Shown: piece after piece, positions 1 to 64,000 of the stretch | Layout of the letters: each line of letters starts with the position of its first letter | How positions within the stretch are numbered: the stretch's first letter is position 1 | The notes under the pieces: generated by a model | Database searches by the model: none | What the model was told of the DNA's origin: nothing | Seen by the model: only the letters and a program-made list of their open reading frames with translations | Assembly (NCBI RefSeq): GCF_035917995.1 | Contig: NZ_CP109131.1 | Location: 4,960,001 to 5,024,000 of the forward strand | Direction of reading: 5' to 3' | DNA length: 64,000 nt | Origin: Streptosporangium sp. NBC_01755 | GTDB lineage: Bacteria > Actinomycetota > Actinomycetes > Streptosporangiales > Streptosporangiaceae | Position numbers and translations under genes: made by a program

Positions 1-661
1 GGAACTTGTACGGTGAGCAGGCGTAGAAGTCGGCGCCGAGCCCTCCGAGGTCGACCGGGCCATGCGGGGTCAGGTGCACGCCGTCGACGTAGAGCAGCGC
101 TCCGGCCGCGTGCGTCCGCTCGGCGATCGCCGGGATGTCCGGGCGGGTGCCCAGCAGGTTCGACGCGGCGGTGACGGCCACCAGCCGGGTGCGCTCGGTG
201 AGCAGGCCGGCGATCGTGGTGACGTCCAGCTCACCGCGCTCCGGATCGAAGTCGGCCCAGCGGACGGTGACCCCGTGTGCCTCGGCGGTCTGCACCCAGG
301 GCCGGATGTTCGCGTCATGGTCCAGTCTGGTGACCACGACCTCGTCACCGGGACGCCACCCCTTGGCGAGCGTGCGGGCCATGTCGTAGGTGAGCTGCGT
401 CATGCTCCGGCCGAACACGATGCCGGTCGGCGTGCCGCCGAGCAGGTCGGCCATCGCCCGGCGTGCCTCGACCACGATGCGGTCGGCCCGGCGCTCGGCG
501 ACGGTTCCGGCACCGCGGTTGGCGACGGCGGCCCGCAGGGTGCCGGCCACGGCGTCCGCCACCTGCTCGGGAACCTGTGAGCCACCCGGCCCGTCGAAGT
601 GCGCCGCGCCCTCGTCGAGGGCGGGGAAACGCGCCCGTACGGCTGCCACGTCGTATGCCAT
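1..661 (-). CDS. Class V aminotransferase, cysteine-desulfurase-like (partial, runs off the left edge)
   Basis: Only the N-terminal 220 codons are inside the window. The protein opens with ATG at 659-661 behind an AGGGAGGT ribosome site. It shows the fold-type I PLP features of the selfish-cysteine-desulfurase branch (VC1184-like): an early glycine-rich stretch (FDGPGGSQVP), the DHDAN segment, and the cofactor-binding Asp followed by His in LLYVDGVH. The window ends right after SPYKF, whose Lys is the expected Schiff-base lysine. It is probably a cytosolic PLP enzyme acting on cysteine or a related amino acid; the substrate cannot be read from this half. Family membership is firm, exact reaction is not. 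Confidence 0.85.
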   Translation of the reverse strand, partial: MAYDVAAVRARFPALDEGAAHFDGPGGSQVPEQVADAVAGTLRAAVANRGAGTVAERRADRIVVEARRAMADLLGGTPTGIVFGRSMTQLTYDMARTLAKGWRPGDEVVVTRLDHDANIRPWVQTAEAHGVTVRWADFDPERGELDVTTIAGLLTERTRLVAVTAASNLLGTRPDIPAIAERTHAAGALLYVDGVHLTPHGPVDLGGLGADFYACSPYKF

Positions 662-814
662 CAGACCTCCCTGATCGCTGTCGACCACCGGCGCTCTGTC
701 CGGCGGCCCGACAGAAAACGGCCCGGTCGTGCGGTCGTAGCCTATCCAGGCTGGTGTTCCGCGGGTTTCCTGGGTAACCCATGTGGGATCTACGGGCGAG
801 GTCCGTCCTTCCCT

Positions 815-1168
815 TGCGCCGTTCTCGCGCACCGGCGGCTTCACCTGACCGACGCCGCGAGCTGAATCGCTGTCGTGCGGCGGGAGCGCTACAGCGACCA
901 CCCCGTACGCTTCGAGTGCCACCTCACGCCCGCGGGCGTCGAACTGTGCGACGTCCTGATCACGCTCATGAGGTGGGGCGACCGCCACCTGCATCCCGAC
1001 GACCCTCCGGTCCGCTGGCAGCACTCCTGCGGCGAGACCCTCGACGCGATGGTCATCTGCCGCCACTGCGGCGGCGAGGCCCGCGTCGGCGCCCACTCGC
1101 CGACCGGGCGCGGCGTGAGAGCCGGGAACACCCCGCGCACCCAGACCCCTGACCGCGCTGGGCTGTAG
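815..1168 (+). pseudogene. HxlR-family transcriptional regulator remnant
   Basis: The reading frame from GTG 875 matches the C-terminal half of HxlR winged-helix regulators (RRERYSDHPVRFECHLTPAG then LMRWGDRHL). The same frame upstream of 863 continues the family pattern (VLAHRRLHLTDA), but it is interrupted by an in-frame TGA at 863-865, and the first helix-turn-helix part before 815 is missing. With a stop in the wing region and no N-terminus, it should not bind DNA. HxlR proteins usually sense redox or aldehyde stress; nothing here shows its former target. It could be expressed as a 97-aa piece from GTG 875, which I consider unlikely to be functional. Confidence 0.65.
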
Positions 1169-1196
1169 CCGCTACTTCCGGTGACATGCTTCCTTC

Positions 1197-2015
1197 TTGG
1201 ACCCCAATTTCAGTACCCACCACCTCGAGCTCGGCGACGAGGTCGTGATCAAGCGGTACGCATCGTGGGACCGAGGAGAGCCGCACCGGGAGTGGACCGC
1301 GCTGACGCTCCTGGCCGAATACGCACCTGGTCTCGCGCCCGCACCTATCGAAGCCGCGCTCGACGCCGATCCGCCTGTGATCACGATGAGCAGACTGCCC
1401 GGCCGAGTTCTGCGCGGCACGCTCGCCACCGGCGAGCAGCTCGCCGCGCTCGCCACCGCCCTGAACCTGTTGCACCAGATCCCGGCCCAGGTAGTGGAAG
1501 CCGTCGAGCCTGCTCCCTGGGGACCTGTCGTAGCCGTGGACAAGGTCCGCACCTTGGCAGACAAACAACCCGATCTCGGCGAAGATCTCCTCGTACGGCG
1601 GGCATTCCAAGCGGGCGCCGCCTGGCTGGCCTCCGCCACCCCTGACAAGCTCACCACGAACCCTCTGCCGCCCGTTCTCGGGTTGGCGGACGGGAATCAC
1701 GCGAACGTCCTGTGGGATGATCACGAGCGTCGCGTGTGGCTTATCGACTGGGAAGACTCCGGCCGCAGTGATCGCGCCTTCGAACTTGGCGAGGTAACCG
1801 AGCACATCTCGCGCGTCGACGGCACCCTGAACGCCGAGCGGTTGCTGGCCCACATCGACCTGGCGCCGGGAGAAGCCGAGCGTGTACGGGACTTTCGCCT
1901 CCTGATCGCGCTGGGTTGGTTCCTCCAGCTCGGCCCCGATGGCCCGGCGACACCTCACAACCCCGTCGGCACCTTGGAGCGCCAAGCCGAGAGGGTTCTG
2001 CATCTGCTCGGCTGA
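1197..2015 (+). CDS. Phosphotransferase of the APH / choline-kinase fold
   Basis: This 272-aa protein has the small-molecule kinase layout: an N-lobe lysine in DEVVIKRYA, then a catalytic-loop region GLADGNHANVLW, then the metal-binding Asp of LIDWEDSG. The usual HGDxxxxN is altered: His is replaced (LADGNHAN), although the Asp and Asn spacing is kept. The family phosphorylates aminoglycosides, choline or other small alcohols with ATP; the substrate here is unknown. The start is TTG at 1197, because an in-frame stop lies at 1182 and no ATG/GTG precedes the homology, so the N-terminus may be slightly damaged. It lies among decayed genes and has no clear operon partner. Confidence 0.75.
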   Translation: MDPNFSTHHLELGDEVVIKRYASWDRGEPHREWTALTLLAEYAPGLAPAPIEAALDADPPVITMSRLPGRVLRGTLATGEQLAALATALNLLHQIPAQVVEAVEPAPWGPVVAVDKVRTLADKQPDLGEDLLVRRAFQAGAAWLASATPDKLTTNPLPPVLGLADGNHANVLWDDHERRVWLIDWEDSGRSDRAFELGEVTEHISRVDGTLNAERLLAHIDLAPGEAERVRDFRLLIALGWFLQLGPDGPATPHNPVGTLERQAERVLHLLG

Positions 2016-2278
2016 GGCCCTTAGCTCTCAGCCGACGAGGCTCGGCAGGTCAGGACCGCCTACCACGAGGTCGACGCCTTCCGCGTGGCCATTCAGGCTC
2101 TCGCTGAAGACGATCTGTCATGTCCGTCTGCTTATGCTGCGCGGTGTACTAACCCCGGCAGACGCTCGCCATCATCACGCGTAAAGAAGAACTACGGCGG
2201 CTGGCACTCAGGCATGCTCTGCTCGATGGGGCGGGCGTGGGCCGGCAACGCCACGGAACCCGCGAGGACGGTGGATAC

Positions 2279-2610
2279 ATGGGTGGCTTGACAGAAGACC
2301 CCGCCTTCCTGGCGACGACGTTCGTGGTCATCGACTTCGAGGCGACGACCCCCCGGGCTACCCGGCCCAGCCCATCGAGGTCGCCGCTCTCGCACTCCGC
2401 TACGAGGAAGGCGTGTGGACGGTGGTCGGCAGGAGCGCATCTCTCATCCGGCCGCCCGCGTTCGCCCCGGTGACGCCAGCCGTTACGGCCCAAACCGGCT
2501 TGACCCCCGAGCAGGTCAGGCAGGCCCCTAGTGCGACGTTCCTCATGGGAAGTGCAGATCCCCGCCGGCTCGGGACGCCGAGGGCTGGAAAGGCCGCTTT
2601 GGCAGCCTAG
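2279..2610 (+). pseudogene. DnaQ-like 3'-5' exonuclease fragment, frameshifted
   Basis: From ATG 2279 (GAGGACGG ribosome site) the frame encodes FVVIDFEATTP, the Exo I motif of DEDD exonucleases (D and E both present). At the C-run near 2348-2356 the homology jumps to the next frame, which continues GYPAQPIEVAALALRYEEGVW and later TGLTPEQVRQAPS, again typical of the family. A single extra base explains the shift. After about 2535 the similarity ends, so Exo II and III are missing. The gene is therefore doubly damaged. Such small exonucleases sit in many actinomycete accessory regions; no partner is evident. The stretch 2611-2767 stays open in one frame but is not recognised. Confidence 0.65.
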
Positions 2611-2814
2611 AATTCTCGACCGCGCGTTCGTGACCTCCATTGAGGAACGAAGCATTAGCGCCGCGGACGAGGACGCTCAGCTCAGCGATCTCGCGGCTCT
2701 GGTGAAAATCGCGGGGCGCACAGCCAAGTGCAACATGCCCGCCCAAGACGGATTGTTCAACATCTAACCTTCCGGCGGGAGAGGGCATATGCAAAACCGG
2801 TCTGAGATAGGACG

Positions 2815-3458
2815 GTGCTCATTCTGATGATCAAGGAACAGCCGGACCGCGACGAGGTCCCGTTCTGGTTCGATCCGCTGTGCCCCTGGGCGTGGATCAC
2901 CTCGCGCTGGCTCCTGGAGGTCGAGCAGGTTCGGCCGGTGCGCGCCGATTGGCGGATCATGTCGCTGGCCCACCTGAACCTCGTCCAGCGCGAGGGCAAG
3001 GGACTCAGCGAGGACTACCTGGACCTGATGACGAAGGCATGGGGTCCGGTGCGGGTCTGCGCGGCAGCCGCTGAGCACGGTGGCCGCGGCGTCCTCGGAC
3101 CGCTGTACACCGCCATCGGCACCCGGCTTCACAACCAAAGACGTCGCGACGATCCCATCGTTATCACCGAAGCTCTCGCGGAGGCGGGCCTGCCCGATTC
3201 GCTGGCCGCAGCCGCCATAAGCACGGAGTTCGATCAGCTCATCAGGGACTCGCACAACGAGGCGTTCAACAAGGTCGGCCTCGATGTCGGGACGCCCGTT
3301 CTCCGCATCGGCGGCACGGCCCTGTTCGGCCCCGTGATCACGCTGGCCCCCGCGGTGAAGCTGCCGGACGACTCTGGGATGGTCTGGTCATGGTCGCCGG
3401 GACGGACGGCTTCTTTGAGCTCAAGCGGAGCCGGGACCGCAAACCATCCTTTCAGTGA
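2815..3458 (+). pseudogene. Mycothiol-dependent nitroreductase (Rv2466c-like, DsbA fold), C-terminal frameshift
   Basis: The start is GTG 2815 (AGGA just upstream). The N-terminus carries the family signature FWFDPLCPWAWITSRW: a thioredoxin-fold CPWA active site in which a single cysteine is used with mycothiol. Family members are cytosolic oxidoreductases of about 210 aa that reduce nitro compounds and mycothiol mixed disulfides. The frame is correct up to GPVITLAP (about 3348). There a C-run has lost one base: the true C-terminus reads in the next frame as RGEAAGRLWDGLVMVAG, then GFFELKRSRDRKPSFQ, with stop TGA at 3456-3458. As printed, translation continues in the wrong frame to 3573. This is either a real mutation or a sequencing error in the homopolymer. 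Confidence 0.8.
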
Positions 3459-3613
3459 GTGGACACCGCAGCTCGGCCGACGTCGGCTGAGGCTGCGACC
3501 GTCGAGGCTCCCGCGTTCGGTTCGACAAGGAGAGGGACAACGACCGCGGAGTCTCGACCGGTACGCACCGTGATCCGGTGCAGCTGCCGACCGGAAGCGT
3601 TCGACGGGTCCGG

Positions 3614-4174
3614 TCAACCGATCCGGGCCGGTGCGCTGACCGCTCGCGCAATGCGGTGCCCGACAAGGCGCTCGGCCACGGCGAGCGGATACCAGGCGGC
3701 ACCCGTCACCTCGGACTCCTGGATGCGCCCCACGTCCGCATGCGCTGTCACGAAGGAGTACCCGATGTCGAGATGGTAGTGATCCGGCTCGTTCTTCTCC
3801 GGTCGTGCCGGAACCCTGCCGTACTCGACGTAGACGGGGGTCTGCGACGCCGGGAAGACCTTGCCGGGGTCAAGACCGGTCTCCTCCGCCAACTCGCGCA
3901 CTGCCGCGTCGATCAGTGTGGTGTCGGTCGGTTCGAGGTGACCTCCGGGCTGCAACGTGATCTCGTACGCGCGGTGCTCGACAAGCAGGATCTCGGCGTC
4001 ACCGCGGACCAGCAGCGCACCGACAGTCACGTGCATCGGAAAATTCCGCCGCGAGGCGAAGTCCCCTCCCTGACACAGCAGTTGCACCGGCCCAGCCAGC
4101 AGCGCGGCCTCGTCCGGGTAGCGCTCGAGGTAGGCGGAAAGTGCGCTCGAGATGTCCGAGTCACTGATCGCCAC
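3614..4174 (-). CDS. NUDIX hydrolase
   Basis: About 186 aa. The NUDIX box is visible as GGHLEPTDTTLIDAAVRELA followed by EETGL, giving the helix residues REL-EE that bind magnesium; the first Glu of the canonical GX5E position is replaced (DTT). A second beta strand and helix pattern follows, with HYHLDIGYSF. NUDIX enzymes hydrolyse nucleoside diphosphates linked to another moiety; this branch also includes many proteins of unknown substrate. Two starts are possible: GTG 4189 or, preferred because the homology begins there, GTG 4174. It is followed in the opposite direction by another NUDIX gene, and both belong to the ADP-ribose-like size class. Confidence 0.85.
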   Translation of the reverse strand: MAISDSDISSALSAYLERYPDEAALLAGPVQLLCQGGDFASRRNFPMHVTVGALLVRGDAEILLVEHRAYEITLQPGGHLEPTDTTLIDAAVRELAEETGLDPGKVFPASQTPVYVEYGRVPARPEKNEPDHYHLDIGYSFVTAHADVGRIQESEVTGAAWYPLAVAERLVGHRIARAVSAPARIG

Positions 4175-4430
4175 GGGGCACCCCCACACCAGCCGGAGAG
4201 CAAAGCCCTCCGTGACCGGCTGTTCGGATGTGAGCGACGAGCACTGACACAGTCAGCTCCTTAGAAAGCACGCGGCCTACGAGGAGGTTCGCACCGTACA
4301 GGTTGGGCCCCACCGGTGCGCGCATGCCACGCCGAGCAGGCACACATCAGGTACCCACACTCCGTCCAAGGCGTGATCTCTCTGTGCCAAGCTCAAGCGG
4401 GACACGAGCGAGCGTGTAGCCCTCAGCCCG

Positions 4431-4910
4431 TTGATCGACGGTCTGGCCAGGCCGGATCCCCTCGTCAGTCGCAGCACCTTCACCGGTCACGTGACCTGCA
4501 GCGCCGTACTGATCGACCTGAGTGGACAGGTCCTGCACATTCACCACAACACCCTGGGCCTACTTCTCCTGCCAGGCGGTCACCTGGAAGACGCCGATGC
4601 CGACCTCCAGGCCGCGGCGCTCCGTGAACTCACCGAAGAGACCGGCATTCTCGCAGACATGGCCAACCGGGACCCTGTCATGGATGGGGTACAGCTGGAC
4701 ATCAACATCCACACCACCCCTGCCAATCCGGCCAAGGCCGAACCCGAGCAGCCGCACTTCGACTTCCGCTTCGCGTTCCGGGTCACCGGCCGACAGGGCC
4801 TCCACATCACCCTGCAGTCCGAGGAGGTCGGCGGTTATCGCTGGTTGAAGCCCATCGACTGCTCCTCACCCAGTGTCGCGGTGAAGCTCGCGACGTTCCT
4901 GTCCTCGTAG
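4431..4910 (+). CDS. NUDIX hydrolase (second copy)
   Basis: About 159 aa with a clean NUDIX box: GGHLEDADADLQAAALRELT then EETGI, with the box glutamates REL-EE in place. It is only distantly similar to the NUDIX protein on the other strand just upstream, so the two are not a recent duplication. The start is uncertain. TTG 4431 is the first usable start, but the frame is open from 4377 and the residues before TTG (SERVALSPLIDGL) look like the family's N-terminal helix, so the natural start may be lost. A kdsB-like fragment begins 26 bp downstream in the same direction, suggesting a former two-gene unit acting on activated sugars or nucleotides. Confidence 0.82.
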   Translation: MIDGLARPDPLVSRSTFTGHVTCSAVLIDLSGQVLHIHHNTLGLLLLPGGHLEDADADLQAAALRELTEETGILADMANRDPVMDGVQLDINIHTTPANPAKAEPEQPHFDFRFAFRVTGRQGLHITLQSEEVGGYRWLKPIDCSSPSVAVKLATFLSS

Positions 4911-4936
4911 ACCTTCTCTATCCAGGAGCCATCCCC

Positions 4937-5458
4937 ATGCACTCGTCAGGAGGCGCCACCCCGCGCCATGTCGTCGTGATCCCCTGCCGGTACGGCTCGA
5001 TCCGCTTCCCCGGAAAGCCTCTCGCGCTCCTGGGCGACAAGCCCCTGATGTGGCATGTCTACCAACGCTGCCAGAAGGCTGAGCGCATCGCGGAAACCTT
5101 CATCGCCACTGATGACGCGCGCATTCAGGAGGTATGCCGTCGGCTCGACATGGCCTGCCTGCTGACCCGAGACCACCTCGCCGGCACCGATCGAGTCGCC
5201 GAATGTCTCCGTTATCTGAAGGTGGACGGCTACCTCAACGTCCAGGGCAACGAGCCGTTCGTCTCTCCAGCGGCGATCGACGCGGTTTCCACCGCCCTGG
5301 CGCTGTCGGATCCGTCGGTCGCCGCCGTCAATCGCGCGCACGACTTGGGCGCCCGAGCACACGGGAAACTGGCGAGGGCTTACGCGGAGAGCTGGATCTC
5401 GAGCGGAGCGACAATGGGTTGTTCGAAGATCTCCGGAGCCGGCTCATCCTCAAAATAG
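4937..5458 (+). pseudogene. CMP-KDO synthetase (KdsB)-like nucleotidyltransferase, truncated
   Basis: ATG 4937 follows an AGGAG site. Residues 10-140 match 3-deoxy-manno-octulosonate cytidylyltransferase: the nucleotide loop VVIPCRYGSIRFPGKPLA, then DHLAGTDRVAE, then YLNVQGNEPFVSP with the metal-binding region. The family is normally about 245 aa; here similarity stops near residue 140 (about 5345), the rest is unrelated sequence shared with the 3' end of the HicB gene on the other strand, and a stop comes at 5456. The sugar-binding half is missing, so activity is unlikely. KDO is a Gram-negative lipopolysaccharide sugar; in an actinomycete such a gene would more plausibly have served an exopolysaccharide or natural-product sugar acid. 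Confidence 0.75.
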
Positions 5459-5601
5459 AGCTCCAGCGCTTCCCGTAGATTGGCCAGCGCCTCGTCGACT
5501 GTGGGGCCTTGACTGGTCACTTCGACCTGCAGGCAGCGCGCGACATACCACCCCTCGTCATCGGGAGTGATGATCGCGGTGAACCTGGCAATCTCGCTCA
5601 T
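5380..5601 (-). CDS. HicB-like antitoxin / type II TA-associated small protein
   Basis: A 73-aa protein starting at ATG 5601. It has the HicB partial RNase-H-like fold signature: FTAIITPDDEGWYVARCLQVE, then TVDEALANLREALELYFED. No C-terminal DNA-binding domain is present, and no HicA toxin (about 60 aa with GSHH-type residues) lies next to it, so it is an orphan or acts with a partner elsewhere. Stand-alone HicB-like proteins of this size are common in actinomycetes and many are uncharacterised. Its 3' end abuts the truncated kdsB-like gene, which suggests that the event bringing in this sequence also cut that gene. Confidence 0.8.
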   Translation of the reverse strand: MSEIARFTAIITPDDEGWYVARCLQVEVTSQGPTVDEALANLREALELYFEDEPAPEIFEQPIVAPLEIQLSA

Positions 5602-5688
5602 GCCGTCAGCGTACGTCAGGGCGGTTGGGAAAGTCGCGTAAAGCCCAGGCCTGGGCGCTCCTGCGCGGGGAGGCTCCGAAATAAGGGC

Positions 5689-6333
5689 TCAGGCCTTTGC
5701 CGCGGCGCTCTCGCCGGTGAACGCGGCGACGGCGCCCAGGCCGAGGTAGACCAGGCCGCTGGTGACGTCGAGGCGGCGGCGGGCGCGGGCCGAGCGGCGC
5801 AGGCGACCGGCCATGGCCGAGGAGAGCAGGGCGTAGACACCGTCACTGGCCATGCCGAGGACGGTCCAGATCAGGCCGAGGAGCACGATCTGCGGGGCGA
5901 TCGGGCCGGCGGCCGGATCGGTGAACTGGGGGAGGAAGGCGAGGAAGAAGATCGCTGTCTTCGGGTTGAGCACGTTGACCACGAAGCCCTCCCAGAAGAT
6001 CCTGCTTCTCGTCGCGGCCGGCGGCTCGGCCACCCCGTCCGGGTCGGGGCGGGTCATCAGCTTGCGGACGCCCAGCCAGACCAGGTAGGCCGCGCCCAGA
6101 TACTTGACCACCGCGAACGCGGTCGCCGAGGCGGCCAGCAGGGCGCTGATGCCCAGGGCGGCGGCGGCCACGTGGACCAGGGACCCGAGGTGGATCCCCA
6201 GCACCGACACCAGTCCGGCCCCCCGGCCCTGGGCGACGCTGCGGGTCACGATGTAGAGCACCGCGGGGCCCGGCACGAGCAGCAGGGCAAGGGTCGCCGC
6301 CGCAAAAAGGGCAAGCATCGTCAAATCTGGCAT
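5689..6333 (-). CDS. LysE/RhtB-family amino-acid exporter
   Basis: A 214-aa membrane protein with about six hydrophobic segments and the LysE signature near the N-terminus (LLLVPGPAVLYIVTRSVAQG). The central FVVNVLNPKTAIFFLAFLP segment is also family-diagnostic. Members export basic or neutral amino acids and small metabolites across the cytoplasmic membrane. The start is ATG 6333 behind AGGATCC. A LysR gene sits upstream in the same orientation, the usual partner that senses the exported substrate, and a cysteine-dioxygenase-like gene diverges from it; a role in cysteine or related thiol homeostasis is a reasonable guess only. A paralogue lies at 57744-58364. Confidence 0.9.
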   Translation of the reverse strand: MPDLTMLALFAAATLALLLVPGPAVLYIVTRSVAQGRGAGLVSVLGIHLGSLVHVAAAALGISALLAASATAFAVVKYLGAAYLVWLGVRKLMTRPDPDGVAEPPAATRSRIFWEGFVVNVLNPKTAIFFLAFLPQFTDPAAGPIAPQIVLLGLIWTVLGMASDGVYALLSSAMAGRLRRSARARRRLDVTSGLVYLGLGAVAAFTGESAAAKA

Positions 6334-6397
6334 ATAGGGATCCTAGGTGCGCCCGATGCTCGGTCGCCAACGGGTTTCCGCCGAGTGCCGACGCCGC

Positions 6398-6458
6398 GGA
6401 GCCAGGCCCCCGTCAGGTCGGTCGCCGTGGAGCCAGGCCCCCCGTCGGGTCGGTCGCC
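6398..6458. repeat. Tandem 30-31 bp imperfect duplication
   Basis: Two adjacent copies (6398-6426 and 6429-6458) both beginning GGAGCCAGGCCCCC and ending GGTCGGTCGCC, separated by two bases. They fill the gap between the LysR stop and the LysE start. No coding role is seen. Confidence 0.8.
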
Positions 6459-7325
6459 CTACGGGCGGGTCACCGAGGCCAGGGTGGCCAGCAGGGCGGT
6501 GGTGGCCGGGGGGTCGGGGGGCGCGCCGTAGGTGGCGGCGTAGACGCGGCGGGTCGAGCCGGGGAGCTCGATCACGGTGACCCCCGGGTTCCGGTGGGCC
6601 TGCAGGGCGAGCCCCGGCAGGGCGGTCACCCCGATCCCGGCGGCGACCAGGGCCTGGACGGCGACGGCGTCGTCGGTCGTGAAGGCGATCTCCGGCTCGA
6701 AACCCGCCCTGGCGCACAGCTCCAGCAGGTGGCTGCGGCACCGGTCGCAGCCCCCGATCCACTGGGAGTCGCGGTGCGAGGCCAGGTCGCCGGTCTGGTC
6801 GGAGGTGACCAGGTAGCTGGTGTCGTCCAGCAGGTGGAGCAGGCGGATGCCATCCTCCTCGGGGCCGGTGCCTTCGAAGCGGAAGATGACCGCCACGTCC
6901 ACGTAGCCCGCCCGGAGCATGCGCAGCGCGTCGGGAGGCTCGGTCTCGGTCAGCCGCAGCTCCAGGCCGGGGTGCTCCCTGGCGAGGGCGGCGGCGGCCT
7001 GCGGCACGAACGTTCCCAGGGCCGAGGGGAAGGCGGCCAGCCTGACCCGTCCGGAGTGCAGGCCCACGTGCGCCGAGAGCTCGGCGGACGCGGAGTCGAG
7101 GCGGCCGATGATCTCGATGGCCCGCTCGGCCAGCAGGCGGCCCGCCTCGGTCAGCCGGATGCCCCGGCCGGCCCGCTGGATGAGCTTGGCCCCGGTCTCG
7201 GCTTCGAGCTTCGCGAGGTGGTGGCTCACCGAGGGCTGGGAGTAGTGCAGCTCCCTGGCCGCCGCGGTCACCGAGCCGTGCCTGGAGACCGCAGCGAGGA
7301 CACGAAGCCGCACGATATCGAGCAT
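6459..7325 (-). CDS. LysR-family transcriptional regulator
   Basis: A 288-aa protein. Residues 1-60 form the winged helix-turn-helix (LRVLAAVSRHGSVTAAARELHYSQPSVSHHL in two parts), and residues 90-285 the periplasmic-binding-like co-inducer domain. The start is ATG 7325. The 75-bp gap to the divergent cupin gene at 7401 is the typical place for the regulator's operator, so it probably controls that gene, itself, and perhaps the LysE exporter downstream. Ligand unknown. Confidence 0.92.
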   Translation of the reverse strand: MLDIVRLRVLAAVSRHGSVTAAARELHYSQPSVSHHLAKLEAETGAKLIQRAGRGIRLTEAGRLLAERAIEIIGRLDSASAELSAHVGLHSGRVRLAAFPSALGTFVPQAAAALAREHPGLELRLTETEPPDALRMLRAGYVDVAVIFRFEGTGPEEDGIRLLHLLDDTSYLVTSDQTGDLASHRDSQWIGGCDRCRSHLLELCARAGFEPEIAFTTDDAVAVQALVAAGIGVTALPGLALQAHRNPGVTVIELPGSTRRVYAATYGAPPDPPATTALLATLASVTRP

Positions 7326-7400
7326 GTATTAACTTTATCGATGAATGAACGGGAAGATGGGCATTAGACGTTATATATCTTCTCGGCGCATCCTTGAGGC

Positions 7401-7925
7401 ATGAAGACGTTGACGCGCACCCGTCCGGGCCTGGCCGAGATCGTTGAGGGGGTCAGGGAACTCGTCGACCCGTCTGCCGACCCCCGGGCGACCGCCTTCG
7501 CGGTGGCGGACCTGTTGCGTGAACGGCTGCCGTCCTTCGAGATCCTCACCGAGGAAGAGCGTCTCGGCGACCCCGACGGCTACATCGGCCACACCCTCCA
7601 CGCCGAGGAGGGCTTCTCGATCGTGGCCGTGGTCTGGCGGCCAGGCCAGAAGACCGTGATCCATGACCACATCGCCTGGTGCGTGTTCGGCGTGCTGCGG
7701 GGTGTCGAGTACGAGACCCTCTACCGCGACCATGGCGACCACCTGACCGAGATCGGCCGGACCGCCAACCAGATCGGGGAGGTCAGCGGTTTCGCCCCGC
7801 CCGGCGACATTCACCGTGTCCACAACACGGGGGACGAGACGGCCATCTCACTTCACATCTACGGGGCCGACCTCAGCGCCGCCCCCACCAGCGTGCGCCG
7901 GGTCTACGACCTGCCCGTCCGCTGA
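7401..7925 (+). CDS. Cysteine-dioxygenase-type cupin (thiol dioxygenase)
   Basis: A 174-aa single-cupin protein. The first cupin motif shows the iron-binding pair in VIHDHIAW and the second shows IHRVHN, giving the 3-His set of cysteine dioxygenase type I proteins. Enzymes of the family oxidise the thiol of cysteine, 3-mercaptopropionate or related compounds to sulfinic acids using non-heme Fe(II) in the cytosol. It diverges from a LysR gene and is probably its target. The exact thiol substrate is not determinable here: bacterial members split into cysteine and 3-mercaptopropionate types. Confidence 0.82.
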   Translation: MKTLTRTRPGLAEIVEGVRELVDPSADPRATAFAVADLLRERLPSFEILTEEERLGDPDGYIGHTLHAEEGFSIVAVVWRPGQKTVIHDHIAWCVFGVLRGVEYETLYRDHGDHLTEIGRTANQIGEVSGFAPPGDIHRVHNTGDETAISLHIYGADLSAAPTSVRRVYDLPVR

Positions 7926-7933
7926 ACCACGCC

Positions 7934-7986
7934 GTGGACGTCCTCCCCGGCCCGAAGGCCGTTGACGTCCTTCCCGGCCTGAAGGC
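7934..7986. repeat. Tandem imperfect 28-bp duplication
   Basis: Two copies of a sequence of the form GACGTCCTCCCCGGCCCGAAG (7937 on) and GACGTCCTTCCCGGCCTGAAG (7965 on), 28 bp apart, lie just after the cupin gene. The pattern CCCGGCC-GAAGGCC resembles end sequences of IS200/IS605-type elements in actinomycetes; this is a recollection, and no transposase is present. Confidence 0.6.
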
Positions 7987-7995
7987 GAGCGTCGC

Positions 7996-8742
7996 CTACT
8001 TCCCGATCTCGGGCTTTCGGTCGCTATTCAGACTCTCCCTGATGGCCTCCAGGCGGGCCGCGCCCTCGACGTCGATGGCGGCGCGCTCGACCTCGATCAT
8101 GCGGGCCTCGACGGAGCCGGAGGTCAGCTCGGCCTCGCCGAGTGCGCGGGCGTAACGCTTCTCGATCTTGTCGCGGACCTGGTCCAGGGTGGGCGTCTCA
8201 CCGGCGGGGGTGAGCCCGGACAGATCGCCCATGGCCTTGTTGAGCTCCTCCTGGACCTTGGCCTGGTCAAGCTGGGAGAGCAGCCGCATCCGCTCGGCGA
8301 TCTTCTTCTGCAGGGCCATCGCGTTGTTCTCGACCGAGGCGCGCGCCTGGGCGGAGAACTGCTTGGCCCGCTCGTAGGTCAGCTGCGACTCCTGCTGCGC
8401 GGCCTCGGCCGCCACCAGGCGGGAGGCGAAGGCACGGGCCGAGTCCTCGTACGACAGGGCCTTGCGCTCGTCGCCCGCGGACCGCGCCTGTTCGGCCAGC
8501 AGGAGGGCCTGGCGGGCGTTGGCCTGCAGCTTCCCGGTCTCCTCCGTCGAGCGGGCGAGCTTCATCTCCATCTCGCGCTCGTTGCCGATGACCGCGGCGG
8601 CCTGCTGGCTCAGCCGCTGATGCTGCTCCTTGGCCTCCGCGATGGCCTGCTCGATCTGCACGCGGGGGTCGGCCAGCTCGTCCAGCCGTCCGGAGAGGGC
8701 GAAGACCAGGTAACGCCAGGCCCGACGGATGACCTTGAACAT
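7996..8742 (-). CDS. pspA: PspA/IM30-family membrane-stress protein
   Basis: A 248-aa protein starting at ATG 8742 behind AAGGAG. It has an amphipathic N-terminus (MFKVIRRAWRYLV) that can lie on the membrane, followed by a long alpha-helical coiled coil of about 200 residues (for example QAIAEAKEQHQRLSQQAAAV) typical of PspA/Vipp1 ESCRT-III-like proteins. Such proteins coat damaged cytoplasmic membrane and preserve the proton motive force. It is the last gene of a four-gene operon that starts with two secreted substrate-binding/VWA proteins, with only 10 bp to the previous gene, so it probably serves envelope maintenance with them. Confidence 0.88.
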   Translation of the reverse strand: MFKVIRRAWRYLVFALSGRLDELADPRVQIEQAIAEAKEQHQRLSQQAAAVIGNEREMEMKLARSTEETGKLQANARQALLLAEQARSAGDERKALSYEDSARAFASRLVAAEAAQQESQLTYERAKQFSAQARASVENNAMALQKKIAERMRLLSQLDQAKVQEELNKAMGDLSGLTPAGETPTLDQVRDKIEKRYARALGEAELTSGSVEARMIEVERAAIDVEGAARLEAIRESLNSDRKPEIGK

Positions 8743-8752
8743 GGGGGGCTCC

Positions 8753-9484
8753 TTATCGATCCAGCGCGTCGCGCGTGATCTGCTCGGTTTCGTGGAGGCC
8801 CTGGCGGACTCCTTCGAGGGCGTCGGCGAGCTCGTCCAGCACCCGGGTCGGCTCCAACCGGCCGTTCGCCGACACCGCCGACAGCTCCACCACACGGGCG
8901 AGGAGCTCCTCGATGCTGATGGCGCTCGACTCCATCCGGGCGAGCACCTGCTCCCTGGCCGATGAGAGCCGGTCGACCACGGCCCGCTGGGAGGCCAGCG
9001 AGGCGAGGGCACGATCGAGGTCCGCGACCAGGTCCTGCCTGGCCTCCGCGCGGGCCCGCGTCAACCGGGCCTGCTCGTGCCCGAGCCTGTCGAGGTCGAA
9101 CCTGGCCAGCGCGGTGCCGGTGAGCGAGGCCTGCTCGGCCAGCCGCTCCAGGGTGGCCGTCGAGTCGTCCACCTGGGGGCGCATCAGCGCGATCCGCTCG
9201 GCCAGCGGGCCCTGCCCCATCGAGGCGCTCAGCTCGGCGAAGCCGTAGGCGGCGGATCCCGCCCGTCTCAGCCAGTACTCCTCCTGGCTGCCGGGGGTGA
9301 CGGCGGGCCGGTCGCGGCTCCCGCGCTCCGGTAACGCCGAGATCCCGGCCTTGGCCAGCCAGACGACGACGCCGACGAACCCGGCGGCGACCGGGTGCAC
9401 GCTGACGGCCCACGCGGCGCCGCCGGCGGTCGCGGCCAGCAGCAGGCCCCAGGGGTCCTTGAGTTCGTCGACGAAGCGTGCCAT
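8753..9484 (-). CDS. Membrane-anchored coiled-coil protein of unknown function
   Basis: 243 aa starting at ATG 9484, directly adjoining the upstream VWA gene. Residues 12-45 contain two hydrophobic segments (LLLAATAGGAAWAVSVHPV and FVGVVVWLAKAGI), and the remainder from about 90 is helical and charged (ERLAEQASLTGTALARFD, then VADLDRALASLASQRA), suggesting a cytoplasmic coiled coil. I do not recognise a named family. Its position between a secreted VWA protein and PspA, with tight spacing to both, suggests it links an outside signal or substrate to PspA at the membrane. In other actinomycetes a similar protein accompanies substrate-binding/VWA genes, but I could not check this. Confidence 0.8.
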   Translation of the reverse strand: MARFVDELKDPWGLLLAATAGGAAWAVSVHPVAAGFVGVVVWLAKAGISALPERGSRDRPAVTPGSQEEYWLRRAGSAAYGFAELSASMGQGPLAERIALMRPQVDDSTATLERLAEQASLTGTALARFDLDRLGHEQARLTRARAEARQDLVADLDRALASLASQRAVVDRLSSAREQVLARMESSAISIEELLARVVELSAVSANGRLEPTRVLDELADALEGVRQGLHETEQITRDALDR

Positions 9485-11310
9485 CAGAAGTTGGATACCA
9501 CTGCGGTGAACACCTGGTCGATACTTCCAGGTTTGCGAGAGTCATACGCGGCGGCGTCGGTCGCCTCGGAGATCTTGCGCAGCACGTCGAGGTCGGAGTC
9601 CTGGCCGTAGGCGATGGTGAACATCCGCACCGTCTCCTGACCGGGTTCGGTGCGCAGGTCGGGCAGCAGGTTCTCCAGGGAGAGGCTGTCGGGGTCCTCG
9701 TTCTTGCCGTCGGTCAGGAAGACCACCGCGTTGATCGCGTCACCGCTCCGCAGCTTCCGCACCTGCTCGTGGGCGGCGAGGGCGGTGTCGTAGAGACCGG
9801 TGCCGCCGTCGGGGGTCAGGCCCTCAAGCCTGGCGCGCAGCTTCTTGCGCTGGGCGTTGTCGACGGCGGAGAGCGAGGCCAGCTCCAGATGGTCCCGCTC
9901 TCCGTCACGCTTGGTGGAGAACATCCACAGCCCGACCTTGTCGTGCGAGGCGAATTGGGGAAGCGCGTTGATCGCGGCCTGCTTGGCCAGGTCGAGCTTG
10001 CTCTTGCCGGTGCCGGACACGGTGGCGCCCATCGAACCGGAGACGTCGATGACCATGAGGACGTTCGCGGGCTTGCGCAGGTCGGCCCAGCTGGCGAGCA
10101 CCTTGTCCAGCACGTTCGGCGCGGGCGGGCTGAGGGTCGCCTTCGGCTCGGCGGGCAGCAGCCCGTTCGCCTGGGTGATCAGCTTGCCCGCCTTGCCGTC
10201 GTAGGAGCGGAAGGCGAACTCGGCGAACCGCGCCTGCTGCTCGGGAGCCCGCAGGTGCGCCAGGAAGTCGGCCGCCACCGCACGCTTGGTGTCGTCGACC
10301 CACGGGGCGGTCAGCACCGCGTACGGGTTGTCGGAGTAGAGCGTGCCCTCCTTGGGATAGATCGCCACCAGCGGCACCTTGGGTTTGGCGTGCTTGCCCA
10401 GCGTCGCGGGGGCGCCGGTCGGGTTGCCCTGGTTGTAGTCCCAGACCGACTTCTCCTCCACCGCCACCGCGGAGATGTAGCTCAGGCCCGCGCCCGCGTC
10501 GTCGGCCCGCTGGAGGTTGGACAGGAACGTCAGCGTCGTGTCGCCGTAGTGCACGATCGAACGCTCCACGTCCCGTACGAAGTCCCTGGTCTTGGCGTCG
10601 GCCACGTTCTTCTCCGACAGGTCGCCGGACAGGCCGGTCGCCGCGAAGTAGGCGCCGATGGTGGCGTTCAGGCCGCTGGTGGAGAAGTTGGGGTTGGTCT
10701 TGCCCAGCTTGAACCGACCCCACTCGGGGTGGCCGTACTTCGCCCACGACCCGGCCGACACGGCGAGCAGGTCCGACCAGCCGAGCTTCTTGTCCGGCCA
10801 GCCGAGCGCCTGGGCCATCGGCATGGGCATCGCCACGACCAGGGGTGTCTTGGCGATCGACGGGTTCTCGGCGGCGACCAGGGAGCCGGAGTCCTTTTCC
10901 GAGACGCGTTGCTGGAGCAGGCTGACCCAGCCGCTGCCGGCGGGCGACCACACGTCGGGGCGGGGGCCGTCCTGCCGCTCGTCCCAGCCCCTGGCCAGGG
11001 CCTGCAGTGCGCCGCCGCTCGCCTTGGTCTCGATGACGACATCGGCGCAGCGCCCTTCCACGGTCTTGCCGCTGTAGCCGGAGGCGATCTCCCTGAGCAA
11101 CTCGGCCTTCTCCGACGAGGCGGCGACGGTCAGGGTGACGCCGTCGTCACACGCCTTGGACTGCTCGCCGGCCTCGCGCGACGCGCCCGAGCCTCCGGGC
11201 CCGTTCGCGCCGACAAAGATCCGCAGGGCGACGATCAGAGCTCCGGCGAGAATGATCGCGACGATGAACGGGGCGAAGTTCCTACGCCGCTTCTGCGGTT
11301 GCTGGTACAA
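9484..11310 (-). CDS. Substrate-binding protein fused to a von Willebrand factor A domain (copy 1)
   Basis: 608 aa from TTG 11310 (GGGAGG five bases upstream). Order: short basic N-terminus, one membrane anchor (about residues 12-32, FIVAIILAGALIVALRI), an extracytoplasmic type-2 periplasmic-binding-like domain (about 55-400), and a C-terminal VWA domain (about 415-608). The VWA MIDAS motif is intact: VIDVSGSMG, then the later GGTGLYDTALA and FLTDGKNE. The protein ends with VVSNF, shared with its paralogue. It would bind a small ligand outside the membrane and use the metal-dependent VWA face to hold a partner protein. It shares a run of about 105 near-identical bases with copy 2. Confidence 0.85.
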   Translation of the reverse strand: MYQQPQKRRRNFAPFIVAIILAGALIVALRIFVGANGPGGSGASREAGEQSKACDDGVTLTVAASSEKAELLREIASGYSGKTVEGRCADVVIETKASGGALQALARGWDERQDGPRPDVWSPAGSGWVSLLQQRVSEKDSGSLVAAENPSIAKTPLVVAMPMPMAQALGWPDKKLGWSDLLAVSAGSWAKYGHPEWGRFKLGKTNPNFSTSGLNATIGAYFAATGLSGDLSEKNVADAKTRDFVRDVERSIVHYGDTTLTFLSNLQRADDAGAGLSYISAVAVEEKSVWDYNQGNPTGAPATLGKHAKPKVPLVAIYPKEGTLYSDNPYAVLTAPWVDDTKRAVAADFLAHLRAPEQQARFAEFAFRSYDGKAGKLITQANGLLPAEPKATLSPPAPNVLDKVLASWADLRKPANVLMVIDVSGSMGATVSGTGKSKLDLAKQAAINALPQFASHDKVGLWMFSTKRDGERDHLELASLSAVDNAQRKKLRARLEGLTPDGGTGLYDTALAAHEQVRKLRSGDAINAVVFLTDGKNEDPDSLSLENLLPDLRTEPGQETVRMFTIAYGQDSDLDVLRKISEATDAAAYDSRKPGSIDQVFTAVVSNF

Positions 11311-11390
11311 CCCTGCCTCCCGGGGGATGTCTGTACTTATCCGACGAATGAACCGCCTTCGGAGTTCTCCCCGGTCAAAAGTCCTCGCGA

Positions 11391-13184
11391 TCAGAAGTTG
11401 GAGATCACGCTGGTGAAGACCTGGTCGATGGTGTCGGCCCGCGACGAGTCGTAGGCGGCACCGTCGGTGGCCTCGGCGATCTGCTTGAGCACCCCCTGGT
11501 CCGCGCCCTCGCCGTACCCGATGGTGAACAGCCGCACGTCCGGGGTGAGCCTGCCGAGCAGGTTGTCCAGATCGCTGCCGCCGTTCTTCTCGTTCTTGCC
11601 GTCGGTGAGGAAGACCACCGCGTTGATGGCCCCCTCGTCCTTGGCCCCGCGCATCCGCTCGACGGCCGCCAGCGTGGTGTCGTACAGCCCGGTTCCGCCC
11701 CCGGCGGCCAGCCCGTTCAACTGGTCGCGGAGAGAGTCACCGATCTTCGACACCCGGTCGATCGGGACCAGCTCCAGATAGTCCTTCTCGCCGTCCTGCG
11801 CGGTGGAGAAGGCCCAGAGACCGACCTTGTCGTCCCCCCGGAACTGGGGCAGCGCGTTGATCGCCGCCTTCTTGGCCAGTTCCAGGCGGGTCTCGCCGGT
11901 GCCCGCCGCCTCCTCCTCCATCGAGCCCGACTTGTCCACCACGATCAGTACGTTGGCCCGCTTGCGCAGCTCAGACCAGCTCCGCAGGACCCTGTCCAGG
12001 ACGGCGGGGGTGGGCGGGCTCAGCGTAGTGATCTTGGCGTCGGGGATGACGCCGTTCTGCTCCGTGGCCTGCGGGCCCGGCTTTCCCTCGAAGGAGCGGT
12101 AGCCGTACGACTGGAACCTCGCCTGAGCCTCGGGGCTGTGCAGGTAGGTCAGAAAGTCGTCGGCGACCGCTTTCTTGGCCGCGTCCATCCAGGTCAGCGG
12201 CACGTAGGGGTGGTCGGAGTAGAGCGTGCCCTCCTTGGGGTTGACCGCTACCAGCGGGGTGCGCGGCGGGGCGTGCCGTCCCAGGGTCGCCGGGTTGCCC
12301 GAGGGGTTGCCCCGGTTGTAGTCGGTGACCGAGTTCTCCTCGACGGTGATCGCGGAGATGTAGGCCATCGACTCGCCTCGGTCGTCCGCGCGCAGCAGGT
12401 TCCCCAGGAACGTCATGGAGATGTCGCCGTAGTGCACGATCGACTGCTCCACGCCCTGGACGAAGTTCCTGGTCTTGGCGTCGGCCACGTCACGGGCCGT
12501 CAGGTCCGAGGTGGTGCCGGTGGCGGCGAAGTAGGCGCCGATGGTGGCGTTCAGGCCGCTGGTGGAGAAGTTGGGGTTGGTCTTGCCCAGCTTGAACCGG
12601 CCCCACTCGGGGTGGCCGTACTTCGCCCACCCTCGCGGGTCGGCCGCCAGCCCGGCCAGCTCCGACCAGCCGATCGCCTTGCCGGGCCAGCCCAGTGCCT
12701 GGGCCATCGGCTTGGGCATCGCGAAGACCAGGGGCGCGGTGACGATCGGGCTCGGTTTGCCGTCGGCGACCGGTACGGTGCCGTCGGTGCTGGAGGCCTG
12801 CTGGCGCAGCAGCGTCACCCACGCCGACGCGGCGGGGGACCAGACGTCCGGCCGCCTGCCGTCGGTCTTCTCGTCCCACCCCTTGGCCAGCGCCCGCATC
12901 GCGGTGCCGGAGTTGGCCTCGTCGATGACCACGTCGGCGCAGCGCCCGGCCACGGTACGGCCGCTGTACTCCTTCGCGACCTCGCGCAGGATCCAGATCT
13001 TGTCCTGCGAGGACGCCACCCTGATCTGCGTCGACTCGCCGGAACAGGCGCCGGGCTCGTTCGGCTCGTCCCCCGGGCCGCCGCTGAAGTACCAGCGCAG
13101 TCCGGCGATCAGGGCGATGGCGAGTACCACGGCGAGCAGATACGGCAGGACACGCCGGCGGGGTCTTGCGGGGGGATAGACCAC
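11391..13184 (-). CDS. Substrate-binding protein fused to a von Willebrand factor A domain (copy 2)
   Basis: 597 aa from GTG 13184. Same architecture as the gene downstream: N-terminal membrane anchor (LPYLLAVVLAIALIAGLRW), Cys-containing solute-binding domain, and VWA domain with VVDKSGSM MIDAS and FLTDGKNE. Both copies contain FKLGKTNPNFSTSGLNATIG in the ligand-binding half, encoded by almost identical DNA. It is the first gene of the operon running to pspA; the 80-bp gap to copy 1 shows no terminator. The upstream leader contains the four 47-bp hairpin repeats. Related proteins are annotated simply as substrate-binding and VWA domain protein; the ligand is unknown. Confidence 0.85.
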   Translation of the reverse strand: MVYPPARPRRRVLPYLLAVVLAIALIAGLRWYFSGGPGDEPNEPGACSGESTQIRVASSQDKIWILREVAKEYSGRTVAGRCADVVIDEANSGTAMRALAKGWDEKTDGRRPDVWSPAASAWVTLLRQQASSTDGTVPVADGKPSPIVTAPLVFAMPKPMAQALGWPGKAIGWSELAGLAADPRGWAKYGHPEWGRFKLGKTNPNFSTSGLNATIGAYFAATGTTSDLTARDVADAKTRNFVQGVEQSIVHYGDISMTFLGNLLRADDRGESMAYISAITVEENSVTDYNRGNPSGNPATLGRHAPPRTPLVAVNPKEGTLYSDHPYVPLTWMDAAKKAVADDFLTYLHSPEAQARFQSYGYRSFEGKPGPQATEQNGVIPDAKITTLSPPTPAVLDRVLRSWSELRKRANVLIVVDKSGSMEEEAAGTGETRLELAKKAAINALPQFRGDDKVGLWAFSTAQDGEKDYLELVPIDRVSKIGDSLRDQLNGLAAGGGTGLYDTTLAAVERMRGAKDEGAINAVVFLTDGKNEKNGGSDLDNLLGRLTPDVRLFTIGYGEGADQGVLKQIAEATDGAAYDSSRADTIDQVFTSVISNF

Positions 13185-13209
13185 TGGATGATCGTACGAC
13201 CTTCAGCAC

Positions 13210-13397
13210 TTTTTCGCCGGGCCGTGGAACTTCGGGAAAGCCCGAAAAGACGGGACTTTTTCGCCGGGCCGTGGAACTTCGGGAAAGCCCGAAAAGACGG
13301 GACTTTTTCGCCGGGCCGTGGAACTTCGGGAAAGCCCGAAAAGACGGGACTTTTTCGCCGGGCCGTGGAACTTCGGGAAAGCCCGAAAAGACGGGAC
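13210..13397. repeat. Four tandem 47-bp repeats, each with a perfect hairpin
   Basis: The T5 blocks that open each unit are at 13210, 13257, 13304 and 13351, an exact 47-bp period, and the units are essentially identical. Each unit holds the perfect inverted repeat TTCGGGAAAGCCCGAA (6-bp stem, 4-base loop). There are no unique spacers, so this is not CRISPR. 47 is not a multiple of three, so it is not a coding repeat. The array sits between the stop of the dipeptidase gene and the start of the VWA operon, both on the minus strand, so it would be transcribed as leader or as serial attenuator-like hairpins. Confidence 0.95.
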
Positions 13398-13499
13398 TCA
13401 GCCGGACAGCCGGCCGTGCCGTACGCCTCCCGTGTCGTATCGGTCCTGTATCGCATCCGGCACGACACGCCTGGCGCGTCGTGCCGGATACCCGGGCGA

Positions 13500-14846
13500 T
13501 CAGGCCGTCGCGGAGCCGTACTCCTGGAGGAAGAGCGCCTCGGCGGTGGCGGTGCGACGGAGTTCCTCGATGTTCACCCGCTCGTTGGGGGCGTGGATCG
13601 CCGCGTCGTCGTCCTCGGCGCCGAAGAGCAGGATCGCGGCGGCGGGGAACTGCCTGGCGAAGGTGGAGACGAGCGGGATCGAGCCGCCGGCGCCGACGTC
13701 GCGCGGCGGGCGGCCGAAGGCGCGTTCCATGGCCCGGTTCAGCGCGGAGCGGGCCGCGCCGCCGGTGTCGGCGAGGTAGCCGGAGCCCATGGTGTAGTCG
13801 CCGACGTCCACCTGGACGCCCCAGGGTGCGACCTGCCGCAGGAAGTCGACGACCGCCTCGACCGTCGTCTTCGGGTCGCCGGCCGGGGGAACCCGCACGG
13901 TCACCCGGGCCCTGGCGACAGCCTGGACCGCGTTGACGGCGCCGGAGAGCGGCGGCACGTCCAGGCCGGTGACCGTGATCGCGTACGAGGCCCACAGGCG
14001 GTCCGCCAGCGAGCCCGAGCCGATGGTGGAGACGCCGTCGAGCACACCCGCGGTGGACCGGAAGTCCTCCTCCGACGGGCCGGAGCCGAGGAATCTGCCG
14101 CGCGGCAGGCCGGGAACGCGGATGTCGCCGTGGTCGTCGTGCAGGGCGGCGAGCATCCGGATCAGCGCCGCTAGGGCATCCGGGGCGGCGCCGCCGAACG
14201 AGCCGCTGTGCAGCGACTCCTTGAGGGTGCGCACCTCGACGGTGAAGGCGCCCATGCCGCGCAGCGAGGTCGTCACCGACGGGTCGCCCACCCGGGGGTT
14301 ACCGGTGTCGGCGACCACGATCGCGTCGGCGCGGAACAGTTCGGGGTTGTGCTCGACGAAGGACTCCAGGCGCTCGCCGGCGTACTCCTCCTGGCCCTCG
14401 ATGATGACCTTGACGCCGACCGGGAAGCGGCCCTGGAAGGCGCGGAGCGCCGCGACGTGAGAGATGACGCCCGACTTGTCATCGGCCGCGCCGCGGCCGT
14501 GGATCGCGCCGTTGATCTCCGTCGGCTCGAAGGGCGGGGTGCGCCAGAGTGCGAGGTCACCCGTGGGCTGCACGTCGTAGTGGGCGTACAGGAGAACGGT
14601 CGGCGCGCCCGGCGGGGCAGGGGCCTCGGCGTAGACGGCGGGGAAGCTCCCCGCGACGGGGATCTGCTGAACGCGGGGCAGGCCGGTGCTCCGCAGCAGC
14701 TCCTCGGTCACCGCGGCGGCCGCGTGCACGGGCTCCTCCGGGTGGCCGGGGAAGGCCACGGAGGGGATGGCGACGAGCCTCTTGAGGTCCGCGATCGCCT
14801 GGGGCAGACCGGCGGTGACGGCGTTCTCGATCTCGTCAGGAGTCAC
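13500..14846 (-). CDS. M20-family dipeptidase / metallopeptidase
   Basis: 448 aa. GTG 14846 is preferred as start, since it follows GAGGGAAA at proper spacing, over ATG 14861, which has no ribosome site. Zinc ligands are visible in order: YAHYDVQP (His, with catalytic Asp two residues on), GRGAADDKSG (bridging Asp), EGQEEYAG (catalytic Glu and ligand Glu), ADTGNPRVG (Asp) and, near the C-terminus, the ligand His of AIHAPNERV. The lid domain is in the middle. Family members are cytosolic dinuclear zinc dipeptidases. It diverges from the transaminase gene at 15140; the 293-bp gap is AT-richer than the surroundings and probably contains both promoters. Confidence 0.92.
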   Translation of the reverse strand: MTPDEIENAVTAGLPQAIADLKRLVAIPSVAFPGHPEEPVHAAAAVTEELLRSTGLPRVQQIPVAGSFPAVYAEAPAPPGAPTVLLYAHYDVQPTGDLALWRTPPFEPTEINGAIHGRGAADDKSGVISHVAALRAFQGRFPVGVKVIIEGQEEYAGERLESFVEHNPELFRADAIVVADTGNPRVGDPSVTTSLRGMGAFTVEVRTLKESLHSGSFGGAAPDALAALIRMLAALHDDHGDIRVPGLPRGRFLGSGPSEEDFRSTAGVLDGVSTIGSGSLADRLWASYAITVTGLDVPPLSGAVNAVQAVARARVTVRVPPAGDPKTTVEAVVDFLRQVAPWGVQVDVGDYTMGSGYLADTGGAARSALNRAMERAFGRPPRDVGAGGSIPLVSTFARQFPAAAILLFGAEDDDAAIHAPNERVNIEELRRTATAEALFLQEYGSATA

Positions 14847-15139
14847 GACTTTCCCTCGCATCTGAATATCTGGTCCGTCCTATTGGATCACAGCCGCCGG
14901 TGCGGAGGCGCTCGCACGTGGCGTCGGCATACCAGGGTTCCGCCAAGTGGAACAGGGGGTTGGGTAAGATTCCGGGCGCCACTGTCGGGCGCCGTCACCC
15001 TATGACGGATTTCGTCGTTGTTGCATGCATGTTTTGCGGATTTCGGCGAACTAAACACTTCAATGCCATGTTTTCGCTTGGCAAGAGAGGTTCTGGCAGG
15101 CAGACTGGTGGGAGCTCAGCTAAACGAGGGAAGATCGTG

Positions 15140-16534
15140 ATGAAGCACCCTGAAAACACCGACGTGACCTCGCTCATGAAGGCCGCGCAGGACAACCTGT
15201 GGATGCACTTCACCCGGCACAGCTCGTACGAGGGCGCCGAGGTTCCGATGATCGTGAGGGGCGAGGGCTCCCACATCTACGACGTGCACGGCAAGCGCTA
15301 CCTCGACGGCCTCGCCGGGCTCTTCGTGGTCCAGGCGGGACACGGCCGCAGCGAGCTGGCCGAGGCCGCCGCCAAGCAGGCCCAGGAGCTGGCGTTCTTC
15401 CCGCTCTGGTCGTACGCGCACCCCAAGGCGGTCGAGCTGGCCCAGCGTCTCGCCGCCGAGACCCCCGGCGATCTCAACCGGGTCTTCTTCACCACCGGCG
15501 GCGGCGAGGCCGTCGAGAGCGCGTGGAAGCTCGCCAAGCAGTATTTCAAGCTGACCGGCAAGCCGCTCAAGCACAAGGTCATCAGCCGCCAGATCGCCTA
15601 CCACGGCACCCCGCAGGGCGCCCTGTCGATCACCGGCATCCCCGCCTTCAAGCAGATGTTCGAGCCGCTGGTCCCGGGCTCGGTCCGAGTGCCCAACACC
15701 AACCACTACCGTGCCGACGAGATCACCGGCGTGCCCGGCATGACACCGGAGCAGTACGGCTACTGGGCCGCCGAGCGCGTCGCCCGCGCCATCGAGATGG
15801 AGGGCCCCGACACGGTGGCCGCCGTCTTCGTCGAGCCGGTGCAGAACGCCGGAGGCTGCTTCCCGCCGCCGCCCGGATACTTCCAGCGCCTCCGTGAGAT
15901 CTGCGACGAGTACGATGTCCTGCTCGTCTCGGACGAGGTCATCTGCGCCTTCGGCCGCCTCGGTACCATGTTCGGCGGGCAGAAGTTCGACTACGTCCCC
16001 GACATCATCACCTGCGCCAAGGGCATGACCAGCGGCTACTCGCCGATCGGCGCCATGATCGCCTCCGATCGCCTCTTCGAGCCGTTCAAGAACGGCACCG
16101 AGATGTTCGCCCACGGCTACACCTTCGGCGGTCACCCGGTCTCCTCGGCCGTCGCGCTGGCCAACCTCGACCTGTTCGAGCGGGAGGACCTGCTCGGCCA
16201 CGTCACCCGCAACGAGCCGGTCTTCCGCTCCACCCTGGAGAGCCTCCTCGACCTGCCGATCGTCGGCGACGTGCGCGGCTCCGGTTACTTCTGGGGCGTC
16301 GAGCTCGTCAAGGACAAGGCCACCAAGGAGACCTTCAACGCCGACGAGTCGGAACGTCTCATCAGGGGCTTCCTCTCCGGAGCCCTGTACGAGGCGGGCC
16401 TGTACTGCCGCGCCGACGACCGCGGCGACCCGGTCATCCAGCTCGCCCCGCCGCTCATCTGCGGCCCCAAGGAGTTCGACGAGATCGGGTCCATCCTCCG
16501 TTCGGTGCTGAAGGAGGCGTGGAGCCGGCTCTGA
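15140..16534 (+). CDS. Class III (omega) aminotransferase
   Basis: 464 aa from ATG 15140 with GAGGGAAG upstream; an open frame extends further but is not homologous. It has the class III PLP features: TTGGGEAVESAWKLAKQYF (phosphate-binding), VSDEVICAFGR (Asp to pyridine N), ITCAKGMTSGYSPIGA (PLP lysine in AKGM) and HGYTFGGHPVSS. Likely donors are beta-alanine, polyamines or other omega-amines with pyruvate as acceptor, producing alanine. The next gene, alanine dehydrogenase, would recycle that alanine to pyruvate plus ammonia, which supports a pyruvate-dependent transaminase. Substrate remains inferred. Confidence 0.92.
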   Translation: MKHPENTDVTSLMKAAQDNLWMHFTRHSSYEGAEVPMIVRGEGSHIYDVHGKRYLDGLAGLFVVQAGHGRSELAEAAAKQAQELAFFPLWSYAHPKAVELAQRLAAETPGDLNRVFFTTGGGEAVESAWKLAKQYFKLTGKPLKHKVISRQIAYHGTPQGALSITGIPAFKQMFEPLVPGSVRVPNTNHYRADEITGVPGMTPEQYGYWAAERVARAIEMEGPDTVAAVFVEPVQNAGGCFPPPPGYFQRLREICDEYDVLLVSDEVICAFGRLGTMFGGQKFDYVPDIITCAKGMTSGYSPIGAMIASDRLFEPFKNGTEMFAHGYTFGGHPVSSAVALANLDLFEREDLLGHVTRNEPVFRSTLESLLDLPIVGDVRGSGYFWGVELVKDKATKETFNADESERLIRGFLSGALYEAGLYCRADDRGDPVIQLAPPLICGPKEFDEIGSILRSVLKEAWSRL

Positions 16535-16607
16535 GCATGAGCGGCCGCGCACGGCTCGCCGGAGGCCCGCCGTGACATCCCCCATCGAGAAGTCGAAAGG
16601 AACCTCC

Positions 16608-17723
16608 ATGAAAATCGGCGTGCCTGCCGAGGTCAAGAACCATGAGTACCGTGTCGCCGCGACCCCGGCAGGTGTGTACGAACTTGCCCGGCACGGCCAC
16701 GACGTCTACGTCCAGCGCGGCGCGGGCATCGGCTCGCACCTCGGTGACGAGGACTATCTCTCCGCCGGAGCCAAGATCCTTGACTCCGCCGACGAGGTGT
16801 GGGGCCAGGCGGAGATGATCCTCAAGGTGAAGGAGCCCATCGCGGAGGAGTACCACCGCATGCGCCCCGGCCAGGTGCTCTTCACCTACCTGCACCTCGC
16901 GGCCGGCCGCGAGTGCGCCGAGGCCCTGCTGGAGCGGCAGGTCACCGCCATCGCGTACGAGACGGTCCAGGTCGGCAACACCCTGCCGCTGCTCGCCCCG
17001 ATGTCCGAGGTCGCGGGCCGCCTGGCCCCGCAGGTCGGCGCCTACAACCTGATGCGCTTCAACGGCGGGCGCGGCGTGCTGCCCGGCGGCGTGCCGGGCG
17101 TGGCCCCCGCCAAGGTCGTCGTCATCGGCGCCGGCGTGGCCGGGCTCAACGCCGCGCAGATCGCGGTCGGCATGGGCGCGGACGTCACGGTCCTCGACCT
17201 CAACGTCGATCGCCTGCGCTTCATCGACGCCATCTACCAGGGCCGGCTCAAGACCCTCGTCTCGACCTCGTACGCGATCGAGAAGGAGGTCGTGACGGCC
17301 GACCTGGTCATCGGGGCCGTACTGATCCCCGGCGCCAAGGCCCCGACCCTCGTCTCCAACGAGCTGGTCTCCTCCATGAGGCCGGGCTCCGTGCTCGTCG
17401 ACATCGCCATCGACCAGGGCGGCTGCTTCGAGGACTCCCGGCCGACCACGCACGCCGAGCCGACCTACCGGGTCCACGACTCGATCTTCTATTGCGTGGC
17501 CAACATGCCGGGTTCGGTCGCCAACACCTCCACCTACGCGCTGACCAACGCCACGCTGCCCTACGCGGTCAAGCTGGCCGGCCTCGGCTGGGAGAACGCG
17601 CTCAAGCAGGATGCCTCCCTCGCGCTGGGCCTCAACACCCACGCGGGACGGCTCACCAACGAGCAGGTCGCCATCGCCCTCGACCTGCCCTACGTGCCGA
17701 TCTCCGAGGTCATCGCCGCCTGA
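16608..17723 (+). CDS. ald: Alanine dehydrogenase
   Basis: 371 aa from ATG 16608 behind AAAGGAACC, the usual family length. It begins [20 protein letters not shown], the Ald/PNT N-terminal signature (catalytic Lys-Arg pocket residues Arg15 and Lys75-type in LKVKEPI), and has the Rossmann motif [19 protein letters not shown]. The reaction is L-alanine + NAD+ to pyruvate + NH3 + NADH in the cytosol. It lies 73 bp after the omega-transaminase on the same strand and ends at a strong hairpin terminator, so the two form a catabolic pair feeding amino nitrogen to ammonium. Confidence 0.96.
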
Positions 17724-17732
17724 ACCGGTCCT

Positions 17733-17772
17733 GTGCGGCCCGCGTCCCATCCCGTTGGGACGCGGGCCGCAC
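17733..17772 (+). terminator. Strong hairpin terminator after ald
   Basis: A 17-bp perfect stem (17733-17749 with 17756-17772, GTGCGGCCCGCGTCCCA arm) with a 6-base loop lies 10 bp after the ald stop. It lacks a U-tract, as is common in actinomycetes. Confidence 0.85.
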
Positions 17773-17821
17773 GGCATCGGTCACGTTGACCGGGGGAGCG
17801 CACGGCATCGGTCACGTTGAC
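17769..17821. repeat. Direct repeat of 22 bp in the ald / Sel1 intergenic gap
   Basis: Two identical copies of GCACGGCATCGGTCACGTTG plus AC, at 17769-17790 and 17800-17821, 31 bp apart. The second copy overlaps the last codons of the Sel1 gene on the other strand, and the first overlaps the terminator stem. Confidence 0.85.
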
Positions 17822-19224
17822 CAGGCGGAGCGCAGGGCGCGAACGGTGACCAGGGCCTGCTCGACCTCCGCCGGGGTCGGCCAGGGAACACCGCCGGGAC
17901 GGAGCAGCGTGGCCCGGATGGACGCCAGGTGTTCGATCGCACCCGGTGACAGACCGCTCCGTTCGGTCAGCCAGGCCGTGACGTCCGTGTGGTCACGCAG
18001 CGGCCGGGTGACGAGATCCCAGGTGCCAAGGAGCTCGGTCAGGTCGCCGATCCTCAGCGGGGCACCGCCCCGCCGGGCCACGGCGGCCGCGGCCAGCTCG
18101 GCGCGGGCGACGAGTTCGGGTTCGGTGGCCCGATCCCAGAGGGGGGACGGCGGATCGGACAGCCACCGCTCCGCCTCGCGGGAGAAACCCGCGGCCGACA
18201 GCAGCGCGGCCAGCTCGACGGCGGCCCTGTGGTGCCCGGCCTGTGCCGCCTGGCGGAACCAGTGCTGCCCGCCCCGCAGGTCGCTGTGCTCGGCGATGAG
18301 CAGCAGACCGAAATTGAAAGCGGCCTCCGGATCACCACCCGCCGCGGCCCGGCTGAACCAGTGGCCGGCCCCACGCGCGTCGCTCATCTCCACGCACACG
18401 AACCCCGCGGTCCGCTGGTCGTCGATCCTGCCGGTGCAGGCGGCCCGCTCGAACCAGGCGCGAGCGGTGCGCAGGTCGCCGAGGGAGAGCGCGATGCCGC
18501 CGAGCTGGGACGCGGCTCCGGGGTGCTCGTTCCTGGCGGCCAGCCGGTAGAACGCCTCCGCCCCCTCCGGATCACGGTTGGCCTGCAGGAACAGGCCGAG
18601 GTGGTAGGCCGCGTCGGCGTGACCGCCCCGGGCGGCCAGCTCCCACCAGCGCAGCGTCTCGTCATCCTCGCCGGAGGCGTAGGCGAGAAAACCCAGGTCG
18701 TGAGCCGAGGCCAGATCGCCGTCCATCGCGGCCCTGCGGTGCCACTCCCCGGCGGACTTCGCCTCGCCGGCGTCCTCGCAGAGCAGCGCGAGCCTCCTGG
18801 CCGCGGCACGGGAACCCGCCCTTGCCGCCGTCTCGTACCACCGCCGGGCGGCCGGGGCGTCGCCGTGCTGGTCGAGCAGGAGCGTCGCCAGGTTCACCGC
18901 GGCCTCGACGTCGCCGGCGTCGGCCGCCAACTCGTACCACCTCGCGGCCTCCCCGGGGGTGCCGTGCTTCTCGTGCCAGACACCCAGGTTGTAGGCGCTG
19001 TCGAGGTTGCCCGCGACCGCCGCGCGCTCCCACCAGTGCCGCGCCGCCGAGCGGTCGCCCCGCTGCGCGAAGTGGCGGCCGAGCAGGTGAGCGGCCTGCA
19101 CGTCACCGCCGTGCGCGGAGAGCAGCAGCTCCGTCTCGCCGTCCGTGTCGTTCTCGTGCTCAGTGCTCCGGGGGGTGGGTATCAGCCCCGCGCTCGCCTC
19201 CTGGTCGTCAGGCCACCACCCCAT
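17812..19224 (-). CDS. Sel1/TPR repeat protein
   Basis: 470 aa; ATG 19224 is chosen for its GGAGGGGGAC ribosome site. Residues about 30-380 are roughly ten helical repeats with the Sel1 pattern AARWYELAADAGDVEAAVNL, each about 35 residues (for example ARHWWERAAVAGNLDSAYNL). The last 100 residues are not repeats. No signal peptide or membrane segment is seen, so it is probably cytosolic and acts as a protein-interaction scaffold. Proteins of this type often sit beside regulatory or secretion genes, but here neighbours give no clear hint. It converges on ald with less than 90 bp between stops. Confidence 0.85.
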   Translation of the reverse strand: MGWWPDDQEASAGLIPTPRSTEHENDTDGETELLLSAHGGDVQAAHLLGRHFAQRGDRSAARHWWERAAVAGNLDSAYNLGVWHEKHGTPGEAARWYELAADAGDVEAAVNLATLLLDQHGDAPAARRWYETAARAGSRAAARRLALLCEDAGEAKSAGEWHRRAAMDGDLASAHDLGFLAYASGEDDETLRWWELAARGGHADAAYHLGLFLQANRDPEGAEAFYRLAARNEHPGAASQLGGIALSLGDLRTARAWFERAACTGRIDDQRTAGFVCVEMSDARGAGHWFSRAAAGGDPEAAFNFGLLLIAEHSDLRGGQHWFRQAAQAGHHRAAVELAALLSAAGFSREAERWLSDPPSPLWDRATEPELVARAELAAAAVARRGGAPLRIGDLTELLGTWDLVTRPLRDHTDVTAWLTERSGLSPGAIEHLASIRATLLRPGGVPWPTPAEVEQALVTVRALRSAWST

Positions 19225-19324
19225 GTCCCCCTCCTTGCCGACGGCACGCAGCCGACAGATCACAGAGTGCCATGTAACCGGCCGACAGCGGAGGGTAATC
19301 ATGGACTTCCGCCTCGCGTCCGGC

Positions 19325-20536
19325 TCAGACGAAGTGCACGAATCCCATGTACATCCCCATCGAGCAGATGTAGCGCAGGGAACCCGCGCCCCGTGCGCCG
19401 AGCCGCACGGTGGCGGGGAGCGCCACGTCGCGGCCGTCGATCGTGAGCGTCCGGTTGCAGCCGGGGTCGCCTGCGAGGCGGAAGACGAGTTCGGTGGGCA
19501 CTCCCGCGCGGGCGGTCACCACACCGGGACGGTAGCCGTCGCGGGTGGCCCAGATCTCGATCCGCTGCACGCCGCCGGTGCGCGTGGCCGTTCCCGCCGG
19601 GCCGTCCGGGGCGCCTGTCGGGCCGGCTGACGTCGTCCCTCGCCGGCCGCCCGTCATCTCCGCCGGGCCGTCCGTTGCCGGCACCGGATGGCCCACGGCT
19701 GGCGCCGGGCCGCCGGATCCGGGCAGCCAGCCTCCCAGGCGCAGCCCCGAGGAGACGGTCCACAGGCCCGCCGCCAGCGCGACGACCCCCGCCAGCGCCG
19801 CCAGCCTGGTGGCGGCGGCCCGCCGCAGGATGAGTCCGAGCAGTGCGAACGCCGGTGCCGTCCCGGCCACGAACCCCGCCATCACCGCGGCCCCGCCCAG
19901 CGCCGACCCGCTGGAGACCGCCACCATCTCGGTGCTGAGCGTCACCCCGCACGGCAGCAGGACCGTCGCCGCGCCCAGCGCCACCGCCCTGGGCGCGGGA
20001 GCGGTGATCCGGGAGAAGGCTCCGCGCCGGGGGGCGGCGTCGCGCCGGGGGGCACGCCCGTCCGCAGCCTCGTCGGGGCCGTGTTCACCGCTCGACCCGC
20101 CGCATCCCTGAGCCTGTCCGCACTCGTGCCCGTCCGGTTCGGGTTCGCGGTCCCGCTCGCGGCCGAACGTGCGGATCCCGAAGATCATGACCACGATCCC
20201 GGCCACGACGAGCAGTGCGGCCCTGAGCTGAGGACCCAGCTGTACGGCGGACCCCACCAGCCCGAGCAGGATCCCGGCCGCCACGTGGGAGCCGGAGCGC
20301 CCGGCCAGGAAGAGCGCGACGGCCGCCGGGCTCGACAGCCCCGCGGCGAGCCCGCCGCGCCCGCCGGAGCAGGCCGATCGGCCGCCGGAGGAGAGCCCGG
20401 TGAGCAGGCCGCCCTGCACGGCCGCGCACGAGGTGGTGCCCGCCACCAGCCCCGCGGCGAGCCCTCCGGCGAACAGTGTGGCCGCCCCCGCGCTCAGCGG
20501 ACATCTCCGGTATCGCTCCAGATCCCCACGGAGCAA
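19325..20536 (-). CDS. TauE/SafE (UreH-like) membrane protein fused to a cupredoxin-like domain
   Basis: 403 aa from TTG 20536, the only usable start. Two blocks of membrane segments each carry a cysteine-containing motif (GLVAGTTSCAAVQGG near residue 30 and VLLPCGVTLSTEM near 197), as in CcdA/DsbD-like and UreH-domain metal transport proteins. A His/Cys-rich cytosolic loop separates them (DGHECGQAQGCGG). The last 100 residues look like an extracytoplasmic cupredoxin: PGCNRTLTIDG and the copper-type ligand stretch YICSMGMYMGFVHF. The fusion suggests copper (or other thiophilic metal) capture outside coupled to membrane transfer, possibly for cytochrome oxidase assembly; SURF1 is in the same window but 15 kb away. 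Confidence 0.78.
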   Translation of the reverse strand: MLRGDLERYRRCPLSAGAATLFAGGLAAGLVAGTTSCAAVQGGLLTGLSSGGRSACSGGRGGLAAGLSSPAAVALFLAGRSGSHVAAGILLGLVGSAVQLGPQLRAALLVVAGIVVMIFGIRTFGRERDREPEPDGHECGQAQGCGGSSGEHGPDEAADGRAPRRDAAPRRGAFSRITAPAPRAVALGAATVLLPCGVTLSTEMVAVSSGSALGGAAVMAGFVAGTAPAFALLGLILRRAAATRLAALAGVVALAAGLWTVSSGLRLGGWLPGSGGPAPAVGHPVPATDGPAEMTGGRRGTTSAGPTGAPDGPAGTATRTGGVQRIEIWATRDGYRPGVVTARAGVPTELVFRLAGDPGCNRTLTIDGRDVALPATVRLGARGAGSLRYICSMGMYMGFVHFV

Positions 20537-20958
20537 ACCTAATCCCGCCGGAGGTCAACCGACAGTGACATTTCCTTACCCGGCGCTCATGCCGCCCTTA
20601 CCGGACGTTCGGCCCCCTCCCGTCGGGAGCCGATCGCCATCCGGCACCGGCCCGGCTCCCGGCCCGGTCGGTGAACACGGCTAGAGTCGGCGGGCTCTGA
20701 TCGAGAGTAGATCTGCCACGACCCCAGCCTGGCATCCGCCACTGACAGAATCGACCGGTCGCGAGGTGCCATTCGGGGGCGCGGTAGAGACCAGCCTTTC
20801 AAGCCGAGCTGCAGGAGGCACTGCGGTAACGAAGAGGGGCAGGTAGATGACGGGTACGAGGACCGTGACCCCGAGCGAGCCGTGCACGCCGTTACACTCA
20901 CAGCTTGCCTCGAAAACGAACTTCTCCCCGGGCCTGCCGCATATGGCAGAGTGCGGCC
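20537..20958. other. Intergenic region without a recognisable gene (422 bp)
   Basis: This gap lies between divergent genes (TauE-like on minus, hydroxyacid dehydrogenase on plus). Open frames in it on both strands show no family resemblance and no good ribosome site, and base composition is lower in GC than in coding DNA, so it probably holds the two promoters. No hairpin or riboswitch pattern was recognised. Confidence 0.6.
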
Positions 20959-21906
20959 ATGACGGCACCCCTGGTTTGGCTTCCGGCTGATCTGATCACC
21001 CGGGTGAGGTCTTACACAGCCCTTCGGATCGAGACCTACCCGGGTCCGCAGGGATTGAGGAGGCAAGAGTCGAATGTGGAGATCTTTGTCTTGCCGCATC
21101 CCGCCGACGCGGGGAGCCTCGATTTGGTTTCCACCATGCGGAGGCTGAAGTTCCTGCAGGCTCTGAGCTCAGGCGTCGATCACGTGATCGCTGCTGTGCC
21201 GGAACATGTGCCCTTGTTCAACGCCCCGAGTCTGCATGCAAGAGCCACGGCTGAGACGGCGATGAGTTTGCTGCTGGCGTCGTTGAACAACGTGCCGGCG
21301 TGGTCGGAGGCCCAGCGGCGTGGGGTGTGGTCCGATCCAGGTCCGCGAGTTGGCCTGGTCGGCAAGACGGTGGCCATTCTGGGGTTCGGCGCGGTGGGGC
21401 AGGCCCTGGCCGGAATGCTCGCGGGCTTCGATGTGCGTGTCCTCCCCGTGGCGCGTCGTTCCCGGCCCGGTGTGCATGGGGTCGTGGATCTGCCCGAGCT
21501 GGTCGGGGGTGTCGACGTGCTGGTCGTCTTGGTGCCGTTGTCTCATGAGACGCGAGGGTTGGTCGATCAGGATCTGCTGGGGCGGATGAAGGACGGCTCG
21601 CTGCTGATCAATGTTGCCAGGGGGCCGGTGGTCGACTCCGATGCCCTGCTTGCCGAGGTCTCCTCCGGCCGCCTGCGTGCGGGTCTGGATGTCGTCGATC
21701 CGGAGCCGTTGCCGGACGGTCATCCGTTGTGGGCCTGCCCCGGCGTGCTGATCAGTCCTCACGTCGGCGGTAATACCCGGGACTTCTGGGATCGCGCTGC
21801 GGCGTTCGTTGACGAGCAGCTCGAACGGTTCGTGCTCGGTTCCCCGCTCCGGCATCCGGTTGAGCGGACGGGGCAGCGGGATGGTCAGGTTCGGCCGTTG
21901 GCTTGA
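20959..21906 (+). CDS. D-isomer-specific 2-hydroxyacid dehydrogenase
   Basis: 315 aa from ATG 20959. The NAD-binding motif is GFGAVGQALAGM, followed by the catalytic triad context: Arg in NVARGPVVDSDAL, Glu in DPEPLPDGHPLW and His in ISPHVGGN. Family members reduce 2-keto acids to D-2-hydroxyacids or the reverse with NAD(P)H in the cytosol. It is short at the N-terminus compared with D-3-phosphoglycerate dehydrogenase and lacks a C-terminal ACT domain. Its stop overlaps by 22 bp the stop of the HisS-like gene arriving from the right, so the gene is physically tied to that operon and may supply a hydroxyacid to it. Confidence 0.9.
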   Translation: MTAPLVWLPADLITRVRSYTALRIETYPGPQGLRRQESNVEIFVLPHPADAGSLDLVSTMRRLKFLQALSSGVDHVIAAVPEHVPLFNAPSLHARATAETAMSLLLASLNNVPAWSEAQRRGVWSDPGPRVGLVGKTVAILGFGAVGQALAGMLAGFDVRVLPVARRSRPGVHGVVDLPELVGGVDVLVVLVPLSHETRGLVDQDLLGRMKDGSLLINVARGPVVDSDALLAEVSSGRLRAGLDVVDPEPLPDGHPLWACPGVLISPHVGGNTRDFWDRAAAFVDEQLERFVLGSPLRHPVERTGQRDGQVRPLA

Positions 21907-23141
21907 GTGGCCAGCCAACCAGCCAGATCCGTTCTCGCCACCCTGTGGTGCCGGCCGTCCTGGTCCCGGATGGTCAGCAGCGAGTCCGCCAGTTCGCGTT
22001 CGCCGATGAGCACGGAGTACGGCACGCCCAGCCGAGCAAAGTCCCGTAGATGCTGCCGGAGGGGCTTGGAGATCAGGACGTCCCAGACGGCGATGCCTTG
22101 GCCTCTCAGTTCTCTGCAGATGCTGTCAGCAATCTTGATCATCTCGTCATGGGGCTCGGCGAGGAGGGCGATGACGGCCGGTGGCACCGCGACTTTGGGG
22201 CCTTGGAGATCAGCGAGCCTTTCGAGGCCGATGACAGCGCTGTGAAGGCTGGTGGGTGTTCCGATGAACGCCTCGGCGAACGCTCCGTAGGAGCCGCCGT
22301 CTCCAAGGAGCCTCGGCTCGTTGTCAGGTCGCAGCAGGAATGCGGTGCTGTCGTGGAACTCGCTGGCGTGCAGCTCGGACAAGTCGATGATCGCGTTCAT
22401 TCCGCGGGCTCGAAGCTGTTCGGCCAGGGAGTGGCAGGCGGCAACCTGTTCTGATGCTGGTCCTCCGTTACGGAGGAGTTCGGCACCGGAGGGGTCAGCG
22501 ACGAGTTGCTCAGCGAGGAGGACTGCGGCGTCATCTGCGCCAGATTCGTGGAGGAGGGACGGCCGCTGTGATGCGTGAGCCGTTCGAAGGCGGTTGAGCA
22601 CACCGCTGAGTTCGGGTGACGCCGTCCCGCTGGCGATCAGGCCCCGCCATAGGCCGGGATTGGAGAGGGTGACGGTAAAGTTGAGCCTGCCCGTGAGGAA
22701 GTCGGCAAGCGTGAACAGGAGACGGGCGGTGGCCGCCTGGTGCTCTGGCGGGGTGAGCCTACGGAAATGGACCTCCATGAGGCCCAGATGGTGGAAGTGC
22801 CGACGTGGGCGGCGCTCGTACCGGAAGACCGGGGTGCAGTGGGCGATCCGCTGGTCAACGGCCTTCCGTCCTGCGGTGAGTCGGAGGAGGGAAGGAAGGC
22901 TGTCGGAGACCAGGGCCAGTTCGCGGCCGGCTCGGTCAGGGAAATGGTAGGTCCGCTCCCCCGCCGCGTGGTGCCCGGCGGTGAACGTGTCCGCGAAACC
23001 CACAGGCGGTACCTCGACAGGCTGGAACCCTGACAATCGACAGGTCTCAAACCAGTCGTGACGAATCTGATTGTGGGCTTCCGCGAGCTCCGGGGTGACG
23101 TCGTGCATCCCCCGGGGGAGGCCGAGGTGCCGCGAGGTCAT
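21885..23141 (-). CDS. HisS-like class II aminoacyl-tRNA-synthetase paralogue (degenerate)
   Basis: 418 aa starting at ATG 23141 in an ATGA overlap with hisS. N-terminus LGLPRGMHDVTPELAEAHNQ matches histidyl-tRNA synthetase; motif 2 region is VFRYERRPRRHFHHLGLMEV. The histidine-specific segment RGLDYYTG is absent (replaced around LRPDNEPRLLGDGGSYG), and the C-terminus (about 315-415) still folds like an anticodon-binding domain (FARLGVPYSVLIGERELAD). Such paralogues include HisZ, which regulates HisG, and several amino-acid-activating or amide-forming enzymes. No his biosynthesis gene is near, so I favour an aminoacyl-activating or transfer role in the operon's product; that is inference. Confidence 0.8.
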   Translation of the reverse strand: MTSRHLGLPRGMHDVTPELAEAHNQIRHDWFETCRLSGFQPVEVPPVGFADTFTAGHHAAGERTYHFPDRAGRELALVSDSLPSLLRLTAGRKAVDQRIAHCTPVFRYERRPRRHFHHLGLMEVHFRRLTPPEHQAATARLLFTLADFLTGRLNFTVTLSNPGLWRGLIASGTASPELSGVLNRLRTAHASQRPSLLHESGADDAAVLLAEQLVADPSGAELLRNGGPASEQVAACHSLAEQLRARGMNAIIDLSELHASEFHDSTAFLLRPDNEPRLLGDGGSYGAFAEAFIGTPTSLHSAVIGLERLADLQGPKVAVPPAVIALLAEPHDEMIKIADSICRELRGQGIAVWDVLISKPLRQHLRDFARLGVPYSVLIGERELADSLLTIRDQDGRHHRVARTDLAGWLATQANGRT

Positions 23142-24466
23142 GGCTGCGTAGGCCGTGACCAGCTCTCGAGGTCGGCGGGGGCCTGTTCGCCGCTGGTCAT
23201 GTCCTTCACCTCGTGCGGCTTGCCGTCTTCGAAGGGCGGGAACCAGATGAACGGAATGCCCTTGCGGGAGGCGTAGCGGATCTGTTTCCCGAGCTTGTCG
23301 GCCTGGTGGTAGACCTCCACCTTGAAGCCGCGGGACCGGAGCTGGGCCGCGGTGGCGTTGGCCAGCTTGGAGCGTTCGTCGCTGGGCACCACGACCAGGA
23401 GGTCGCTGGGGCTTTTCGGCCCGTCGACGGGCAGCAGCCCTTCGGCCAGGAGTTTGGCGAAGATCCGGGTGAGGCCGATGGAGATGCCGATGCCGGGCAG
23501 GCTGCGGCGGATGAACGTGCCTGCGAGGTTCTCGTACCGGCCGCCGGAGCAGATGCTGCCGTAGGTCGGGTAGTCGAGGAGTTTGCCCTCGTAGACGGTG
23601 CCTGTGTAGTAGTCGAGGCCTCGGGCGATGGACAGGTCGGCGCAGATGCCGCCCTCGGGCAGGTCGGCCAGTGAGTCCAGCACGAACGCGAGTTCGTCGA
23701 GGCCCTCGGTGAGCAGGTCGCTCTTGGGGCCGAGTGCGGCGATCTGCTCGACGACCGAGCTGTCGGTTCCGCGGATCCGGGCGAGGCTGAGGCAGGCTGT
23801 GGCTTGCTCGGCGGTCAGCCCGACCTGGGTGGTGAGGATCTGGGCGACTCCCTCCTCGCCGATCTTGTCGAGCTTGTCGGCCGCGCGGATGACCGCGATC
23901 GGGTCGTCGATGTCCAGACCCTCGTAGAAGCCCTGGAGCACCTTGCGGTTGTTGATGTTGATGCTGAACGGGCCTACGCGCAGACCGGTGAGGATCTCGT
24001 GCACGATCCGCGGCATTTCGGCGTCGAAGTGCAGCGGCACGCTGTCGACGCCGATCACGTCGATGTCGCATTGGGTGAACTCGCGGTAGCGGCCCTCCTG
24101 AGGCCGTTCACCGCGCCAGACCCGCTGGATCTGGTACCGCTTGAACGGGAAGACCAGGTCGTTGAAGTGCTGGGCGACGTAGCGGGCCAGCGGCACCGTC
24201 AGGTCGAAGTGCAGACCGAGACGGGCATCGCTGTCGTCTTCGCCGCCCTGAAGGCGACGCAGGGTGTAGACCTCCTGCGAGGTCTCGCCTTTGGCCAGGA
24301 GCGCGTCAAGGACCTCGACCGACGGGGTCTCGACCGAGCAGAATCCGTACCGCTCGAAGGCGTCGCGAATCTGGTCGAGCCAAGCCAGTTCGATCAGACG
24401 GACCTCGGGAAGCCACTCCGTGAATCCGCTGATGGGGGCCGGCCGGACAATCTGCTCGTCGGTCAT
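23138..24466 (-). CDS. hisS: Histidyl-tRNA synthetase (second-type, in operon)
   Basis: 442 aa from ATG 24466. Class II motifs are intact: motif 2 as RVWRGERPQEGRYREFTQCD, the HisRS-specific ARGLDYYTGTVYE, and motif 3 as GIGISIGLTRIF; a C-terminal anticodon-binding domain follows. It therefore looks able to charge tRNA-His with histidine using ATP. It ends in an ATGA overlap with the degenerate paralogue and follows a glycosyltransferase by 93 bp. A HisRS inside a non-ribosomal-looking operon can be a resistant copy protecting against the product, a supplier of His-AMP or His-tRNA to a pathway enzyme, or the cell's sole HisRS; this window cannot decide. Confidence 0.93.
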   Translation of the reverse strand: MTDEQIVRPAPISGFTEWLPEVRLIELAWLDQIRDAFERYGFCSVETPSVEVLDALLAKGETSQEVYTLRRLQGGEDDSDARLGLHFDLTVPLARYVAQHFNDLVFPFKRYQIQRVWRGERPQEGRYREFTQCDIDVIGVDSVPLHFDAEMPRIVHEILTGLRVGPFSININNRKVLQGFYEGLDIDDPIAVIRAADKLDKIGEEGVAQILTTQVGLTAEQATACLSLARIRGTDSSVVEQIAALGPKSDLLTEGLDELAFVLDSLADLPEGGICADLSIARGLDYYTGTVYEGKLLDYPTYGSICSGGRYENLAGTFIRRSLPGIGISIGLTRIFAKLLAEGLLPVDGPKSPSDLLVVVPSDERSKLANATAAQLRSRGFKVEVYHQADKLGKQIRYASRKGIPFIWFPPFEDGKPHEVKDMTSGEQAPADLESWSRPTQP

Positions 24467-24559
24467 TCCGGGTGATCTCTTCTCGTCTTTGAAGGTGGAC
24501 GGGAGCCGGTACCTACCTTGAGCGCGGCACCGTCCAAAGTCTAAAGCCCACCTGGTGCA

Positions 24560-25699
24560 TCACGATGACCATAGTGACCGACAGTGATCAAAGAGGTCCC
24601 GTGCTTGGTCGCGGACCGTGCCGTACCAGTCGGCACGTCCCTTGATCTCGTGGTGATGCCCCACCACACGACTGAGGAACAGGGTCTCCAAGAGGCTGAT
24701 GGGGATCTCTCGATGCTGGTCCCTGATCCATGCGAGGAGGACCTCCCTCCACAACGGCCAGGGCAGACCTTGAGGCAAGGCACCCGAGGAACTGCGCTCC
24801 CGCAGCTGGTCGGTAAGGGCCTCGGGCAGATGGTTAGTGGCTCCTGTGCCGAGGTCGGCCGCCAGGCGGAGACTGGTTTCTGCTGCGAGCTGGGAGATGT
24901 CCGCGTCTTGTGCAGGGACAGGTCGGCTGTCACCGGCTGGAGTCGCCATGGGTGCGGCGTCGAACCGTTGCGGAGGCGGATGCCCCAGCCTGAGGCGGCA
25001 GCGTTCCTGGAGAGAGATCGCGACCTCCGCGAACTTGGGTCCCATTCCGAAGCCGCCGGAGAAGCTGCGTAGCTTGTTGCGGCGCCGTTCCTGGAGCGGG
25101 ACCATCCGCCAAGACGACGACAGGGCCACGGATGCGACGAGGGCGTCGACGCCGAATCTGTGCGCGCTGTCCGTCCAGTTCTGATCGAGGACGAGCTTCG
25201 CACCGCGGCGGCTGAGGGCGATGTCGCCGCAGAGCGGCTCCCGGAGATCTGCTCCGAAGACGCCGGCGAGCATGGGATAGGCGAGTTGGTAGGTGAGGTC
25301 GCCGCCGTTCCAGGTGGGCGGGCGTAGCGGGAAAGCGAAGTCGCTGTCCGAGGCGGCGATGATCAGTTTGTGGATCCAGGAGGCGGGCACGCCCCCGAGA
25401 TCCGTGTCGACCATCACACCGATGTCGAACTCGCCCTCATCCAGAAGCCGGAACAACGCCTGCCAGTTCGTACCCTTGCCGGAGGCATGAGCGGTGGTCA
25501 GTACCCGCTTCGGATGCTGGGTGGCCGTGGTCAGGAACTGTTCCGCGGTTCTGTCTGTGGAGGAGTTGTCTGCGTTGACGAGCAACGCGGTGACCGGGAA
25601 GGGCGCCGCGCTCAGAGCGGCATCGATGTCCCGGGTCACGGTCGCGATGGTCTCGGCCTCGTTGAAGCTGGGGAGGCCGACCAGGATCCGGAGCGTCAT
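24560..25699 (-). CDS. Glycosyltransferase, GT2/GT81-like (GpgS or mannosylglycerate-synthase-like)
   Basis: 379 aa from ATG 25699, in an ATGA overlap with the preceding ligase gene. The GT-A core is clear: ILVGLPSFNEAETIATV, VNADNSSTDRT, the GKGTNWQALF donor-site region, and the metal-binding DTD in GVMVDTDLGG. The acceptor half has PLRPPTWNGGDLTYQL and PLCGDIALSRRG, resembling glucosyl-3-phosphoglycerate and mannosylglycerate synthases, which transfer a sugar with retention to a small carboxylated alcohol. No signal or membrane segment. In this operon a soluble acceptor such as a hydroxyacid made by the neighbouring dehydrogenase would fit, but that is speculation. Confidence 0.82.
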   Translation of the reverse strand: MTLRILVGLPSFNEAETIATVTRDIDAALSAAPFPVTALLVNADNSSTDRTAEQFLTTATQHPKRVLTTAHASGKGTNWQALFRLLDEGEFDIGVMVDTDLGGVPASWIHKLIIAASDSDFAFPLRPPTWNGGDLTYQLAYPMLAGVFGADLREPLCGDIALSRRGAKLVLDQNWTDSAHRFGVDALVASVALSSSWRMVPLQERRRNKLRSFSGGFGMGPKFAEVAISLQERCRLRLGHPPPQRFDAAPMATPAGDSRPVPAQDADISQLAAETSLRLAADLGTGATNHLPEALTDQLRERSSSGALPQGLPWPLWREVLLAWIRDQHREIPISLLETLFLSRVVGHHHEIKGRADWYGTVRDQARDLFDHCRSLWSS

Positions 25700-26601
25700 G
25701 GCTGATCACTGACTGAGTCGATCCAGATCACCTCTGGTGAGTGGGCGAGCTCATCCGCGGTCCTGATGCACAAGCCGTCGAAATGGTAAAGGTCTCCGTC
25801 CGTCACCGCGCAGTGCAGGATGAACGGTGGTCCTTCGATGGTCGTGACCGGCCCGAAGGTGTGGACGTCGACGACCGTGACGTAGAGGACCTTGAACGTC
25901 GACAGGCTCTGCCGCAGGAGAGAACGGACGAGGGAGACGACTTTACCGGGATCATGTTCGCCGTTCTGGACGGCCTGGCGGCCTGCTTCCAGCGCCGTGT
26001 AGATGCTTCCGACCTCTGCGAGCCGCTCCGCGGGCAGGAAACGCAGCCGGGAGGAGAGGGGGACTCCGCTGCCTCTCAGCCGGACGCAGGGGACGTGCCT
26101 GATCTCGCAGTCGATCATGAGGTCCTGGGTGGCACGCTGGACCAGCAGGGCCTGTTCGATGTCTTTCATTCCGAAGTAGCTGGCCGTCGGGCGGCACAGG
26201 GAGATCCACCGGATGGCGCCGGTGACCTGGCCGCGTGAGGCGAAGTCGAAGACGGAATTGTTGAGCCGTTGGTGGCGCTCGCCCTGGTCGATGAAGGTCG
26301 CGTACTCCGGCGGGTACATCTCCTGGTCGTCGGAGGAGATGACGATGGTGGCACCGCGGGACTCGGCCAGGGCGATGTCGGCGTCGAGGTCGTACTGGTA
26401 GACGCTGCCGGGAAAGAGCTGGATCCGGTTGGGGTAGACCGTCACGATCGTCTGATCGTTTTCGTTCGCCGACCGCTGGATGAGTTCGCCGTGGGCGTTG
26501 TGCAGCGCGCCGAGCGTGTGGATGGAGCCGATCGACTGACCGGTTCCCCAGAGCTCTCGCAGGATCGGGCGGGCGTCGGCGACGGACTTGATGTGCAGCA
26601 A
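25696..26601 (-). CDS. Pantoate-beta-alanine-ligase (PanC)-like ATP-dependent ligase
   Basis: 301 aa from ATG 26601. It matches PanC over its length: HTLGALHNAH (PanC has the HIGH-type MGALHxGH), SSDDQEMYPPE, SYFGMKDIEQALLVQR, and the KMSKS-like LSSRLRFLP. Departures include Asn-Ala in place of Glu-Gly in the HIGH-like motif and a replaced pantoate-pocket segment (VTVYPNRIQLFPGS for the usual FVNPxQF). PanC activates an acid as acyl-adenylate and couples it to an amine. With the changed pocket and no other pan gene nearby, I infer a repurposed amide-forming ligase acting on another acid, possibly with the HisS-like proteins encoded downstream. Confidence 0.8.
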   Translation of the reverse strand: MLHIKSVADARPILRELWGTGQSIGSIHTLGALHNAHGELIQRSANENDQTIVTVYPNRIQLFPGSVYQYDLDADIALAESRGATIVISSDDQEMYPPEYATFIDQGERHQRLNNSVFDFASRGQVTGAIRWISLCRPTASYFGMKDIEQALLVQRATQDLMIDCEIRHVPCVRLRGSGVPLSSRLRFLPAERLAEVGSIYTALEAGRQAVQNGEHDPGKVVSLVRSLLRQSLSTFKVLYVTVVDVHTFGPVTTIEGPPFILHCAVTDGDLYHFDGLCIRTADELAHSPEVIWIDSVSDQP

Positions 26602-26637
26602 CGCGCACCTCTCGGCAAAGGGATCTCGGTAGACGAT

Positions 26638-28500
26638 TCAGGAATGGGGAGAGACCTCGGCAACCTGCCCTCCCCAGCGAGCGGACAGGTCGATGGCGTC
26701 GTTCAGGTGGTCGGCGAAGCCCGAAGGATGCCGCACGCGGATCTTGACCGGCACGCTTCGTCTTGAGGGCCTTGTCGGAACGGACCCGCTCAGCAGGGCC
26801 TGCGCTGCGGCGTGCGTGTCGTAGGCGGCTTCGAAATGGCTGTCGGCAGTTGGAGCCGAAGCTCGTGCTTCGAGGTCGGCGCGAGGAAGCAGCGTGGTGT
26901 CGTGGAGCGCGAGTTGTCGGCACGTGTCCCGAAGCACGGTGTCGTCGATGAGGTGATCGAGAAAGGCGATCAACAACTCCCGGCTCTCGTCACGGTCGGT
27001 GTAGATCGCGCTACGGACTCGGCTACGGAGGATCCGGTGGAAGTAGCACTCGGCGTGGATCTCATCGAAGGCTTTGGACAGGACCCGGCCGAGCCGTCCC
27101 TCTTGCCCTGCGACGAAAGCCGGAAGTGCGTCGAGGACTTCGGTCGGCCGCAGACCGGCCCAGTGGGCCATGCCCCGGACGGTCGTGCGGGCCCAGCCGG
27201 AGCCGATCAAGATCTCATCCGCGAGCAGGAGTCGTAGGCCGGCCCGGTTCTCTTCGATGTCGAGGGTGGTGTGCTGGAGGACTCCCTCGTAGTCGACCGA
27301 AGGATCCGGGCGGATCGTGATCAGCCCGAGCTTCTCGCGGTCAGCGTCATAGCTGGTGTTCGGCAGGATCCACAGCGGGTGGATCAGCAGGCTCGGGAAG
27401 GACAGAAAGAGTTCGTCATAGGCGGCCCGGAACTCACTCAGAGTCTCGCCGGGGAGCCCGAAGATGAGTTCTGCGCCGACATGGCCACCGGCGGCGATCA
27501 CACGCTGGGCCATCGCGGTCATCTCCGAGCGTCCGAGCTCTGACCTGCCGGCGAGTTGTAAGGCGGGACGGCTCATCGTCTGCAGCGCCAGGTACACGTT
27601 GGTGTGGATGCCCCCGGCCTGGAAGACGGCCAGAATCTCCTCGACAGTTTTCGCGTGGTTCTTGGCCCAGTTCACATGAACGGTGTGGGGAGAGCCGTGC
27701 CGTTGGAGCGCTCGCACCAGCATGTGGGCGACTTCCACGTCTTGGCGGAGGATGCCGAAGTTCGCGTCGCAGAGGAAGATCGTGTCGATTCCGGCACTGC
27801 CGATGACGTCGATCTCTGTTTCGAGCCGATCAGATGCGGCCTTCGTCAGCTTCTGGCCCACGGCTCCGCCCCAGTGGCAGAACGCGCAGTGATACGGACA
27901 TCCCCGGTTCGTCTCCCACAGCGCGACGTCGAACTGTGTCAGGTCCAGGCCCGGCCGCAGGTAGGCAGACGGTGTCTCGTCGAGGGACGCCATCCGAGGT
28001 CGATCAGCGGTCGCGACGACCGTGCCTGACTGCCGGAAGGCGAGACCCTCGATGTCCGCCCACGCGGGAATGCCGTCGCGGATCGAATGGACGAGTTCGC
28101 ATATCGTCCGTTCGCCCTCCCCGGTGATCACCAAATCCAGTTCCGGGAGTTCACGAAGCCAGCGTTCGCCCTGGTGGGACACGTGGTTGCCACCGAACAC
28201 GATGACCGCGTCGGGCAGGAGCTGGCGGAGGGTGGGCAGCATCTGCCGGTAGGCGATCACGTTCCAGCCCTGGCAGGAGAAGCCCAGAAGATCTGGTTGG
28301 GCTGCGCGGATCTCTTCGATGATCGAGGCAAGGCTCGTACCCGACAGGAACGTGTGGAGGGAGATCTCCACATTGTCCCTGAGCCGTTCATCGCCGACCA
28401 GAGCCGCGTTGAGCAGCATGATTCCCAGGGGCGTGTAGGCAATCTTCGTCTCGCCTGAGAGATCTACCAAACTGATCCTGAATTCACCGGCGGAGGTCAC
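26638..28500 (-). CDS. Cobalamin-binding-domain radical SAM enzyme
   Basis: 620 aa from GTG 28500. Residues 1-165 look like a class B B12-binding Rossmann domain (ISLVDLSGETKIAYTPLGIM, then IVFGGNHVSHQGERW) without a DxHxxG motif, as usual for this class. The radical SAM core carries the 4Fe-4S motif CPYHCAFC at about residue 204, followed by SAM-site residues in FGLPGETLSEF. The 200-residue C-terminus is helical. Such enzymes perform methylations of unactivated carbons, ring rearrangements or cyclisations. It is the first gene of the operon, 36 bp before the PanC-like gene. An IS element lies 50 bp upstream and may have separated it from its native promoter. Confidence 0.88.
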   Translation of the reverse strand: MTSAGEFRISLVDLSGETKIAYTPLGIMLLNAALVGDERLRDNVEISLHTFLSGTSLASIIEEIRAAQPDLLGFSCQGWNVIAYRQMLPTLRQLLPDAVIVFGGNHVSHQGERWLRELPELDLVITGEGERTICELVHSIRDGIPAWADIEGLAFRQSGTVVATADRPRMASLDETPSAYLRPGLDLTQFDVALWETNRGCPYHCAFCHWGGAVGQKLTKAASDRLETEIDVIGSAGIDTIFLCDANFGILRQDVEVAHMLVRALQRHGSPHTVHVNWAKNHAKTVEEILAVFQAGGIHTNVYLALQTMSRPALQLAGRSELGRSEMTAMAQRVIAAGGHVGAELIFGLPGETLSEFRAAYDELFLSFPSLLIHPLWILPNTSYDADREKLGLITIRPDPSVDYEGVLQHTTLDIEENRAGLRLLLADEILIGSGWARTTVRGMAHWAGLRPTEVLDALPAFVAGQEGRLGRVLSKAFDEIHAECYFHRILRSRVRSAIYTDRDESRELLIAFLDHLIDDTVLRDTCRQLALHDTTLLPRADLEARASAPTADSHFEAAYDTHAAAQALLSGSVPTRPSRRSVPVKIRVRHPSGFADHLNDAIDLSARWGGQVAEVSPHS

Positions 28501-28550
28501 GTCGATTTCCCCGGATCCTTGGCGAGCAGAGCGGCAAATGCCTCGACCTC

Positions 28551-29992
28551 GTACTACATTCGCAGATCTTGGGGTAGTGGGTCGCCGCGCCTTCGGTAGT
28601 GGCTGATCGGCGCGCGGGCTTGGTGGAGTCGGCGGAAGCGTGACCAGGCCAGCACATGCTCGACGCAGGTGACGGCGGCGAGCAGGGTACGGGCGAGCAG
28701 GCGGCGGATCTCGGCCAGGGAGAGAGGGATCAGCCGCGGTGTCGTCAGCTGCTCCTCTCCTTCGTCCGTGGGTCTTTTCCCAGGCGGGCGCGGGTGACGG
28801 CGAGCCAGGCCAGAGCGAGCATGGAGGTGGTGACGTGCCGGTGGAACGGGGTCCACTTGCGGACCTGGTACTCATCCAGGCCGAGCAGGTCCTTGCCGGA
28901 CTCGTTGTTCTCCTCGATCTTCCAGCGCATTCCGGCAACCGAGATCAACTCCGGTACGGCCGTGCCGGCCGGGGCGTGGGCCAGGAAGAACTTCACCTCG
29001 GCCGGGTTGGATATCGAGCGGCGCAGCAGCAGGGTATGGGTGAATCCGGCAGCGGGCGCCTGGTCGGTGACCGTCACCGCGATCGCGGTCCAGTCATACA
29101 CGCGGGCGCCCTTGGTGCCCGCCCCGCACGAGCGGCGTTCCCACACCGACCTCTTCCCCAGAGCCAGCAGCCGATCCAGGACATGGCCCGCGCATTCGCT
29201 CTGTCCGCGCACCCCGACCAGGGGAAGATCGACCGGCACCGCCAGCACGTAGGCGACCTCACGCCGATGGCAGAACTCCCGCAGGTCCGGGTCGCGGCCG
29301 TAGCCGGCGTCGGCGGCGAAGTAGTCCAGTCCCACTCCGGCCGCCAGTTGCCGCTCCAGCATCAACGCCATCAGCTGCGGCTTGGTCAGGAAGTCGCGGT
29401 CTGCGGGTACTCCGGCCCGCGCGCGCCGTTCGGCGTCGGCGGCCCAGCCCTGGGGGAGGTACAACTCTCGGTCGATGAAGGCGTGCCCGCGCTCACTGGC
29501 ATACGACAGCATGCAGATGACCTGGCAGTTCTCCACCTGACCGGTCAACCCGCAATGCTGGTGGGCCACCCCGACCGACCGATCCCCTTTCTTGATCACA
29601 GCGGTGTCGTCGCCAACGAGCACGGCCGGCCCGCCACCCGCCGCCTCGGGCCGCAGACCGGCCACGACGTAATCCCGCACCCGGTCGCGCAACGCGTCGG
29701 CGTCCCACTTGGCGCCGTTCAACAGCCACTCGATCCGATACGCCGTGCCATGCCCGACATGATCGGCCAGCTGCCAGGAGTTCTTGCGGGCCACATCGGC
29801 CAGCAGGCCGCGCACCAGATCCGCGAACGTCGCCCTCGGCTCCGGACGGGTGAACAACGGCCCGGCGATCTCCTCACTCAACTCGCGAAGATCTTCCTCC
29901 CAGGCCACGATCCGATCGTAGGTGATGATGTCCATCATCCCTGGTCAACGGGCTACACCCGGCACTCATTCCATGATCTACGAATGTAGTAC
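28551..29992 (-). mobile_element. IS701-type insertion sequence (about 1.44 kb)
   Basis: The ends are matching inverted repeats: GTACTACATTCGCAGATC at 28551-28568 and its near-perfect complement at 29975-29992 (one mismatch in 18). Inside lies a DDE transposase on the minus strand. If the outer GTAC is counted as target duplication, the true tips start at TACATTCG and the duplication is the 4-bp GTAC; this cannot be settled from one copy. The element sits between the radical SAM gene (start at 28500) and a spacer before the Uma2 gene. Confidence 0.85.
28554..29938 (-). pseudogene. IS701-family DDE transposase, split by a frameshift
   Basis: The main frame begins at ATG 29938 (or 29935) and reads to 28745 (397 aa): ADHVGHGTAYRIEWLLNGAK, VLVGDDTAVIKKG (first catalytic Asp region), LDYFAADAGYGRD (second) and RWKIEENNESGKDLLGLDEY (Glu), the IS701/IS4-like DDE set. 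It stops early at 28745, while the family C-terminus continues in the -1 frame as LTTPRLIPLSLAEIRRLL to 28554 inside the terminal repeat. The frames overlap around 28745-28856. Either a one-base mutation inactivated the element or a -1 shift occurs; no classic slippery heptamer is evident, so I call it a mutation. Confidence 0.8.
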
Positions 29993-30223
29993 CGGGGTCA
30001 CGTGCGGAATGCAAGGCGAGGCGGTGTCCGTGAGCCGTTTCGTGCCCACCCTCGGGCGTGTCCGCTCCCACGGATTCCAGAGCGGCAGGCTGAGGAAGCA
30101 CCCGCCGGTGGGTCTGCGATCTCGTGTCCAACGTAGCCATCAAAACGCACCTCCCTGAGCTGACGGCCAGGGCTGGTCAACGCGGGGCTTCAAGGCGCGT
30201 TACCGCGCCTCAAGCCCCCTCCC
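29993..30223. other. Spacer with nested hairpins, possible transposon-end remnant
   Basis: No gene is supported here. Next to the Uma2 stop are two overlapping hairpins: GGGGCTT...AAGGCGCG pairs with CGCGCCT...AAGCCCC (30184-30218, loop TTAC), and CCCCCTCC pairs with GGAGGGGG (30215-30234). They share CCCC at 30215-30218, so only one can form fully at a time. The second overlaps the Uma2 stop codon and can act as its terminator. Short open frames on the minus strand (to about 30143) end in basic, family-free sequence. The arrangement recalls IS200/IS605 right ends, a tentative comparison from memory. Confidence 0.5.
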
Positions 30224-30868
30224 TCAGGAGGGGGTCGTTGACACTGTGCCCTGGGCGGTCGCGAAGATCGACGTGTCGAGGGTGAAGTCGACCGGTTCTG
30301 GAATGTGCAGGTGCGAGCCCATCTCGACCCGGGTGGAGGTCCGGTACGCCCCTTCCTTGGGGTCGCTGAGGACCGTCACGGTGGCGGGGGTGGCCACGGG
30401 GTCGATGAGGAGCATCACGGGGACGCCGCCGGAGGCGTAGATGTCGGGCTTGCGGTCGCGGTCGTCGGTGACGCTTCCCGGCGACACGATCTCGGCCACC
30501 ATGAGCAGGCCGGAGGAGAGCAGCTCGCGGTCGCCCCAGCGCGGGCAGTCGACCCGGGCCAGCACGAAGTCGGGAACAACCGGGTCATAGGACCCGTCGA
30601 CGCAGACCGCGACGTTGCTCGTGTAAGCCTCCAGATCGCCATCCGTGATCAGTGGGTGGAGCCGTAAGGAAAGGAGCATCGCAGCTCGGGCGTATTCGGG
30701 GGTCCCCAGTGGGCTCACCACCAACCTTCCGCCGATCACCTCGGCACGTAACCCTGGAAGGGAGGGAAGTGCGTCGAAGAGCTCGCGCGGTGTGTGCGGC
30801 AGGGGTCGGGACGCGGTCTCGGGTGATGGCCGCAGATCCGCGTGGCGCCGTCGTAGTTCCATACCCAT
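30224..30868 (-). CDS. Uma2-family endonuclease-like protein (DUF820)
   Basis: 214 aa from ATG 30868. It has the restriction-endonuclease-like PD-(D/E)XK pattern of the Uma2 group: YDPVVPDFVLAR (Asp), LLMVAEIVSPGS (Glu) and DRDRKPDIYASGGV (Lys), with the typical opening LPSLPGLRAEVIGGRLVVSP. Such proteins are very numerous in cyanobacteria and actinomycetes; their role is unknown, with suggestions of mobile-element or defence function. It lies next to an IS element. The last five residues (STTPS) derive from the hairpin region, so the natural C-terminus may have been altered. Confidence 0.85.
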   Translation of the reverse strand: MGMELRRRHADLRPSPETASRPLPHTPRELFDALPSLPGLRAEVIGGRLVVSPLGTPEYARAAMLLSLRLHPLITDGDLEAYTSNVAVCVDGSYDPVVPDFVLARVDCPRWGDRELLSSGLLMVAEIVSPGSVTDDRDRKPDIYASGGVPVMLLIDPVATPATVTVLSDPKEGAYRTSTRVEMGSHLHIPEPVDFTLDTSIFATAQGTVSTTPS

Positions 30869-30952
30869 ATGCCCCTCCGTGCTGTTGTGAACACGCTGAG
30901 TTTTCCAGAGTGAGGGGGTGAAGCGCGGAATTCTGGTGAAAAAGCGAGAGGA

Positions 30953-31600
30953 TCAGACCCAGCCGGGGCGGACGAGGCCGGATTCGTAGGCGATGACGAC
31001 GAGCTGGGCACGGTCGCGGGCATGGAGTTTCATCATGGTCCGGCTGACGTGGGTCTTGGCGGTGGCGGGGCTCATGCAGAGCTTGCCGGCGATCTCGTCG
31101 TTGGTCATGCCGGTGCCGACCAGGGCGAGGACCTCGCGCTCCCGGTCGGTGAGCAGGTCGAGATCGCGGCTGCGGTGCGGCTCCTTGGCACGGCTGGCGT
31201 ACTCGGCGATCAGGCGGCGGGTCACGCCGGGGGAGAGCAGCGCGTCGCCTCCGGCCACCACCCGGACGGCCTGGATGAGCTCGGCCGGTTCGGTGTCCTT
31301 CACCAGGAAGCCGCTGGCGCCGTTGCGGAGGGCCTCGAAGACGTACTCGTCGAGCTCGAAGGTGGTCAAGATGATGATCCTCGGCCCGGGAGGCATCTCC
31401 CGGGTGGCGGTCAGCCCGTCCATGCCGGGCATGCGGATGTCCATCAGGACCACGTCCGGCTCGTGCTCGGCGGCCAGCCGCAGTGCCTGCGCCCCGTCCG
31501 AGGCCTCGGCCACCACGGTCATCCCCGGCTGCGCGTCCAGCAGGGCCCGGAACCCGGCCCTGACGAGGGCCTGGTCGTCGGCGAGGACAATCTTGATCAT
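30953..31600 (-). CDS. NarL/LuxR-family response regulator
   Basis: 215 aa from ATG 31600, overlapping the kinase stop by ATGA. Receiver domain 1-125 with acidic pocket LADDQ and phospho-acceptor Asp in VVLMDIRMPG (about residue 54) and Lys in LVKDTEP; C-terminal LuxR helix-turn-helix LTDREREVLALVGTG then LCMSPATAKTHVSR. It partners the histidine kinase encoded immediately upstream. Targets unknown; autoregulation and the divergent gamma-glutamyltransferase are candidates by position. Confidence 0.95.
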   Translation of the reverse strand: MIKIVLADDQALVRAGFRALLDAQPGMTVVAEASDGAQALRLAAEHEPDVVLMDIRMPGMDGLTATREMPPGPRIIILTTFELDEYVFEALRNGASGFLVKDTEPAELIQAVRVVAGGDALLSPGVTRRLIAEYASRAKEPHRSRDLDLLTDREREVLALVGTGMTNDEIAGKLCMSPATAKTHVSRTMMKLHARDRAQLVVIAYESGLVRPGWV

Positions 31601-32784
31601 TCGGACTCCTCCGGGATCGGCAGCCGGGCCTCGACGCGGAAGCCCCTTCCATGGTGTGCGGCGGTCAGCGTTCCCCCAAGGGCCGAGGCCCGTTCCCGCA
31701 TGCCGGGGACGCCGTTGCCACTGCCGAGATTCTCTCCGGGGGCGTTGCCGCCCGAGTCGGTGACCCGGAGGGTCAGCGCGCGGGGGCCGTAGTCGAGGGC
31801 GACCGTGACCGAGGCGCCCGGGGCGTGCCTGGTGACGTTGGTCAGGGCCTCCTGAACGATGCGGTAGCCGGCCCGGTCGACCCCGGGAGGCAGTGGCCTG
31901 ACCTCGCCGGTGACGTTCTTGACGACCCGCAGCCCGCTGCGCTCGGTGAGCTCGTCGAGCCGGTCCAGGCCGGCGGTCGGGGAGCGGGGCGCGCCGTCGC
32001 GGAGCACGTTGAGCACCGAGCGCATCTCGGTCAGCACGTCCTTGGACGCCTGCTTGATCGTGGTGAGCGCGGTCCGCGCCTGCTCGGGGTGGTCCTCGAT
32101 GAGGTGCAGCGCGGTGGAGGCCTGGACGTGGATGAGGGAGATGTTGTGCGCGAGCACGTCGTGCAGCTCCTGCGCCATGGTCAGCCGCTCCTCGCTGGCC
32201 TGCCGCCGCACCTCCTCCCGCTCCACCCGCTTGTGCTCGGCCTGCCGCTCGTTTCTGGCCCGTACGAACTCCGCCACCGCCAGTACCAGGCCCATCAGCG
32301 CGGCCATCGCGATGTTGTGGAACCAGCCGGGAGAGGGGGCGGGGGCGAACCAGGACGTGTAGACCACGAAGAACACGTAGGCCAGGCCCCATAGCGGCCA
32401 GGCCACCCGCCGGTGGCCGCCGACCACGGCGGTGTGGAACGCGATGATCGGGCTGAGGAAGACCGGGCCGTAGGCGTGGCCCAGGCCGATGAAGAGCAGG
32501 GTCGAGCCCACCGCGACGGCCACGCTGAGCGCCGGGTGGCGGCGCCGGACGGTCAGGGCCAGCGGCCCGGCCAGCAGCAGCACGTAGCCCAGCGGATCGA
32601 GCGGGACGCGGAGCATGCCGGTGTCGTGGATCTGCGACCACTGCACGCCGAGTGTGCCCGCGACCTGGAGGGCCCCCACGAACAGCGGTAGGAGAAGGTC
32701 GACCCAGCGGGGTTTGGCACGCACGCTCAGCACTGTACGTGCGCTTCCATAGCGGTTACGTCCGTTCAGTGAGGTATGTGGCAC
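31597..32784 (-). CDS. NarL-type sensor histidine kinase
   Basis: About 395 aa. The start is set at GTG 32784 because AAGGGA lies six bases upstream; the frame is open to TTG 32835, and GTG 32733 is also possible. Four to five hydrophobic segments (about 25-175) are followed by a HisKA_3 dimerisation domain with the phospho-His in LTMAQELHDVLAHNISLI and an HATPase domain (QEALTNVTRHAPG, then GVPGMRERASALGG). No extracellular sensor domain of size is present, so it senses through the membrane part. It overlaps its response regulator by 4 bp and diverges from the gamma-glutamyltransferase gene, with only about 70 bp between starts. Confidence 0.93.
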   Translation of the reverse strand: MPHTSLNGRNRYGSARTVLSVRAKPRWVDLLLPLFVGALQVAGTLGVQWSQIHDTGMLRVPLDPLGYVLLLAGPLALTVRRRHPALSVAVAVGSTLLFIGLGHAYGPVFLSPIIAFHTAVVGGHRRVAWPLWGLAYVFFVVYTSWFAPAPSPGWFHNIAMAALMGLVLAVAEFVRARNERQAEHKRVEREEVRRQASEERLTMAQELHDVLAHNISLIHVQASTALHLIEDHPEQARTALTTIKQASKDVLTEMRSVLNVLRDGAPRSPTAGLDRLDELTERSGLRVVKNVTGEVRPLPPGVDRAGYRIVQEALTNVTRHAPGASVTVALDYGPRALTLRVTDSGGNAPGENLGSGNGVPGMRERASALGGTLTAAHHGRGFRVEARLPIPEESE

Positions 32785-32855
32785 TACATCCCTTGGGTTA
32801 GGGAAGGGGCTGACAAGGCTCACCGGCTGAGTCAAGCTGTCTGCGGGAGGTCTTC

Positions 32856-34691
32856 ATGATCAGTCGTCGCGTCGCCACCCCCCTGGCGGGGATCCTGGTG
32901 GGAAGTTCCTTACTGCTCGTCCAACCCGCGCTGGCATCTCCATCCGCGGTCTCTCCGCCGGTGTCGCCGCCGCCGCTGTCACCGCCGCTGTCACCGCTGC
33001 TGTCACCGCCGCTGTCGCCGCAGCTGGAGAAGAAACCCGTCGCCGAGGGGTCCGGCGGCGCGGTCTCGACCGTCGACCTCGACGCCAGCAAGGCCGCGCT
33101 GGGCGTGTTGCGCGAGGGCGGCAACGCCATGGACGCCGCGGTCGCCGCGGCGGCCGCCCTGGGCGTGACCGAGCCTTATTCGGCGGGGCTGGCCGGGGGC
33201 GGGTTCATCGTCTACTACGACGCGCGCCGCAAGAAGGTCCACACGATCGACGGCCGGGAGACCGCGCCGAAGGCGATGGGACCGACGTCCCTGGAGGGCA
33301 TCCCGTTCGACGACGCCGTGACCAGCGGACTGTCTGCGGGGGTGCCCGGCAGCGTGGCCCAGTGGGAGCTGGCACTGCGCAGGTTCGGCACGCTCTCGCT
33401 GCGCCAGGCGCTGAAACCCGCGATCGACGTCGCCTCCAAGGGGTTCAAGGTCGACCAGACCTTCTACGACCAGACCGCCGCCAACGCCGCCCGCTTCAAG
33501 GACTTCACCTCCACGGCCAAGCTCTACCTGCCTGGCGGCGCCCCGCCGCCGGTCGGCTCCACCTTCCGCAACCCCGAGCTGGCCGACACCTACCGCAGGC
33601 TCGGCAGGCAGGGAGGGGAGTGGCTGTACGGCGGTGCCCTCGGCGCCGAGGTCGTGGCCACGGTCAAGAAGCCGCCCATCACCCCTGGCTCCACCCGTAA
33701 CGTGCGGCCGGGGCTGATGGAGTTGTCCGACCTGAAGGCGTACCGGGCGCTCGAACGGCCGCCCACGAAGATGACGTACAAGGGCATGGACGTGTACGGC
33801 ATGGCGCCGCCGTCCTCGGGAGGCTCGACGGTCGGTGAGGCGCTCAACATCCTTGAGGCCCTGCCCGAGGTCGGTGAGCACGAGTACCTGGAGGCGTCCA
33901 GGCTCGCCTTCGCCGACCGGGGCAAGTACGTCGGAGACATCCCCGGCGTCCCGCTGAAGGAGCTGCTCTCCGACGGGTTCGCCAAGGAGCGCGCCTGCCT
34001 GATCGGCGAGCGGGCGATGCCGCATCCGGCCGCGCCGGGCGCCCCCGACGGGGTGTACGGGCCGTGCCAGGCGGCGCCGTCCGCCGAGGCCGCCGAGACG
34101 GCCCCAGAGGTGGCGAAGGAGGGGCCGGAGACCACGCACCTGGTGGTCGCGGACCGGTGGGGCAACGTGGTCGCCTACAACATCACCATCGAGTCGACCG
34201 GAGGCAACGGCATCGTCGTCCCCGGCAGGGGCTTCCTGCTCAACAACGAGCTGACCGACTTCACCTTCGGCCCCGCCCCCGGTGACCCGAACCTGCCCGC
34301 GCCGGGCAAGCGGCCCCGCTCCTCGATGGCGCCGACGATCGTCCTGGCCGATGACAGGCCACTGCTCGCGCTGGGTTCCCCCGGCGGCTCGACGATCATC
34401 ACCACCGTGTTGCAGATCCTCCTCGACCGCTGGGACTTCGGCATGTCGCTGCCCGAGGCGCTCGCCGCCCCCCGGGCCACGCAGCGCAACACCGCCCAGA
34501 CCCAGGCCGAGCAGGCGTTCATCGATCGTTACGGCGCCGAGCTCACGCTCCAGGGCCACAGCCTCGTGCTGAACCCCGAGATCGGCGCGGCCACGGCTGT
34601 CGAGTTCCTGCGGAACGGGAGGCTTCAGGCGGTCGCGGAACCGACCCGGCGCGGCGGTGGCAGCGCGCTGGTGGTAAGCGAGCGCAGGTAG
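32856..34691 (+). CDS. ggt: Gamma-glutamyltransferase (secreted)
   Basis: 611 aa from ATG 32856. A signal peptide (residues 1-28, ending PALAS) precedes a low-complexity PLSPPLSP stretch of about 25 residues encoded by CCGCTGTCAC-type repeats. The proenzyme signatures are GGNAMDAAVAAAAALG in the large subunit and the autoprocessing Thr in ETTHLVVADRWGN (about residue 426), giving a small subunit of 186 aa. GGSTIITTVLQI and PRSSMAPTIVLAD are conserved. It transfers or hydrolyses gamma-glutamyl groups from glutathione-like thiols and glutamine outside the cell; in an actinomycete without glutathione the substrate is probably gamma-glutamyl peptides. Confidence 0.95.
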   Translation: MISRRVATPLAGILVGSSLLLVQPALASPSAVSPPVSPPPLSPPLSPLLSPPLSPQLEKKPVAEGSGGAVSTVDLDASKAALGVLREGGNAMDAAVAAAAALGVTEPYSAGLAGGGFIVYYDARRKKVHTIDGRETAPKAMGPTSLEGIPFDDAVTSGLSAGVPGSVAQWELALRRFGTLSLRQALKPAIDVASKGFKVDQTFYDQTAANAARFKDFTSTAKLYLPGGAPPPVGSTFRNPELADTYRRLGRQGGEWLYGGALGAEVVATVKKPPITPGSTRNVRPGLMELSDLKAYRALERPPTKMTYKGMDVYGMAPPSSGGSTVGEALNILEALPEVGEHEYLEASRLAFADRGKYVGDIPGVPLKELLSDGFAKERACLIGERAMPHPAAPGAPDGVYGPCQAAPSAEAAETAPEVAKEGPETTHLVVADRWGNVVAYNITIESTGGNGIVVPGRGFLLNNELTDFTFGPAPGDPNLPAPGKRPRSSMAPTIVLADDRPLLALGSPGGSTIITTVLQILLDRWDFGMSLPEALAAPRATQRNTAQTQAEQAFIDRYGAELTLQGHSLVLNPEIGAATAVEFLRNGRLQAVAEPTRRGGGSALVVSERR

Positions 34692-34713
34692 CCTCTCGCG
34701 GCGGTACACACGG

Positions 34714-34855
34714 ACGCCCGGTGGCACGGCCCCGGCCGCGCCACCGGTTTCAGCGGCCGGGCGACCGGCGACAGGCCGTTCCTGCCGATGATCCGCTGCC
34801 CGTCCAGCGCCTCGACGACCTTGAAGCCGGTGCCGTAGACGATCACGTCGACCTC
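34714..34855 (-). pseudogene. Flavin monooxygenase (FMO/BVMO-type) C-terminal remnant
   Basis: On the minus strand the sequence reads VDVIVYGTGFKVVEALDGQ then RIIGRNGLSPVARPLKPVA, the conserved ATGF-type motif and downstream substrate-loop region of Baeyer-Villiger and related flavin monooxygenases. Only about 47 residues remain; no FAD or NADPH motif is found upstream and the frame closes just beyond. It sits in the gap after ggt and is a decayed fragment, not a gene. Confidence 0.55.
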
Positions 34856-35063
34856 GAGCTCCTTGCCGGCCTCTGCCGTCGGCGACCTCTCCGGCGGCAC
34901 AGACTTTCCCCCGGTTCCTGCTGTGGCGATGAGAGCGTTCCACGCTCGTTACTATTGGATTTCCTGTCTAATTTAGTGAGCGGTGGCCGCACCGTCCATA
35001 CTCGGGGTGCGGTGAGTCTCATCACACCAACCGGTCGGCACGTTCCCGTCGCCCGGGAACGCG

Positions 35064-35094
35064 AAAAGCGCCGAGGGCGGTGCCGTCGGCGCTT
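35064..35094 (-). terminator. Rho-independent terminator of the 58-aa membrane protein gene
   Basis: A 9-bp perfect stem (AAGCGCCGA at 35066-35074 with TCGGCGCTT at 35086-35094, 11-base loop) is followed, reading on the minus strand, by TTTT. It lies 16 bp beyond the stop at 35110. Confidence 0.85.
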
Positions 35095-35109
35095 CGTACC
35101 GTTCGGTTG

Positions 35110-35286
35110 TTAGAGCAGCAGGTATGCGGCCACGACGACGATGACCAGCACCGCGACCACCACGGCCGCCGTGATCGGCAGTGTGAGCGACCGCTTCTCG
35201 GGGGCGGCCTCCGGGTCCTTGCGCTGGGCGAACGCGCGGAACGCCTGGGTGTTGCCCGCAGGGTCAATCTGCTGAGGATCAGACAT
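35110..35286 (-). CDS. Small single-pass membrane protein (58 aa)
   Basis: ATG 35286, 58 aa, ending TAA 35110. The soluble N-terminal 33 residues (SDPQQIDPAGNTQAFRAFAQ) are followed by one hydrophobic segment (ITAAVVVAVLVIVVVAAYLLL) reaching the C-terminus, so it is tail-anchored. No family name is recognised. It is too short for prediction of function, but has its own good terminator and lies back to back with the SURF1 gene; the gap of 132 bp would contain both promoters. Real gene is likely from the clear anchor and terminator. Confidence 0.75.
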   Translation of the reverse strand: MSDPQQIDPAGNTQAFRAFAQRKDPEAAPEKRSLTLPITAAVVVAVLVIVVVAAYLLL

Positions 35287-35418
35287 GGGGATGACTTTAG
35301 CGATATTGGGTGCCTCCCCAACACTGATTTGTCCACTTTCACGGGAAGGCCGTCCTCGCGCCGGGCCGAGGCGGGTGCTGAGGGCCGGACCGCCTACCGG
35401 GGCGGATAGCGTGGTGTC

Positions 35419-36246
35419 ATGCTCCGGATCCTGTTCTCCGCCCGCGTGGTGGCGCTCCACCTGCTCGCGGTCGGAGCCCTCGTCGTGTGCGGGCTGCTGG
35501 GCAGGTGGCAGCTCGGCGTCTTCGAGGAGTCCGGTGGGCCCCGGGCATTGGTCGACCCCGCCCCCGTGGCGGTCACCACCCTCACCACGCCCGGAAAGCA
35601 CATAACGGCCGATGCGGTCAGCCACAGGGTGACCGCGGAAGGCACTTTCGACGCCTCGAAGCAGCTTCTGGTGGCCGAGCGCGACGGGGGCCTGTGGTTG
35701 CTCACCGCGCTCGATCTCGGCGACGGAACCTTCGTTCCCATCGTGCGTGGCTGGGTGGCCACGGCGCAGGATCCCGCCGTGGCGGCCGTGCCCGAGGGCA
35801 GGGTGACCGTCAGCGGGCGGCTGCAGCCCTCGGAGGCCACCGACAGTGTCCAGCGCCGGACCCGGCAGCTGCCGCAGGGGCAGGTGCTGACCGTGTCGTC
35901 GGCCGAACTGATCAACCTCTGGCGGGACACGAAGCTGCGCAACGGGTTCGTGGTGGCAGGCGAGCAGTCACCGGCTCCCGCGGTCGCGGCCAGGCCGGTG
36001 AACGTCCCCCCGCCGACCGAGTCGGGGGTGCTCACCTGGCGCAACCTCGCCTATGCCGCCCAGTGGTGGATCTTCGGGCTGTTCGCGGTCTTCATGTGGT
36101 GGCACTTCGTACGCGACGCGCTGCGCGGCCGCGTGCGGGAGAGCACCCCCGGCTCCGGCTCAGACTCCGGCTCGGACTCCGATTTCGACGCCGGAGCCGC
36201 CGCCGCGCCCGAAACCCCCGCCCTGCCAGCTCACACCACCCCGTGA
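35419..36246 (+). CDS. SURF1-family cytochrome oxidase biogenesis protein
   Basis: 275 aa from ATG 35419. Two membrane segments near the ends (residues 8-30, VVALHLLAVGALVVCGLLG, and 215-235, WWIFGLFAVFMWWHF) bracket an extracytoplasmic domain with the SURF1 signatures LGRWQL and WLLTALDLGDGTFVPIVRGW. It helps assemble heme-copper cytochrome c oxidase, probably in heme a insertion. The C-terminal 40 residues are Ser/Asp-rich. A DUF3817 protein gene begins 29 bp later on the same strand, a combination seen near respiratory assembly genes. Confidence 0.9.
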   Translation: MLRILFSARVVALHLLAVGALVVCGLLGRWQLGVFEESGGPRALVDPAPVAVTTLTTPGKHITADAVSHRVTAEGTFDASKQLLVAERDGGLWLLTALDLGDGTFVPIVRGWVATAQDPAVAAVPEGRVTVSGRLQPSEATDSVQRRTRQLPQGQVLTVSSAELINLWRDTKLRNGFVVAGEQSPAPAVAARPVNVPPPTESGVLTWRNLAYAAQWWIFGLFAVFMWWHFVRDALRGRVRESTPGSGSDSGSDSDFDAGAAAAPETPALPAHTTP

Positions 36247-36275
36247 ACCGAACCCCAAGACCGAGGTAACCGACA

Positions 36276-36587
36276 GTGGAATCCGCTCTCAAGCCCTTTC
36301 GCATCCTGGCCTACATCGTCGGCGTGATGCTGCTCGTCCTGGTCACCTGCATCGTGCTCAGGTACGGCTTCGGCATCGAGGAGCCCTCGAAGGTCGTCTC
36401 CCCGATCCATGGCTTCCTCTACATGCTCTATCTCGTGGCCGCGATGAACCTGGGCATGAAGGCGCGCTGGACGTGGCAGTACATCCTCGGGGTGATGCTC
36501 GCCGGCACCGTGCCGCTGCTCTCGTTCGTGTTCGAGCGCAGGGTCACCCGCCGGGTGGAATCAGAGCTCGCGACCGCCGCCGCCTGA
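36276..36587 (+). CDS. DUF3817 small integral membrane protein
   Basis: 103 aa from GTG 36276. Three hydrophobic segments with the DUF3817 pattern LKPFRILAYIVGVMLLVLV, then VSPIHGFLYMLYLVAAMNLG (a conserved HG followed by YLV). Function unknown; a respiratory or cell-envelope role is suggested by the preceding SURF1 gene, with which it probably forms an operon. Homologues occur throughout actinobacteria. Confidence 0.9.
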   Translation: MESALKPFRILAYIVGVMLLVLVTCIVLRYGFGIEEPSKVVSPIHGFLYMLYLVAAMNLGMKARWTWQYILGVMLAGTVPLLSFVFERRVTRRVESELATAAA

Positions 36588-36593
36588 TCGGCC

Positions 36594-36647
36594 GGGCCCC
36601 TCGCGGTCCGGTCCCTGCCGGCAGGGCCCCTCGCGATCCGGTCCCCG
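36594..36647. repeat. Two 24-bp imperfect direct repeats
   Basis: GGGCCCCTCGCG(G/A)TCCGGTCCC occurs at 36594 and again 30 bp later at 36624. It lies in the spacer after the DUF3817 gene, converging on the next small gene. Confidence 0.8.
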
Positions 36648-36719
36648 TCGGCCCGGCTGTCGTGGCCCGTGGACGTGGGCTCGCGAGGCCGGGCCGCGAC
36701 GGGTGGGACAGTCCTCGCG

Positions 36720-36911
36720 TCAGCGGCCGAGACCACGACGGCGGGCGCGCTTGAGCCGCTCGCGCTGGGACGGATCGAGCATCAGGTAGCCGACGACCGG
36801 GGCGGCGACGACGCCCAGGAGGATCAGCAGCGTCAGGAAACCCGGCAGGAACAGCCACGACAGGAACACCACTGCTCCGGCGCCGATCGCGTACTTCTGG
36901 ATAGGCGACAT
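36720..36911 (-). CDS. Small two-segment membrane protein (63 aa)
   Basis: ATG 36911 with GGAGG nine bases upstream. It reads MSPIQKYAIGAGAVVFLSWL then LLGVVAAPVVGYLMLD, two hydrophobic spans (PspC-like in size), and ends in a basic tail (RERLKRARRRGLGR). No family is named with confidence. It is monocistronic, converging on DUF3817. The composition is typical for actinomycete small membrane proteins of unknown role. Confidence 0.72.
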   Translation of the reverse strand: MSPIQKYAIGAGAVVFLSWLFLPGFLTLLILLGVVAAPVVGYLMLDPSQRERLKRARRRGLGR

Positions 36912-37143
36912 CCTCAACATCCTCCGAACGCGGGGCGGACGCCCCGTCTGTATTTCATTGTGCGTCGCCAGTCCAACGTGTGGACACACCGCGCGGTTCC
37001 AGCCGAGATATATCGTGATTCCCGCTGCTCCGCCAGTGCCCTGAGCGCCGCCACGCCGGGGCCATCTCGTCCATCAGACTCTCCCGAGACGACCGTTCCG
37101 CCTGCCCGGCTGAGGTCAGGTCCGTTGAGGCCAGGTCCGGGGC

Positions 37144-37607
37144 TCACTTCTCCCGGCTGAGCCTTTCCAGGATCCACCGGGCGGTCTTGAGCGCGCCCCT
37201 GCTCGTACTGCCGTCGACGTCCTCGGCGATGCCGCGCTGGTACTGGACGGCGACCACGAGGTTGGCCGCACGGAAGACCACCGAGCCGGTGTAGGTCAGT
37301 TCGTTGGTGACCTCGTCGGCATATGCCTCGGAGCCGATCCCGGCCAGTGCCTCAGCCGGTTTGACGTGGGTGACCGGAGCTCCCACGTCCGTCCTGGTCC
37401 GTTCGCGGGTCTCCTTGAGGAACCTCGCGTAGGTGCGCCGGGCCGCCTCGTCGGAGACGAAGCCGAAGGTGGAGATCACCAGGCTGTACTTTCGGTGATC
37501 GTGACGTCGCGGCGGAGCAGCTCGTCGCGCGAGCGCCAGCTCGTGCCCGCGCGGTCGCGGCGCTCCAGCATGCGGTAGCGCCCGGCCAGAAGGCCGGGAT
37601 CGGTCAT
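37144..37607 (-). pseudogene. Collapsed serine/threonine kinase gene (N-lobe stub plus sensor-domain remnant)
   Basis: From ATG 37607 a 43-codon frame reads like the first strands of a PknB-type kinase (LLAGRYRMLERRDRAGTSWR then LLRRDVTITE, with the usual catalytic Lys of VAIKE changed to Thr) and stops at 37476. A second frame starts at GTG 37479, overlapping that stop by GTGA, and encodes 111 aa (stop 37144) matching the C-terminal part of the extracytoplasmic domain in the three intact neighbours (ALKTARWILERL). About 350 residues of kinase, linker and membrane anchor are missing. The second frame may still be translated as a free soluble domain, but I regard the locus as an internally deleted copy. 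Confidence 0.7.
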
Positions 37608-37687
37608 GCGAACCCTCCCGGTCCGGTGTGCTGTCCGGTGTGCTTCTCGGCGTCGGTCAACGCGAGCCGTCCCGGCGGACGCGTTCC

Positions 37688-39259
37688 TCAGTCACGGCTG
37701 TTCAGCTCCTCGGAGACCTGGCGTGCGATCTTCAGAGCGTCCCGTCGCAGCGCGGTTCCGGCACGCTTTCCCACCTCCGACAGGTTGACCTCGACCAGCA
37801 GGTTGCTCACCCGGAACCGGATCAGGGAGTGGATCCGGTCCAGGGCGACGATGTCGTAGGAGAACGCCTCCGCCCCGACCCGGCCGATGTTCCTGAGCGG
37901 GCCTGTGGAGCCCAGGAGGCCGTTGCCCTGGTCGGCGATGGTCCTGGTGCGCTCGGAGACGAAGAACGCGTGGGCGGTGTCGGGGCCGCTCTTGCCGGGG
38001 GTGGGAGCCATGTGACCGACCGCGACCTGCAGCCTGCGGTCGGTACGGGTATCGCCCAGGGAGCTGTCCCAGCTGCAGTAGGGCTCGTGGCCCTGCCTGC
38101 CCTCCATGGGCAGCGGTGACGCACTCGGCACCGCGACCTCGACCTGGGACCCGGCCAGCAGCGTGCACGGGTCGGGGGCGGTGGCGAACCGGCCGGCGTC
38201 CGCCGCCCGCGGCGGTGTCCCGGACGTCTCGGACCCGCCCATGGTCAGCAGCCCCGTACCGGCCACCGCCGCCGTACCGGCCACCGCCGCCGCGACCACG
38301 GCCAGCGAGGCTCCGACGATCAGGCCGGTACGGCGCGGTCTGGCCGGTGCCGGGGCCGCGATCTGGAGTGTCGCGGTCTGGGGCGGCGGTACCTGCGGTG
38401 CGGTCGTCGGGGAGAGCGGTCCCGCGGGCAGTCCCTGGGCGACCTGCCGTAGCGCGGTGCGCAGCCCGGACTCTCCCGGTCGCTGCCGGGGCTCCTTGGC
38501 CAGCATGGCCAGCAGTACGGGAGCCAGTTCCCCGGCCCGGGACGGGAAAGGGGTGTCCTGGGTGAGCACCGCACCGATGGTGGCGACCGGCGTGTCACGC
38601 CGGAAGGGCCCCTGGCCCTCGACCGCCGCGTACAGGGTCGCGCCCAGGGACCACAGGTCGGCGGACGGGCCGTCGCCGGCGCCGCGCAGCCGCTCGGGGG
38701 CGATGTAGCCCGGGGAGCCGACCAGCGCGTCCGGTGAGGTGAGCTGGGCGTCGCCCTCCAGCGTGGCGATGCCGAAGTCGGTCAGCAACACCCCGCCGTC
38801 CTGGGCGAGCATGATGTTGGCCGGTTTCACGTCGCGGTGCATGATGCCCCGGCTGTGCGCGAGGGTCAGCGCGTCCAGCACGGCCAGGCCGATCACGGCC
38901 ACCCGGTGCGGCGGGAGCGGTCCGCCGGCGCGGATCGCGTCGTCCAGCGAACGGCCCCTGACCAGGTCCATCACGATCCACGGGCGGCCGTCCTGGGCGA
39001 TGACGTCGTGGACGGCCACGATGGACGGATGTCCGAGTCTGGCGGCGGCGCGGGCCTCGCGCATGGTGCGCTCCCGCATCTCGTCGCGGTGCGCCTGGGG
39101 CAGGTGCGGGGCGAGCGTGACCTCCTTGATCGCCACCTCGCGGTGGAGGAGCTCGTCACGGGCCCGCCACACCACGCCCATCCCGCCCGCGCCGAGCCGT
39201 GCGAGCGCCCGGTAGCGGCCCGCCAGCACGGGCAGCGGGCCGGACGCCGGATCACTCAT
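37688..39259 (-). CDS. PknB-type serine/threonine protein kinase with extracytoplasmic Cys-pair domain
   Basis: 523 aa from ATG 39259, overlapping the upstream gene by 8 bp. The kinase domain (10-270) is complete: glycine loop LGAGGMGVVW, catalytic Lys in VAIKEV, IMHRDVKPANIM (about 138), DFG in LLTDFGIATL (about 161) and APERL. Then a Pro-rich linker, one membrane segment (about 310-330, GLIVGASLAVVAAAVAG), and an outside domain with paired cysteines (APDPCTLLAG and YCSWDSS), resembling DUF3558-type lipoprotein domains. It should autophosphorylate and signal from the envelope. It is the last intact copy of a kinase gene series transcribed on the minus strand. Confidence 0.92.
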   Translation of the reverse strand: MSDPASGPLPVLAGRYRALARLGAGGMGVVWRARDELLHREVAIKEVTLAPHLPQAHRDEMRERTMREARAAARLGHPSIVAVHDVIAQDGRPWIVMDLVRGRSLDDAIRAGGPLPPHRVAVIGLAVLDALTLAHSRGIMHRDVKPANIMLAQDGGVLLTDFGIATLEGDAQLTSPDALVGSPGYIAPERLRGAGDGPSADLWSLGATLYAAVEGQGPFRRDTPVATIGAVLTQDTPFPSRAGELAPVLLAMLAKEPRQRPGESGLRTALRQVAQGLPAGPLSPTTAPQVPPPQTATLQIAAPAPARPRRTGLIVGASLAVVAAAVAGTAAVAGTGLLTMGGSETSGTPPRAADAGRFATAPDPCTLLAGSQVEVAVPSASPLPMEGRQGHEPYCSWDSSLGDTRTDRRLQVAVGHMAPTPGKSGPDTAHAFFVSERTRTIADQGNGLLGSTGPLRNIGRVGAEAFSYDIVALDRIHSLIRFRVSNLLVEVNLSEVGKRAGTALRRDALKIARQVSEELNSRD

Positions 39260-41189
39260 CGGTCTTCAGGGACTCGGCGAGCCAGCGCGCGGCCTGCAAC
39301 GCGCCTTCGGCGATCTTGCCGTCCGGGTCATCCTTGACACCGCCCCGCTCGTAGTCGACCTCGGCGATCAGGTTGCTGATCCGGAAGACCACCGTTGTCT
39401 TGTAGGACCCGCCGTACAGGTTGATGGAGTTGTGCCCGCCGGAGGTGAAGGCCTCCTCGCCGATCCCTCGCAGGTCCTTGGGCGGGGTCGGCTTGGGGGT
39501 GGCGAACTGGCCCTTGTCGAGGGTGTCCTTCTTCTTGCCGGCCAGATACTCCTTCGCTCTCGCGACCTCCGACCCGTTCTGCTTCTGGGCGATCAGCCGG
39601 ACCCGCAGGTCGTACTTCTCCACGTTGGGTTTGCGCCAGTCGTACCGGTTGAGCCAGTCGCACGCCGAGTGTTCGACCTCCGAGCTGTTGAATCCCGGCA
39701 CCAGCTGGTTCACCTGCTTGTCGTCGAGCAGGCCACAGGCCCGGGGCGCCGTGGCGAAGCGCCCCTTGGCCCCGGAGGGGGTAACGGAGATGTCGCCGTC
39801 GGCGTTGGCGAGCACCGAGGTGAGCAGGACGCCGATGCTGACCGCCATGCCGAAGAGCAGCACCCCGGTCAGTGCCACGACCGGCCGGGGCACGAGCACC
39901 CCCGTCGCCCGCGCGGAACGCCCGGTGGGCTCGTCCGCCATCTCCCGTGCCGCGTCGGGGGTGGGGACCAACTCGCGTGAGGTGGGGGTGTCCGGGGGGT
40001 TCGAGTGGGCTGGCGGGGGACCGTGCTGGAAGGGCCCGCCGGGGGGGGACGGGTCCTGGTGAGGTGAGCCCTGGGGAGGCGGGCTTGAGGGCGGGTCCTG
40101 CCAGGCGGCCGGTGTGTCCAGGGGAGGGAGCGGTCCCGGCCAGGCGGTCGGCGCGTTCGGGGCAGGGGGCGCGGCCTGTTGGGGGGCCGAGACGTCCTGG
40201 GGGGCGAGCCCGGCGGTGACTGTGGATATCTGCTCGGTCAGGTTCTTCCTGAAGGGCGTGGTCACCTCCGCTTCGGTGATCGAAACGGTCCCGCCCTCCT
40301 GCCCCCCGGAGGCTCCCGCCGTTCCTGGTGCTTCAGGGCCGCTGAGCGGTTGGGGTACCGGTGCCGCGAGGGTCGGGAAGGCCGCCTGCCCGAAGGCCGC
40401 CGGTGCTCCGGGAGCGGAGGGGCCGGAGGGGCCGGAGGGGCCGGAGGGAGCGGAAGGGGTGGAGGGAGCGGAGGGGGTGGAGGGGCCGGAGGGAGCGGAA
40501 GGGGTGGAGGGAGCGGAGGGGGTGGAGGGAGCGGAAGGAGCGGAAGGGGTGGAGGGGCCGGAGGGAGCGGAAGGGGTGGGTCCCGGAACCTGGGAGAGCG
40601 CACCCCAGGGGAGTGGGGGGGCGGGAGGTTCGGGACGGTACAGGGAGACGTCGAGCAGGGCATTGCGCAGGGTGTCGGGATCGGGTCGCTGGGTGGGGTC
40701 GCCCGCGAGAAGGCGGAACAGGATGGGTGCGATCGGGCCCGCGTTGTCCAGGGAGCCGCCCGGCGACGGCGGGCGGCCCTCGACCGCGGTGTAGAGGGTC
40801 GCGCCGAGCGACCACAGGTCGGCGGCAGGGCTGGTCACGCCCTCGGGAGAGGTGAAGAGCGAGGACGGCAGGGAGGGCGCGGTGAGGACGATCTGCTCGT
40901 ACGGGCCGAGCAACACCGAGCCCGGTCGCACATCCCCGTGGAGCATGCCCTGCCTGTGTATCACCACGAGCTGGTCCAGCACGGCCACGCCGACCATCGC
41001 GGCCTGCTGCGGGGACATCGGCCCGAACCGGGTGATCACCTGCTCCAGCGAGCTCTGCTCGAGCATGGGCGGGCCCCCGGTTCCGGCGATCCCCGGCCCC
41101 GGCCCCGGCCCCGGCCCCGGCCCCGGCGCGGGGGCGGTGTGCCCGCCCGCGTGCCTGCCCTGCGATGAGGGGACGTCTGGATGGTTCAT
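39252..41189 (-). CDS. Pseudokinase with Pro/Ser-rich repeat linker and extracytoplasmic Cys-pair domain
   Basis: 645 aa from ATG 41189 in an ATGA overlap with the previous kinase. The kinase-like region (about 50-230) lacks an N-lobe: no glycine loop or catalytic Lys precedes it. The catalytic loop is [10 protein letters not shown] (HGD for HRD, Ser for Asn) and DFG is missing (VLTAPSLPS). It retains the C-lobe ([16 protein letters not shown]). A low-complexity linker of about 200 residues follows, then a membrane segment (about 436-458, [17 protein letters not shown]) and the Cys-pair domain (PRACGLLDD and SACDWLN). It probably acts as a scaffold or a regulator of the adjacent active kinases, since phosphotransfer is not expected. 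Confidence 0.85.
40395..40585 (-). repeat. Coding low-complexity repeat (Ser-Ala/Thr/Gly-Pro triplets) in the pseudokinase
   Basis: Units of GGAGGGAGCGGAAGGGGTG and shorter 9-bp modules (read on plus) repeat many times and encode about 60 residues of SAP, STP and SGP triplets. The period is a multiple of three and the frame is kept, so it is a flexible linker under expansion-contraction. Confidence 0.85.
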
Positions 41190-42811
41190 TCGCCCGCTTT
41201 CTGATTGTTCAACGCGTTCGCGACCCACGTCGCGGTGGTGTGGGCACCCGCCTGGATCGCAGGACCGTCCTTGCTGCCGTCCACCACGGTGTAACCGACC
41301 TCCAGGACGAGGCTGTCCACACGGATGATCACATAGCTCTGCTCCAGCCTGCCTGTCCTGCGGTTCTCGTAGACGTCGTAGCCGAACGACTCGTCCCCGA
41401 CGGGTTTCACGGCCGTCGGCGCCGTGGAGCGGGCGGAGCGGATACCGGCCTGGATCTCCGGCCAGCTCCAGGCGTTCTCCCCGCTCGGTATGGTGCTCTG
41501 GTGCTGGTTCACGAACAGCTCGTGGGCCTGCTGAGGGCTCTTGCCCCACTGCTTGCTATCGGGAAGACGCACCTCCAGTCCCATGCCACTGACCGCCCAC
41601 TGGCAGCCCCCGTCGTTGGTGGGCTTGCCCTCGCCGGTCAGCGCGGGCAGCAGTTGCCTGGCCCTGTTGCCGGGGATGAGCCTGCACACGTCCACAGGAG
41701 TGCTGAAGGCGCCGGGACTTTCGCTGAGCCTGATCCCTCTCTCGGCGGCCGTCGGGGCCGGGGTCAGCAGGAACGTCACCCCGAAGGTGACCCCGATGAC
41801 CACCGCGATCCCGGCCATCTCGGCGGCGGCCCATTGCGCCGCACGTCCCCGGCCCGGCTTGGACGGCTGTACGGGGACAGAGGGGGAGACGGGGGCAGAG
41901 GCGGGAGCAGAGGCGGGGACGGCGGGCGGTAGGGGGTGGTGCGGTGCGGCGGCTGGAATCCCGCCGGCCCTGTCGGCCTTGGCGACCGTACGGCCGGTGG
42001 CCAGCTCGGCCAGGGAGCGGGCGACGGCGTCGAACGACGGCCGGGCCTTGGGAACCGGGTCGAGCATGAGCATCAGCAGCGGGCCCAGCCCGCCCGCGCG
42101 CTCCGGCGGCCTGGGCGGCTCGGTGAGCACCCGGTCGATCGCCGCGATGGGGGTCTCCGCCGGGTGCGGCGGCATACCCTCAACGGCGAAGTAGAGCGTG
42201 GCGCCGAGAGACCACAGGTCGGAGGCGGGGCCGCTGCGTTCGCCGCGCAGTTGTTCCGGCGCGATGTAGTTGGGCGAGCCGATCAGGTGGCCGGTCCGAC
42301 CTGAGGTGACCTCGCCGTCGACGACCGCGGTGCCGAAGTCGGTGAGGACCGCCCTGCCGGTCCTGGTGAGAAAGACGTTGCCCGGTTTCACGTCGCGGTG
42401 GACCACACCGGCGGCGTGGGCGGTGCCGAGCGCGCTGAGGATGCCCACACCGATCCTGGCCACCTGGTGCAGCGGCAGCGGGCTCCGGTCGCGGACCGTT
42501 TGCTCCAGAGACGCGCCTGAAAGAAGCTCCATGACGATCCAGGGCCGCTCCTGGTCGATGACCACGTCATGGACGGTCACGATCGAGGGATGCTTGAGCC
42601 TGGCGGCGAGGTTGGCCTCGCGAAGCGCCGAGGCGAGGACCTCCCGCCGCCTGGCGGGATCGAGGTCAGGCGGGAGCCGAACCTCCTTCACCGCCACGTC
42701 ACGGCCAAGCATCTCGTCGGTGGCGAGCCAGACCGTGCCTGCCCCGCCCCCGGAGAGAGGGCTGAGTAGCCGATAGCGGTCCGCCAGCACTTGAGTGTCG
42801 ATCCTGCTCAC
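41186..42811 (-). CDS. PknB-type serine/threonine protein kinase (first of the series)
   Basis: 541 aa from GTG 42811 (the frame is open to TTG 42868; GTG 42859 is an alternative). It has glycine loop LSGGGAGTVWLA, Lys in VAVKEVRLP, HRDVKPGNVFL (about 135) and DFGTAVVDG (about 158), then a linker, one membrane span (about 325-345, EMAGIAVVIGVTFGVTFLL), and an outside domain with Cys in VDVCRLIPG and GGCQWAV. The architecture equals that of the other two members, so this is a tandem duplication. The stop overlaps the pseudokinase start by 4 bp, implying translational coupling of the series. Confidence 0.92.
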   Translation of the reverse strand: MSRIDTQVLADRYRLLSPLSGGGAGTVWLATDEMLGRDVAVKEVRLPPDLDPARRREVLASALREANLAARLKHPSIVTVHDVVIDQERPWIVMELLSGASLEQTVRDRSPLPLHQVARIGVGILSALGTAHAAGVVHRDVKPGNVFLTRTGRAVLTDFGTAVVDGEVTSGRTGHLIGSPNYIAPEQLRGERSGPASDLWSLGATLYFAVEGMPPHPAETPIAAIDRVLTEPPRPPERAGGLGPLLMLMLDPVPKARPSFDAVARSLAELATGRTVAKADRAGGIPAAAPHHPLPPAVPASAPASAPVSPSVPVQPSKPGRGRAAQWAAAEMAGIAVVIGVTFGVTFLLTPAPTAAERGIRLSESPGAFSTPVDVCRLIPGNRARQLLPALTGEGKPTNDGGCQWAVSGMGLEVRLPDSKQWGKSPQQAHELFVNQHQSTIPSGENAWSWPEIQAGIRSARSTAPTAVKPVGDESFGYDVYENRRTGRLEQSYVIIRVDSLVLEVGYTVVDGSKDGPAIQAGAHTTATWVANALNNQKAGE

Positions 42812-42957
42812 CCCGTTCGCTATCCCATCGCGGACAGCAACATAGTCACTTAGCGGCACATGAACCAATGAAAAGGGATTCCGCCTGCCGCATTGAGACC
42901 TGGTTTCCGCTTACGCGGTGTCATGGGCGTCCTCACAACGCGACGGAGCCGAGAGCC

Positions 42958-43092
42958 GGCGCCCGTACGGGCGGAAAATCGGTTCGACCGAGTGGCCGTG
43001 GGGAGGGCGTGCCGCCGACGCCCCGGAGTCGAGGTCAGGCGCCCGTACGGGCGGGGGCGATCATGTCTCCTGGTTCGACCGAGTGGCCGTGG
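42958..43092. repeat. Duplicated 80-90 bp spacer module with 14-bp palindrome
   Basis: GGCGCCCGTACGGGCGG occurs at 42958-42974 and 43038-43054 and contains the perfect palindrome CGCCCGTACGGGCG. GGTTCGACCGAGTGGCCGTG plus G occurs at 42981-43001 and 43072-43092. The two modules are in the same order, 80-91 bp apart, with divergent sequence between. They lie upstream of the kinase series and after the NAT gene stop, so they could be binding sites. Confidence 0.85.
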
Positions 43093-43096
43093 AGAG

Positions 43097-43116
43097 TTTG
43101 AATCTCAGGATTCAAA
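43097..43116 (-). terminator. Inverted repeat over the nat stop codon
   Basis: TTTGAATC (43097-43104) pairs with GATTCAAA (43109-43116) around a 4-base loop that includes the stop TGA. On the minus strand it is not followed by a clear T-run, so termination is possible but unproven. Confidence 0.55.
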
Positions 43117-43962
43117 CCATCTCTCGTGGGCGGTCCACAGGCGCTGCCAGAGTTTGGCGCGTTCGGAGGGGGTGACGTCGGCCAGGGGGAGGGCGAAGAC
43201 GTCGGCCAGTATCTCGAAGTAGTCGCGTTCGGTCTGCGCGGTCAGGGTGTGTTCGCGGTCGCCGATACGGGTGAGGACCAGGCCCCGCATCGCGTCGACA
43301 CCGCTCGCGTCGCGCCGCTGAACCGTGGCCACCCGTACGAAGCCCGACTCGGGAGAGGTGGACAGGAACTCGTGCATCGCGGCGAACTCCGACATCTCGG
43401 CGGGTCCGGCGCGGAAGTCCATGCCGAGGAAGCTGCCGCGCGGGTCATGGTCGAACCGCCATCCGCCGGGCTCCACCTCGGAGGGGCGCAGGCCGTAGGT
43501 GAAGGGGCCCTGCCGGTAGACGCCCTCGACGAGTGGGAGCGGGGCGTGGATCGCGTCGCCGAGGCCCTGGTCGACCAGCCACTCACCGTCGGGATTGTCC
43601 GGGCAGGGCAGACCGGAGACGGTGAGCACGAGATGGCCGCCGTCCACGTTCGGCGGCCCCTCGGCCTTGCCCTGCACCCCGCCCACGTGCCTCCGCACCC
43701 GGTAGCCGAGCGCCTCCAGCAGCAAGGAGAACGCCCCGTTGAGGTGGTAGCAGTAGCCACCCCGGCCACCGATGATCCGCGCGGCCGACTCCGCGGGGTC
43801 GACGGTCGTCGGCCGGCCCAGCCAGATCTCCAGGCATTCGTACGGCACCCGTTGCACGTGTGCCCGGTGCAGCAGGTGCAGCGACTCCACGCTCGGAGGG
43901 CCGTCGACCCTGACGTCGACCCTGACGTCGATCCTGCGGAGGTACGCGGTGACATCGATCAC
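43105..43962 (-). CDS. nat: Arylamine N-acetyltransferase
   Basis: 285 aa from ATG 43962, the family's usual length. The Cys-His-Asp triad is visible: GGRGGYCYHLNGAFS (Cys about 70), DGGHLVLTVSGLP (His about 108) and WLVDQGLGDAIHAP (Asp about 126). NAT proteins transfer acetyl from acetyl-CoA (or related acyl-CoAs) to arylamines and hydrazines; relatives in actinomycete gene clusters perform amide macrolactamisation, but there is no such cluster next to it. Gene stands alone, divergent from the response regulator at 44173. Confidence 0.95.
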   Translation of the reverse strand: MIDVTAYLRRIDVRVDVRVDGPPSVESLHLLHRAHVQRVPYECLEIWLGRPTTVDPAESAARIIGGRGGYCYHLNGAFSLLLEALGYRVRRHVGGVQGKAEGPPNVDGGHLVLTVSGLPCPDNPDGEWLVDQGLGDAIHAPLPLVEGVYRQGPFTYGLRPSEVEPGGWRFDHDPRGSFLGMDFRAGPAEMSEFAAMHEFLSTSPESGFVRVATVQRRDASGVDAMRGLVLTRIGDREHTLTAQTERDYFEILADVFALPLADVTPSERAKLWQRLWTAHERWFES

Positions 43963-44172
43963 TCCGTCACGGTAACGCCGGGACGGTCGCGGACCTAGCG
44001 ATGCCGGGGCGCGGCGCGTCCGGTGATGTCAGGGCGGACCCGGCCCACCAGGCCACGGCCACGCCGACGACCTGGCCATCGAAGCGTTTGGAGATGGCGC
44101 GCCTGGTGAGTGCGCAGAACCTTCACAATTCACCGCAGGTCTTCTGCACGGCTCCGGTCTACGCTGCCGAGC

Positions 44173-44862
44173 ATGGCAACCCCTCAGCAACGACGTGTCC
44201 TCGTGGTCGAGGACGACGAGACGATCGCGCGGGCCGTACGCCACAGGCTGGCCGCCGAGGGCTTCGACGTGCTGGTCGTCGGGGACGGGGAGGCGGCGCT
44301 GGTCGCCTACGCGAAGACGGGGCCCGACGTGGTGGTGCTCGACCGGCTGCTGCCCGGCCTCGACGGTCTTGAGGTGTGCCGGCGGATGCAGGCGGCCAGG
44401 CCGGTTCCGGTGCTCATGCTCACCGCACTGGGTGAGGAGACCGACCTGCTCGTGGGGCTCGGGGTCGGGGCCGACGACTACATGGCCAAGCCGTTCAGCA
44501 TGCGCGAGCTGGTCGCCCGGGTGCACGCCCTGCTCCGCCGGGTCGAGCGGGCCTCCCAGCTGGCCGTGGCCGACACGGTCATCCGCGTCGCCGACGTCGA
44601 GATAGACACCGCCGAGCGCCGGGTCTACGTGCGGGGCGACGAGGCCCAGCTGACCAGGACCGAGTTCGACCTGCTCTGCCGCCTCGCCGAGCGCCCAGGT
44701 CAGGTCTTCGAGCGGGAGCGGCTGCTGGCGGACATCTGGGGCTTCTCCGAGGCCGCGGCGACCCGTACCGTCGACAGCCACGTCCGTGCCCTGCGCCGCA
44801 AGCTCGGCCCCGGCGTCGTCCGTACCGTCCACGGCGTCGGCTACGCCCTGGTGCGGCAGTGA
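44173..44862 (+). CDS. OmpR/PhoB-family response regulator
   Basis: 229 aa from ATG 44173. Receiver acidic pair in VVEDDET, phospho-acceptor Asp in VVVLDRLLPG (about 55), Lys in YMAKPFSM (about 104); winged-helix DNA-binding domain 130-229 (LTRTEFDLLCRLAERPGQV, then VDSHVRALRRKLG). It pairs with the large histidine kinase starting 100 bp downstream. Confidence 0.95.
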   Translation: MATPQQRRVLVVEDDETIARAVRHRLAAEGFDVLVVGDGEAALVAYAKTGPDVVVLDRLLPGLDGLEVCRRMQAARPVPVLMLTALGEETDLLVGLGVGADDYMAKPFSMRELVARVHALLRRVERASQLAVADTVIRVADVEIDTAERRVYVRGDEAQLTRTEFDLLCRLAERPGQVFERERLLADIWGFSEAAATRTVDSHVRALRRKLGPGVVRTVHGVGYALVRQ

Positions 44863-44961
44863 ACGCGCCTTCCGGTACGGCCCCGGAACGCGCTCGCGTC
44901 CGGCCGGAGGTGAGCGTACCCGTACGAGAACCGATCGCCCTTCCCGGCAGTCAACCTCTGT

Positions 44962-47900
44962 ATGCCCTTTCCCTCCGACACCTGGATGCGCCGACCCTTG
45001 AGACCTCTCGACTTCCTTGGCCGGATCAAGGCGAAGCTCGGCATGGTGATCCTGCTGGCCGTGGTGGCGGCGTTCGTCGTCAACGAGGTCGGCCTCAACG
45101 CCGGCTACTCGCGCAACGTGCGCGTCGCGGTGGCCGTGGTGTTCGCGCTGATCATGGTGCAGTTGCTCGCGCGGGGAATGACCAAGCCGCTGCGCGAGAT
45201 GGCCGCCGCCGCGCAGACCATCGCCAAGGGCCGGTACGGCCTGCGGGTCACCGCGACCTCCCGTGACGAGGTCGGCGAGCTCGCCCGCGCCTTCAACGCG
45301 ATGGCCGCCGATCTGGGCGAGGTGGACCGGCAGCGGCGGGATCTGGTGGCCAACGTCAGCCACGAGCTCCGCACGCCGATCACCGCGCTCCGTGCGGTAC
45401 TGGAGAACGTGGTCGACGGGGTCTCGGAGCCCGATCCCGTCACCCTCGGCACCGCGCTCGCCCAGACCGAGCGGCTGGGCCGGCTGGTCGCGCAGCTGCT
45501 CGACCTGTCCCGGCTGGAGTCGGGTGCCCGGCTGATCGAACGTGAGGACGTCGAGCTGCGCCCGCTCTGCGAGCAGGCCCTTCGGGAGGCCGTACTGGCC
45601 AGGGAGGACGTGACGGCCCGCTGCCAGGTCCCGGAAGGACTGAGCATGCGCGCCGACCCCGACCTGCTCGCGCAGGTCCTCGCCAACCTGCTGGACAACG
45701 CGGTGCGGCACAGTCCCGACGGCGGGACCGTGGTGCTGGCGGCGGTGGCCAGGGGAGAGGGCGTCCGGCTCCGGGTGAGCGATCAGGGACCGGGGATCGC
45801 GGCCGAGGACCGGGCGCGGGCGTTCGAGCGCTTCTCCCGCCTGGACGCGGGACGGACCGCCGACGACGGCGGCGCCGGGCTGGGCCTGGCCATCACCAAG
45901 GAGATCGTCGAACTCCACGGCGGCTCCATCCACGTCGAAGACGGTCTCGGCTGCCACATCGTGACCGACCTCCCGGAAAGGATTGAGATGAACCCCCCGT
46001 CTCCGCCTGCCAAGGACGTTTCCTCCTCCGGAGCGAATTCCTTTGAGGTGAACTCCACGGCAGTGCATGGCGGCGCCCCGGACAAGGCCCCTGCGAGTAA
46101 GGCTCATACGCCTTCTGTATCGGACAAGACCTCTGCGTACGAGGTCGCGAATCCCGTCGTCTCGACGCCTTCCGCCCCGGGAAAGGCCCAGGTGAGCGAG
46201 GCCCCCGAGGACCTTGCCGCCTCCTCGTCTGCCGCCTCGCACGCGAGCGGCACACCGACAGGGGCCGGCGAGCGTCACGAGGTCACCGGGAGCGCTCAGG
46301 AACAGGAACCTCATGAGATCTCAGGGGATGCTCAGCAGCCGGATCCTCGCGAGGCCGCCGGCATCGACTCCGGTTCCGGTGAACCAGCCGGGGTCGAAAA
46401 GGTATCCGGGGTCTCCGGGCCGACCGTGACCGGTGAGGCATTCGGGCCTCCTCGGCGGGAGGTCACCGCCGGGGAGCCTGGGCGCCAGGTGGTGTCCGTC
46501 CCCATGTCCGCCCCTGCGGACTCCGAAGCCTCCACTCCCGAGTCCGACGCGCCCGCCGTGCCACCTCCTTCGCCCTCTTTGCCCTCTTCGCCCGCGCAGC
46601 CGTTTCCCCCCCAGCCGGTCCTCGTGCGGGACAGGCGGGACGGGGACGTGCGCCGGGAGCAGGTCGTGGTGCGGAACTGGTCCGGGGCGTTCCTCGGTCT
46701 CTTCCTCGGGGGTGTCGCCGGGCTGGTCTGCGCGGTGATCGTGGGCATCGGCCTCGCGGGCTTCGACGTCCTGCTGGCCGCGTTCGTCGGTGCCGTCCTC
46801 TTCATGATCGGCGTGTTCGTCGGCACGGTCATCGGCGCCACCACGCCCACCAACGAGATCTGGTCCGCCGGCGAACCGCTCCCGCACCGGCCTCCCGCGC
46901 GGGGACCCGCCGCGCAGCGCGTCACCGTACCGGAGGTCCAGGAGAAGGAGAGAGCGGCGCAGCCGGTGGGCGCCAGGAGCGGGTCCTCGGGAGCCCCGGG
47001 GGGTTTCGCGCCGATCCGGGAGGAATACAGAACGGCTGTTCAGCCACAGGGAGGATCCGGAAAACCCGGAGCCTCCAGAGTCTCCGAGGGGGCTGGAGGC
47101 TCCGGCGGGTACGAGGCGCCGCCCCTCTTCCCCCGGCCCGACCTGCCGGACACCCCCCGGTGGGTGCTGCCGGCCTCCGCTGCCGTCGGGTTGCTCGCCG
47201 CGGTCGCGGTGCCGTACAGCAGGGCCGGTCTCGGACTCGTGCTGGTGTCGGTCGCCATGGGGGCGGCGGCGATCCCGGCGGTGCGAGCCAGGATCACCCC
47301 GTGGTCGGCCGGGATGGGGGCGATCGCCTACGGGCTGGTCGCGACGGTGATGTTCAGGGACGCCGACTGGCTGGTCGGGATGCTCCTGCCGGCCGGGTTC
47401 CTGCTGGCCGCGCTCGCTCTGTCGGGGGCCGGGCGCGGCTGGCTCGGGGTGCTCAGGGGAGGTGCGTCCGTGCTCCTGAGCCTGTTGCCGGTGCCATGGT
47501 TCCTCGGAGCGAGGCTGAAGGGTCTCGCGGACCGCAGGAGGGTGGTCCCCCTGCTGTTCGGGGGCGGGCTGACCGTCGTGCTGCTGGCGGTGTTCGGGGC
47601 GCTGTTCGCCTCGGCGGACGCGGTCTTCGCCGAGGCCGTCCAGCAGGTGTTCAGCGCGCAGGACTGGGCCGAGTCGCTGCCGCTGCGGATCCTCCTCTTC
47701 GTGGTCTTCGCGGCCGTGGTGGCCTCCGCCGTGCTGGTCGGCCTGCGTCCGGTGGCCGAGCCGAAGGCCCCCGACCTGAAGGTCACGGTCGGCCGCGGTC
47801 TCTGGGTGACCCCGCTGACGGCGCTCAACCTGCTGTTCGCCACGTTCGTGGGGATGCAGCTCACCGTGCTGTTCGGCAGCACCCGGTGGGTGGTCTCCGC

Positions 47901-48597
47901 CACCGGGCTGACCTACGCCGAGTACGCGCGTTCGGGGTTCTTCCAGCTCGTCATCGTCAGCGTGTTCGTGCTGGCGATCGTCGCGGTCGCCTCGGGGACG
48001 CTGGATCTCAAAGGCTTCGACCGGTGGCTGATGGCCGGGCTGCTCGGCCTGCTCTGCGTGCTGACCCTGGTGATCCTCTTCTCCGCGCTGCACCGCCTGG
48101 ACCTGTACGCCGACGCCTACGGGCTCTCCCGGCTGCGGGCCTCGGTGGAGGCGACGGTCTGGTGGCTGGGCGGGGTCTTCGCACTGGTCCTCGCCGCGGG
48201 CGCGGCCCGGCTCACCGGGCGAGGGCACGCACGCTGGCTGCCCAGGACCCTCGTGCTGATGACGAGCGCCTCGCTGCTGGCGTTCGCGGTGTGGAACCCC
48301 GACCTGCGGGTCGCCGAGACCCAGATCGCGGTACGGGGCGTGGACCGGGTCGACCTCGAATACCTGGGCGACCTCGGCGCCGAGGCGGTCCCCGCACTGG
48401 ACAGGCTGCCCGAGCCGTCCCGCAGCTGCGTCCTGCTGGACGTGATCGCGGCCAACGACCTCGCCGGACCCGACCCCTGGAACGGCTGGAACCTGGCCCG
48501 GCGCGAGGCGAGGGAACTGTTGGCCCGGCGACCGGTGCTCAGGAACGCCTCGTGCTCGCAGACCCTCTCCCGCCTGGAGATCCCCAACCAGGACTGA
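44962..48597 (+). CDS. Histidine kinase fused to a DUF4173-like polytopic membrane domain (1211 aa)
   Basis: One uninterrupted frame. Residues 1-65 hold two membrane spans; HAMP about 68-120; HisKA with the phospho-His in NVSHELRTPITAL (about 133); HATPase with N box LANLLDNAVRHSP and G2 box GGAGLGLAITKEI, ending near 345. Then a 230-residue Ser/Pro/Glu-rich linker, a membrane pair (about 573-625), a second linker, and from about 732 to 1110 roughly ten spans resembling DUF4173/DUF4153 (for example WDWLGMLLPA-type segments and LTALNLLFATFVGMQLTVLF), with a soluble 100-residue tail. Starts ATG 44962 or 44986. Normally these are separate genes, so the fusion suggests the membrane protein is the sensor or output of the kinase. 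Confidence 0.88.
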   Translation: MPFPSDTWMRRPLRPLDFLGRIKAKLGMVILLAVVAAFVVNEVGLNAGYSRNVRVAVAVVFALIMVQLLARGMTKPLREMAAAAQTIAKGRYGLRVTATSRDEVGELARAFNAMAADLGEVDRQRRDLVANVSHELRTPITALRAVLENVVDGVSEPDPVTLGTALAQTERLGRLVAQLLDLSRLESGARLIEREDVELRPLCEQALREAVLAREDVTARCQVPEGLSMRADPDLLAQVLANLLDNAVRHSPDGGTVVLAAVARGEGVRLRVSDQGPGIAAEDRARAFERFSRLDAGRTADDGGAGLGLAITKEIVELHGGSIHVEDGLGCHIVTDLPERIEMNPPSPPAKDVSSSGANSFEVNSTAVHGGAPDKAPASKAHTPSVSDKTSAYEVANPVVSTPSAPGKAQVSEAPEDLAASSSAASHASGTPTGAGERHEVTGSAQEQEPHEISGDAQQPDPREAAGIDSGSGEPAGVEKVSGVSGPTVTGEAFGPPRREVTAGEPGRQVVSVPMSAPADSEASTPESDAPAVPPPSPSLPSSPAQPFPPQPVLVRDRRDGDVRREQVVVRNWSGAFLGLFLGGVAGLVCAVIVGIGLAGFDVLLAAFVGAVLFMIGVFVGTVIGATTPTNEIWSAGEPLPHRPPARGPAAQRVTVPEVQEKERAAQPVGARSGSSGAPGGFAPIREEYRTAVQPQGGSGKPGASRVSEGAGGSGGYEAPPLFPRPDLPDTPRWVLPASAAVGLLAAVAVPYSRAGLGLVLVSVAMGAAAIPAVRARITPWSAGMGAIAYGLVATVMFRDADWLVGMLLPAGFLLAALALSGAGRGWLGVLRGGASVLLSLLPVPWFLGARLKGLADRRRVVPLLFGGGLTVVLLAVFGALFASADAVFAEAVQQVFSAQDWAESLPLRILLFVVFAAVVASAVLVGLRPVAEPKAPDLKVTVGRGLWVTPLTALNLLFATFVGMQLTVLFGSTRWVVSATGLTYAEYARSGFFQLVIVSVFVLAIVAVASGTLDLKGFDRWLMAGLLGLLCVLTLVILFSALHRLDLYADAYGLSRLRASVEATVWWLGGVFALVLAAGAARLTGRGHARWLPRTLVLMTSASLLAFAVWNPDLRVAETQIAVRGVDRVDLEYLGDLGAEAVPALDRLPEPSRSCVLLDVIAANDLAGPDPWNGWNLARREARELLARRPVLRNASCSQTLSRLEIPNQD

Positions 48598-48658
48598 GCG
48601 ACTTCGAGGGCCGCCGAGCCGTACGTCTCGCCCGCGTCACGTACGGTACGTCGTCAAC

Positions 48659-48702
48659 GGCACGGCGGCCCTGGGCCGGGGAAGGGACGGGGCCGCCGTG
48701 CC
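48659..48702. terminator. Bidirectional hairpin terminator between convergent genes
   Basis: GGCACGGCGGCC at 48659-48670 pairs perfectly with GGCCGCCGTGCC at 48691-48702 (12 bp, 20-base loop), placed exactly between the histidine kinase stop and the small gene stop at 48706. Confidence 0.75.
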
Positions 48703-48705
48703 TGC

Positions 48706-49026
48706 TCAGAAGCGGCCGATAGTGGCCGAGGTGGAGGTGAGCGCCCAACGCTGCAGGAGTGAGGTCATCTCGGCCTCGCGCATCTGCGCCTTCAGCCCGT
48801 CGACGGTCCGGTCGCACAGGAGCAGTGGTTCGGGGGTGGGCCAGGTGGCGATGGCGTGGAAGAGACGGCTGCCGGTTCCGTACAACACGGCCCAGCCGGG
48901 CCAGGTGATCTGCAGCATCGTGGCTTCGGCACGGGCCTCGTGGTCCCAGGTGTAGTGCGGGACTGGGGCGGCGGCCTGGCCGTCGCGGTGACGGCCGCGG
49001 GCGGCGGCCAGGCAGCGGCGGATCAT
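48706..49026 (-). CDS. Small XRE-associated protein of unknown function (106 aa)
   Basis: ATG 49026 in an ATGA overlap with the preceding 68-aa gene. Recognisable features are VPHYTWDHEARAEAT, then ITWPGWAVLYGTGSRLFHAI. Small proteins with a W-P-G-W segment accompany XRE/helix-turn-helix regulators in many Streptosporangiaceae and Streptomyces (often beside DUF397-type genes), usually as targets or antagonists; I cannot assign a named family. A decayed partial copy of its 5' half exists at 51420-51534 on the same strand. Confidence 0.7.
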   Translation of the reverse strand: MIRRCLAAARGRHRDGQAAAPVPHYTWDHEARAEATMLQITWPGWAVLYGTGSRLFHAIATWPTPEPLLLCDRTVDGLKAQMREAEMTSLLQRWALTSTSATIGRF

Positions 49027-49229
49027 GAGACCACCTGCCCGGCCTGTGCCTCCTGCGCGATGGCCTCCTGCCGGTCGGTCTCGGCGCGCAGGGCCTCCAG
49101 GCTGTCGGCGTCGACGGTCCGCTCGGCACCGGCATGGAACGCGGCCAGTGCGGAGGGCGAGGCTTTGCCCGGCATCCGACGTGTGCGGTGGTTCCGTGTC
49201 TCGATGCATGCAGACAGCGTGACCGTCAT
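49023..49229 (-). CDS. Small hydrophilic protein (68 aa), regulator partner candidate
   Basis: ATG 49229, 68 aa: MTVTLSACIETRNHRTRRMP then a helical acidic second half (EALRAETDRQEAIAQEAQAG). No family recognised. It overlaps the following gene by 4 bp and starts 42 bp after the XRE gene stop, so the three form one unit. Coding is supported by the overlap and frame-typical codon use rather than homology. Confidence 0.6.
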   Translation of the reverse strand: MTVTLSACIETRNHRTRRMPGKASPSALAAFHAGAERTVDADSLEALRAETDRQEAIAQEAQAGQVVS

Positions 49230-49271
49230 GGGAGACGGTGAAGTATCACGAGTTCGTGAAACTTGGATCCA

Positions 49272-50492
49272 CTACGGCAGGCCGAGCCAGTTCGCGAAGG
49301 TGCTGAGGCTTCGGGGGCGTCGCCGTTCGAGGTTGACGAGCATCCGGACGGTCTCGCGGACCATCGGATGGTTGCGGGTCTGTTGAGGGGCGACCCGGCG
49401 GGCGGCGAGCAGTGTCTCCAGGGCCTTCTGGCGGTCGCCGTGGTAGAGCCAGCCGCGGGCCAGGTCGATGTAGTAGTGGCCGAGCCGGACCGGTGCGACC
49501 GCCGGAGGGAGCACGGCATGCCGAGCGCGGCGGACCGCTTCGCCGCCGTCGTACATCTCCACCGCGGCTGCGACCTCGTGCATGATCACGTTGGAGGGGC
49601 CGAATTCCAGGCCGTAGTGGTTCGCGTCCTGGCCCAGTACGCGGGCGGCCTCGCGGGCGTGTTCGATGTGCTCGAATGCCCTCTGCCGGTCAGTGGCACG
49701 GGCAGCGAAGATCGCGGATCGGAGATGAGCCGCGCCGTACACGCTCAGTTCGGCGACGGTCAGCCGGCCGAGATCCTCGCCGACGTCTCGCCGCACCCGA
49801 TCCAGGAGAATCAGGCCCTTGTCGTAGGTGGCCGTGGCCAGGAACAGCGTCGAACGCTGCCATTGCGTGCGAGCGACACGCAGCGGGTCCTGTGACGCCT
49901 GGGCCGCCCATGCCACGCGATCCATGGCGAGGCCGCGCAGGTCGAAGTAGCCCAGGGTGTAGGCGATCGCCGTCACTCCGGTGTACGCCTCGGAGAGCAG
50001 CCCGAAGAGTTCGTCGCGGCGTGTTCCCTCGCTGACGTGGACGGCGCGGGTCAGCTCCTCCAGCAGGCCCGGAAGCATCTCCCCGAGTTGGACGTACCGG
50101 GCCTGTCTGCCCAGTGCGGACGCACGCCGCACGTCCGTGCGGAGCTGCTCCATCGGTGGTGGCGGGACGTCCTCGTCGGGGAGGTCCCACGACAGGAGTG
50201 CCTGCCGGATCTGCGGGACGCAGTCGTGGATCCGGTCCTCTCGTGCGCCGGGATCTCGGTACGGCTGACCGGTCAGCTCACCGAGCTCGATCCGCAGGGT
50301 TCGTGCCACGGCGGTGATGAGGGCCTGAGTGGCCGGCTTGTGTCCTCGTTCGACCTGGGCGATCAGGCTCTTGGAACAGGGCACACGGTCGGCGAGCTGC
50401 TGCTGTGTCAGGCCGCGCAGCTTGCGAGCCTGAGCGATCCGCCGCCCGATGCCTTCTTCGGCGGCTGGGGCATTCGTACTGCCGTCGCGCAT
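49272..50492 (-). CDS. XRE-family regulator with TPR-like C-terminal domain
   Basis: 406 aa from ATG 50492. N-terminal lambda-repressor-type helix-turn-helix at 15-72 (RIAQARKLRGLTQQQLADRV, then KSLIAQVERGHKPAT); residues 110-400 are helical repeats without a known enzyme motif (LFGLLSEAYTGVTAIAYTLG, RARHAVLPPAVAPVRLG). Such regulators with helical repeat domains in actinomycetes often control development or secondary metabolism and bind peptides or small proteins. It is the first gene of a unit with two small proteins that may be its ligands or targets. Confidence 0.9.
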   Translation of the reverse strand: MRDGSTNAPAAEEGIGRRIAQARKLRGLTQQQLADRVPCSKSLIAQVERGHKPATQALITAVARTLRIELGELTGQPYRDPGAREDRIHDCVPQIRQALLSWDLPDEDVPPPPMEQLRTDVRRASALGRQARYVQLGEMLPGLLEELTRAVHVSEGTRRDELFGLLSEAYTGVTAIAYTLGYFDLRGLAMDRVAWAAQASQDPLRVARTQWQRSTLFLATATYDKGLILLDRVRRDVGEDLGRLTVAELSVYGAAHLRSAIFAARATDRQRAFEHIEHAREAARVLGQDANHYGLEFGPSNVIMHEVAAAVEMYDGGEAVRRARHAVLPPAVAPVRLGHYYIDLARGWLYHGDRQKALETLLAARRVAPQQTRNHPMVRETVRMLVNLERRRPRSLSTFANWLGLP

Positions 50493-50776
50493 GAGCAGGC
50501 CCCACCCGTATCCGTATTGGTCCCGACAACCTCAGGCTACGTGCGGTGCTTTTGCCGTGTCAGGGGAACGCCCCGCCGGCCGGAGCCCGGCTGCTTCACC
50601 CCGGTGCGCTCAGCTGTTCTCGGTTCATCAGGCGAACCCGGAGCCCGGCGCTTTTCATCCAGACCGTCGGCGGCAGCTTGTGTGGAGATTGTGCAGCTTT
50701 GGTAGAGACGTCGAGCAAGGCATGGCGAGCAATGTGGAGACGGCGCCCCACTTTTTCGGTGCCGATTCCTCCTGCC

Positions 50777-51346
50777 ATGCAGAAACTGTGGCTGCTCTCC
50801 TTGCTGGTGGCGGCCGGCTGGTTTCTTCTGGCGCTCGTTTCCTACCTTCGGATACCACTGTTTCTGGAGAACCCTCTGCTTTATATGCTGCCGCTTTTAT
50901 GGGGCTGGCTGTGGTCGCTGTTGTGGTCTTTCGCCGGGGTGATGTCCTACCTGGCTGTCAAAGCGTACGGACGCTCGGTGGCGGTGTTGACGGCTACTTC
51001 GATCCTGGGAGCGCTGATCTGGACGACAGACTGGAAAATAGTCTATCTGGAGAGTCAGCTTCGGCTGCATCATGAGACATTCGCCGACCTCGCCTCCTCC
51101 TACGAGAGTGGCCGGCTGCTTGAGGTTCCCTCGTGGATGGAGTACCTGTCGATAGAGGGGGATGTACAAGCCCAAAAGAACGGCCTTTATTTCCCGGTTT
51201 TCGTCGATAAGTGGCGTGCCGAATCCGGTGCGGGGTTCGCCTACATACCGGGCAAGGCCGATTCTCAGACGATCATTCAAACCACGGAGGGCGACATAGG
51301 GAGCCCAACGTATGATCTCGGCAAGGGCTGGTGGTGGGTCGAGTGA
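50777..51346 (+). CDS. Membrane protein of unknown function with extracytoplasmic tail
   Basis: 189 aa from ATG 50777 (TCCTCC just upstream is poor as a ribosome site, so the start is uncertain). Three to four membrane spans in the first 95 residues (LWLLSLLVAAGWFLLALVSY, LLWGWLWSLLWSFAGVMSYL, SVAVLTATSILGALIWTTDW) precede a hydrophilic tail of about 95 residues ending YDLGKGWWWVE. GC content is noticeably lower than in the surroundings (about 57%), which suggests relatively recent transfer. No family recognised; it has no operon partner. Confidence 0.7.
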   Translation: MQKLWLLSLLVAAGWFLLALVSYLRIPLFLENPLLYMLPLLWGWLWSLLWSFAGVMSYLAVKAYGRSVAVLTATSILGALIWTTDWKIVYLESQLRLHHETFADLASSYESGRLLEVPSWMEYLSIEGDVQAQKNGLYFPVFVDKWRAESGAGFAYIPGKADSQTIIQTTEGDIGSPTYDLGKGWWWVE

Positions 51347-51419
51347 GGTGGTTTCCGGCTGATTCACTTCCCGTCACCTGCTCCGACCTCTGAAAGAGGC
51401 CGCGGGCGGGAGCGCCTGC

Positions 51420-51534
51420 CCGCGTCACGTATGGCGGCTTCGGCGCGGGCTTCGTGGTCCCAGGTGTAGTAGGGGACGAGGTGGTGGTGCGGCCGTCGCG
51501 GTGGCGTCCGCATGCGGCGGCCAGGGCATCTCAT
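51420..51534 (-). pseudogene. Decayed partial copy of the 106-aa XRE-associated gene
   Basis: On the minus strand the sequence reads LVPYYTWDHEARAEAAIRD, near-identical to VPHYTWDHEARAEATM of the gene at 48706-49026, and the DNA match (GGTCCCAGGTGTAGT) continues over about 60 bp. After the match the frame runs into unrelated sequence. It is a duplicated fragment about 2.5 kb from its source, bracketing the low-GC membrane gene between them. Confidence 0.7.
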
Positions 51535-51708
51535 GCGCGAGCGGACGTGCCGGTCTCCCGCCACCAGCAGGCTCCAAGCCATCGACAAGACGTCCCCGAC
51601 AGGTTGTATGGCGAACGTCATCACCACTCACAGGGTCGACATGAACGGCTACCACTACAGGCTCAATTCCCGCCTGGAGCCCGCCTGCCAACGGAAAACG
51701 AGGAGCGC

Positions 51709-52239
51709 ATGAACAACATCCTGTCCAGGGTCGGCACTCTGGCCGCCGGGCTGACACTCGTCGCGGCCCTTGCGTCCCCGGCCCAGGCCGCCGAGCCCCC
51801 CGCTCTCGGCGGCGACTCCCCTACGGCCGCCGCCGGCCCCCTCCTCAAGATCGTGTTCGGCTCGCTTCAGGCCTTCGATCTGGAGGAGAGCGGCGAGGAT
51901 GAGATCCGTGTGCGGATCATAGGTCAGAACGGCGCTGAGTACCTCGGCTGGCCCACCAACGGTGACGAGGTCGACACCAAGGCCGGAACCTGCTGGGTAT
52001 GGGAGTATTCGGTATGCTCCGCCGGTTCCGCAGAGCGCGCCGCCGGGGTGTACAAGAGCCAGACCACCGTCGCCGGAGGATCGTTCACCATCGAGGTGTG
52101 GGAGGACGATTACATCGGCGACGACCTGCTGCTGCGCATCCCGGTGACCGCAAGGGGCGGCTATCAGGACATCGACGCTTACTCCCCTGCCGGCAAGGGA
52201 TTCTCCTACCGGTTCGTGGGACACCTGGAGCCCGCGTAA
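51709..52239 (+). CDS. Secreted protein of unknown function (176 aa)
   Basis: ATG 51709 behind GAGGAG. A Sec signal peptide (1-27, TLVAALASPAQAA with the A-x-A cleavage site) is followed by a beta-rich acidic domain (LQAFDLEESGEDEIRVRIIG, IEVWEDDYIGDDLLLRIPV), with two cysteines in TCWVWEYSVCSAG that can form a disulfide. No catalytic motif is seen. Proteins with this outline are frequent secreted orphans in actinomycetes; the acidic loops could bind calcium (inference). Confidence 0.8.
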   Translation: MNNILSRVGTLAAGLTLVAALASPAQAAEPPALGGDSPTAAAGPLLKIVFGSLQAFDLEESGEDEIRVRIIGQNGAEYLGWPTNGDEVDTKAGTCWVWEYSVCSAGSAERAAGVYKSQTTVAGGSFTIEVWEDDYIGDDLLLRIPVTARGGYQDIDAYSPAGKGFSYRFVGHLEPA

Positions 52240-52263
52240 CAAGGTCCGCCGCGCCGGGCCGCC

Positions 52264-53205
52264 TCAGGCTACGTGCGGTTTCCTGTGAAGCTCCATGCCA
52301 CGCCGGCCCGGATTGAAGCGGGCCGAGGTCGTCCGGGGGGTGATTTCGGTTGGGGACGCCCGCGCACTCCTGACAGGCTTGCTCTTGATCCAGGTGTTGA
52401 GCTTGCGCGCGGCGGCGAGGGACTTGGCGTCGCCGCTGGTCACCGCCAGGTCGCCGTCGGTGGCCGAGTCGCCGCCGTTGACACTCTGGCAGGCGGTGTT
52501 CTGCTCGGCGGCGAGCAGGCCGGGGGTGATCGACGAGGGGTGGGCCAGCACGTACTTCACCAGGCCGTCGAAGATCTTCTTCGCATCCGGGTCGGCCCCG
52601 GCCATCGTGGCGGTGATGACCATGCCGTAGCCCTGCGCCTCGGCCACGTACGGGTGGTCGGCGTCGGGGGAGATGATCTGATACCAGCCGTTGCCGCAGT
52701 TCTGCTTGACGAAGGCGGCCTTCCAGCGCTGGTAGTAGTCGATCACCTTCTGGTCGAGCGTGGCCTGGGCGCCGCTGGGACGCAGTATCCCGGCCGCGTA
52801 GGGGATCGCATGCGAGCCGAACGGCACGCCGGGGCCGCCGGGGGTGATCGTCGGGGTGGGACTCGGGGTGGTGCCGCCGGTGCTGCCGTAGACCTCCATC
52901 TCGTACAGCGAGTAGCCGTAGACGGTGCCGTGCGCGGTGCCGTACATCCGCACGTAGCGGCCGATGCCGGAGTCGTGGCCCTCGGCGGAGGCCCAGCGGG
53001 TGGTGGTGTTGCCGTCGAAGGCGGCCGAGGGGAGGAACGTGGCGTCCTCGTTGGAGGACGAGGTGGCCGGACGGCCCTGGGACAGCAGGGAGTCGGCGGC
53101 GAAGCCGGGTGGGGCCGCCAGCACGAACACCGATGCGATCAGTGCCGACGCCAGTGCCAGGACGAGGACGGTCGAGGGGCGTTGGAGACGCGGTCTCGCA
53201 TGCAC
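52264..53205 (-). pseudogene. Secreted F5/8-like plus GH8 (chitosanase/endoglucanase) protein, internally truncated
   Basis: GTG 53205 (GAGAGGG upstream) starts a 313-aa frame: signal peptide (1-38), discoidin-like segment (RPATSSSNEDATFLPSAAFD), Pro/Thr linker, then GH8 catalytic start with FGSHAIPYAAG, VAEAQGYGMVITATM (general-acid Glu in the VxExQGYGM motif) and SATDGDLAV (second catalytic Asp). Immediately after that motif the sequence jumps to TSGDAKSLAAARKLNTWIKS, which belongs to the far C-terminus, and then to unrelated residues. A family domain needs about 330 residues, so a central deletion near 52430 removed most of the (alpha/alpha)6 barrel. It is preceded by a strong palindrome at 53231-53253. 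Confidence 0.72.
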
Positions 53206-53230
53206 AGGGGGTGCCCTCTCTGCGATCACT

Positions 53231-53253
53231 TAGTTAGGAAAGATTCCTAACTA
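53231..53253. promoter_or_regulatory. 23-bp perfect palindrome, likely operator of the GH8 gene
   Basis: TAGTTAGGAA (53231-53240), AGA, TTCCTAACTA (53244-53253), lying 26 bp before the GH8 start codon. A 10-bp perfect inverted half-site in AT-rich DNA is unlike the surroundings. GTTAGGAA-type palindromes are familiar before actinomycete glycoside-hydrolase genes and would fit a repressor induced by oligosaccharides; the precise regulator is not identified. Confidence 0.75.
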
Positions 53254-53409
53254 GAAAAAGATGTCACCATCCATGACGCGTCATGGTCAAGGGGGCGGGG
53301 GTCCAAATTCCCGGTTACGTGCGATGCGGGGGAAATCAGGGACATGGACAGGGAGAACGAAGGCCGACATGGGGTGCCTTGAACACCTCCCGAATGATTG
53401 AATCCGGGC

Positions 53410-54933
53410 ATGTCGTTCGATGTGTTGATCAGGGATGGCTGGGTGCTCGACGGCACCGGGGCCCCGGCCTGCCGGGCCGACGTCGGCGTCACCGGTGACC
53501 GGATCGCCGCCGTGGGCCGCCTGGACGCCGCGGAGGCCACGACGGTGGTCGAGGCCGCCGGGCGCCACGTCATGCCCGGCCTCGTTGACTGCCATGTCCA
53601 CGGCGACGCCATCGTCCTCGACAAGGAGGTGCAGCTCGCCGCGCTCCGGCAGGGGGTGACCACCTTCGTCCTCGGCCAGGACGGGCTCTCCTTCGCCCCC
53701 TCCACCACCCAGGAGACCTTCGCCTACGCCACCCGCTACTTCGCGGCGGTCAACGGCGTCCACCCCTCGGCCGACGGGCCGATCGGCGTCGGGGAACTGC
53801 TCGACGGCTACGACAGGACGACCGCGCTGAACACCGCCTACCTGCTGCCGCACGGCACGATCCGGCACGACGTGATGGGCGCCGCCGGACGGGCCGCCTC
53901 CGCCGACGAGGTGGCCGCGATGCTGGCCCGCGTCGAGCGCGGCCTGTCGGAGGGGGCGGCCGGCCTCTCCACCGGGCTGGAGTACGCCCCGGGCCGCTAC
54001 GCCGACGCCGCCGAGATCGCCGCGCTCTGCGCGCCGCTCGGCCGCCTGCCGTACGTGACGCACATGCGCGGGTACGGGGCGGCGGCCCCGGCGGGAATGG
54101 CCGAGGTGACCGACATCGCCCGTCGCTCGGGCGCCGCGGTGCACGTCTCGCACTACCACGGCCCGGCCACGACCCTCCTGCCGCTGGTCGACGAGGCTCG
54201 GCTCCGAGGGCTGGACATCACCTTCGACACCTACCCCTACCTGCGGGGCAGCACGATCCTGGCGATGGTCGCGCTGCCGGCCTGGGTCCCGGACGCCGAC
54301 GCCGACCGGGCGCTGGAGGTGCTGGAGTCCGAGCGGATCGAGTGGGACGAGATGCTCTGGCCGAGGATCACCTTCTCCCACGTACCTGGCGCCGAGTGGG
54401 CCGAGGGGCTGACGCTGCCCGAGGCCGCCGCCGAGGCGGGGCTGGAGCCGGGAGAGTTCTGCCGCCGGATCCTGATCGACACCCGGCTGGAGGCCGGATG
54501 CATGGTGGCCCGCCCTGACGAGGGCCCCGAGGGGGAGGCGTCGGTCCGCGCGATCCTGCGTCACCCGGCGCACACCGGCGGCTCCGACGGCATCTACGTG
54601 GGCGGCCACCCCCACCCCCGCGGCTACGGGGCATTCGCCAGGATGCTCGGCCACCACGTCCGCGAGACCGGAGACTGGACCCTGGAGCAGGCGGCGGTCC
54701 ACCTCTCCTCGCACCCGGCCCGCCGCTTCGGCCTCGAAGGGCGCGGCCTCGTCCGTCCAGGGCAGGTCGCCGATCTGGTCGTCCTCGACGCGGGAGCGGT
54801 CGCCGACCTGGCCACCTACGCCGCCCCGCGGACCCCGGCCACCGGGATCGGCGACGTCCTCGTCTCCGGGGTTCCGGCCCTCGCCGGGGGGCAGCTCACC
54901 GGCGCCACCCCCGGCAGGGCGCTGCGGCCCTGA
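53410..54933 (+). CDS. N-acyl-D-amino-acid deacylase (amidohydrolase superfamily)
   Basis: 507 aa from ATG 53410. Metal-binding and active-site landmarks of D-aminoacylases: VMPGLVDCHVHGD, YVTHMRGYG, HVSHYHG, and the catalytic Asp region in TGGSDGIYVGGHPHPR; C-terminal VRPGQVADLVVLD is the usual amidohydrolase beta domain. It hydrolyses N-acyl-D-amino acids to D-amino acid plus acid in the cytosol. The following genes (D-serine-dehydratase-like fragment, RidA, exporter) make a D-amino-acid breakdown locus. No fusion or frame damage is visible. Confidence 0.92.
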   Translation: MSFDVLIRDGWVLDGTGAPACRADVGVTGDRIAAVGRLDAAEATTVVEAAGRHVMPGLVDCHVHGDAIVLDKEVQLAALRQGVTTFVLGQDGLSFAPSTTQETFAYATRYFAAVNGVHPSADGPIGVGELLDGYDRTTALNTAYLLPHGTIRHDVMGAAGRAASADEVAAMLARVERGLSEGAAGLSTGLEYAPGRYADAAEIAALCAPLGRLPYVTHMRGYGAAAPAGMAEVTDIARRSGAAVHVSHYHGPATTLLPLVDEARLRGLDITFDTYPYLRGSTILAMVALPAWVPDADADRALEVLESERIEWDEMLWPRITFSHVPGAEWAEGLTLPEAAAEAGLEPGEFCRRILIDTRLEAGCMVARPDEGPEGEASVRAILRHPAHTGGSDGIYVGGHPHPRGYGAFARMLGHHVRETGDWTLEQAAVHLSSHPARRFGLEGRGLVRPGQVADLVVLDAGAVADLATYAAPRTPATGIGDVLVSGVPALAGGQLTGATPGRALRP

Positions 54934-55256
54934 GAGCGCGGTTCTGAACGGCATGTGGTGAGGCGCCGCAGCCTTGGGAGGAGAGTGCGGCCCCGAGAAT
55001 GTGGTTCTGAACGGCGCGTGGTGAGGGCGCCGCAGTCTTGAGAGCGCGCAACGCGGCTCGGCAGGGGTGGCGTCTTCGAGGTCACGGCACCGGAGAGGGC
55101 GCCGTGAGGATAGGGTCCTCAGGGTGACCAACGGGGCGCGATCTCCCATGCCCGGATTCAACGGCCGATGGTCCGGTAAATCCGCAAAGGTGACCACAGG
55201 GAGGGTCGGAACGTGAAGGGGATCGTGGATCCCGAGAGGGCGCTGGGGGCCTCGCT
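54934..55256. other. Gene-free gap with duplicated segments (323 bp)
   Basis: Two copies of a roughly 40-bp segment containing GGTTCTGAACGGC and GCGCCGCAG (54939-54979 and 55000-55041) lie here. No gene is supported; the DNA corresponding to the missing N-terminal half of the D-serine dehydratase-like protein is absent, so this is probably the site of its loss. Confidence 0.6.
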
Positions 55257-55937
55257 GTCCTGGCGGAACTGGGCCATGAGGGCGGCCGGGGCGGCAGCCG
55301 TACCCTCGCCGAGCTGCTGGAGGTCGCCTCGGCGGCGCAGCGGGCCGAGGGCGTGGAGCTGGCCGGCGTCGCCGGGTACGAGGGGTCGCTGGGATCCACC
55401 GGCGAGGTGCGGGCCTACCTGCACCGGCTGCTGGAGGCACTGGAACACCTGCGGGTGCGCGATCCGATCCTGTCCGTGGGCGGCAGCCAGTGGTTCGACG
55501 TGATCGGCCGCGAGCTCGCCACCTGCCGGGCCAGGGTCATGCTGCGCAGCGGTGCCTACATCTCCCACGACGACGGCTACTATCGCGAGCGCACCCCGTA
55601 CACCCGGATGGACGGGGAGTTGCGCGCCGCGCTGGAGATCTGGGCACACGTGCTGAGCGTTCCCGAGCCCGGCCTGGCCGTGGTCGGGTTCGGCAAGCGC
55701 GACGCCCCCTTCGATGAGGGGCTGCCGATCCCGCGCGGAGCCGTCGCGGACGCGACGGTGCTCAAGGTCCAGGACCAGCACACGGTCCTGAGGCCTGCGC
55801 CGGGCTCGCCGGTGCGGCCGGGAGACCTGGTGTCGTTCGGCATCTCCCACCCGTGCACCGCCTTCGACAAGTGGCGGGTCATACCGGTGGTCGACGAGGA
55901 GTACGTCGTCGTCGACCTGATAAACACCTTTTTCTGA
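55257..55937 (+). pseudogene. D-serine dehydratase-like / amino-acid deaminase, N-terminally truncated
   Basis: The reading frame from about 55257 gives LAELGHEGGRGGSRTLAELL, VAGYEGSLGSTGEVR, VMLRSGAYISHDDGYYRE and the metal-site C-terminus VSFGISHPCTAFDKWRVIPV (His-x-Cys zinc ligands), all family features of fold-III PLP D-serine dehydratase (alr-like). The first 180 residues, including the PLP lysine, are missing; no start with a ribosome site is found before GTG 55353. The C-terminal half alone cannot catalyse. The stop lies 31 bp before ridA. Confidence 0.8.
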
Positions 55938-55968
55938 TCCCCTGTTTCCCCTTTTGAGGAGTGACGAG

Positions 55969-56355
55969 ATGAGCGGCAAGCAGGAGCTGCGTACCGACGA
56001 GGGCGCGGCGCCCGTGGGGGCGTACTCGCAGGGCCTCGTGGTCGGCGATTTCGTCTACACCTCGGGGATGGGGCCGCTGAGCCCCGAGACCGGCGAGGTC
56101 GTCGGGACCGACGTGGCCGAGCAGACGCATCAGGTGATGCGCAACCTCGCCGCCGTCCTCGCGGCGCACGGCCTCGGCTTCGACGACGTGGTGAAGTCGA
56201 CGGTGCACCTGCAGCACCTCAAGCGTGACTTCGCCGCCTACAACGAGGCGTACAAGTCCTACTTCACCCGCCCCTATCCCGTCCGCACGACCGTCGGCTC
56301 CGACCTGATGGACATCCTTGTCGAGATCGACTTCGTGGCCTACAGGCCGCGTTAG
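55969..56355 (+). CDS. ridA: RidA-family enamine/imine deaminase
   Basis: 128 aa from ATG 55969 behind GAGGAG. YjgF/YER057c signatures: VGAYSQGLVVGDFVYTSGMG and DDVVKSTVHLQHL, with the catalytic Arg of RPYPVRTTVGSDLM. RidA hydrolyses 2-aminoacrylate, the reactive enamine released by PLP serine/threonine dehydratases, so pairing with a D-serine-dehydratase-like gene is functional and expected. The gene remains intact although its partner is broken. Confidence 0.92.
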   Translation: MSGKQELRTDEGAAPVGAYSQGLVVGDFVYTSGMGPLSPETGEVVGTDVAEQTHQVMRNLAAVLAAHGLGFDDVVKSTVHLQHLKRDFAAYNEAYKSYFTRPYPVRTTVGSDLMDILVEIDFVAYRPR

Positions 56356-56386
56356 AGTCTGACCGACTTCGTGGGAGGGCGGCGGC

Positions 56387-57598
56387 TTGGACAGCTCGCT
56401 ATACGTCTACGTCGAGGACGTACGCGGGGAGGGCATGGAGGCGGTCCTTGACCGGATCACCGGATACGGCCTGACGGGGGTGACCGTGGCCGCGGCATAC
56501 CGCCGCGCCCGCGACGTCACCCCGCACGGCCGCTCCCGGGTGACGCTCCGCAGCGACGGCGCGCACTTCATGCCGCCCGCCGACCTTTTCGGCGGGCTGC
56601 GGCTGGTCCCGCCCGTCCAGGAGGGGGCCGAGGACGAGCCACTGGCCGCGCTCCGCCTGGCCACCGCCGAGCGGGGGCTCGCGCTGCACGGCTGGACCGT
56701 CTTCCTGCAGAACACCACGCTCGGCCTGGCCAACCCGGATGTGACGGTACGCAACTGCTTCGGTGACCGGAGCTCGCCCGTGGACCTGTGCCCCTCCCAC
56801 CCCGACGTGCGCCTGTACGCGGTAGCGCTGGGCAGGGCGGTGGCCAGGCAGGGAGTCGACAGCGTGGTGGCCGAGGCGCTGCACTTCTCGACGTTCGGCC
56901 ACGGCTACCACCACGAGCGCAGCTTCGTCCCGCTCGGGCCGATGGACGCGTTCCTGCTCGGCCTGTGCTTCTGCGACTTCTGCATGCGCCGAGCCACCGA
57001 CCTGGGGGTCAACGCCGAGGTGGCGCGCGAGGAGTGCACCAGGATCGTGGACGCCGTCCTCGACGGAGATCCGCCCGCCCAGGGCGAGGTGACCCGCGCG
57101 GCCCTGACCGCGTACGCGGGCCCGGAGGTGGTCGCCTACGCGCGGGCCCGCTCCGAGGTGGTGACCTCGCTGGTCTCCGACGTCTCCGGCGCCGTCGCGG
57201 CCGAGGGGGCGCGCCTGGTCTTCCTGGACGCCACAGGCTCCGTCAAGGGCTACACCGACGGCCTGCCCTCGCCGGGGCTCGCCGCGCACGACTCCTGGCA
57301 GCTCGGCGTCGACCTGGTCGCCCTAGGCGACCTGGTGCCCTCGCTCGGCGTGCTCGCCTACGCCCGCGACGCGGGCAGGGTGGCGGACGATGTGGTCGCC
57401 TACCGCCGCTCGACGGGCAAGGACAGGGAACTGCGGGTCGTTCTCCGTCCGGGCCTCCCCGACACCGACTCGGCCGACCGCCTCGCGGCCAAGGTCCGCG
57501 CCGTGCGGGCCTCGGGGGCCGACGCGGTCGACTTCTACGCGTACGGGCTCATGCCCTACCCGATCCTGGAGCGCATCCGGGGCGCGCTCTCCGCCTGA
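56387..57598 (+). CDS. Uncharacterised TIM-barrel-like protein with CxxC motif
   Basis: 403 aa from the TTG at 56387, 32 bp after ridA. Repeated beta-alpha pattern from the first residues (SLYVYVEDVRGEGMEAVLDR, GLTGVTVAAAYRRARDVTP) suggests a (beta/alpha)8 barrel; LALHGWTVFLQNTTLG, HFSTFGHGYHHERSF and CFCDFCMRRATDLG (a CxxC pair) are the conserved-looking spots. C-terminal YAYGLMPYPILERIRGALS is typical of a barrel's last strand and helix. I cannot assign a family with certainty; glycosidase-like or metal-dependent hydrolase barrels are candidates. Its steady position behind ridA and the deacylase suggests a role in D-amino-acid or acyl-amino-acid catabolism. Confidence 0.8.
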   Translation: MDSSLYVYVEDVRGEGMEAVLDRITGYGLTGVTVAAAYRRARDVTPHGRSRVTLRSDGAHFMPPADLFGGLRLVPPVQEGAEDEPLAALRLATAERGLALHGWTVFLQNTTLGLANPDVTVRNCFGDRSSPVDLCPSHPDVRLYAVALGRAVARQGVDSVVAEALHFSTFGHGYHHERSFVPLGPMDAFLLGLCFCDFCMRRATDLGVNAEVAREECTRIVDAVLDGDPPAQGEVTRAALTAYAGPEVVAYARARSEVVTSLVSDVSGAVAAEGARLVFLDATGSVKGYTDGLPSPGLAAHDSWQLGVDLVALGDLVPSLGVLAYARDAGRVADDVVAYRRSTGKDRELRVVLRPGLPDTDSADRLAAKVRAVRASGADAVDFYAYGLMPYPILERIRGALSA

Positions 57599-57703
57599 CC
57601 TCACCTGACCTCACCGGGCGAGGGCGCCGTCCAGGACGGCGCTCACGGCCCGGGCGGCGAAGTCGTCTGGCTCGCCTGGTGGGGGACCTGTGCGGCCAGC
57701 TGG

Positions 57704-57748
57704 GTTCGTACGTTCAGGCTTCGTACGTTCAGGCTTCGTACGTTCAGA
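57704..57748. repeat. Three tandem 15-bp repeats
   Basis: TTCGTACGTTCAGGC occurs at 57704, 57719 and 57734 (last unit ends AGA instead of GGC). The units contain CGTACG. The last overlaps the LysE stop codon. Period 15 would keep a frame, and the repeats extend the LysE 3' end region. Confidence 0.9.
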
Positions 57749-58364
57749 CGGAGCGGCCGGAGAGCGCGGTCGCGACGCCGAGGACGAGGTAGACGACCCC
57801 GCTGAAGTGGCCGAGCAAGGTCGACCTGATCCTCAGCCGGGTGCCGAGGGCGCCCGCGGCCATGGCGTAGATCAGGTCGGAGATCAGGCCCAGGACCAGC
57901 AGGGTCGTGCCCAGGATGGCGATCTGCAGCGGAACCGCACCCGCCTCCGGCTCCACGAACTGCGGCAGGAACGCCAGGAAGAAGAGGATGACCTTGGGGT
58001 TGAGCAGGTTGACGACCATGCCCTCAAGGAAGATCGCCCGCAGCGGCTGCGGGGCCGCCTCCTGCGCCGTGAGCTCCTGCCTGCTCGTCAGCGCCCGGAC
58101 GCCCAGATAGACCAGGTAGGCCACACCGGCCCACTTGATCACGTTGAACAGGGTCGCGGACTGTGCGATCACGTACGAGAGACCGGCCGCCGCCGCGGCG
58201 ATGTGCACCAGCGTGCCGACCTCCACGCCGAACGCGCTCGCGACACCGGCGGCGCGGCCCTGCGAGACGGCGCGGGTGATGATGTAGATGTGGTTCGGGC
58301 CTGGCACCAGGACCAGTGCCAGCGACGCGACCGAGAAGATCAGTAATGTGGACGGGGAGACCAT
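57744..58364 (-). CDS. LysE/RhtB-family amino-acid exporter (second copy)
   Basis: 206 aa from ATG 58364 with LysE signature (LVLVPGPNHIYIITRAVSQG) and VVNLLNPKVILFFLAFLPQF. About half identical to the copy at 5689-6333 by eye. It is convergent with the D-amino-acid genes and could export accumulated amino acids from that pathway. No LysR regulator is next to it. Confidence 0.9.
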   Translation of the reverse strand: MVSPSTLLIFSVASLALVLVPGPNHIYIITRAVSQGRAAGVASAFGVEVGTLVHIAAAAAGLSYVIAQSATLFNVIKWAGVAYLVYLGVRALTSRQELTAQEAAPQPLRAIFLEGMVVNLLNPKVILFFLAFLPQFVEPEAGAVPLQIAILGTTLLVLGLISDLIYAMAAGALGTRLRIRSTLLGHFSGVVYLVLGVATALSGRSV

Positions 58365-58626
58365 GCTCCGACCTTAGGGGCGTCCGTCTCCCCGTCGTCA
58401 GGGCCAATGGGCGGACGCCTCGGGGTACCAATCGGGCCCCGCGTCCGCCGGAACCGGCCCCGCCGACGCCTTGTGAAGCGTTCCGGCCAGGCGATCGATC
58501 CCGGCGCCGACGCGACGTCGGCCGCGGTGCGGAGCCGGCCGGAATCGGCTCCGCCGGTGCCTCACACGAGACGTCTCGGGTGATCGACCCCCGAGCCGGT
58601 GCGACGTCGATCGTCCATTCCCGTCG

Positions 58627-61425
58627 GTGCCTCGTGCGATACTCGCCGACGTGGGGTGGCAAAGCACGCAAAGCGTTCTTATCGGGCGATCGGCAGAGCT
58701 AAATCGCCTGACCGCCGTGCTCGACACCGCCGCCGCGGGGCAGGCGGGAGTCGCCCTCCTGGGAGGCGACGCGGGCATCGGCAAGACCCGGATGGTCACC
58801 GAGCTGGCAGAGCGGGCCGAGGCCGCTGGATTCGCCGTGCTCGTCGGGCAGTGCGCCGAACTCGGCGACGCCCTTCCGTACCTCCCGCTCGCCGACGCCC
58901 TGCGCTCCGTGCGCGGGGAACTGCGCGCGGAGCTCAACGCGCGACCGGTCCTCGGCAGGCTGCTGCCCGGCGGCACCGACCCGGGCAGGGAGAGCACGTC
59001 GGGCCTGACACAGCAGCAGCTCTTCGGCTCGATGCTCGGCTTCCTGTCCGCACGGCCCGTGCTGCTGGTCCTCGAAGACCTGCACTGGGCCGACCAGTCC
59101 ACCCGCGATCTGCTGGTCTTCCTCAGCCGGATGCTGCAGACCGAGCCGGTCTGCCTCGTCGGCACCTACCGCACCGACGACCTCCACCGCCGCCACCCGC
59201 TGCGCCGGGTCCTCGCCGAGCTCAAGCGGCTCCCCTCGGTGACGTCCGTGGAGCTGGATCCCCTCGACCGTCACGAGATGACCGACTATCTGGCCACGCT
59301 CGGCGGCACCGACGCCCGCGTGATGCGGGAGGTGGTCGACAGGGCCGAGGGCAACCCCTTCTACGCCCAGGAGCTGCTGGAGGCGGTCTCCGCCGGCTGC
59401 TCGATGCCCGACGGTCTGGCCGGCCTGCTGCTCTCCCGGGTGGAGCTGCTCTCCGACCCCGCGCAGGGGGTGCTCCGCGGCGCGGCCGTCGCGGGTCGCC
59501 GGGCCGACCACGATCTGCTCCAGCAGGCATCGGGCCTCGACGACCTGGCCTTCGATGGGGCCATGCGAGAGATCGTCTCGCGTGGCCTGCTCCGCCCCGA
59601 CGGGGAGTACGGCTACGCCTTCCGGCACGCGCTCCTGCAGGAGGTCGTCTACAACGACCTGCTGCCCGGCGAGCGGACCAGGACGCACGCCGAGTTCGCC
59701 CGCCTGCTGACCGCCCGAGGCGGTTCCGCGGCCGAGCTCGCCCACCACTACCTGGCGGGACACGATCTGCCCGGAGCGCTGGTGGCGTCGGTGGAGGCCG
59801 GGCGGAGGGCCGAGCGGCTGGGCGCCCCGGCCGAGGCGCACCGCCACTTCGACCGGGCGCTCGGGCTCTGGGACCGGGTCCCCGACGCCGAGCGACTGGC
59901 CGGGATCGACCACGTCGGCCTCGCCAGGCGCAGTGCCGACGCGGCGGCCGACAGCGGCGACAACCACCGGGCTGTCTCCCAGTTCCGGCGCCTGCCGCCC
60001 TCCGCCGAGGTCAACGAGCGTCTGGCGTACGTCCTCATCGACACGGACGACCTGGAGGGCGCGATCGTCGCCGCGCACGCGGCGGTCGAGGCGGCACCAG
60101 AGGGGCCGGTGCTCGCCCGCGCGCTCGCGACCTACGCACGCTCGCTCTACTGGAGCGAGCGGCACGACGAGGTCGAGGCGCTGGCGGGCCGAGCCCTGGA
60201 GGCGGCCCGCGCGAGCGGCGCCGCCGACGCGGAGACCAGCGCGCTGATCACCCTCGCGGCTCTCGCGGCCCTCGCCGGCGACATCCCCCGAGCCAAGGAA
60301 CTGCTCGCCTGCGCCACCGCGGAGAGTTCGGGCAACCTCGCCATCGACCTGCGGGCCATCTTCAACCATGCCCGGGTCCAGTACGAGAACGGAGACCTGG
60401 CCGAGGCCGCGGTCACCACCGACCGGGGGCTGCGGGTGGCGGGGGAGACCGGGCTCAACTGGAGCACCTTCGGCACCGACCTGCGCTTTCTGCGGCTCCT
60501 GGTTCACTACGTCGCGGGGGAGTGGGACCAGGCGGAGAAGGTCGCCGCCGGGTTCGGCGTCCGCGTCGGCACCCCGGCCGAGGCGCTCCTGTCGTCCTTC
60601 GCGCTCTTCGTCGAGGTGGCCAGGGGCCTGCCGGCCGTCGAGGAACGCCTGTCCTGGCTGGAGCCCTTCTGGCCCGACGAGGTCACGGTCACCTCCATGG
60701 GCCGCGGCCTGGCCGCCGAGCACGCACTGTGGCGCGGAGACCCCGAGAGCGCGCTCGAACACGCCCTCGCGGGACTCGACGCCCTTGTTCCCAACGATCC
60801 GGCCGTGATCCGGCTCAGCAGCACCGCCCTGTGGGCGCTGACCGACCTGGGACGCGCGGCCGAGGCCGACGCCTTCCTGGAACGGGCCAGGGTGCCCGCC
60901 GCCGTAGGCCCCGGTTCCGTCCGCCGGGGCCCGCTGGGGTCCGAGGGGCTGGCCTGGCTGGCCAGGGCCGAGGCCGAGTGGCACCGCGCGCACGGCCGGT
61001 TCGACGTCGCGGCGTGGCGCGCGGTGGTCGAGGCGTTTGATTTTGGATTCGTCTACGAGGTCGCGCGCTCGCGGTGGCGGCTGGCCGAGGCGCTGCTCGT
61101 CGCGGGCGAGCGCGCCGAGGCCCTGAAGGAATGGGAACTGGCCGTCGAGGCCGCCGAGTCACTGCGCGCCAGGCCGCTCGGCGCAGCCCTGGCCGAGCTG
61201 GGCCGCAGGGCGCGCTTCGTCTCCGCGTCGCCGACCCTGCTCACGGCTCGTGAGCAGGAGGTGCTCGCCCTGGTGGCCGAGGGGCTGTCCAACCGCGAGA
61301 TCGGTGAGCGGCTGTTCATCGCGCAGAAGACGGTGAGCGTGCACGTCTCCAACATTCTTTCCAAGCTGGGCGTCTCCTCCCGCACCCAGGCCGCCGCCGT
61401 GGCCCGCAGAGACGGCCTGCTCTGA
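58627..61425 (+). CDS. LAL-type (large ATP-binding) LuxR regulator
   Basis: 932 aa from GTG 58627 (GTG 58651 is an alternative). Residues 20-360 are the AAA/STAND domain: Walker [15 protein letters not shown] (about 45-55), Walker [15 protein letters not shown], then [11 protein letters not shown] and [12 protein letters not shown] long TPR-like helical region follows (about 370-850). The LuxR helix-turn-helix is at the C-terminus ([18 protein letters not shown], then [15 protein letters not shown]). LAL regulators activate sugar-utilisation or antibiotic clusters on binding inducer and ATP. Nearest possible targets are the adjacent LysE gene and the RidA locus, without firm evidence. Confidence 0.93.
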
Positions 61426-61502
61426 CCACGGGCCGTCGAGACAGGGGCGGCGGGCATCTGGTCTGACCACGGGCGGGACCCGTGGCCGGTGCCCGATCCG
61501 CT

Positions 61503-61892
61503 CTAACCGCCGCGCGCGGTCAGGGCCAGATCGCGGACGACCTGGATCAGCTCGGCAGGGTCGAAGGGCTTCGTGAGGTAGGCGTCGACCCCGATCCCGA
61601 GGCCTCGCCGCTTGTCGTCCTCCTGCGCCCGCGCGGTGATCAGGACCACCTTGATGTGCCTGGTCCCCTTGTCGCCTCGCAGCCTGGTGGCGGTCATCCA
61701 ACCGTCCAGCCTGGGCATCATGACGTCCAGCGTGATGACGTCTGGCATCACGTCCAGCACCCGGTCCAGGCAGTCCTGCCCGTCGGAGGCCGTGTCGACC
61801 TGAAACCCCTCCAGGGTCAGGTTGACCGCGATGAGCTGCCGGATGACGTCGTCGTCATCCACTACCAACACCCTGCCCAGAACCTCTCCCAC
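61503..61892 (-). CDS. Single-domain response regulator (CheY-like)
   Basis: 129 aa from ATG 61892. Only a receiver domain: VLVVDDDDVIRQL, phospho-acceptor Asp in DVITLDVMMPRLDG (about 58), Lys in YLTKPFDPAEL (about 107). No output domain, so it acts through a partner protein. No histidine kinase is beside it; the nearest kinase, at 44962, has its own regulator. Confidence 0.92.
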   Translation of the reverse strand: MGEVLGRVLVVDDDDVIRQLIAVNLTLEGFQVDTASDGQDCLDRVLDVMPDVITLDVMMPRLDGWMTATRLRGDKGTRHIKVVLITARAQEDDKRRGLGIGVDAYLTKPFDPAELIQVVRDLALTARGG

Positions 61893-61953
61893 GGCGTGAG
61901 GCTAACCCCTCTTCCCCGCTCCCGCGCGGGTTTCCGCGGATGTGTACGCACAG

Positions 61954-61980
61954 CTGTCCACAGGCGACGGGTTTTCCACA
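61954..61980. promoter_or_regulatory. Pair of DnaA-box-like motifs
   Basis: CTGTCCACA (61954-61962) and TTTTCCACA (61972-61980), 18 bp apart, resemble actinomycete DnaA boxes (TTGTCCACA). They sit in the spacer between the receiver gene and the NlpC/P60 gene. Two weak boxes are not an origin; they may be chance or a DnaA-regulated promoter. Confidence 0.25.
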
Positions 61981-62063
61981 GAACCGCGTTCGGCTCCTTG
62001 GCGATCACTTCTGCACGCCGATCCTGGGGCCTCGATCCTTCATCGAGCCCAAGGAGGGCGTGC

Positions 62064-63224
62064 GTGATCACGGCATTCGTCACCGTCTCCATCCTCTCGG
62101 CGGTCCTCGCGGGGAGCTTCCAGGTCCCCGCGCCCCGCCTCTCCCCGGAAGCCTGCGGCGCCTGGGCCGGCCTTCTCTCCACGACGGCCCCGCACTGGCT
62201 GCCGGAGGAGGTCCGCGTCACCCTGACCGCCGTCTGCGAGGCTCGGCGCACCGTTCTCCCGGATACCGGAGCCACCTTGACAGATCGCCCCGCGTCGACG
62301 CCGCCCGGTGCCGCCCTCCCGGACACAGACGGCAACCGGTCGACGGCCTTCTCGGATCCGGGCGGCGGATGGCCGATGGACTTCTCGGGGGCGGACGGTG
62401 AGTGGACAGGAACCCCTCACAGCCCTGATGGCGGACTGATGGCCCACTTCCAGGGCGAGCATGACGAATGGCCGGGAAGCGACGGCCCTCCGGGAGACGA
62501 CCACTCCCGCGGGCCCGCCACCCCTCCGGTTTCCCCTGCCCGTGCTGCCGCAGGCTCTCTCGCCGGCGCTTCGGCAGATTCTCCCGTCGGTTCGAGTTCC
62601 GCTTCCGCTCCTTCAGCGAAGCGGAAGGCTCCTTGGGCCTCCTCCCGCCCGGAATCCTCCCGCCCGGAATCCTCGCGAGCGCTCGCCGAGCGGTCACAGC
62701 GCCCACCACGCGGGAGGAAAACGCCATCCGGCGGATGGGCGGCGTCCTCACCCGGAAGGAAAGTCCCACCCAAGGGGCGGGCAGCGTCTGCGCGCGGGCA
62801 GGCAGCGGTCTCGCGTGGACGCGGCGCGCCCACGCGGGGGCAGATCGCGGCGGTCGCGGCGCTCCGCCAGGTCGGCAGGCCGTACGTCTGGGGCGGCGGT
62901 TCGAGCGCCGGCCCGACCGGCGGGGGCTTCGACTGCTCAGGGCTCGCCCTGCACGCCTGGTCCAGGGCCGGGGCCAGGCTCACCCACTACACCGGAACCC
63001 AGTTCAGGCAGGGCCGCCGGGTGCCGTTCTCGCAGCTCCGGCCAGGAGACCTGGTCTTCTTCGGCGGAGGTGTCAAAGACCCCACCCACGTGGGCGTCTA
63101 CGTGAAGGACGGCGTCATGGTCCACGCCCCGGGAACCGGTGACGTCGTCAGGACGACCGACTTCGCCGCCTCGGCCTACTACCTCTCCCGCTATCGGGGC
63201 GCCGTCCGCCCCTCCCCGAGCTGA
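62064..63224 (+). CDS. Secreted NlpC/P60 cell-wall endopeptidase
   Basis: 386 aa from GTG 62064 (AAGGAGG at 62051-62057). N-terminal signal segment (VITAFVTVSILSAVLAGSFQ), a low-complexity central region of about 200 residues rich in Pro, Ser, Arg, then the NlpC/P60 domain (about 265-386): catalytic Cys in GGGFDCSGLALHAW, His in DPTHVGVYVKDG and third residue in MVHAPGTGDV. It cleaves D-Glu/meso-DAP-type stem peptide bonds in peptidoglycan. The long variable linker suggests wall attachment or passage through the envelope. Confidence 0.93.
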   Translation: MITAFVTVSILSAVLAGSFQVPAPRLSPEACGAWAGLLSTTAPHWLPEEVRVTLTAVCEARRTVLPDTGATLTDRPASTPPGAALPDTDGNRSTAFSDPGGGWPMDFSGADGEWTGTPHSPDGGLMAHFQGEHDEWPGSDGPPGDDHSRGPATPPVSPARAAAGSLAGASADSPVGSSSASAPSAKRKAPWASSRPESSRPESSRALAERSQRPPRGRKTPSGGWAASSPGRKVPPKGRAASARGQAAVSRGRGAPTRGQIAAVAALRQVGRPYVWGGGSSAGPTGGGFDCSGLALHAWSRAGARLTHYTGTQFRQGRRVPFSQLRPGDLVFFGGGVKDPTHVGVYVKDGVMVHAPGTGDVVRTTDFAASAYYLSRYRGAVRPSPS

Positions 63225-63329
63225 CCAGCCGACCCGATGACCCTCCGTTCCCGAGTGTTCTCCGAAGATCCCCGTTCCCGCCACGAGTGTCGGTCAGCCC
63301 CAGGAAGCTGGTAGTGTAATCACACGTTG

Positions 63330-63404
63330 GCCCCCTTAGCTCAGGGGATAGAGCACCGGCCTCCGGAGCCGGGAGCGCAAGTTCGAATCTTGCAGGGGGC
63401 ACCA
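63330..63404 (+). tRNA. tRNA-Arg (anticodon CCG)
   Basis: Cloverleaf visible: 7-bp acceptor stem GCCCCCT pairs with AGGGGGC (63394-63400), D-arm TAGCTCAGGGGATAGAGCA, anticodon loop CTCCGGA with CCG reading CGG codons, T-loop GTTCGAATC, discriminator A and encoded CCA (63402-63404). Read from genomic plus strand. Confidence 0.96.
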
Positions 63405-63428
63405 GCGATCTACCAGGGGAAACCCAGC

Positions 63429-63456
63429 AACGACCTGCGGGAACGCGGGTCGTTTC
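63429..63456 (+). terminator. tRNA-Arg terminator
   Basis: AACGACC-T-GCG (63429-63439) pairs with CGC-G-GGTCGTT (63444-63454), loop GGAA, followed by TT. Lies 25 bp after the tRNA. Confidence 0.8.
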
Positions 63457-63538
63457 GCTTTCCTGGCTGTGCCGTCCTATGCCACCAAATCCGGCCGTGT
63501 GCCACTGGTCGCGTACCAGGGGCGTACCGAATATCGAG

Positions 63539-63717
63539 GGGGACATTCGCATCACGGTGTTCGAGGGGCCGATAGCCCGACTTGGTTCGAGGGGCCGATA
63601 GCCCGACTTGTTTGCCACGAGCTCGACCATCTCTTCGGACTTCTCTACCGGTCGCGCATACGGCCAGGGGTGGAGCCGATACCTGTTTCCCAATACAAAG
63701 GCACTGGCCGACCTTGG
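63539..63717 (+). pseudogene. Peptide deformylase remnant broken by a 26-bp tandem duplication
   Basis: In frame the sequence reads DIRITVFEGPIARL, then after the duplicated 26 bp LVCHELDHLFGLLYRSRI and PGVEPIPVSQYKGTGRPW. HELDH matches the metal-binding HEXXH of peptide deformylase, and the tail matches the usual C-terminus. The unit GTTCGAGGGGCCGATAGCCC... is exactly repeated at 63559-63584 and 63585-63610, which shifts the frame by two bases. Everything N-terminal of about residue 110 is missing. It sits next to a tRNA gene, a common integration site. Confidence 0.75.
63559..63610. repeat. Exact 26-bp tandem duplication
   Basis: Two adjacent identical copies starting GTTCGAGGGGCCGATAGC and ending ACTTG (63559-63584 and 63585-63610) inside the peptide deformylase remnant. 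Confidence 0.95.
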
Positions 63718-64000
63718 GCGAGTCATCAGGGGCGACCTTTCACGGGAAGGGCGGATCAACTGGCGCGTGCAGGAGACCAGGCCGCTTCCTCGCGGCGCCG
63801 GCGCCAAGTGTAACGGTGGGGCTGTTTCCGCTGGTCAGAGGGGCGATGATGTACCGAATCACATGTGGCAGTCGCGCACCGTCTGCCAGTGAAATCTCTT
63901 GCCAGCCTTGATCTCTGCCTGGCGATGTACGTGGTAACGGTCTCTTATCCGGTACATCGCCCCGGCTCACGGTGTCTTTCTGGCGTATTTCGGCCGCACC
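63718..64000. other. Right-edge region with no supported gene (283 bp)
   Basis: Open frames on both strands carry no recognisable family pattern. The only structure is an inverted pair CGATGTAC / GTACATCG near 63923-63959, 8-bp arms, about 21 bp apart. Region may continue into an integrated element beyond the window. Confidence 0.4.

Follow-up and report, generated by a model that had tools for sequence, protein, structure and literature searches.

A conserved operon pairing a complete and a degenerate histidyl-tRNA synthetase in Streptosporangium: core of an apparently undescribed natural-product cluster

Introduction

Within a 64,000-nucleotide stretch of the Streptosporangium sp. NBC_01755 genome (contig NZ_CP109131.1, positions 4,960,001 to 5,024,000; hereafter the window), a compact minus-strand operon encodes both a complete histidyl-tRNA synthetase (HisS) and a degenerate paralogue (HisS-like), together with a B12-binding radical SAM protein, a PanC-like ligase and a glycosyltransferase. 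What could such an assortment of enzymes produce, and what would two members of one synthetase family contribute to it? A sequence-only reading had regarded the operon as unclassified and knew of no pathway with its composition, a view upheld by the co-occurrence of these genes in distant lineages and by the open-licence literature, in which no description of such a cluster was found. The operon is very probably a conserved biosynthetic block, and it apparently constitutes the core of an undescribed small natural-product cluster.

Organization of the locus

All six open reading frames between positions 20959 and 28500 are open and were identified. The minus strand carries, in the direction of transcription, genes for the B12-binding radical SAM protein (26638..28500; PF02310, PF04055), a PanC-like adenylate-forming amide ligase (25696..26601; PF02569, 122 bits), a family-2 (GT-A) glycosyltransferase (24560..25699), HisS, a complete accessory histidyl-tRNA synthetase (HisRS; 23138..24466; TIGR00442, 356.6 bits), and HisS-like, a degenerate HisRS paralogue predicted to act as an aminoacyl transferase (21885..23141). 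The PanC-like and glycosyltransferase genes meet in an ATGA junction at 25699-25696, as do HisS and HisS-like at 23141-23138, confirming the close packing and both overlaps reported earlier. Equally borne out is the overlap between the end of the operon and the stop of a convergent plus-strand D-2-hydroxyacid dehydrogenase gene (20959..21906; PF02826, 155 bits), the 3' end of which shares 22 bases with that of HisS-like.

While the earlier list of six genes stands, it overlooked a remnant of a pentapeptide-repeat (PPR) gene on the minus strand (28497..28550), consisting of the last 17 codons (EVEAFAALLAKDPGKST) and the stop, which overlaps the radical SAM gene start. The remnant is cut at the terminal repeat of a minus-strand IS701-family insertion sequence (28551..29992; NCBIfam NF033540, 361 bits), the ends of which were inferred from inverted repeats (28551-28565 and 29978-29992, matching at 14 of 15 positions) flanking a transposase frame at 29938-28745. 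Across the PPR/radical SAM junction, DNA identity to the related Actinocorallia locus (L017) is 71% over 249 bp. Intact PPR orthologues, ending in Ser-Thr/Ser, are found in related loci; none was detected elsewhere in the host genome at 1e-10, nor in 394 genomes of the host's class, a search that contained no positive of any kind.

These observations raise the question of whether insertion of IS701 deprived the operon of its first gene and left a decaying, non-functional island. Such a scenario is consistent with the truncated PPR gene, the lack of another PPR copy in the host and the divergence of HisS-like, which at 65% identity to its Actinocorallia counterpart is the least conserved of the five minus-strand genes. 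We nonetheless consider it improbable: all five frames are open, comparison with Actinocorallia yields dN of 0.04-0.26 and dS of 0.43-1.19 with no internal stops and a dN/dS of approximately 0.1-0.22, although the divergence may mostly predate the insertion. Loss of the PPR gene may, however, have weakened or stopped the pathway in this particular strain.

Conservation and distribution of the block

The sequence-only reading suggested that co-occurrence of the genes elsewhere be examined, and for the minus-strand block such co-occurrence holds: the PanC-like, glycosyltransferase, HisS and HisS-like genes are clustered in the window and in all three other actinobacterial loci. Among the 42 related loci found, all 12 located outside Bradyrhizobium combine PanC-like and HisS-like within one locus (10-kb flanks), and their hosts comprise Actinomycetota, Polyangiaceae, Clostridia and an unclassified bacterium. 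Bradyrhizobium loci contain PanC-like and PPR genes and lack HisS-like. On Streptomyces plasmids, PPR is accompanied by HisS and HisS-like with no PanC-like gene nearby; the Streptomyces cluster includes genes for an AMP-binding enzyme and an M16 peptidase. The block is rare, being present in three of 345 genomes within the host's order. PanC-like and HisS-like proteins identical to those of the window are also encoded on an 8.05-Mb contig of a second assembly. As the collection scan relied upon two short peptide patterns, divergent members will have been missed; likewise, HisS-like gave no match in plasmid records at 1e-15, the Streptomyces copies being too distant from the query, and these surfaced when PPR or their own HisS-like served as query.

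Linkage was also evaluated by matching contig sizes. Among the matches listed, 18 of 44 glycosyltransferase homologues lie on a contig equal in size to that of a PanC-like homologue, against a mean of 0.18 such matches when sizes were perturbed; for contigs of at least 10 kb, a PanC-like contig was matched by 13 of 28 HisS-like and 13 of 20 glycosyltransferase homologues. The matching took the longest contig per cluster; some misses are known to be false, as for the 211092-base Nocardia puris contig that carries PanC-like in L018, while others may be real. For two of the three protein searches the best 8000 candidates were scored, and clostridial PanC-like proteins fell mostly outside the reach of the PanC-like search.

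The putative tailoring enzymes and the PanC-like ligase

The radical SAM protein joins a B12-binding domain to a radical SAM domain with the CxxxCxxC motif (CPYHCAFC), and has relatives in L017, L018 and L020. Its nearest named family is that of the KedN5-type C-methyltransferases, though its score of 398 bits lies below the NF033712 cut-off of 700. The glycosyltransferase matches named families weakly throughout: it is distant kin of dolichol-phosphate-mannose, glucosyl-3-phosphoglycerate and mannosylglycerate synthases, and falls short of the cut-off for the second of these (33.2 versus 262 bits). A search of 60 relatives for this enzyme returned 13 matches at 1e-3, only those in the window and in genome G037 being strong and the others 3e-7 or weaker.

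PanC-like shares with PanC its fold family and, in comparison with six housekeeping PanC proteins, 30 near-invariant positions, the HxxH, KD and SSR motifs among them; Gln61 and Gln150 (window numbering) are also kept. It differs from PanC in that a further 19 near-invariant positions are switched, and in scoring below the curated panC cut-off (143.3 versus 212.75 bits). A separate housekeeping PanC is present in the host genome, and a second PanC was found in six of 13 genomes; together with the switched residues, this led us to discard the possibility that PanC-like duplicates the PanC of the CoA pathway. In the remaining seven genomes (WY2, five Clostridia and the L019 metagenome-assembled genome) no second PanC was found, so that there the case against duplication rests upon the residue switches and the neighbouring genes. 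Judged from its sequence, PanC-like is a specialised PanC with intact catalytic residues.

The complete synthetase

Cluster HisS exceeds the curated hisS cut-off (356.6 versus 286.75 bits), and in the window copy charge is retained at all nine positions reported, in the accessible part of the source, as charged and conserved in HisRSs (PMC8558854). Across 12 cluster HisS proteins, eight of these positions are kept in every copy, while Glu47 is kept in seven and replaced by Cys in five clostridial copies. The window protein is only 25% identical to the host's own HisS yet 45% identical to the cluster copies in L020 and L021 (WY2), with which it forms a single clade (support 100/99 and 95/94). 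By these features, the cluster enzyme is a full HisRS distinct from the host's, and the earlier suggestion of a spare, self-protecting synthetase may be correct. Less favourably for the pathway proposed below, cluster HisS is also 38-40% identical to the HisS that the clostridial hosts themselves possess, and the cluster-type HisS of Clostridia recurs, at 66-76% identity, in four genomes of that order without PanC-like. A dedicated tRNA-His gene was also considered and dropped, none being present in any of the 11 sources scanned.

The degenerate synthetase

HisS-like, in contrast, scores well below the hisS cut-off (86.4 versus 286.75 bits). In a single MAFFT alignment of 14 HisS-like, 12 cluster HisS and 14 other HisS sequences, charge is lost in all 14 HisS-like proteins at five of the nine conserved positions (Glu47, Glu131, Arg259, Glu270 and Arg287), although seven of the 14 are close clostridial relatives and the set thus represents about five lineages. 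By score and residue losses, it does not qualify as a HisRS. Motif 2 is shortened by three residues in all nine HisS-like sequences displayed. An AlphaFold2 model (pLDDT 84) finds its best PDB matches among HisRSs, at a TM-score of approximately 0.6, suggesting that the HisRS fold has been retained. In phylogenetic analysis, HisS-like proteins form one clade spanning four lineages (100/100). The tree included eight of the 14 proteins and omitted the Polyangiaceae host HisS (L069, incomplete frame) and L087; long 5' extensions were trimmed from three sequences, the label of the L019 host HisS is uncertain, and long branches were flagged for L021_like, L020_like, L021_hk and others. On this alignment and tree, the HisS-like proteins constitute a clade of their own in which adenylation-site residues have been lost.

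Could HisS-like instead be a non-catalytic regulator or sensor in the manner of HisZ or GCN2, responding for example to tRNA-His charging or binding HisS? Several public records do annotate it as an ATP phosphoribosyltransferase regulatory subunit, and the HisRS-like domain of GCN2 offers a precedent, as far as the accessible part of that source describes it (PMC4052509). Identity with HisZ was nevertheless dropped: at 61.6 bits HisS-like falls far below the curated hisZ threshold of 271.65, and in the tree it stands apart from three clostridial proteins that we had assigned to HisZ because of their length and operon. Moreover, HisS-like possesses an invariant set of its own (D80, R107, E261 and the DGG at 281-283), which looks more like a newly established, conserved site than like the outcome of decay, and a regulatory role of any such kind seems to us improbable.

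Somewhat less improbable, though still unlikely, is a role as an ATP-dependent ligase that, its pocket having changed, activates an acid other than histidine and passes it to an amine, leaving HisS to provide resistance only. The HisRS fold and the retention of motif-2 Arg113 and of an acidic residue at position 83 in all 14 proteins are compatible with this idea, as is the GLER of motif 3, which persists in the window copy and in those of L017, L018 and L019; Arg113, together with the motif-3 Arg in those four, makes residual ATP use possible. Against it stand the loss of charge at Arg259, Glu131 and Glu47 in all 14 and of the motif-3 Arg in 10 of 14 (an Arg also lost in some true HisRSs), as well as the fact that in the Actinomycetota loci read, adenylation is already supplied by PanC-like or an AMP-binding enzyme. 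The probabilities given here for alternative explanations refer to readings that partly overlap and are not all mutually exclusive.

The arrangement, a synthetase paralogue forming its own clade, bearing adenylation-site losses and encoded beside a complete synthetase, fits the description of AcmF-type proteins, and by this analogy HisS-like is predicted to be a tRNA-dependent aminoacyl transferase. Two features make a general recognition of His-tRNA less likely: the WY2 copy (L021) has only 320 amino acids and stops after motif 3, and clostridial and Streptomyces copies lack a recognised anticodon-binding domain.

A proposed pathway

The sequence-only reading had proposed a different route, in which a hydroxyacid made by the dehydrogenase is joined as an amide to histidine activated by the HisS pair, and is then glycosylated. 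The adjacency of the genes in the window and the intact catalytic residues of PanC-like agree with this route, and a PanE-like reductase near the Nocardia puris locus (L018) could stand in for the dehydrogenase. That reductase occurs in one locus only, however, and a dehydrogenase homologue is absent from all 42 related loci and from a further 45 examined; the dehydrogenase was accordingly removed from the gene set. As to the families thought to make adenylates, such a role finds no support for the degenerate HisS, its adenylation-site residues being gone. This earlier route appears the least probable of those considered.

We favour instead a small-molecule pathway that would be the HisRS counterpart of AcmD/AcmF logic, a mechanism that, taken as a whole, we rate at slightly less than an even chance. 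HisS would charge tRNA-His and serve as an insensitive, self-protecting copy, while HisS-like would transfer an aminoacyl unit, in all likelihood a histidyl taken from His-tRNA, to a pathway intermediate. PanC-like would adenylate a pantoate-like 2-hydroxy acid and couple it to an amine, the B12 radical SAM enzyme would C-methylate the intermediate, and the glycosyltransferase would glycosylate it. The product would resemble an aminoacyl-adenylate or bind HisRS otherwise; from the enzymes present we infer, as regards chemistry, product and target, a HisRS-directed amide that is related to histidine and carries a sugar. A sugar-bearing amide formed between a hydroxyacid and histidine, as in the earlier reading, is possible. 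Weighing against the scheme are the retained motif-2 Arg113 of HisS-like, the similarity of cluster HisS to that of the clostridial hosts, the lack of a tRNA-His gene in the sources scanned, the Bradyrhizobium loci that have PanC-like and PPR but no HisS-like, and the truncation of PPR in the window copy.

An MccF-like peptidase next to the clostridial loci fits a product of the aminoacyl-adenylate type. Genes for S66 peptidases occur in all seven clostridial loci and in WY2; the window region and L017-L020 yielded none, which counts against the scheme. The clostridial enzyme of L024 is nearer to an MccF-like PDB entry (368 bits) and to MccF itself (139-161 bits), the microcin C immunity peptidase to which it is related, than to murein LD-carboxypeptidases (murein/muramoyltetrapeptide carboxypeptidase entries, 60-69 bits). 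The six other clostridial copies are known by homology, with 71-82% identity to L024 in the best segment. The WY2 enzyme (L021) best matches S66 proteins of the PDB named 'MccC family' (168 bits) and lies at much the same distance from MccF (51-75 bits) as from a muramoyltetrapeptide carboxypeptidase (67 bits), so that its assignment to the MccF branch is not clear.

The PPR protein poses a separate question by virtue of its conserved tail. It shares with Qnr, MfpA, AlbG and HetL a beta-solenoid of pentapeptide repeats, and differs from them in being approximately twice as long, in belonging to one orthologous family linked to these loci, and in possessing a C-terminal helix followed by a low-confidence tail ending in -S-T/S. 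Length, tail and linkage make an ordinary gyrase-protection protein less likely. A speculative and rather unlikely reading gives the protein a role as a carrier, in which a rigid beta-solenoid presents the carboxylate of a flexible C-terminal -Ser-Thr/Ser as the site of assembly. PanC-like (or the AMP-binding enzyme in Streptomyces) would activate or extend this end, HisS-like would add histidine from tRNA, the modifying enzymes would act upon the tethered unit, and a peptidase, such as the M16 enzyme of the Streptomyces cluster, would free the HisRS inhibitor. If true, this would represent a new protein-tethered, tRNA-dependent form of small-molecule assembly common to Actinomycetota, Myxococcota and, in part, Bradyrhizobium.

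Comparison with known systems

Histidyl-tRNA synthetase is not known to make, or to be the target of, any natural product. In the accessible part of a 2021 review of synthetase inhibitors, HisRS appears in the classification and one reference only. An intact HisRS paired with a disabled one predicts a HisRS-directed compound, a self-resistance gene and a transferase together, and Actinocorallia sp. API 0066 and Streptomyces sp. Mg1 are strains in which to look for them.

The carrier role considered for PPR has parallels of its own. In the LysW carrier-protein pathway, a gene-encoded protein offers its C-terminus as the site of extension. PEARL scaffold-peptide pathways, as described in the accessible part of their source, similarly extend a gene-encoded peptide at its C-terminus; no PEARL homologue was present among the Pfam matches of the genes scanned.

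The closest parallels concern the synthetases, and both are drawn from the accessible part of one source. Firstly, in the ascamycin system of Streptomyces sp. 80H647, AcmD is a resistant synthetase and AcmF a tRNA-dependent aminoacyl transferase (PMC12945691). As with HisS and HisS-like, a complete synthetase is accompanied by a paralogue that forms its own clade and lacks residues for ATP binding and amino-acid activation, while AcmE, a hydrolase reversing aminoacylation, invites comparison with the S66 peptidases of related loci (PMC12945691). The present system differs in that it concerns HisRS rather than AlaRS, extends across phyla, and adds PanC-like, the B12 radical SAM protein, the glycosyltransferase and PPR. 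Secondly, the sbz cluster for SB-203207/SB-203208, among whose products is one that inhibits the corresponding synthetase, contains SbzA, an IleRS-like protein that, like HisS and HisS-like, is a synthetase-family member within a biosynthetic cluster (PMC12945691). SbzA, however, is a single extra copy fulfilling both roles, roles that HisS and HisS-like appear to split between them.

Gene content and loss of the first gene

All six genes that the sequence-only reading had named, together with their junctions, are present in the window sequence: on the minus strand, a B12 radical SAM enzyme (28500-26638), a PanC-like ligase (26601-25696), a family-2 glycosyltransferase (25699-24560), a complete accessory histidyl-tRNA synthetase (HisS; 24466-23138) and its degenerate paralogue (HisS-like; 23141-21885), and on the plus strand a convergent D-2-hydroxyacid dehydrogenase (20959-21906). 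The host genome, one contig of 8.15 Mb, separately encodes a housekeeping HisS (6753390-6754289) as well as its own, distinct PanC, and the five operon genes have a GC content of 64-66% vs 69.5% for the window. This genome shares its family with genome G640, which by its match coordinates corresponds to Actinocorallia sp. API 0066 (L017), labelled Thermomonosporaceae.

The proposal of a five-gene operon holds for its genes and junctions but not for its extent, as the unit originally comprised six genes, the first of which, encoding a pentapeptide-repeat protein (PPR), has been lost. In both L017 and Nocardia puris (L018) the PPR stop codon overlaps the start of the radical SAM gene. In the window, the last 17 PPR codons and stop (28550-28497) read EVEAFAALLAKDPGKST before the stop, where the corresponding L017 end reads DEVEALASLLARDPGKST, and the stop overlaps the GTG start of the radical SAM gene at 28500. 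A search with the L018 PPR protein returned no copy in the window genome at 1e-10, and because a remnant stands at the operon's start while no copy is found elsewhere, the operon is regarded as a six-gene unit minus its first gene. Immediately upstream of the remnant, an IS701 element (28551-29992) begins with its terminal repeat, an abutment that points to this element as the probable cause of the loss. Flanking genes (30224-32835 and 19325-20536), named by eye, encode a Uma2-like protein, a two-component system and a membrane protein whose end is cupredoxin-like; they are not common to the related loci compared.

Distribution of the block

A PanC-like profile scan covering one genome per species (84,980 species) yielded 42 loci, from Actinomycetota (3), Polyangiaceae (1), an unclassified bacterium, WY2 (1), Clostridia (7) and Bradyrhizobium (30). 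The idea that the minus-strand genes belong together was borne out: HisS-like lies within the PanC-like locus in 12 of the 12 non-Bradyrhizobium loci, and a HisS match in 10, the exceptions (L035 and L057) being loci that end soon after PanC-like. HisS-like was found in none of the 30 Bradyrhizobium loci, nor in one complete Bradyrhizobium genome searched. The window, L017, L018 and L020 each have the radical SAM gene (the contig of L019, a MAG, starts inside PPR); the window also shares the family-2 glycosyltransferase with L017-L019. Other enzymes vary: a PurD-like ligase lies downstream of PanC-like in L020 and six of seven clostridial loci, the seventh being cut by a contig end; L018 and L019 carry a Ddl-like ATP-grasp enzyme, and L018 only a PanE-like reductase; in L020 the block genes are joined by an amidotransferase of the asparagine-synthase type and by a family-4 glycosyltransferase. 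S66 peptidase genes occur in all seven clostridial loci, that of L024 clearly in the MccF-like branch, and some 3 kb from the WY2 locus; none was found in the window. The WY2 peptidase is about as distant from MccF as from a muramoyltetrapeptide carboxypeptidase.

Protein searches placed 14 of 67 HisS-like and 18 of 44 glycosyltransferase matches on contigs of the same size as one bearing a PanC-like protein, with seven sizes common to all three; after perturbing the sizes, the glycosyltransferase matches averaged 0.18. The block is rare: PanC-like occurs in 1/394 class genomes and 3/345 order genomes (each count including the window) and in 2/191 genomes of the clostridial order, and is absent from the other 15 listed genomes of the genus; HisS-like occurs in 1/394 class genomes. 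Because the block is present in distant phyla but absent from close kin, these data suggest horizontal spread.

The pentapeptide-repeat protein

PPR orthologues (39-53% identity over full length) adjoin the block in L017-L020 and adjoin PanC-like in 31 of 31 Bradyrhizobium loci, one plasmid included. The copies in L025, L047 and L055 are broken, and the WY2 and clostridial loci yielded no orthologue. A two-gene pair of PPR and PanC-like, lacking HisS-like, was seen in Bradyrhizobium L022, L023, L025, L027, L029-L034, L036-L055 and L059. Near the 31 Bradyrhizobium loci lie an oligopeptide-type ABC transporter (23-25 loci) and, named by eye, P450-like (19) and flavin-monooxygenase-like (18) genes.

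Wherever the tail is intact, in 33 of 33 copies (28 from Bradyrhizobium, which are close kin, L017-L020 and L140, a Streptomyces sp. Mg1 plasmid locus), the final residues are Ser-Thr (29 copies) or Ser-Ser (4 copies, Bradyrhizobium only), and the window remnant follows the same pattern. Eight representatives agree fully at both final positions, the preceding 28 showing pairwise identities of 0.04-0.46 (one pair 0.75). The gene's end overlaps the next start in L017, L018, L140 and the window, where the overlap may constrain the terminal codons; no overlap occurs in L020 and Bradyrhizobium. The modeled solenoid is confident, with low confidence for the last six residues, past the C-terminal helix; solved PPR protein structures span about half of the PPR length. 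A conserved extreme C-terminus at the tip of a flexible tail is a typical feature of carriers and ligase substrates, and on that basis we hypothesize that PPR is a carrier protein; the tail would fit a docking or recognition tag just as well.

Linear plasmids of Streptomyces carry another, larger cluster, with genes for PPR, HisS, HisS-like, an AMP-binding enzyme, an M16 peptidase, aminotransferases and ABC transporter components; the stretches examined contain no PanC-like gene. The L140 cluster (NZ_CP011665.1, 4584-24094) also encodes a YggS-like protein. PPR and its HisS-like were found in the same seven Streptomyces records; the L140 HisS-like is annotated as an ATP phosphoribosyltransferase regulatory subunit.

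The PanC-like ligase

Thirty positions, including HxxH, Gln61, Lys146-Asp147, Gln150 and Ser183-Ser184-Arg185, are near-invariant and identical between 21 PanC-like sequences and six housekeeping PanC sequences (drawn from eight loci by a motif filter), vs 19 near-invariant positions that are switched. As catalytic positions are shared and 19 others switched, PanC-like is predicted to be an adenylating ligase that is intact but uses a different acid or amine. Two switched positions would presumably match the pantoate contacts Pro38 and Met40 of M. tuberculosis PanC, in the numbering we assume. A second PanC was found in six of 13 genomes searched; the other seven (WY2, five Clostridia and the L019 MAG) showed PanC-like alone.

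Two further PanC-like sequences were observed. At several positions P0116 (5885-base contig) carries Trp where its relatives have Gly, as if TGA were translated as Trp though the organism reads it as Gly, which suggests a candidate-phylum bacterium; P0120, from a 4.7-Mb contig of the gammaproteobacterium Pectobacterium parvum, is a divergent family member (42% identity).

The synthetase pair and a known pair that it resembles

Cluster HisS scores above the curated hisS cut-off and shares 25% identity with the host HisS, 45% with the L020 and L021 (WY2) cluster copies and 38-40% with clostridial hosts' own HisS. In a tree that left out the Polyangiaceae host's own HisS, it joins the L020 and L021 copies (100/99 and 95/94), and the host copies in the tree lie elsewhere. 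Clostridial cluster HisS is another type, and because close relatives of it (66-76%) occur in four genomes of the order without PanC-like, the link to the cluster is weaker there. Clostridial genomes G897 and G898 each carry three full-length HisS genes (two of one type, one cluster type), a HisZ-like gene and HisS-like.

HisS-like proteins of four lineages form one clade (100/100), some branches being long. At nine charged positions conserved among HisRSs (PMC8558854), our alignment finds all nine kept in 14/14 host-type HisS. Cluster HisS keeps eight in 12/12, and Glu47 in 7/12. HisS-like has lost the charge at Glu47, Glu131, Arg259, Glu270 and Arg287 in 14/14, retaining the acid at 83 and Arg113 in 14/14, Asp13 in 13/14 and Asp141 in 9/14, and has its own HxxE (YxxE in WY2) and DGG where HisRS has RGLDYY and GGRY. 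The best structural matches of its AlphaFold2 model (pLDDT 84) are HisRSs, at a TM of about 0.6.

Gene content, conservation, residue loss and the truncation are shown by the sequences themselves. Judging from gene families, the pathway would include C-methylation, adenylation with amide formation, and glycosylation; by analogy, His-tRNA-dependent transfer may take part, with HisRS as a possible target. No paper describing a HisRS/HisRS-like pair with PanC-like and a pentapeptide-repeat protein was found, a weak absence because the search covered open-licence papers, most judged by title and abstract start. On this basis the cluster is assigned, as a new form, to natural-product clusters with a synthetase and synthetase-like pair; the PPR/PanC-like pair may be the part that is categorically new.

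The closest likeness lies in ascamycin biosynthesis. AcmD is described as a complete accessory AlaRS, able to charge tRNA and more resistant to the product than canonical AlaRS, and AcmF, AlaRS-like and in its own clade, as an enzyme without most ATP-binding and alanine-activation residues that takes alanine from charged tRNA (PMC12945691). HisS and HisS-like match this pair in architecture and residue loss, and a corresponding transfer activity is predicted by analogy for HisS-like.
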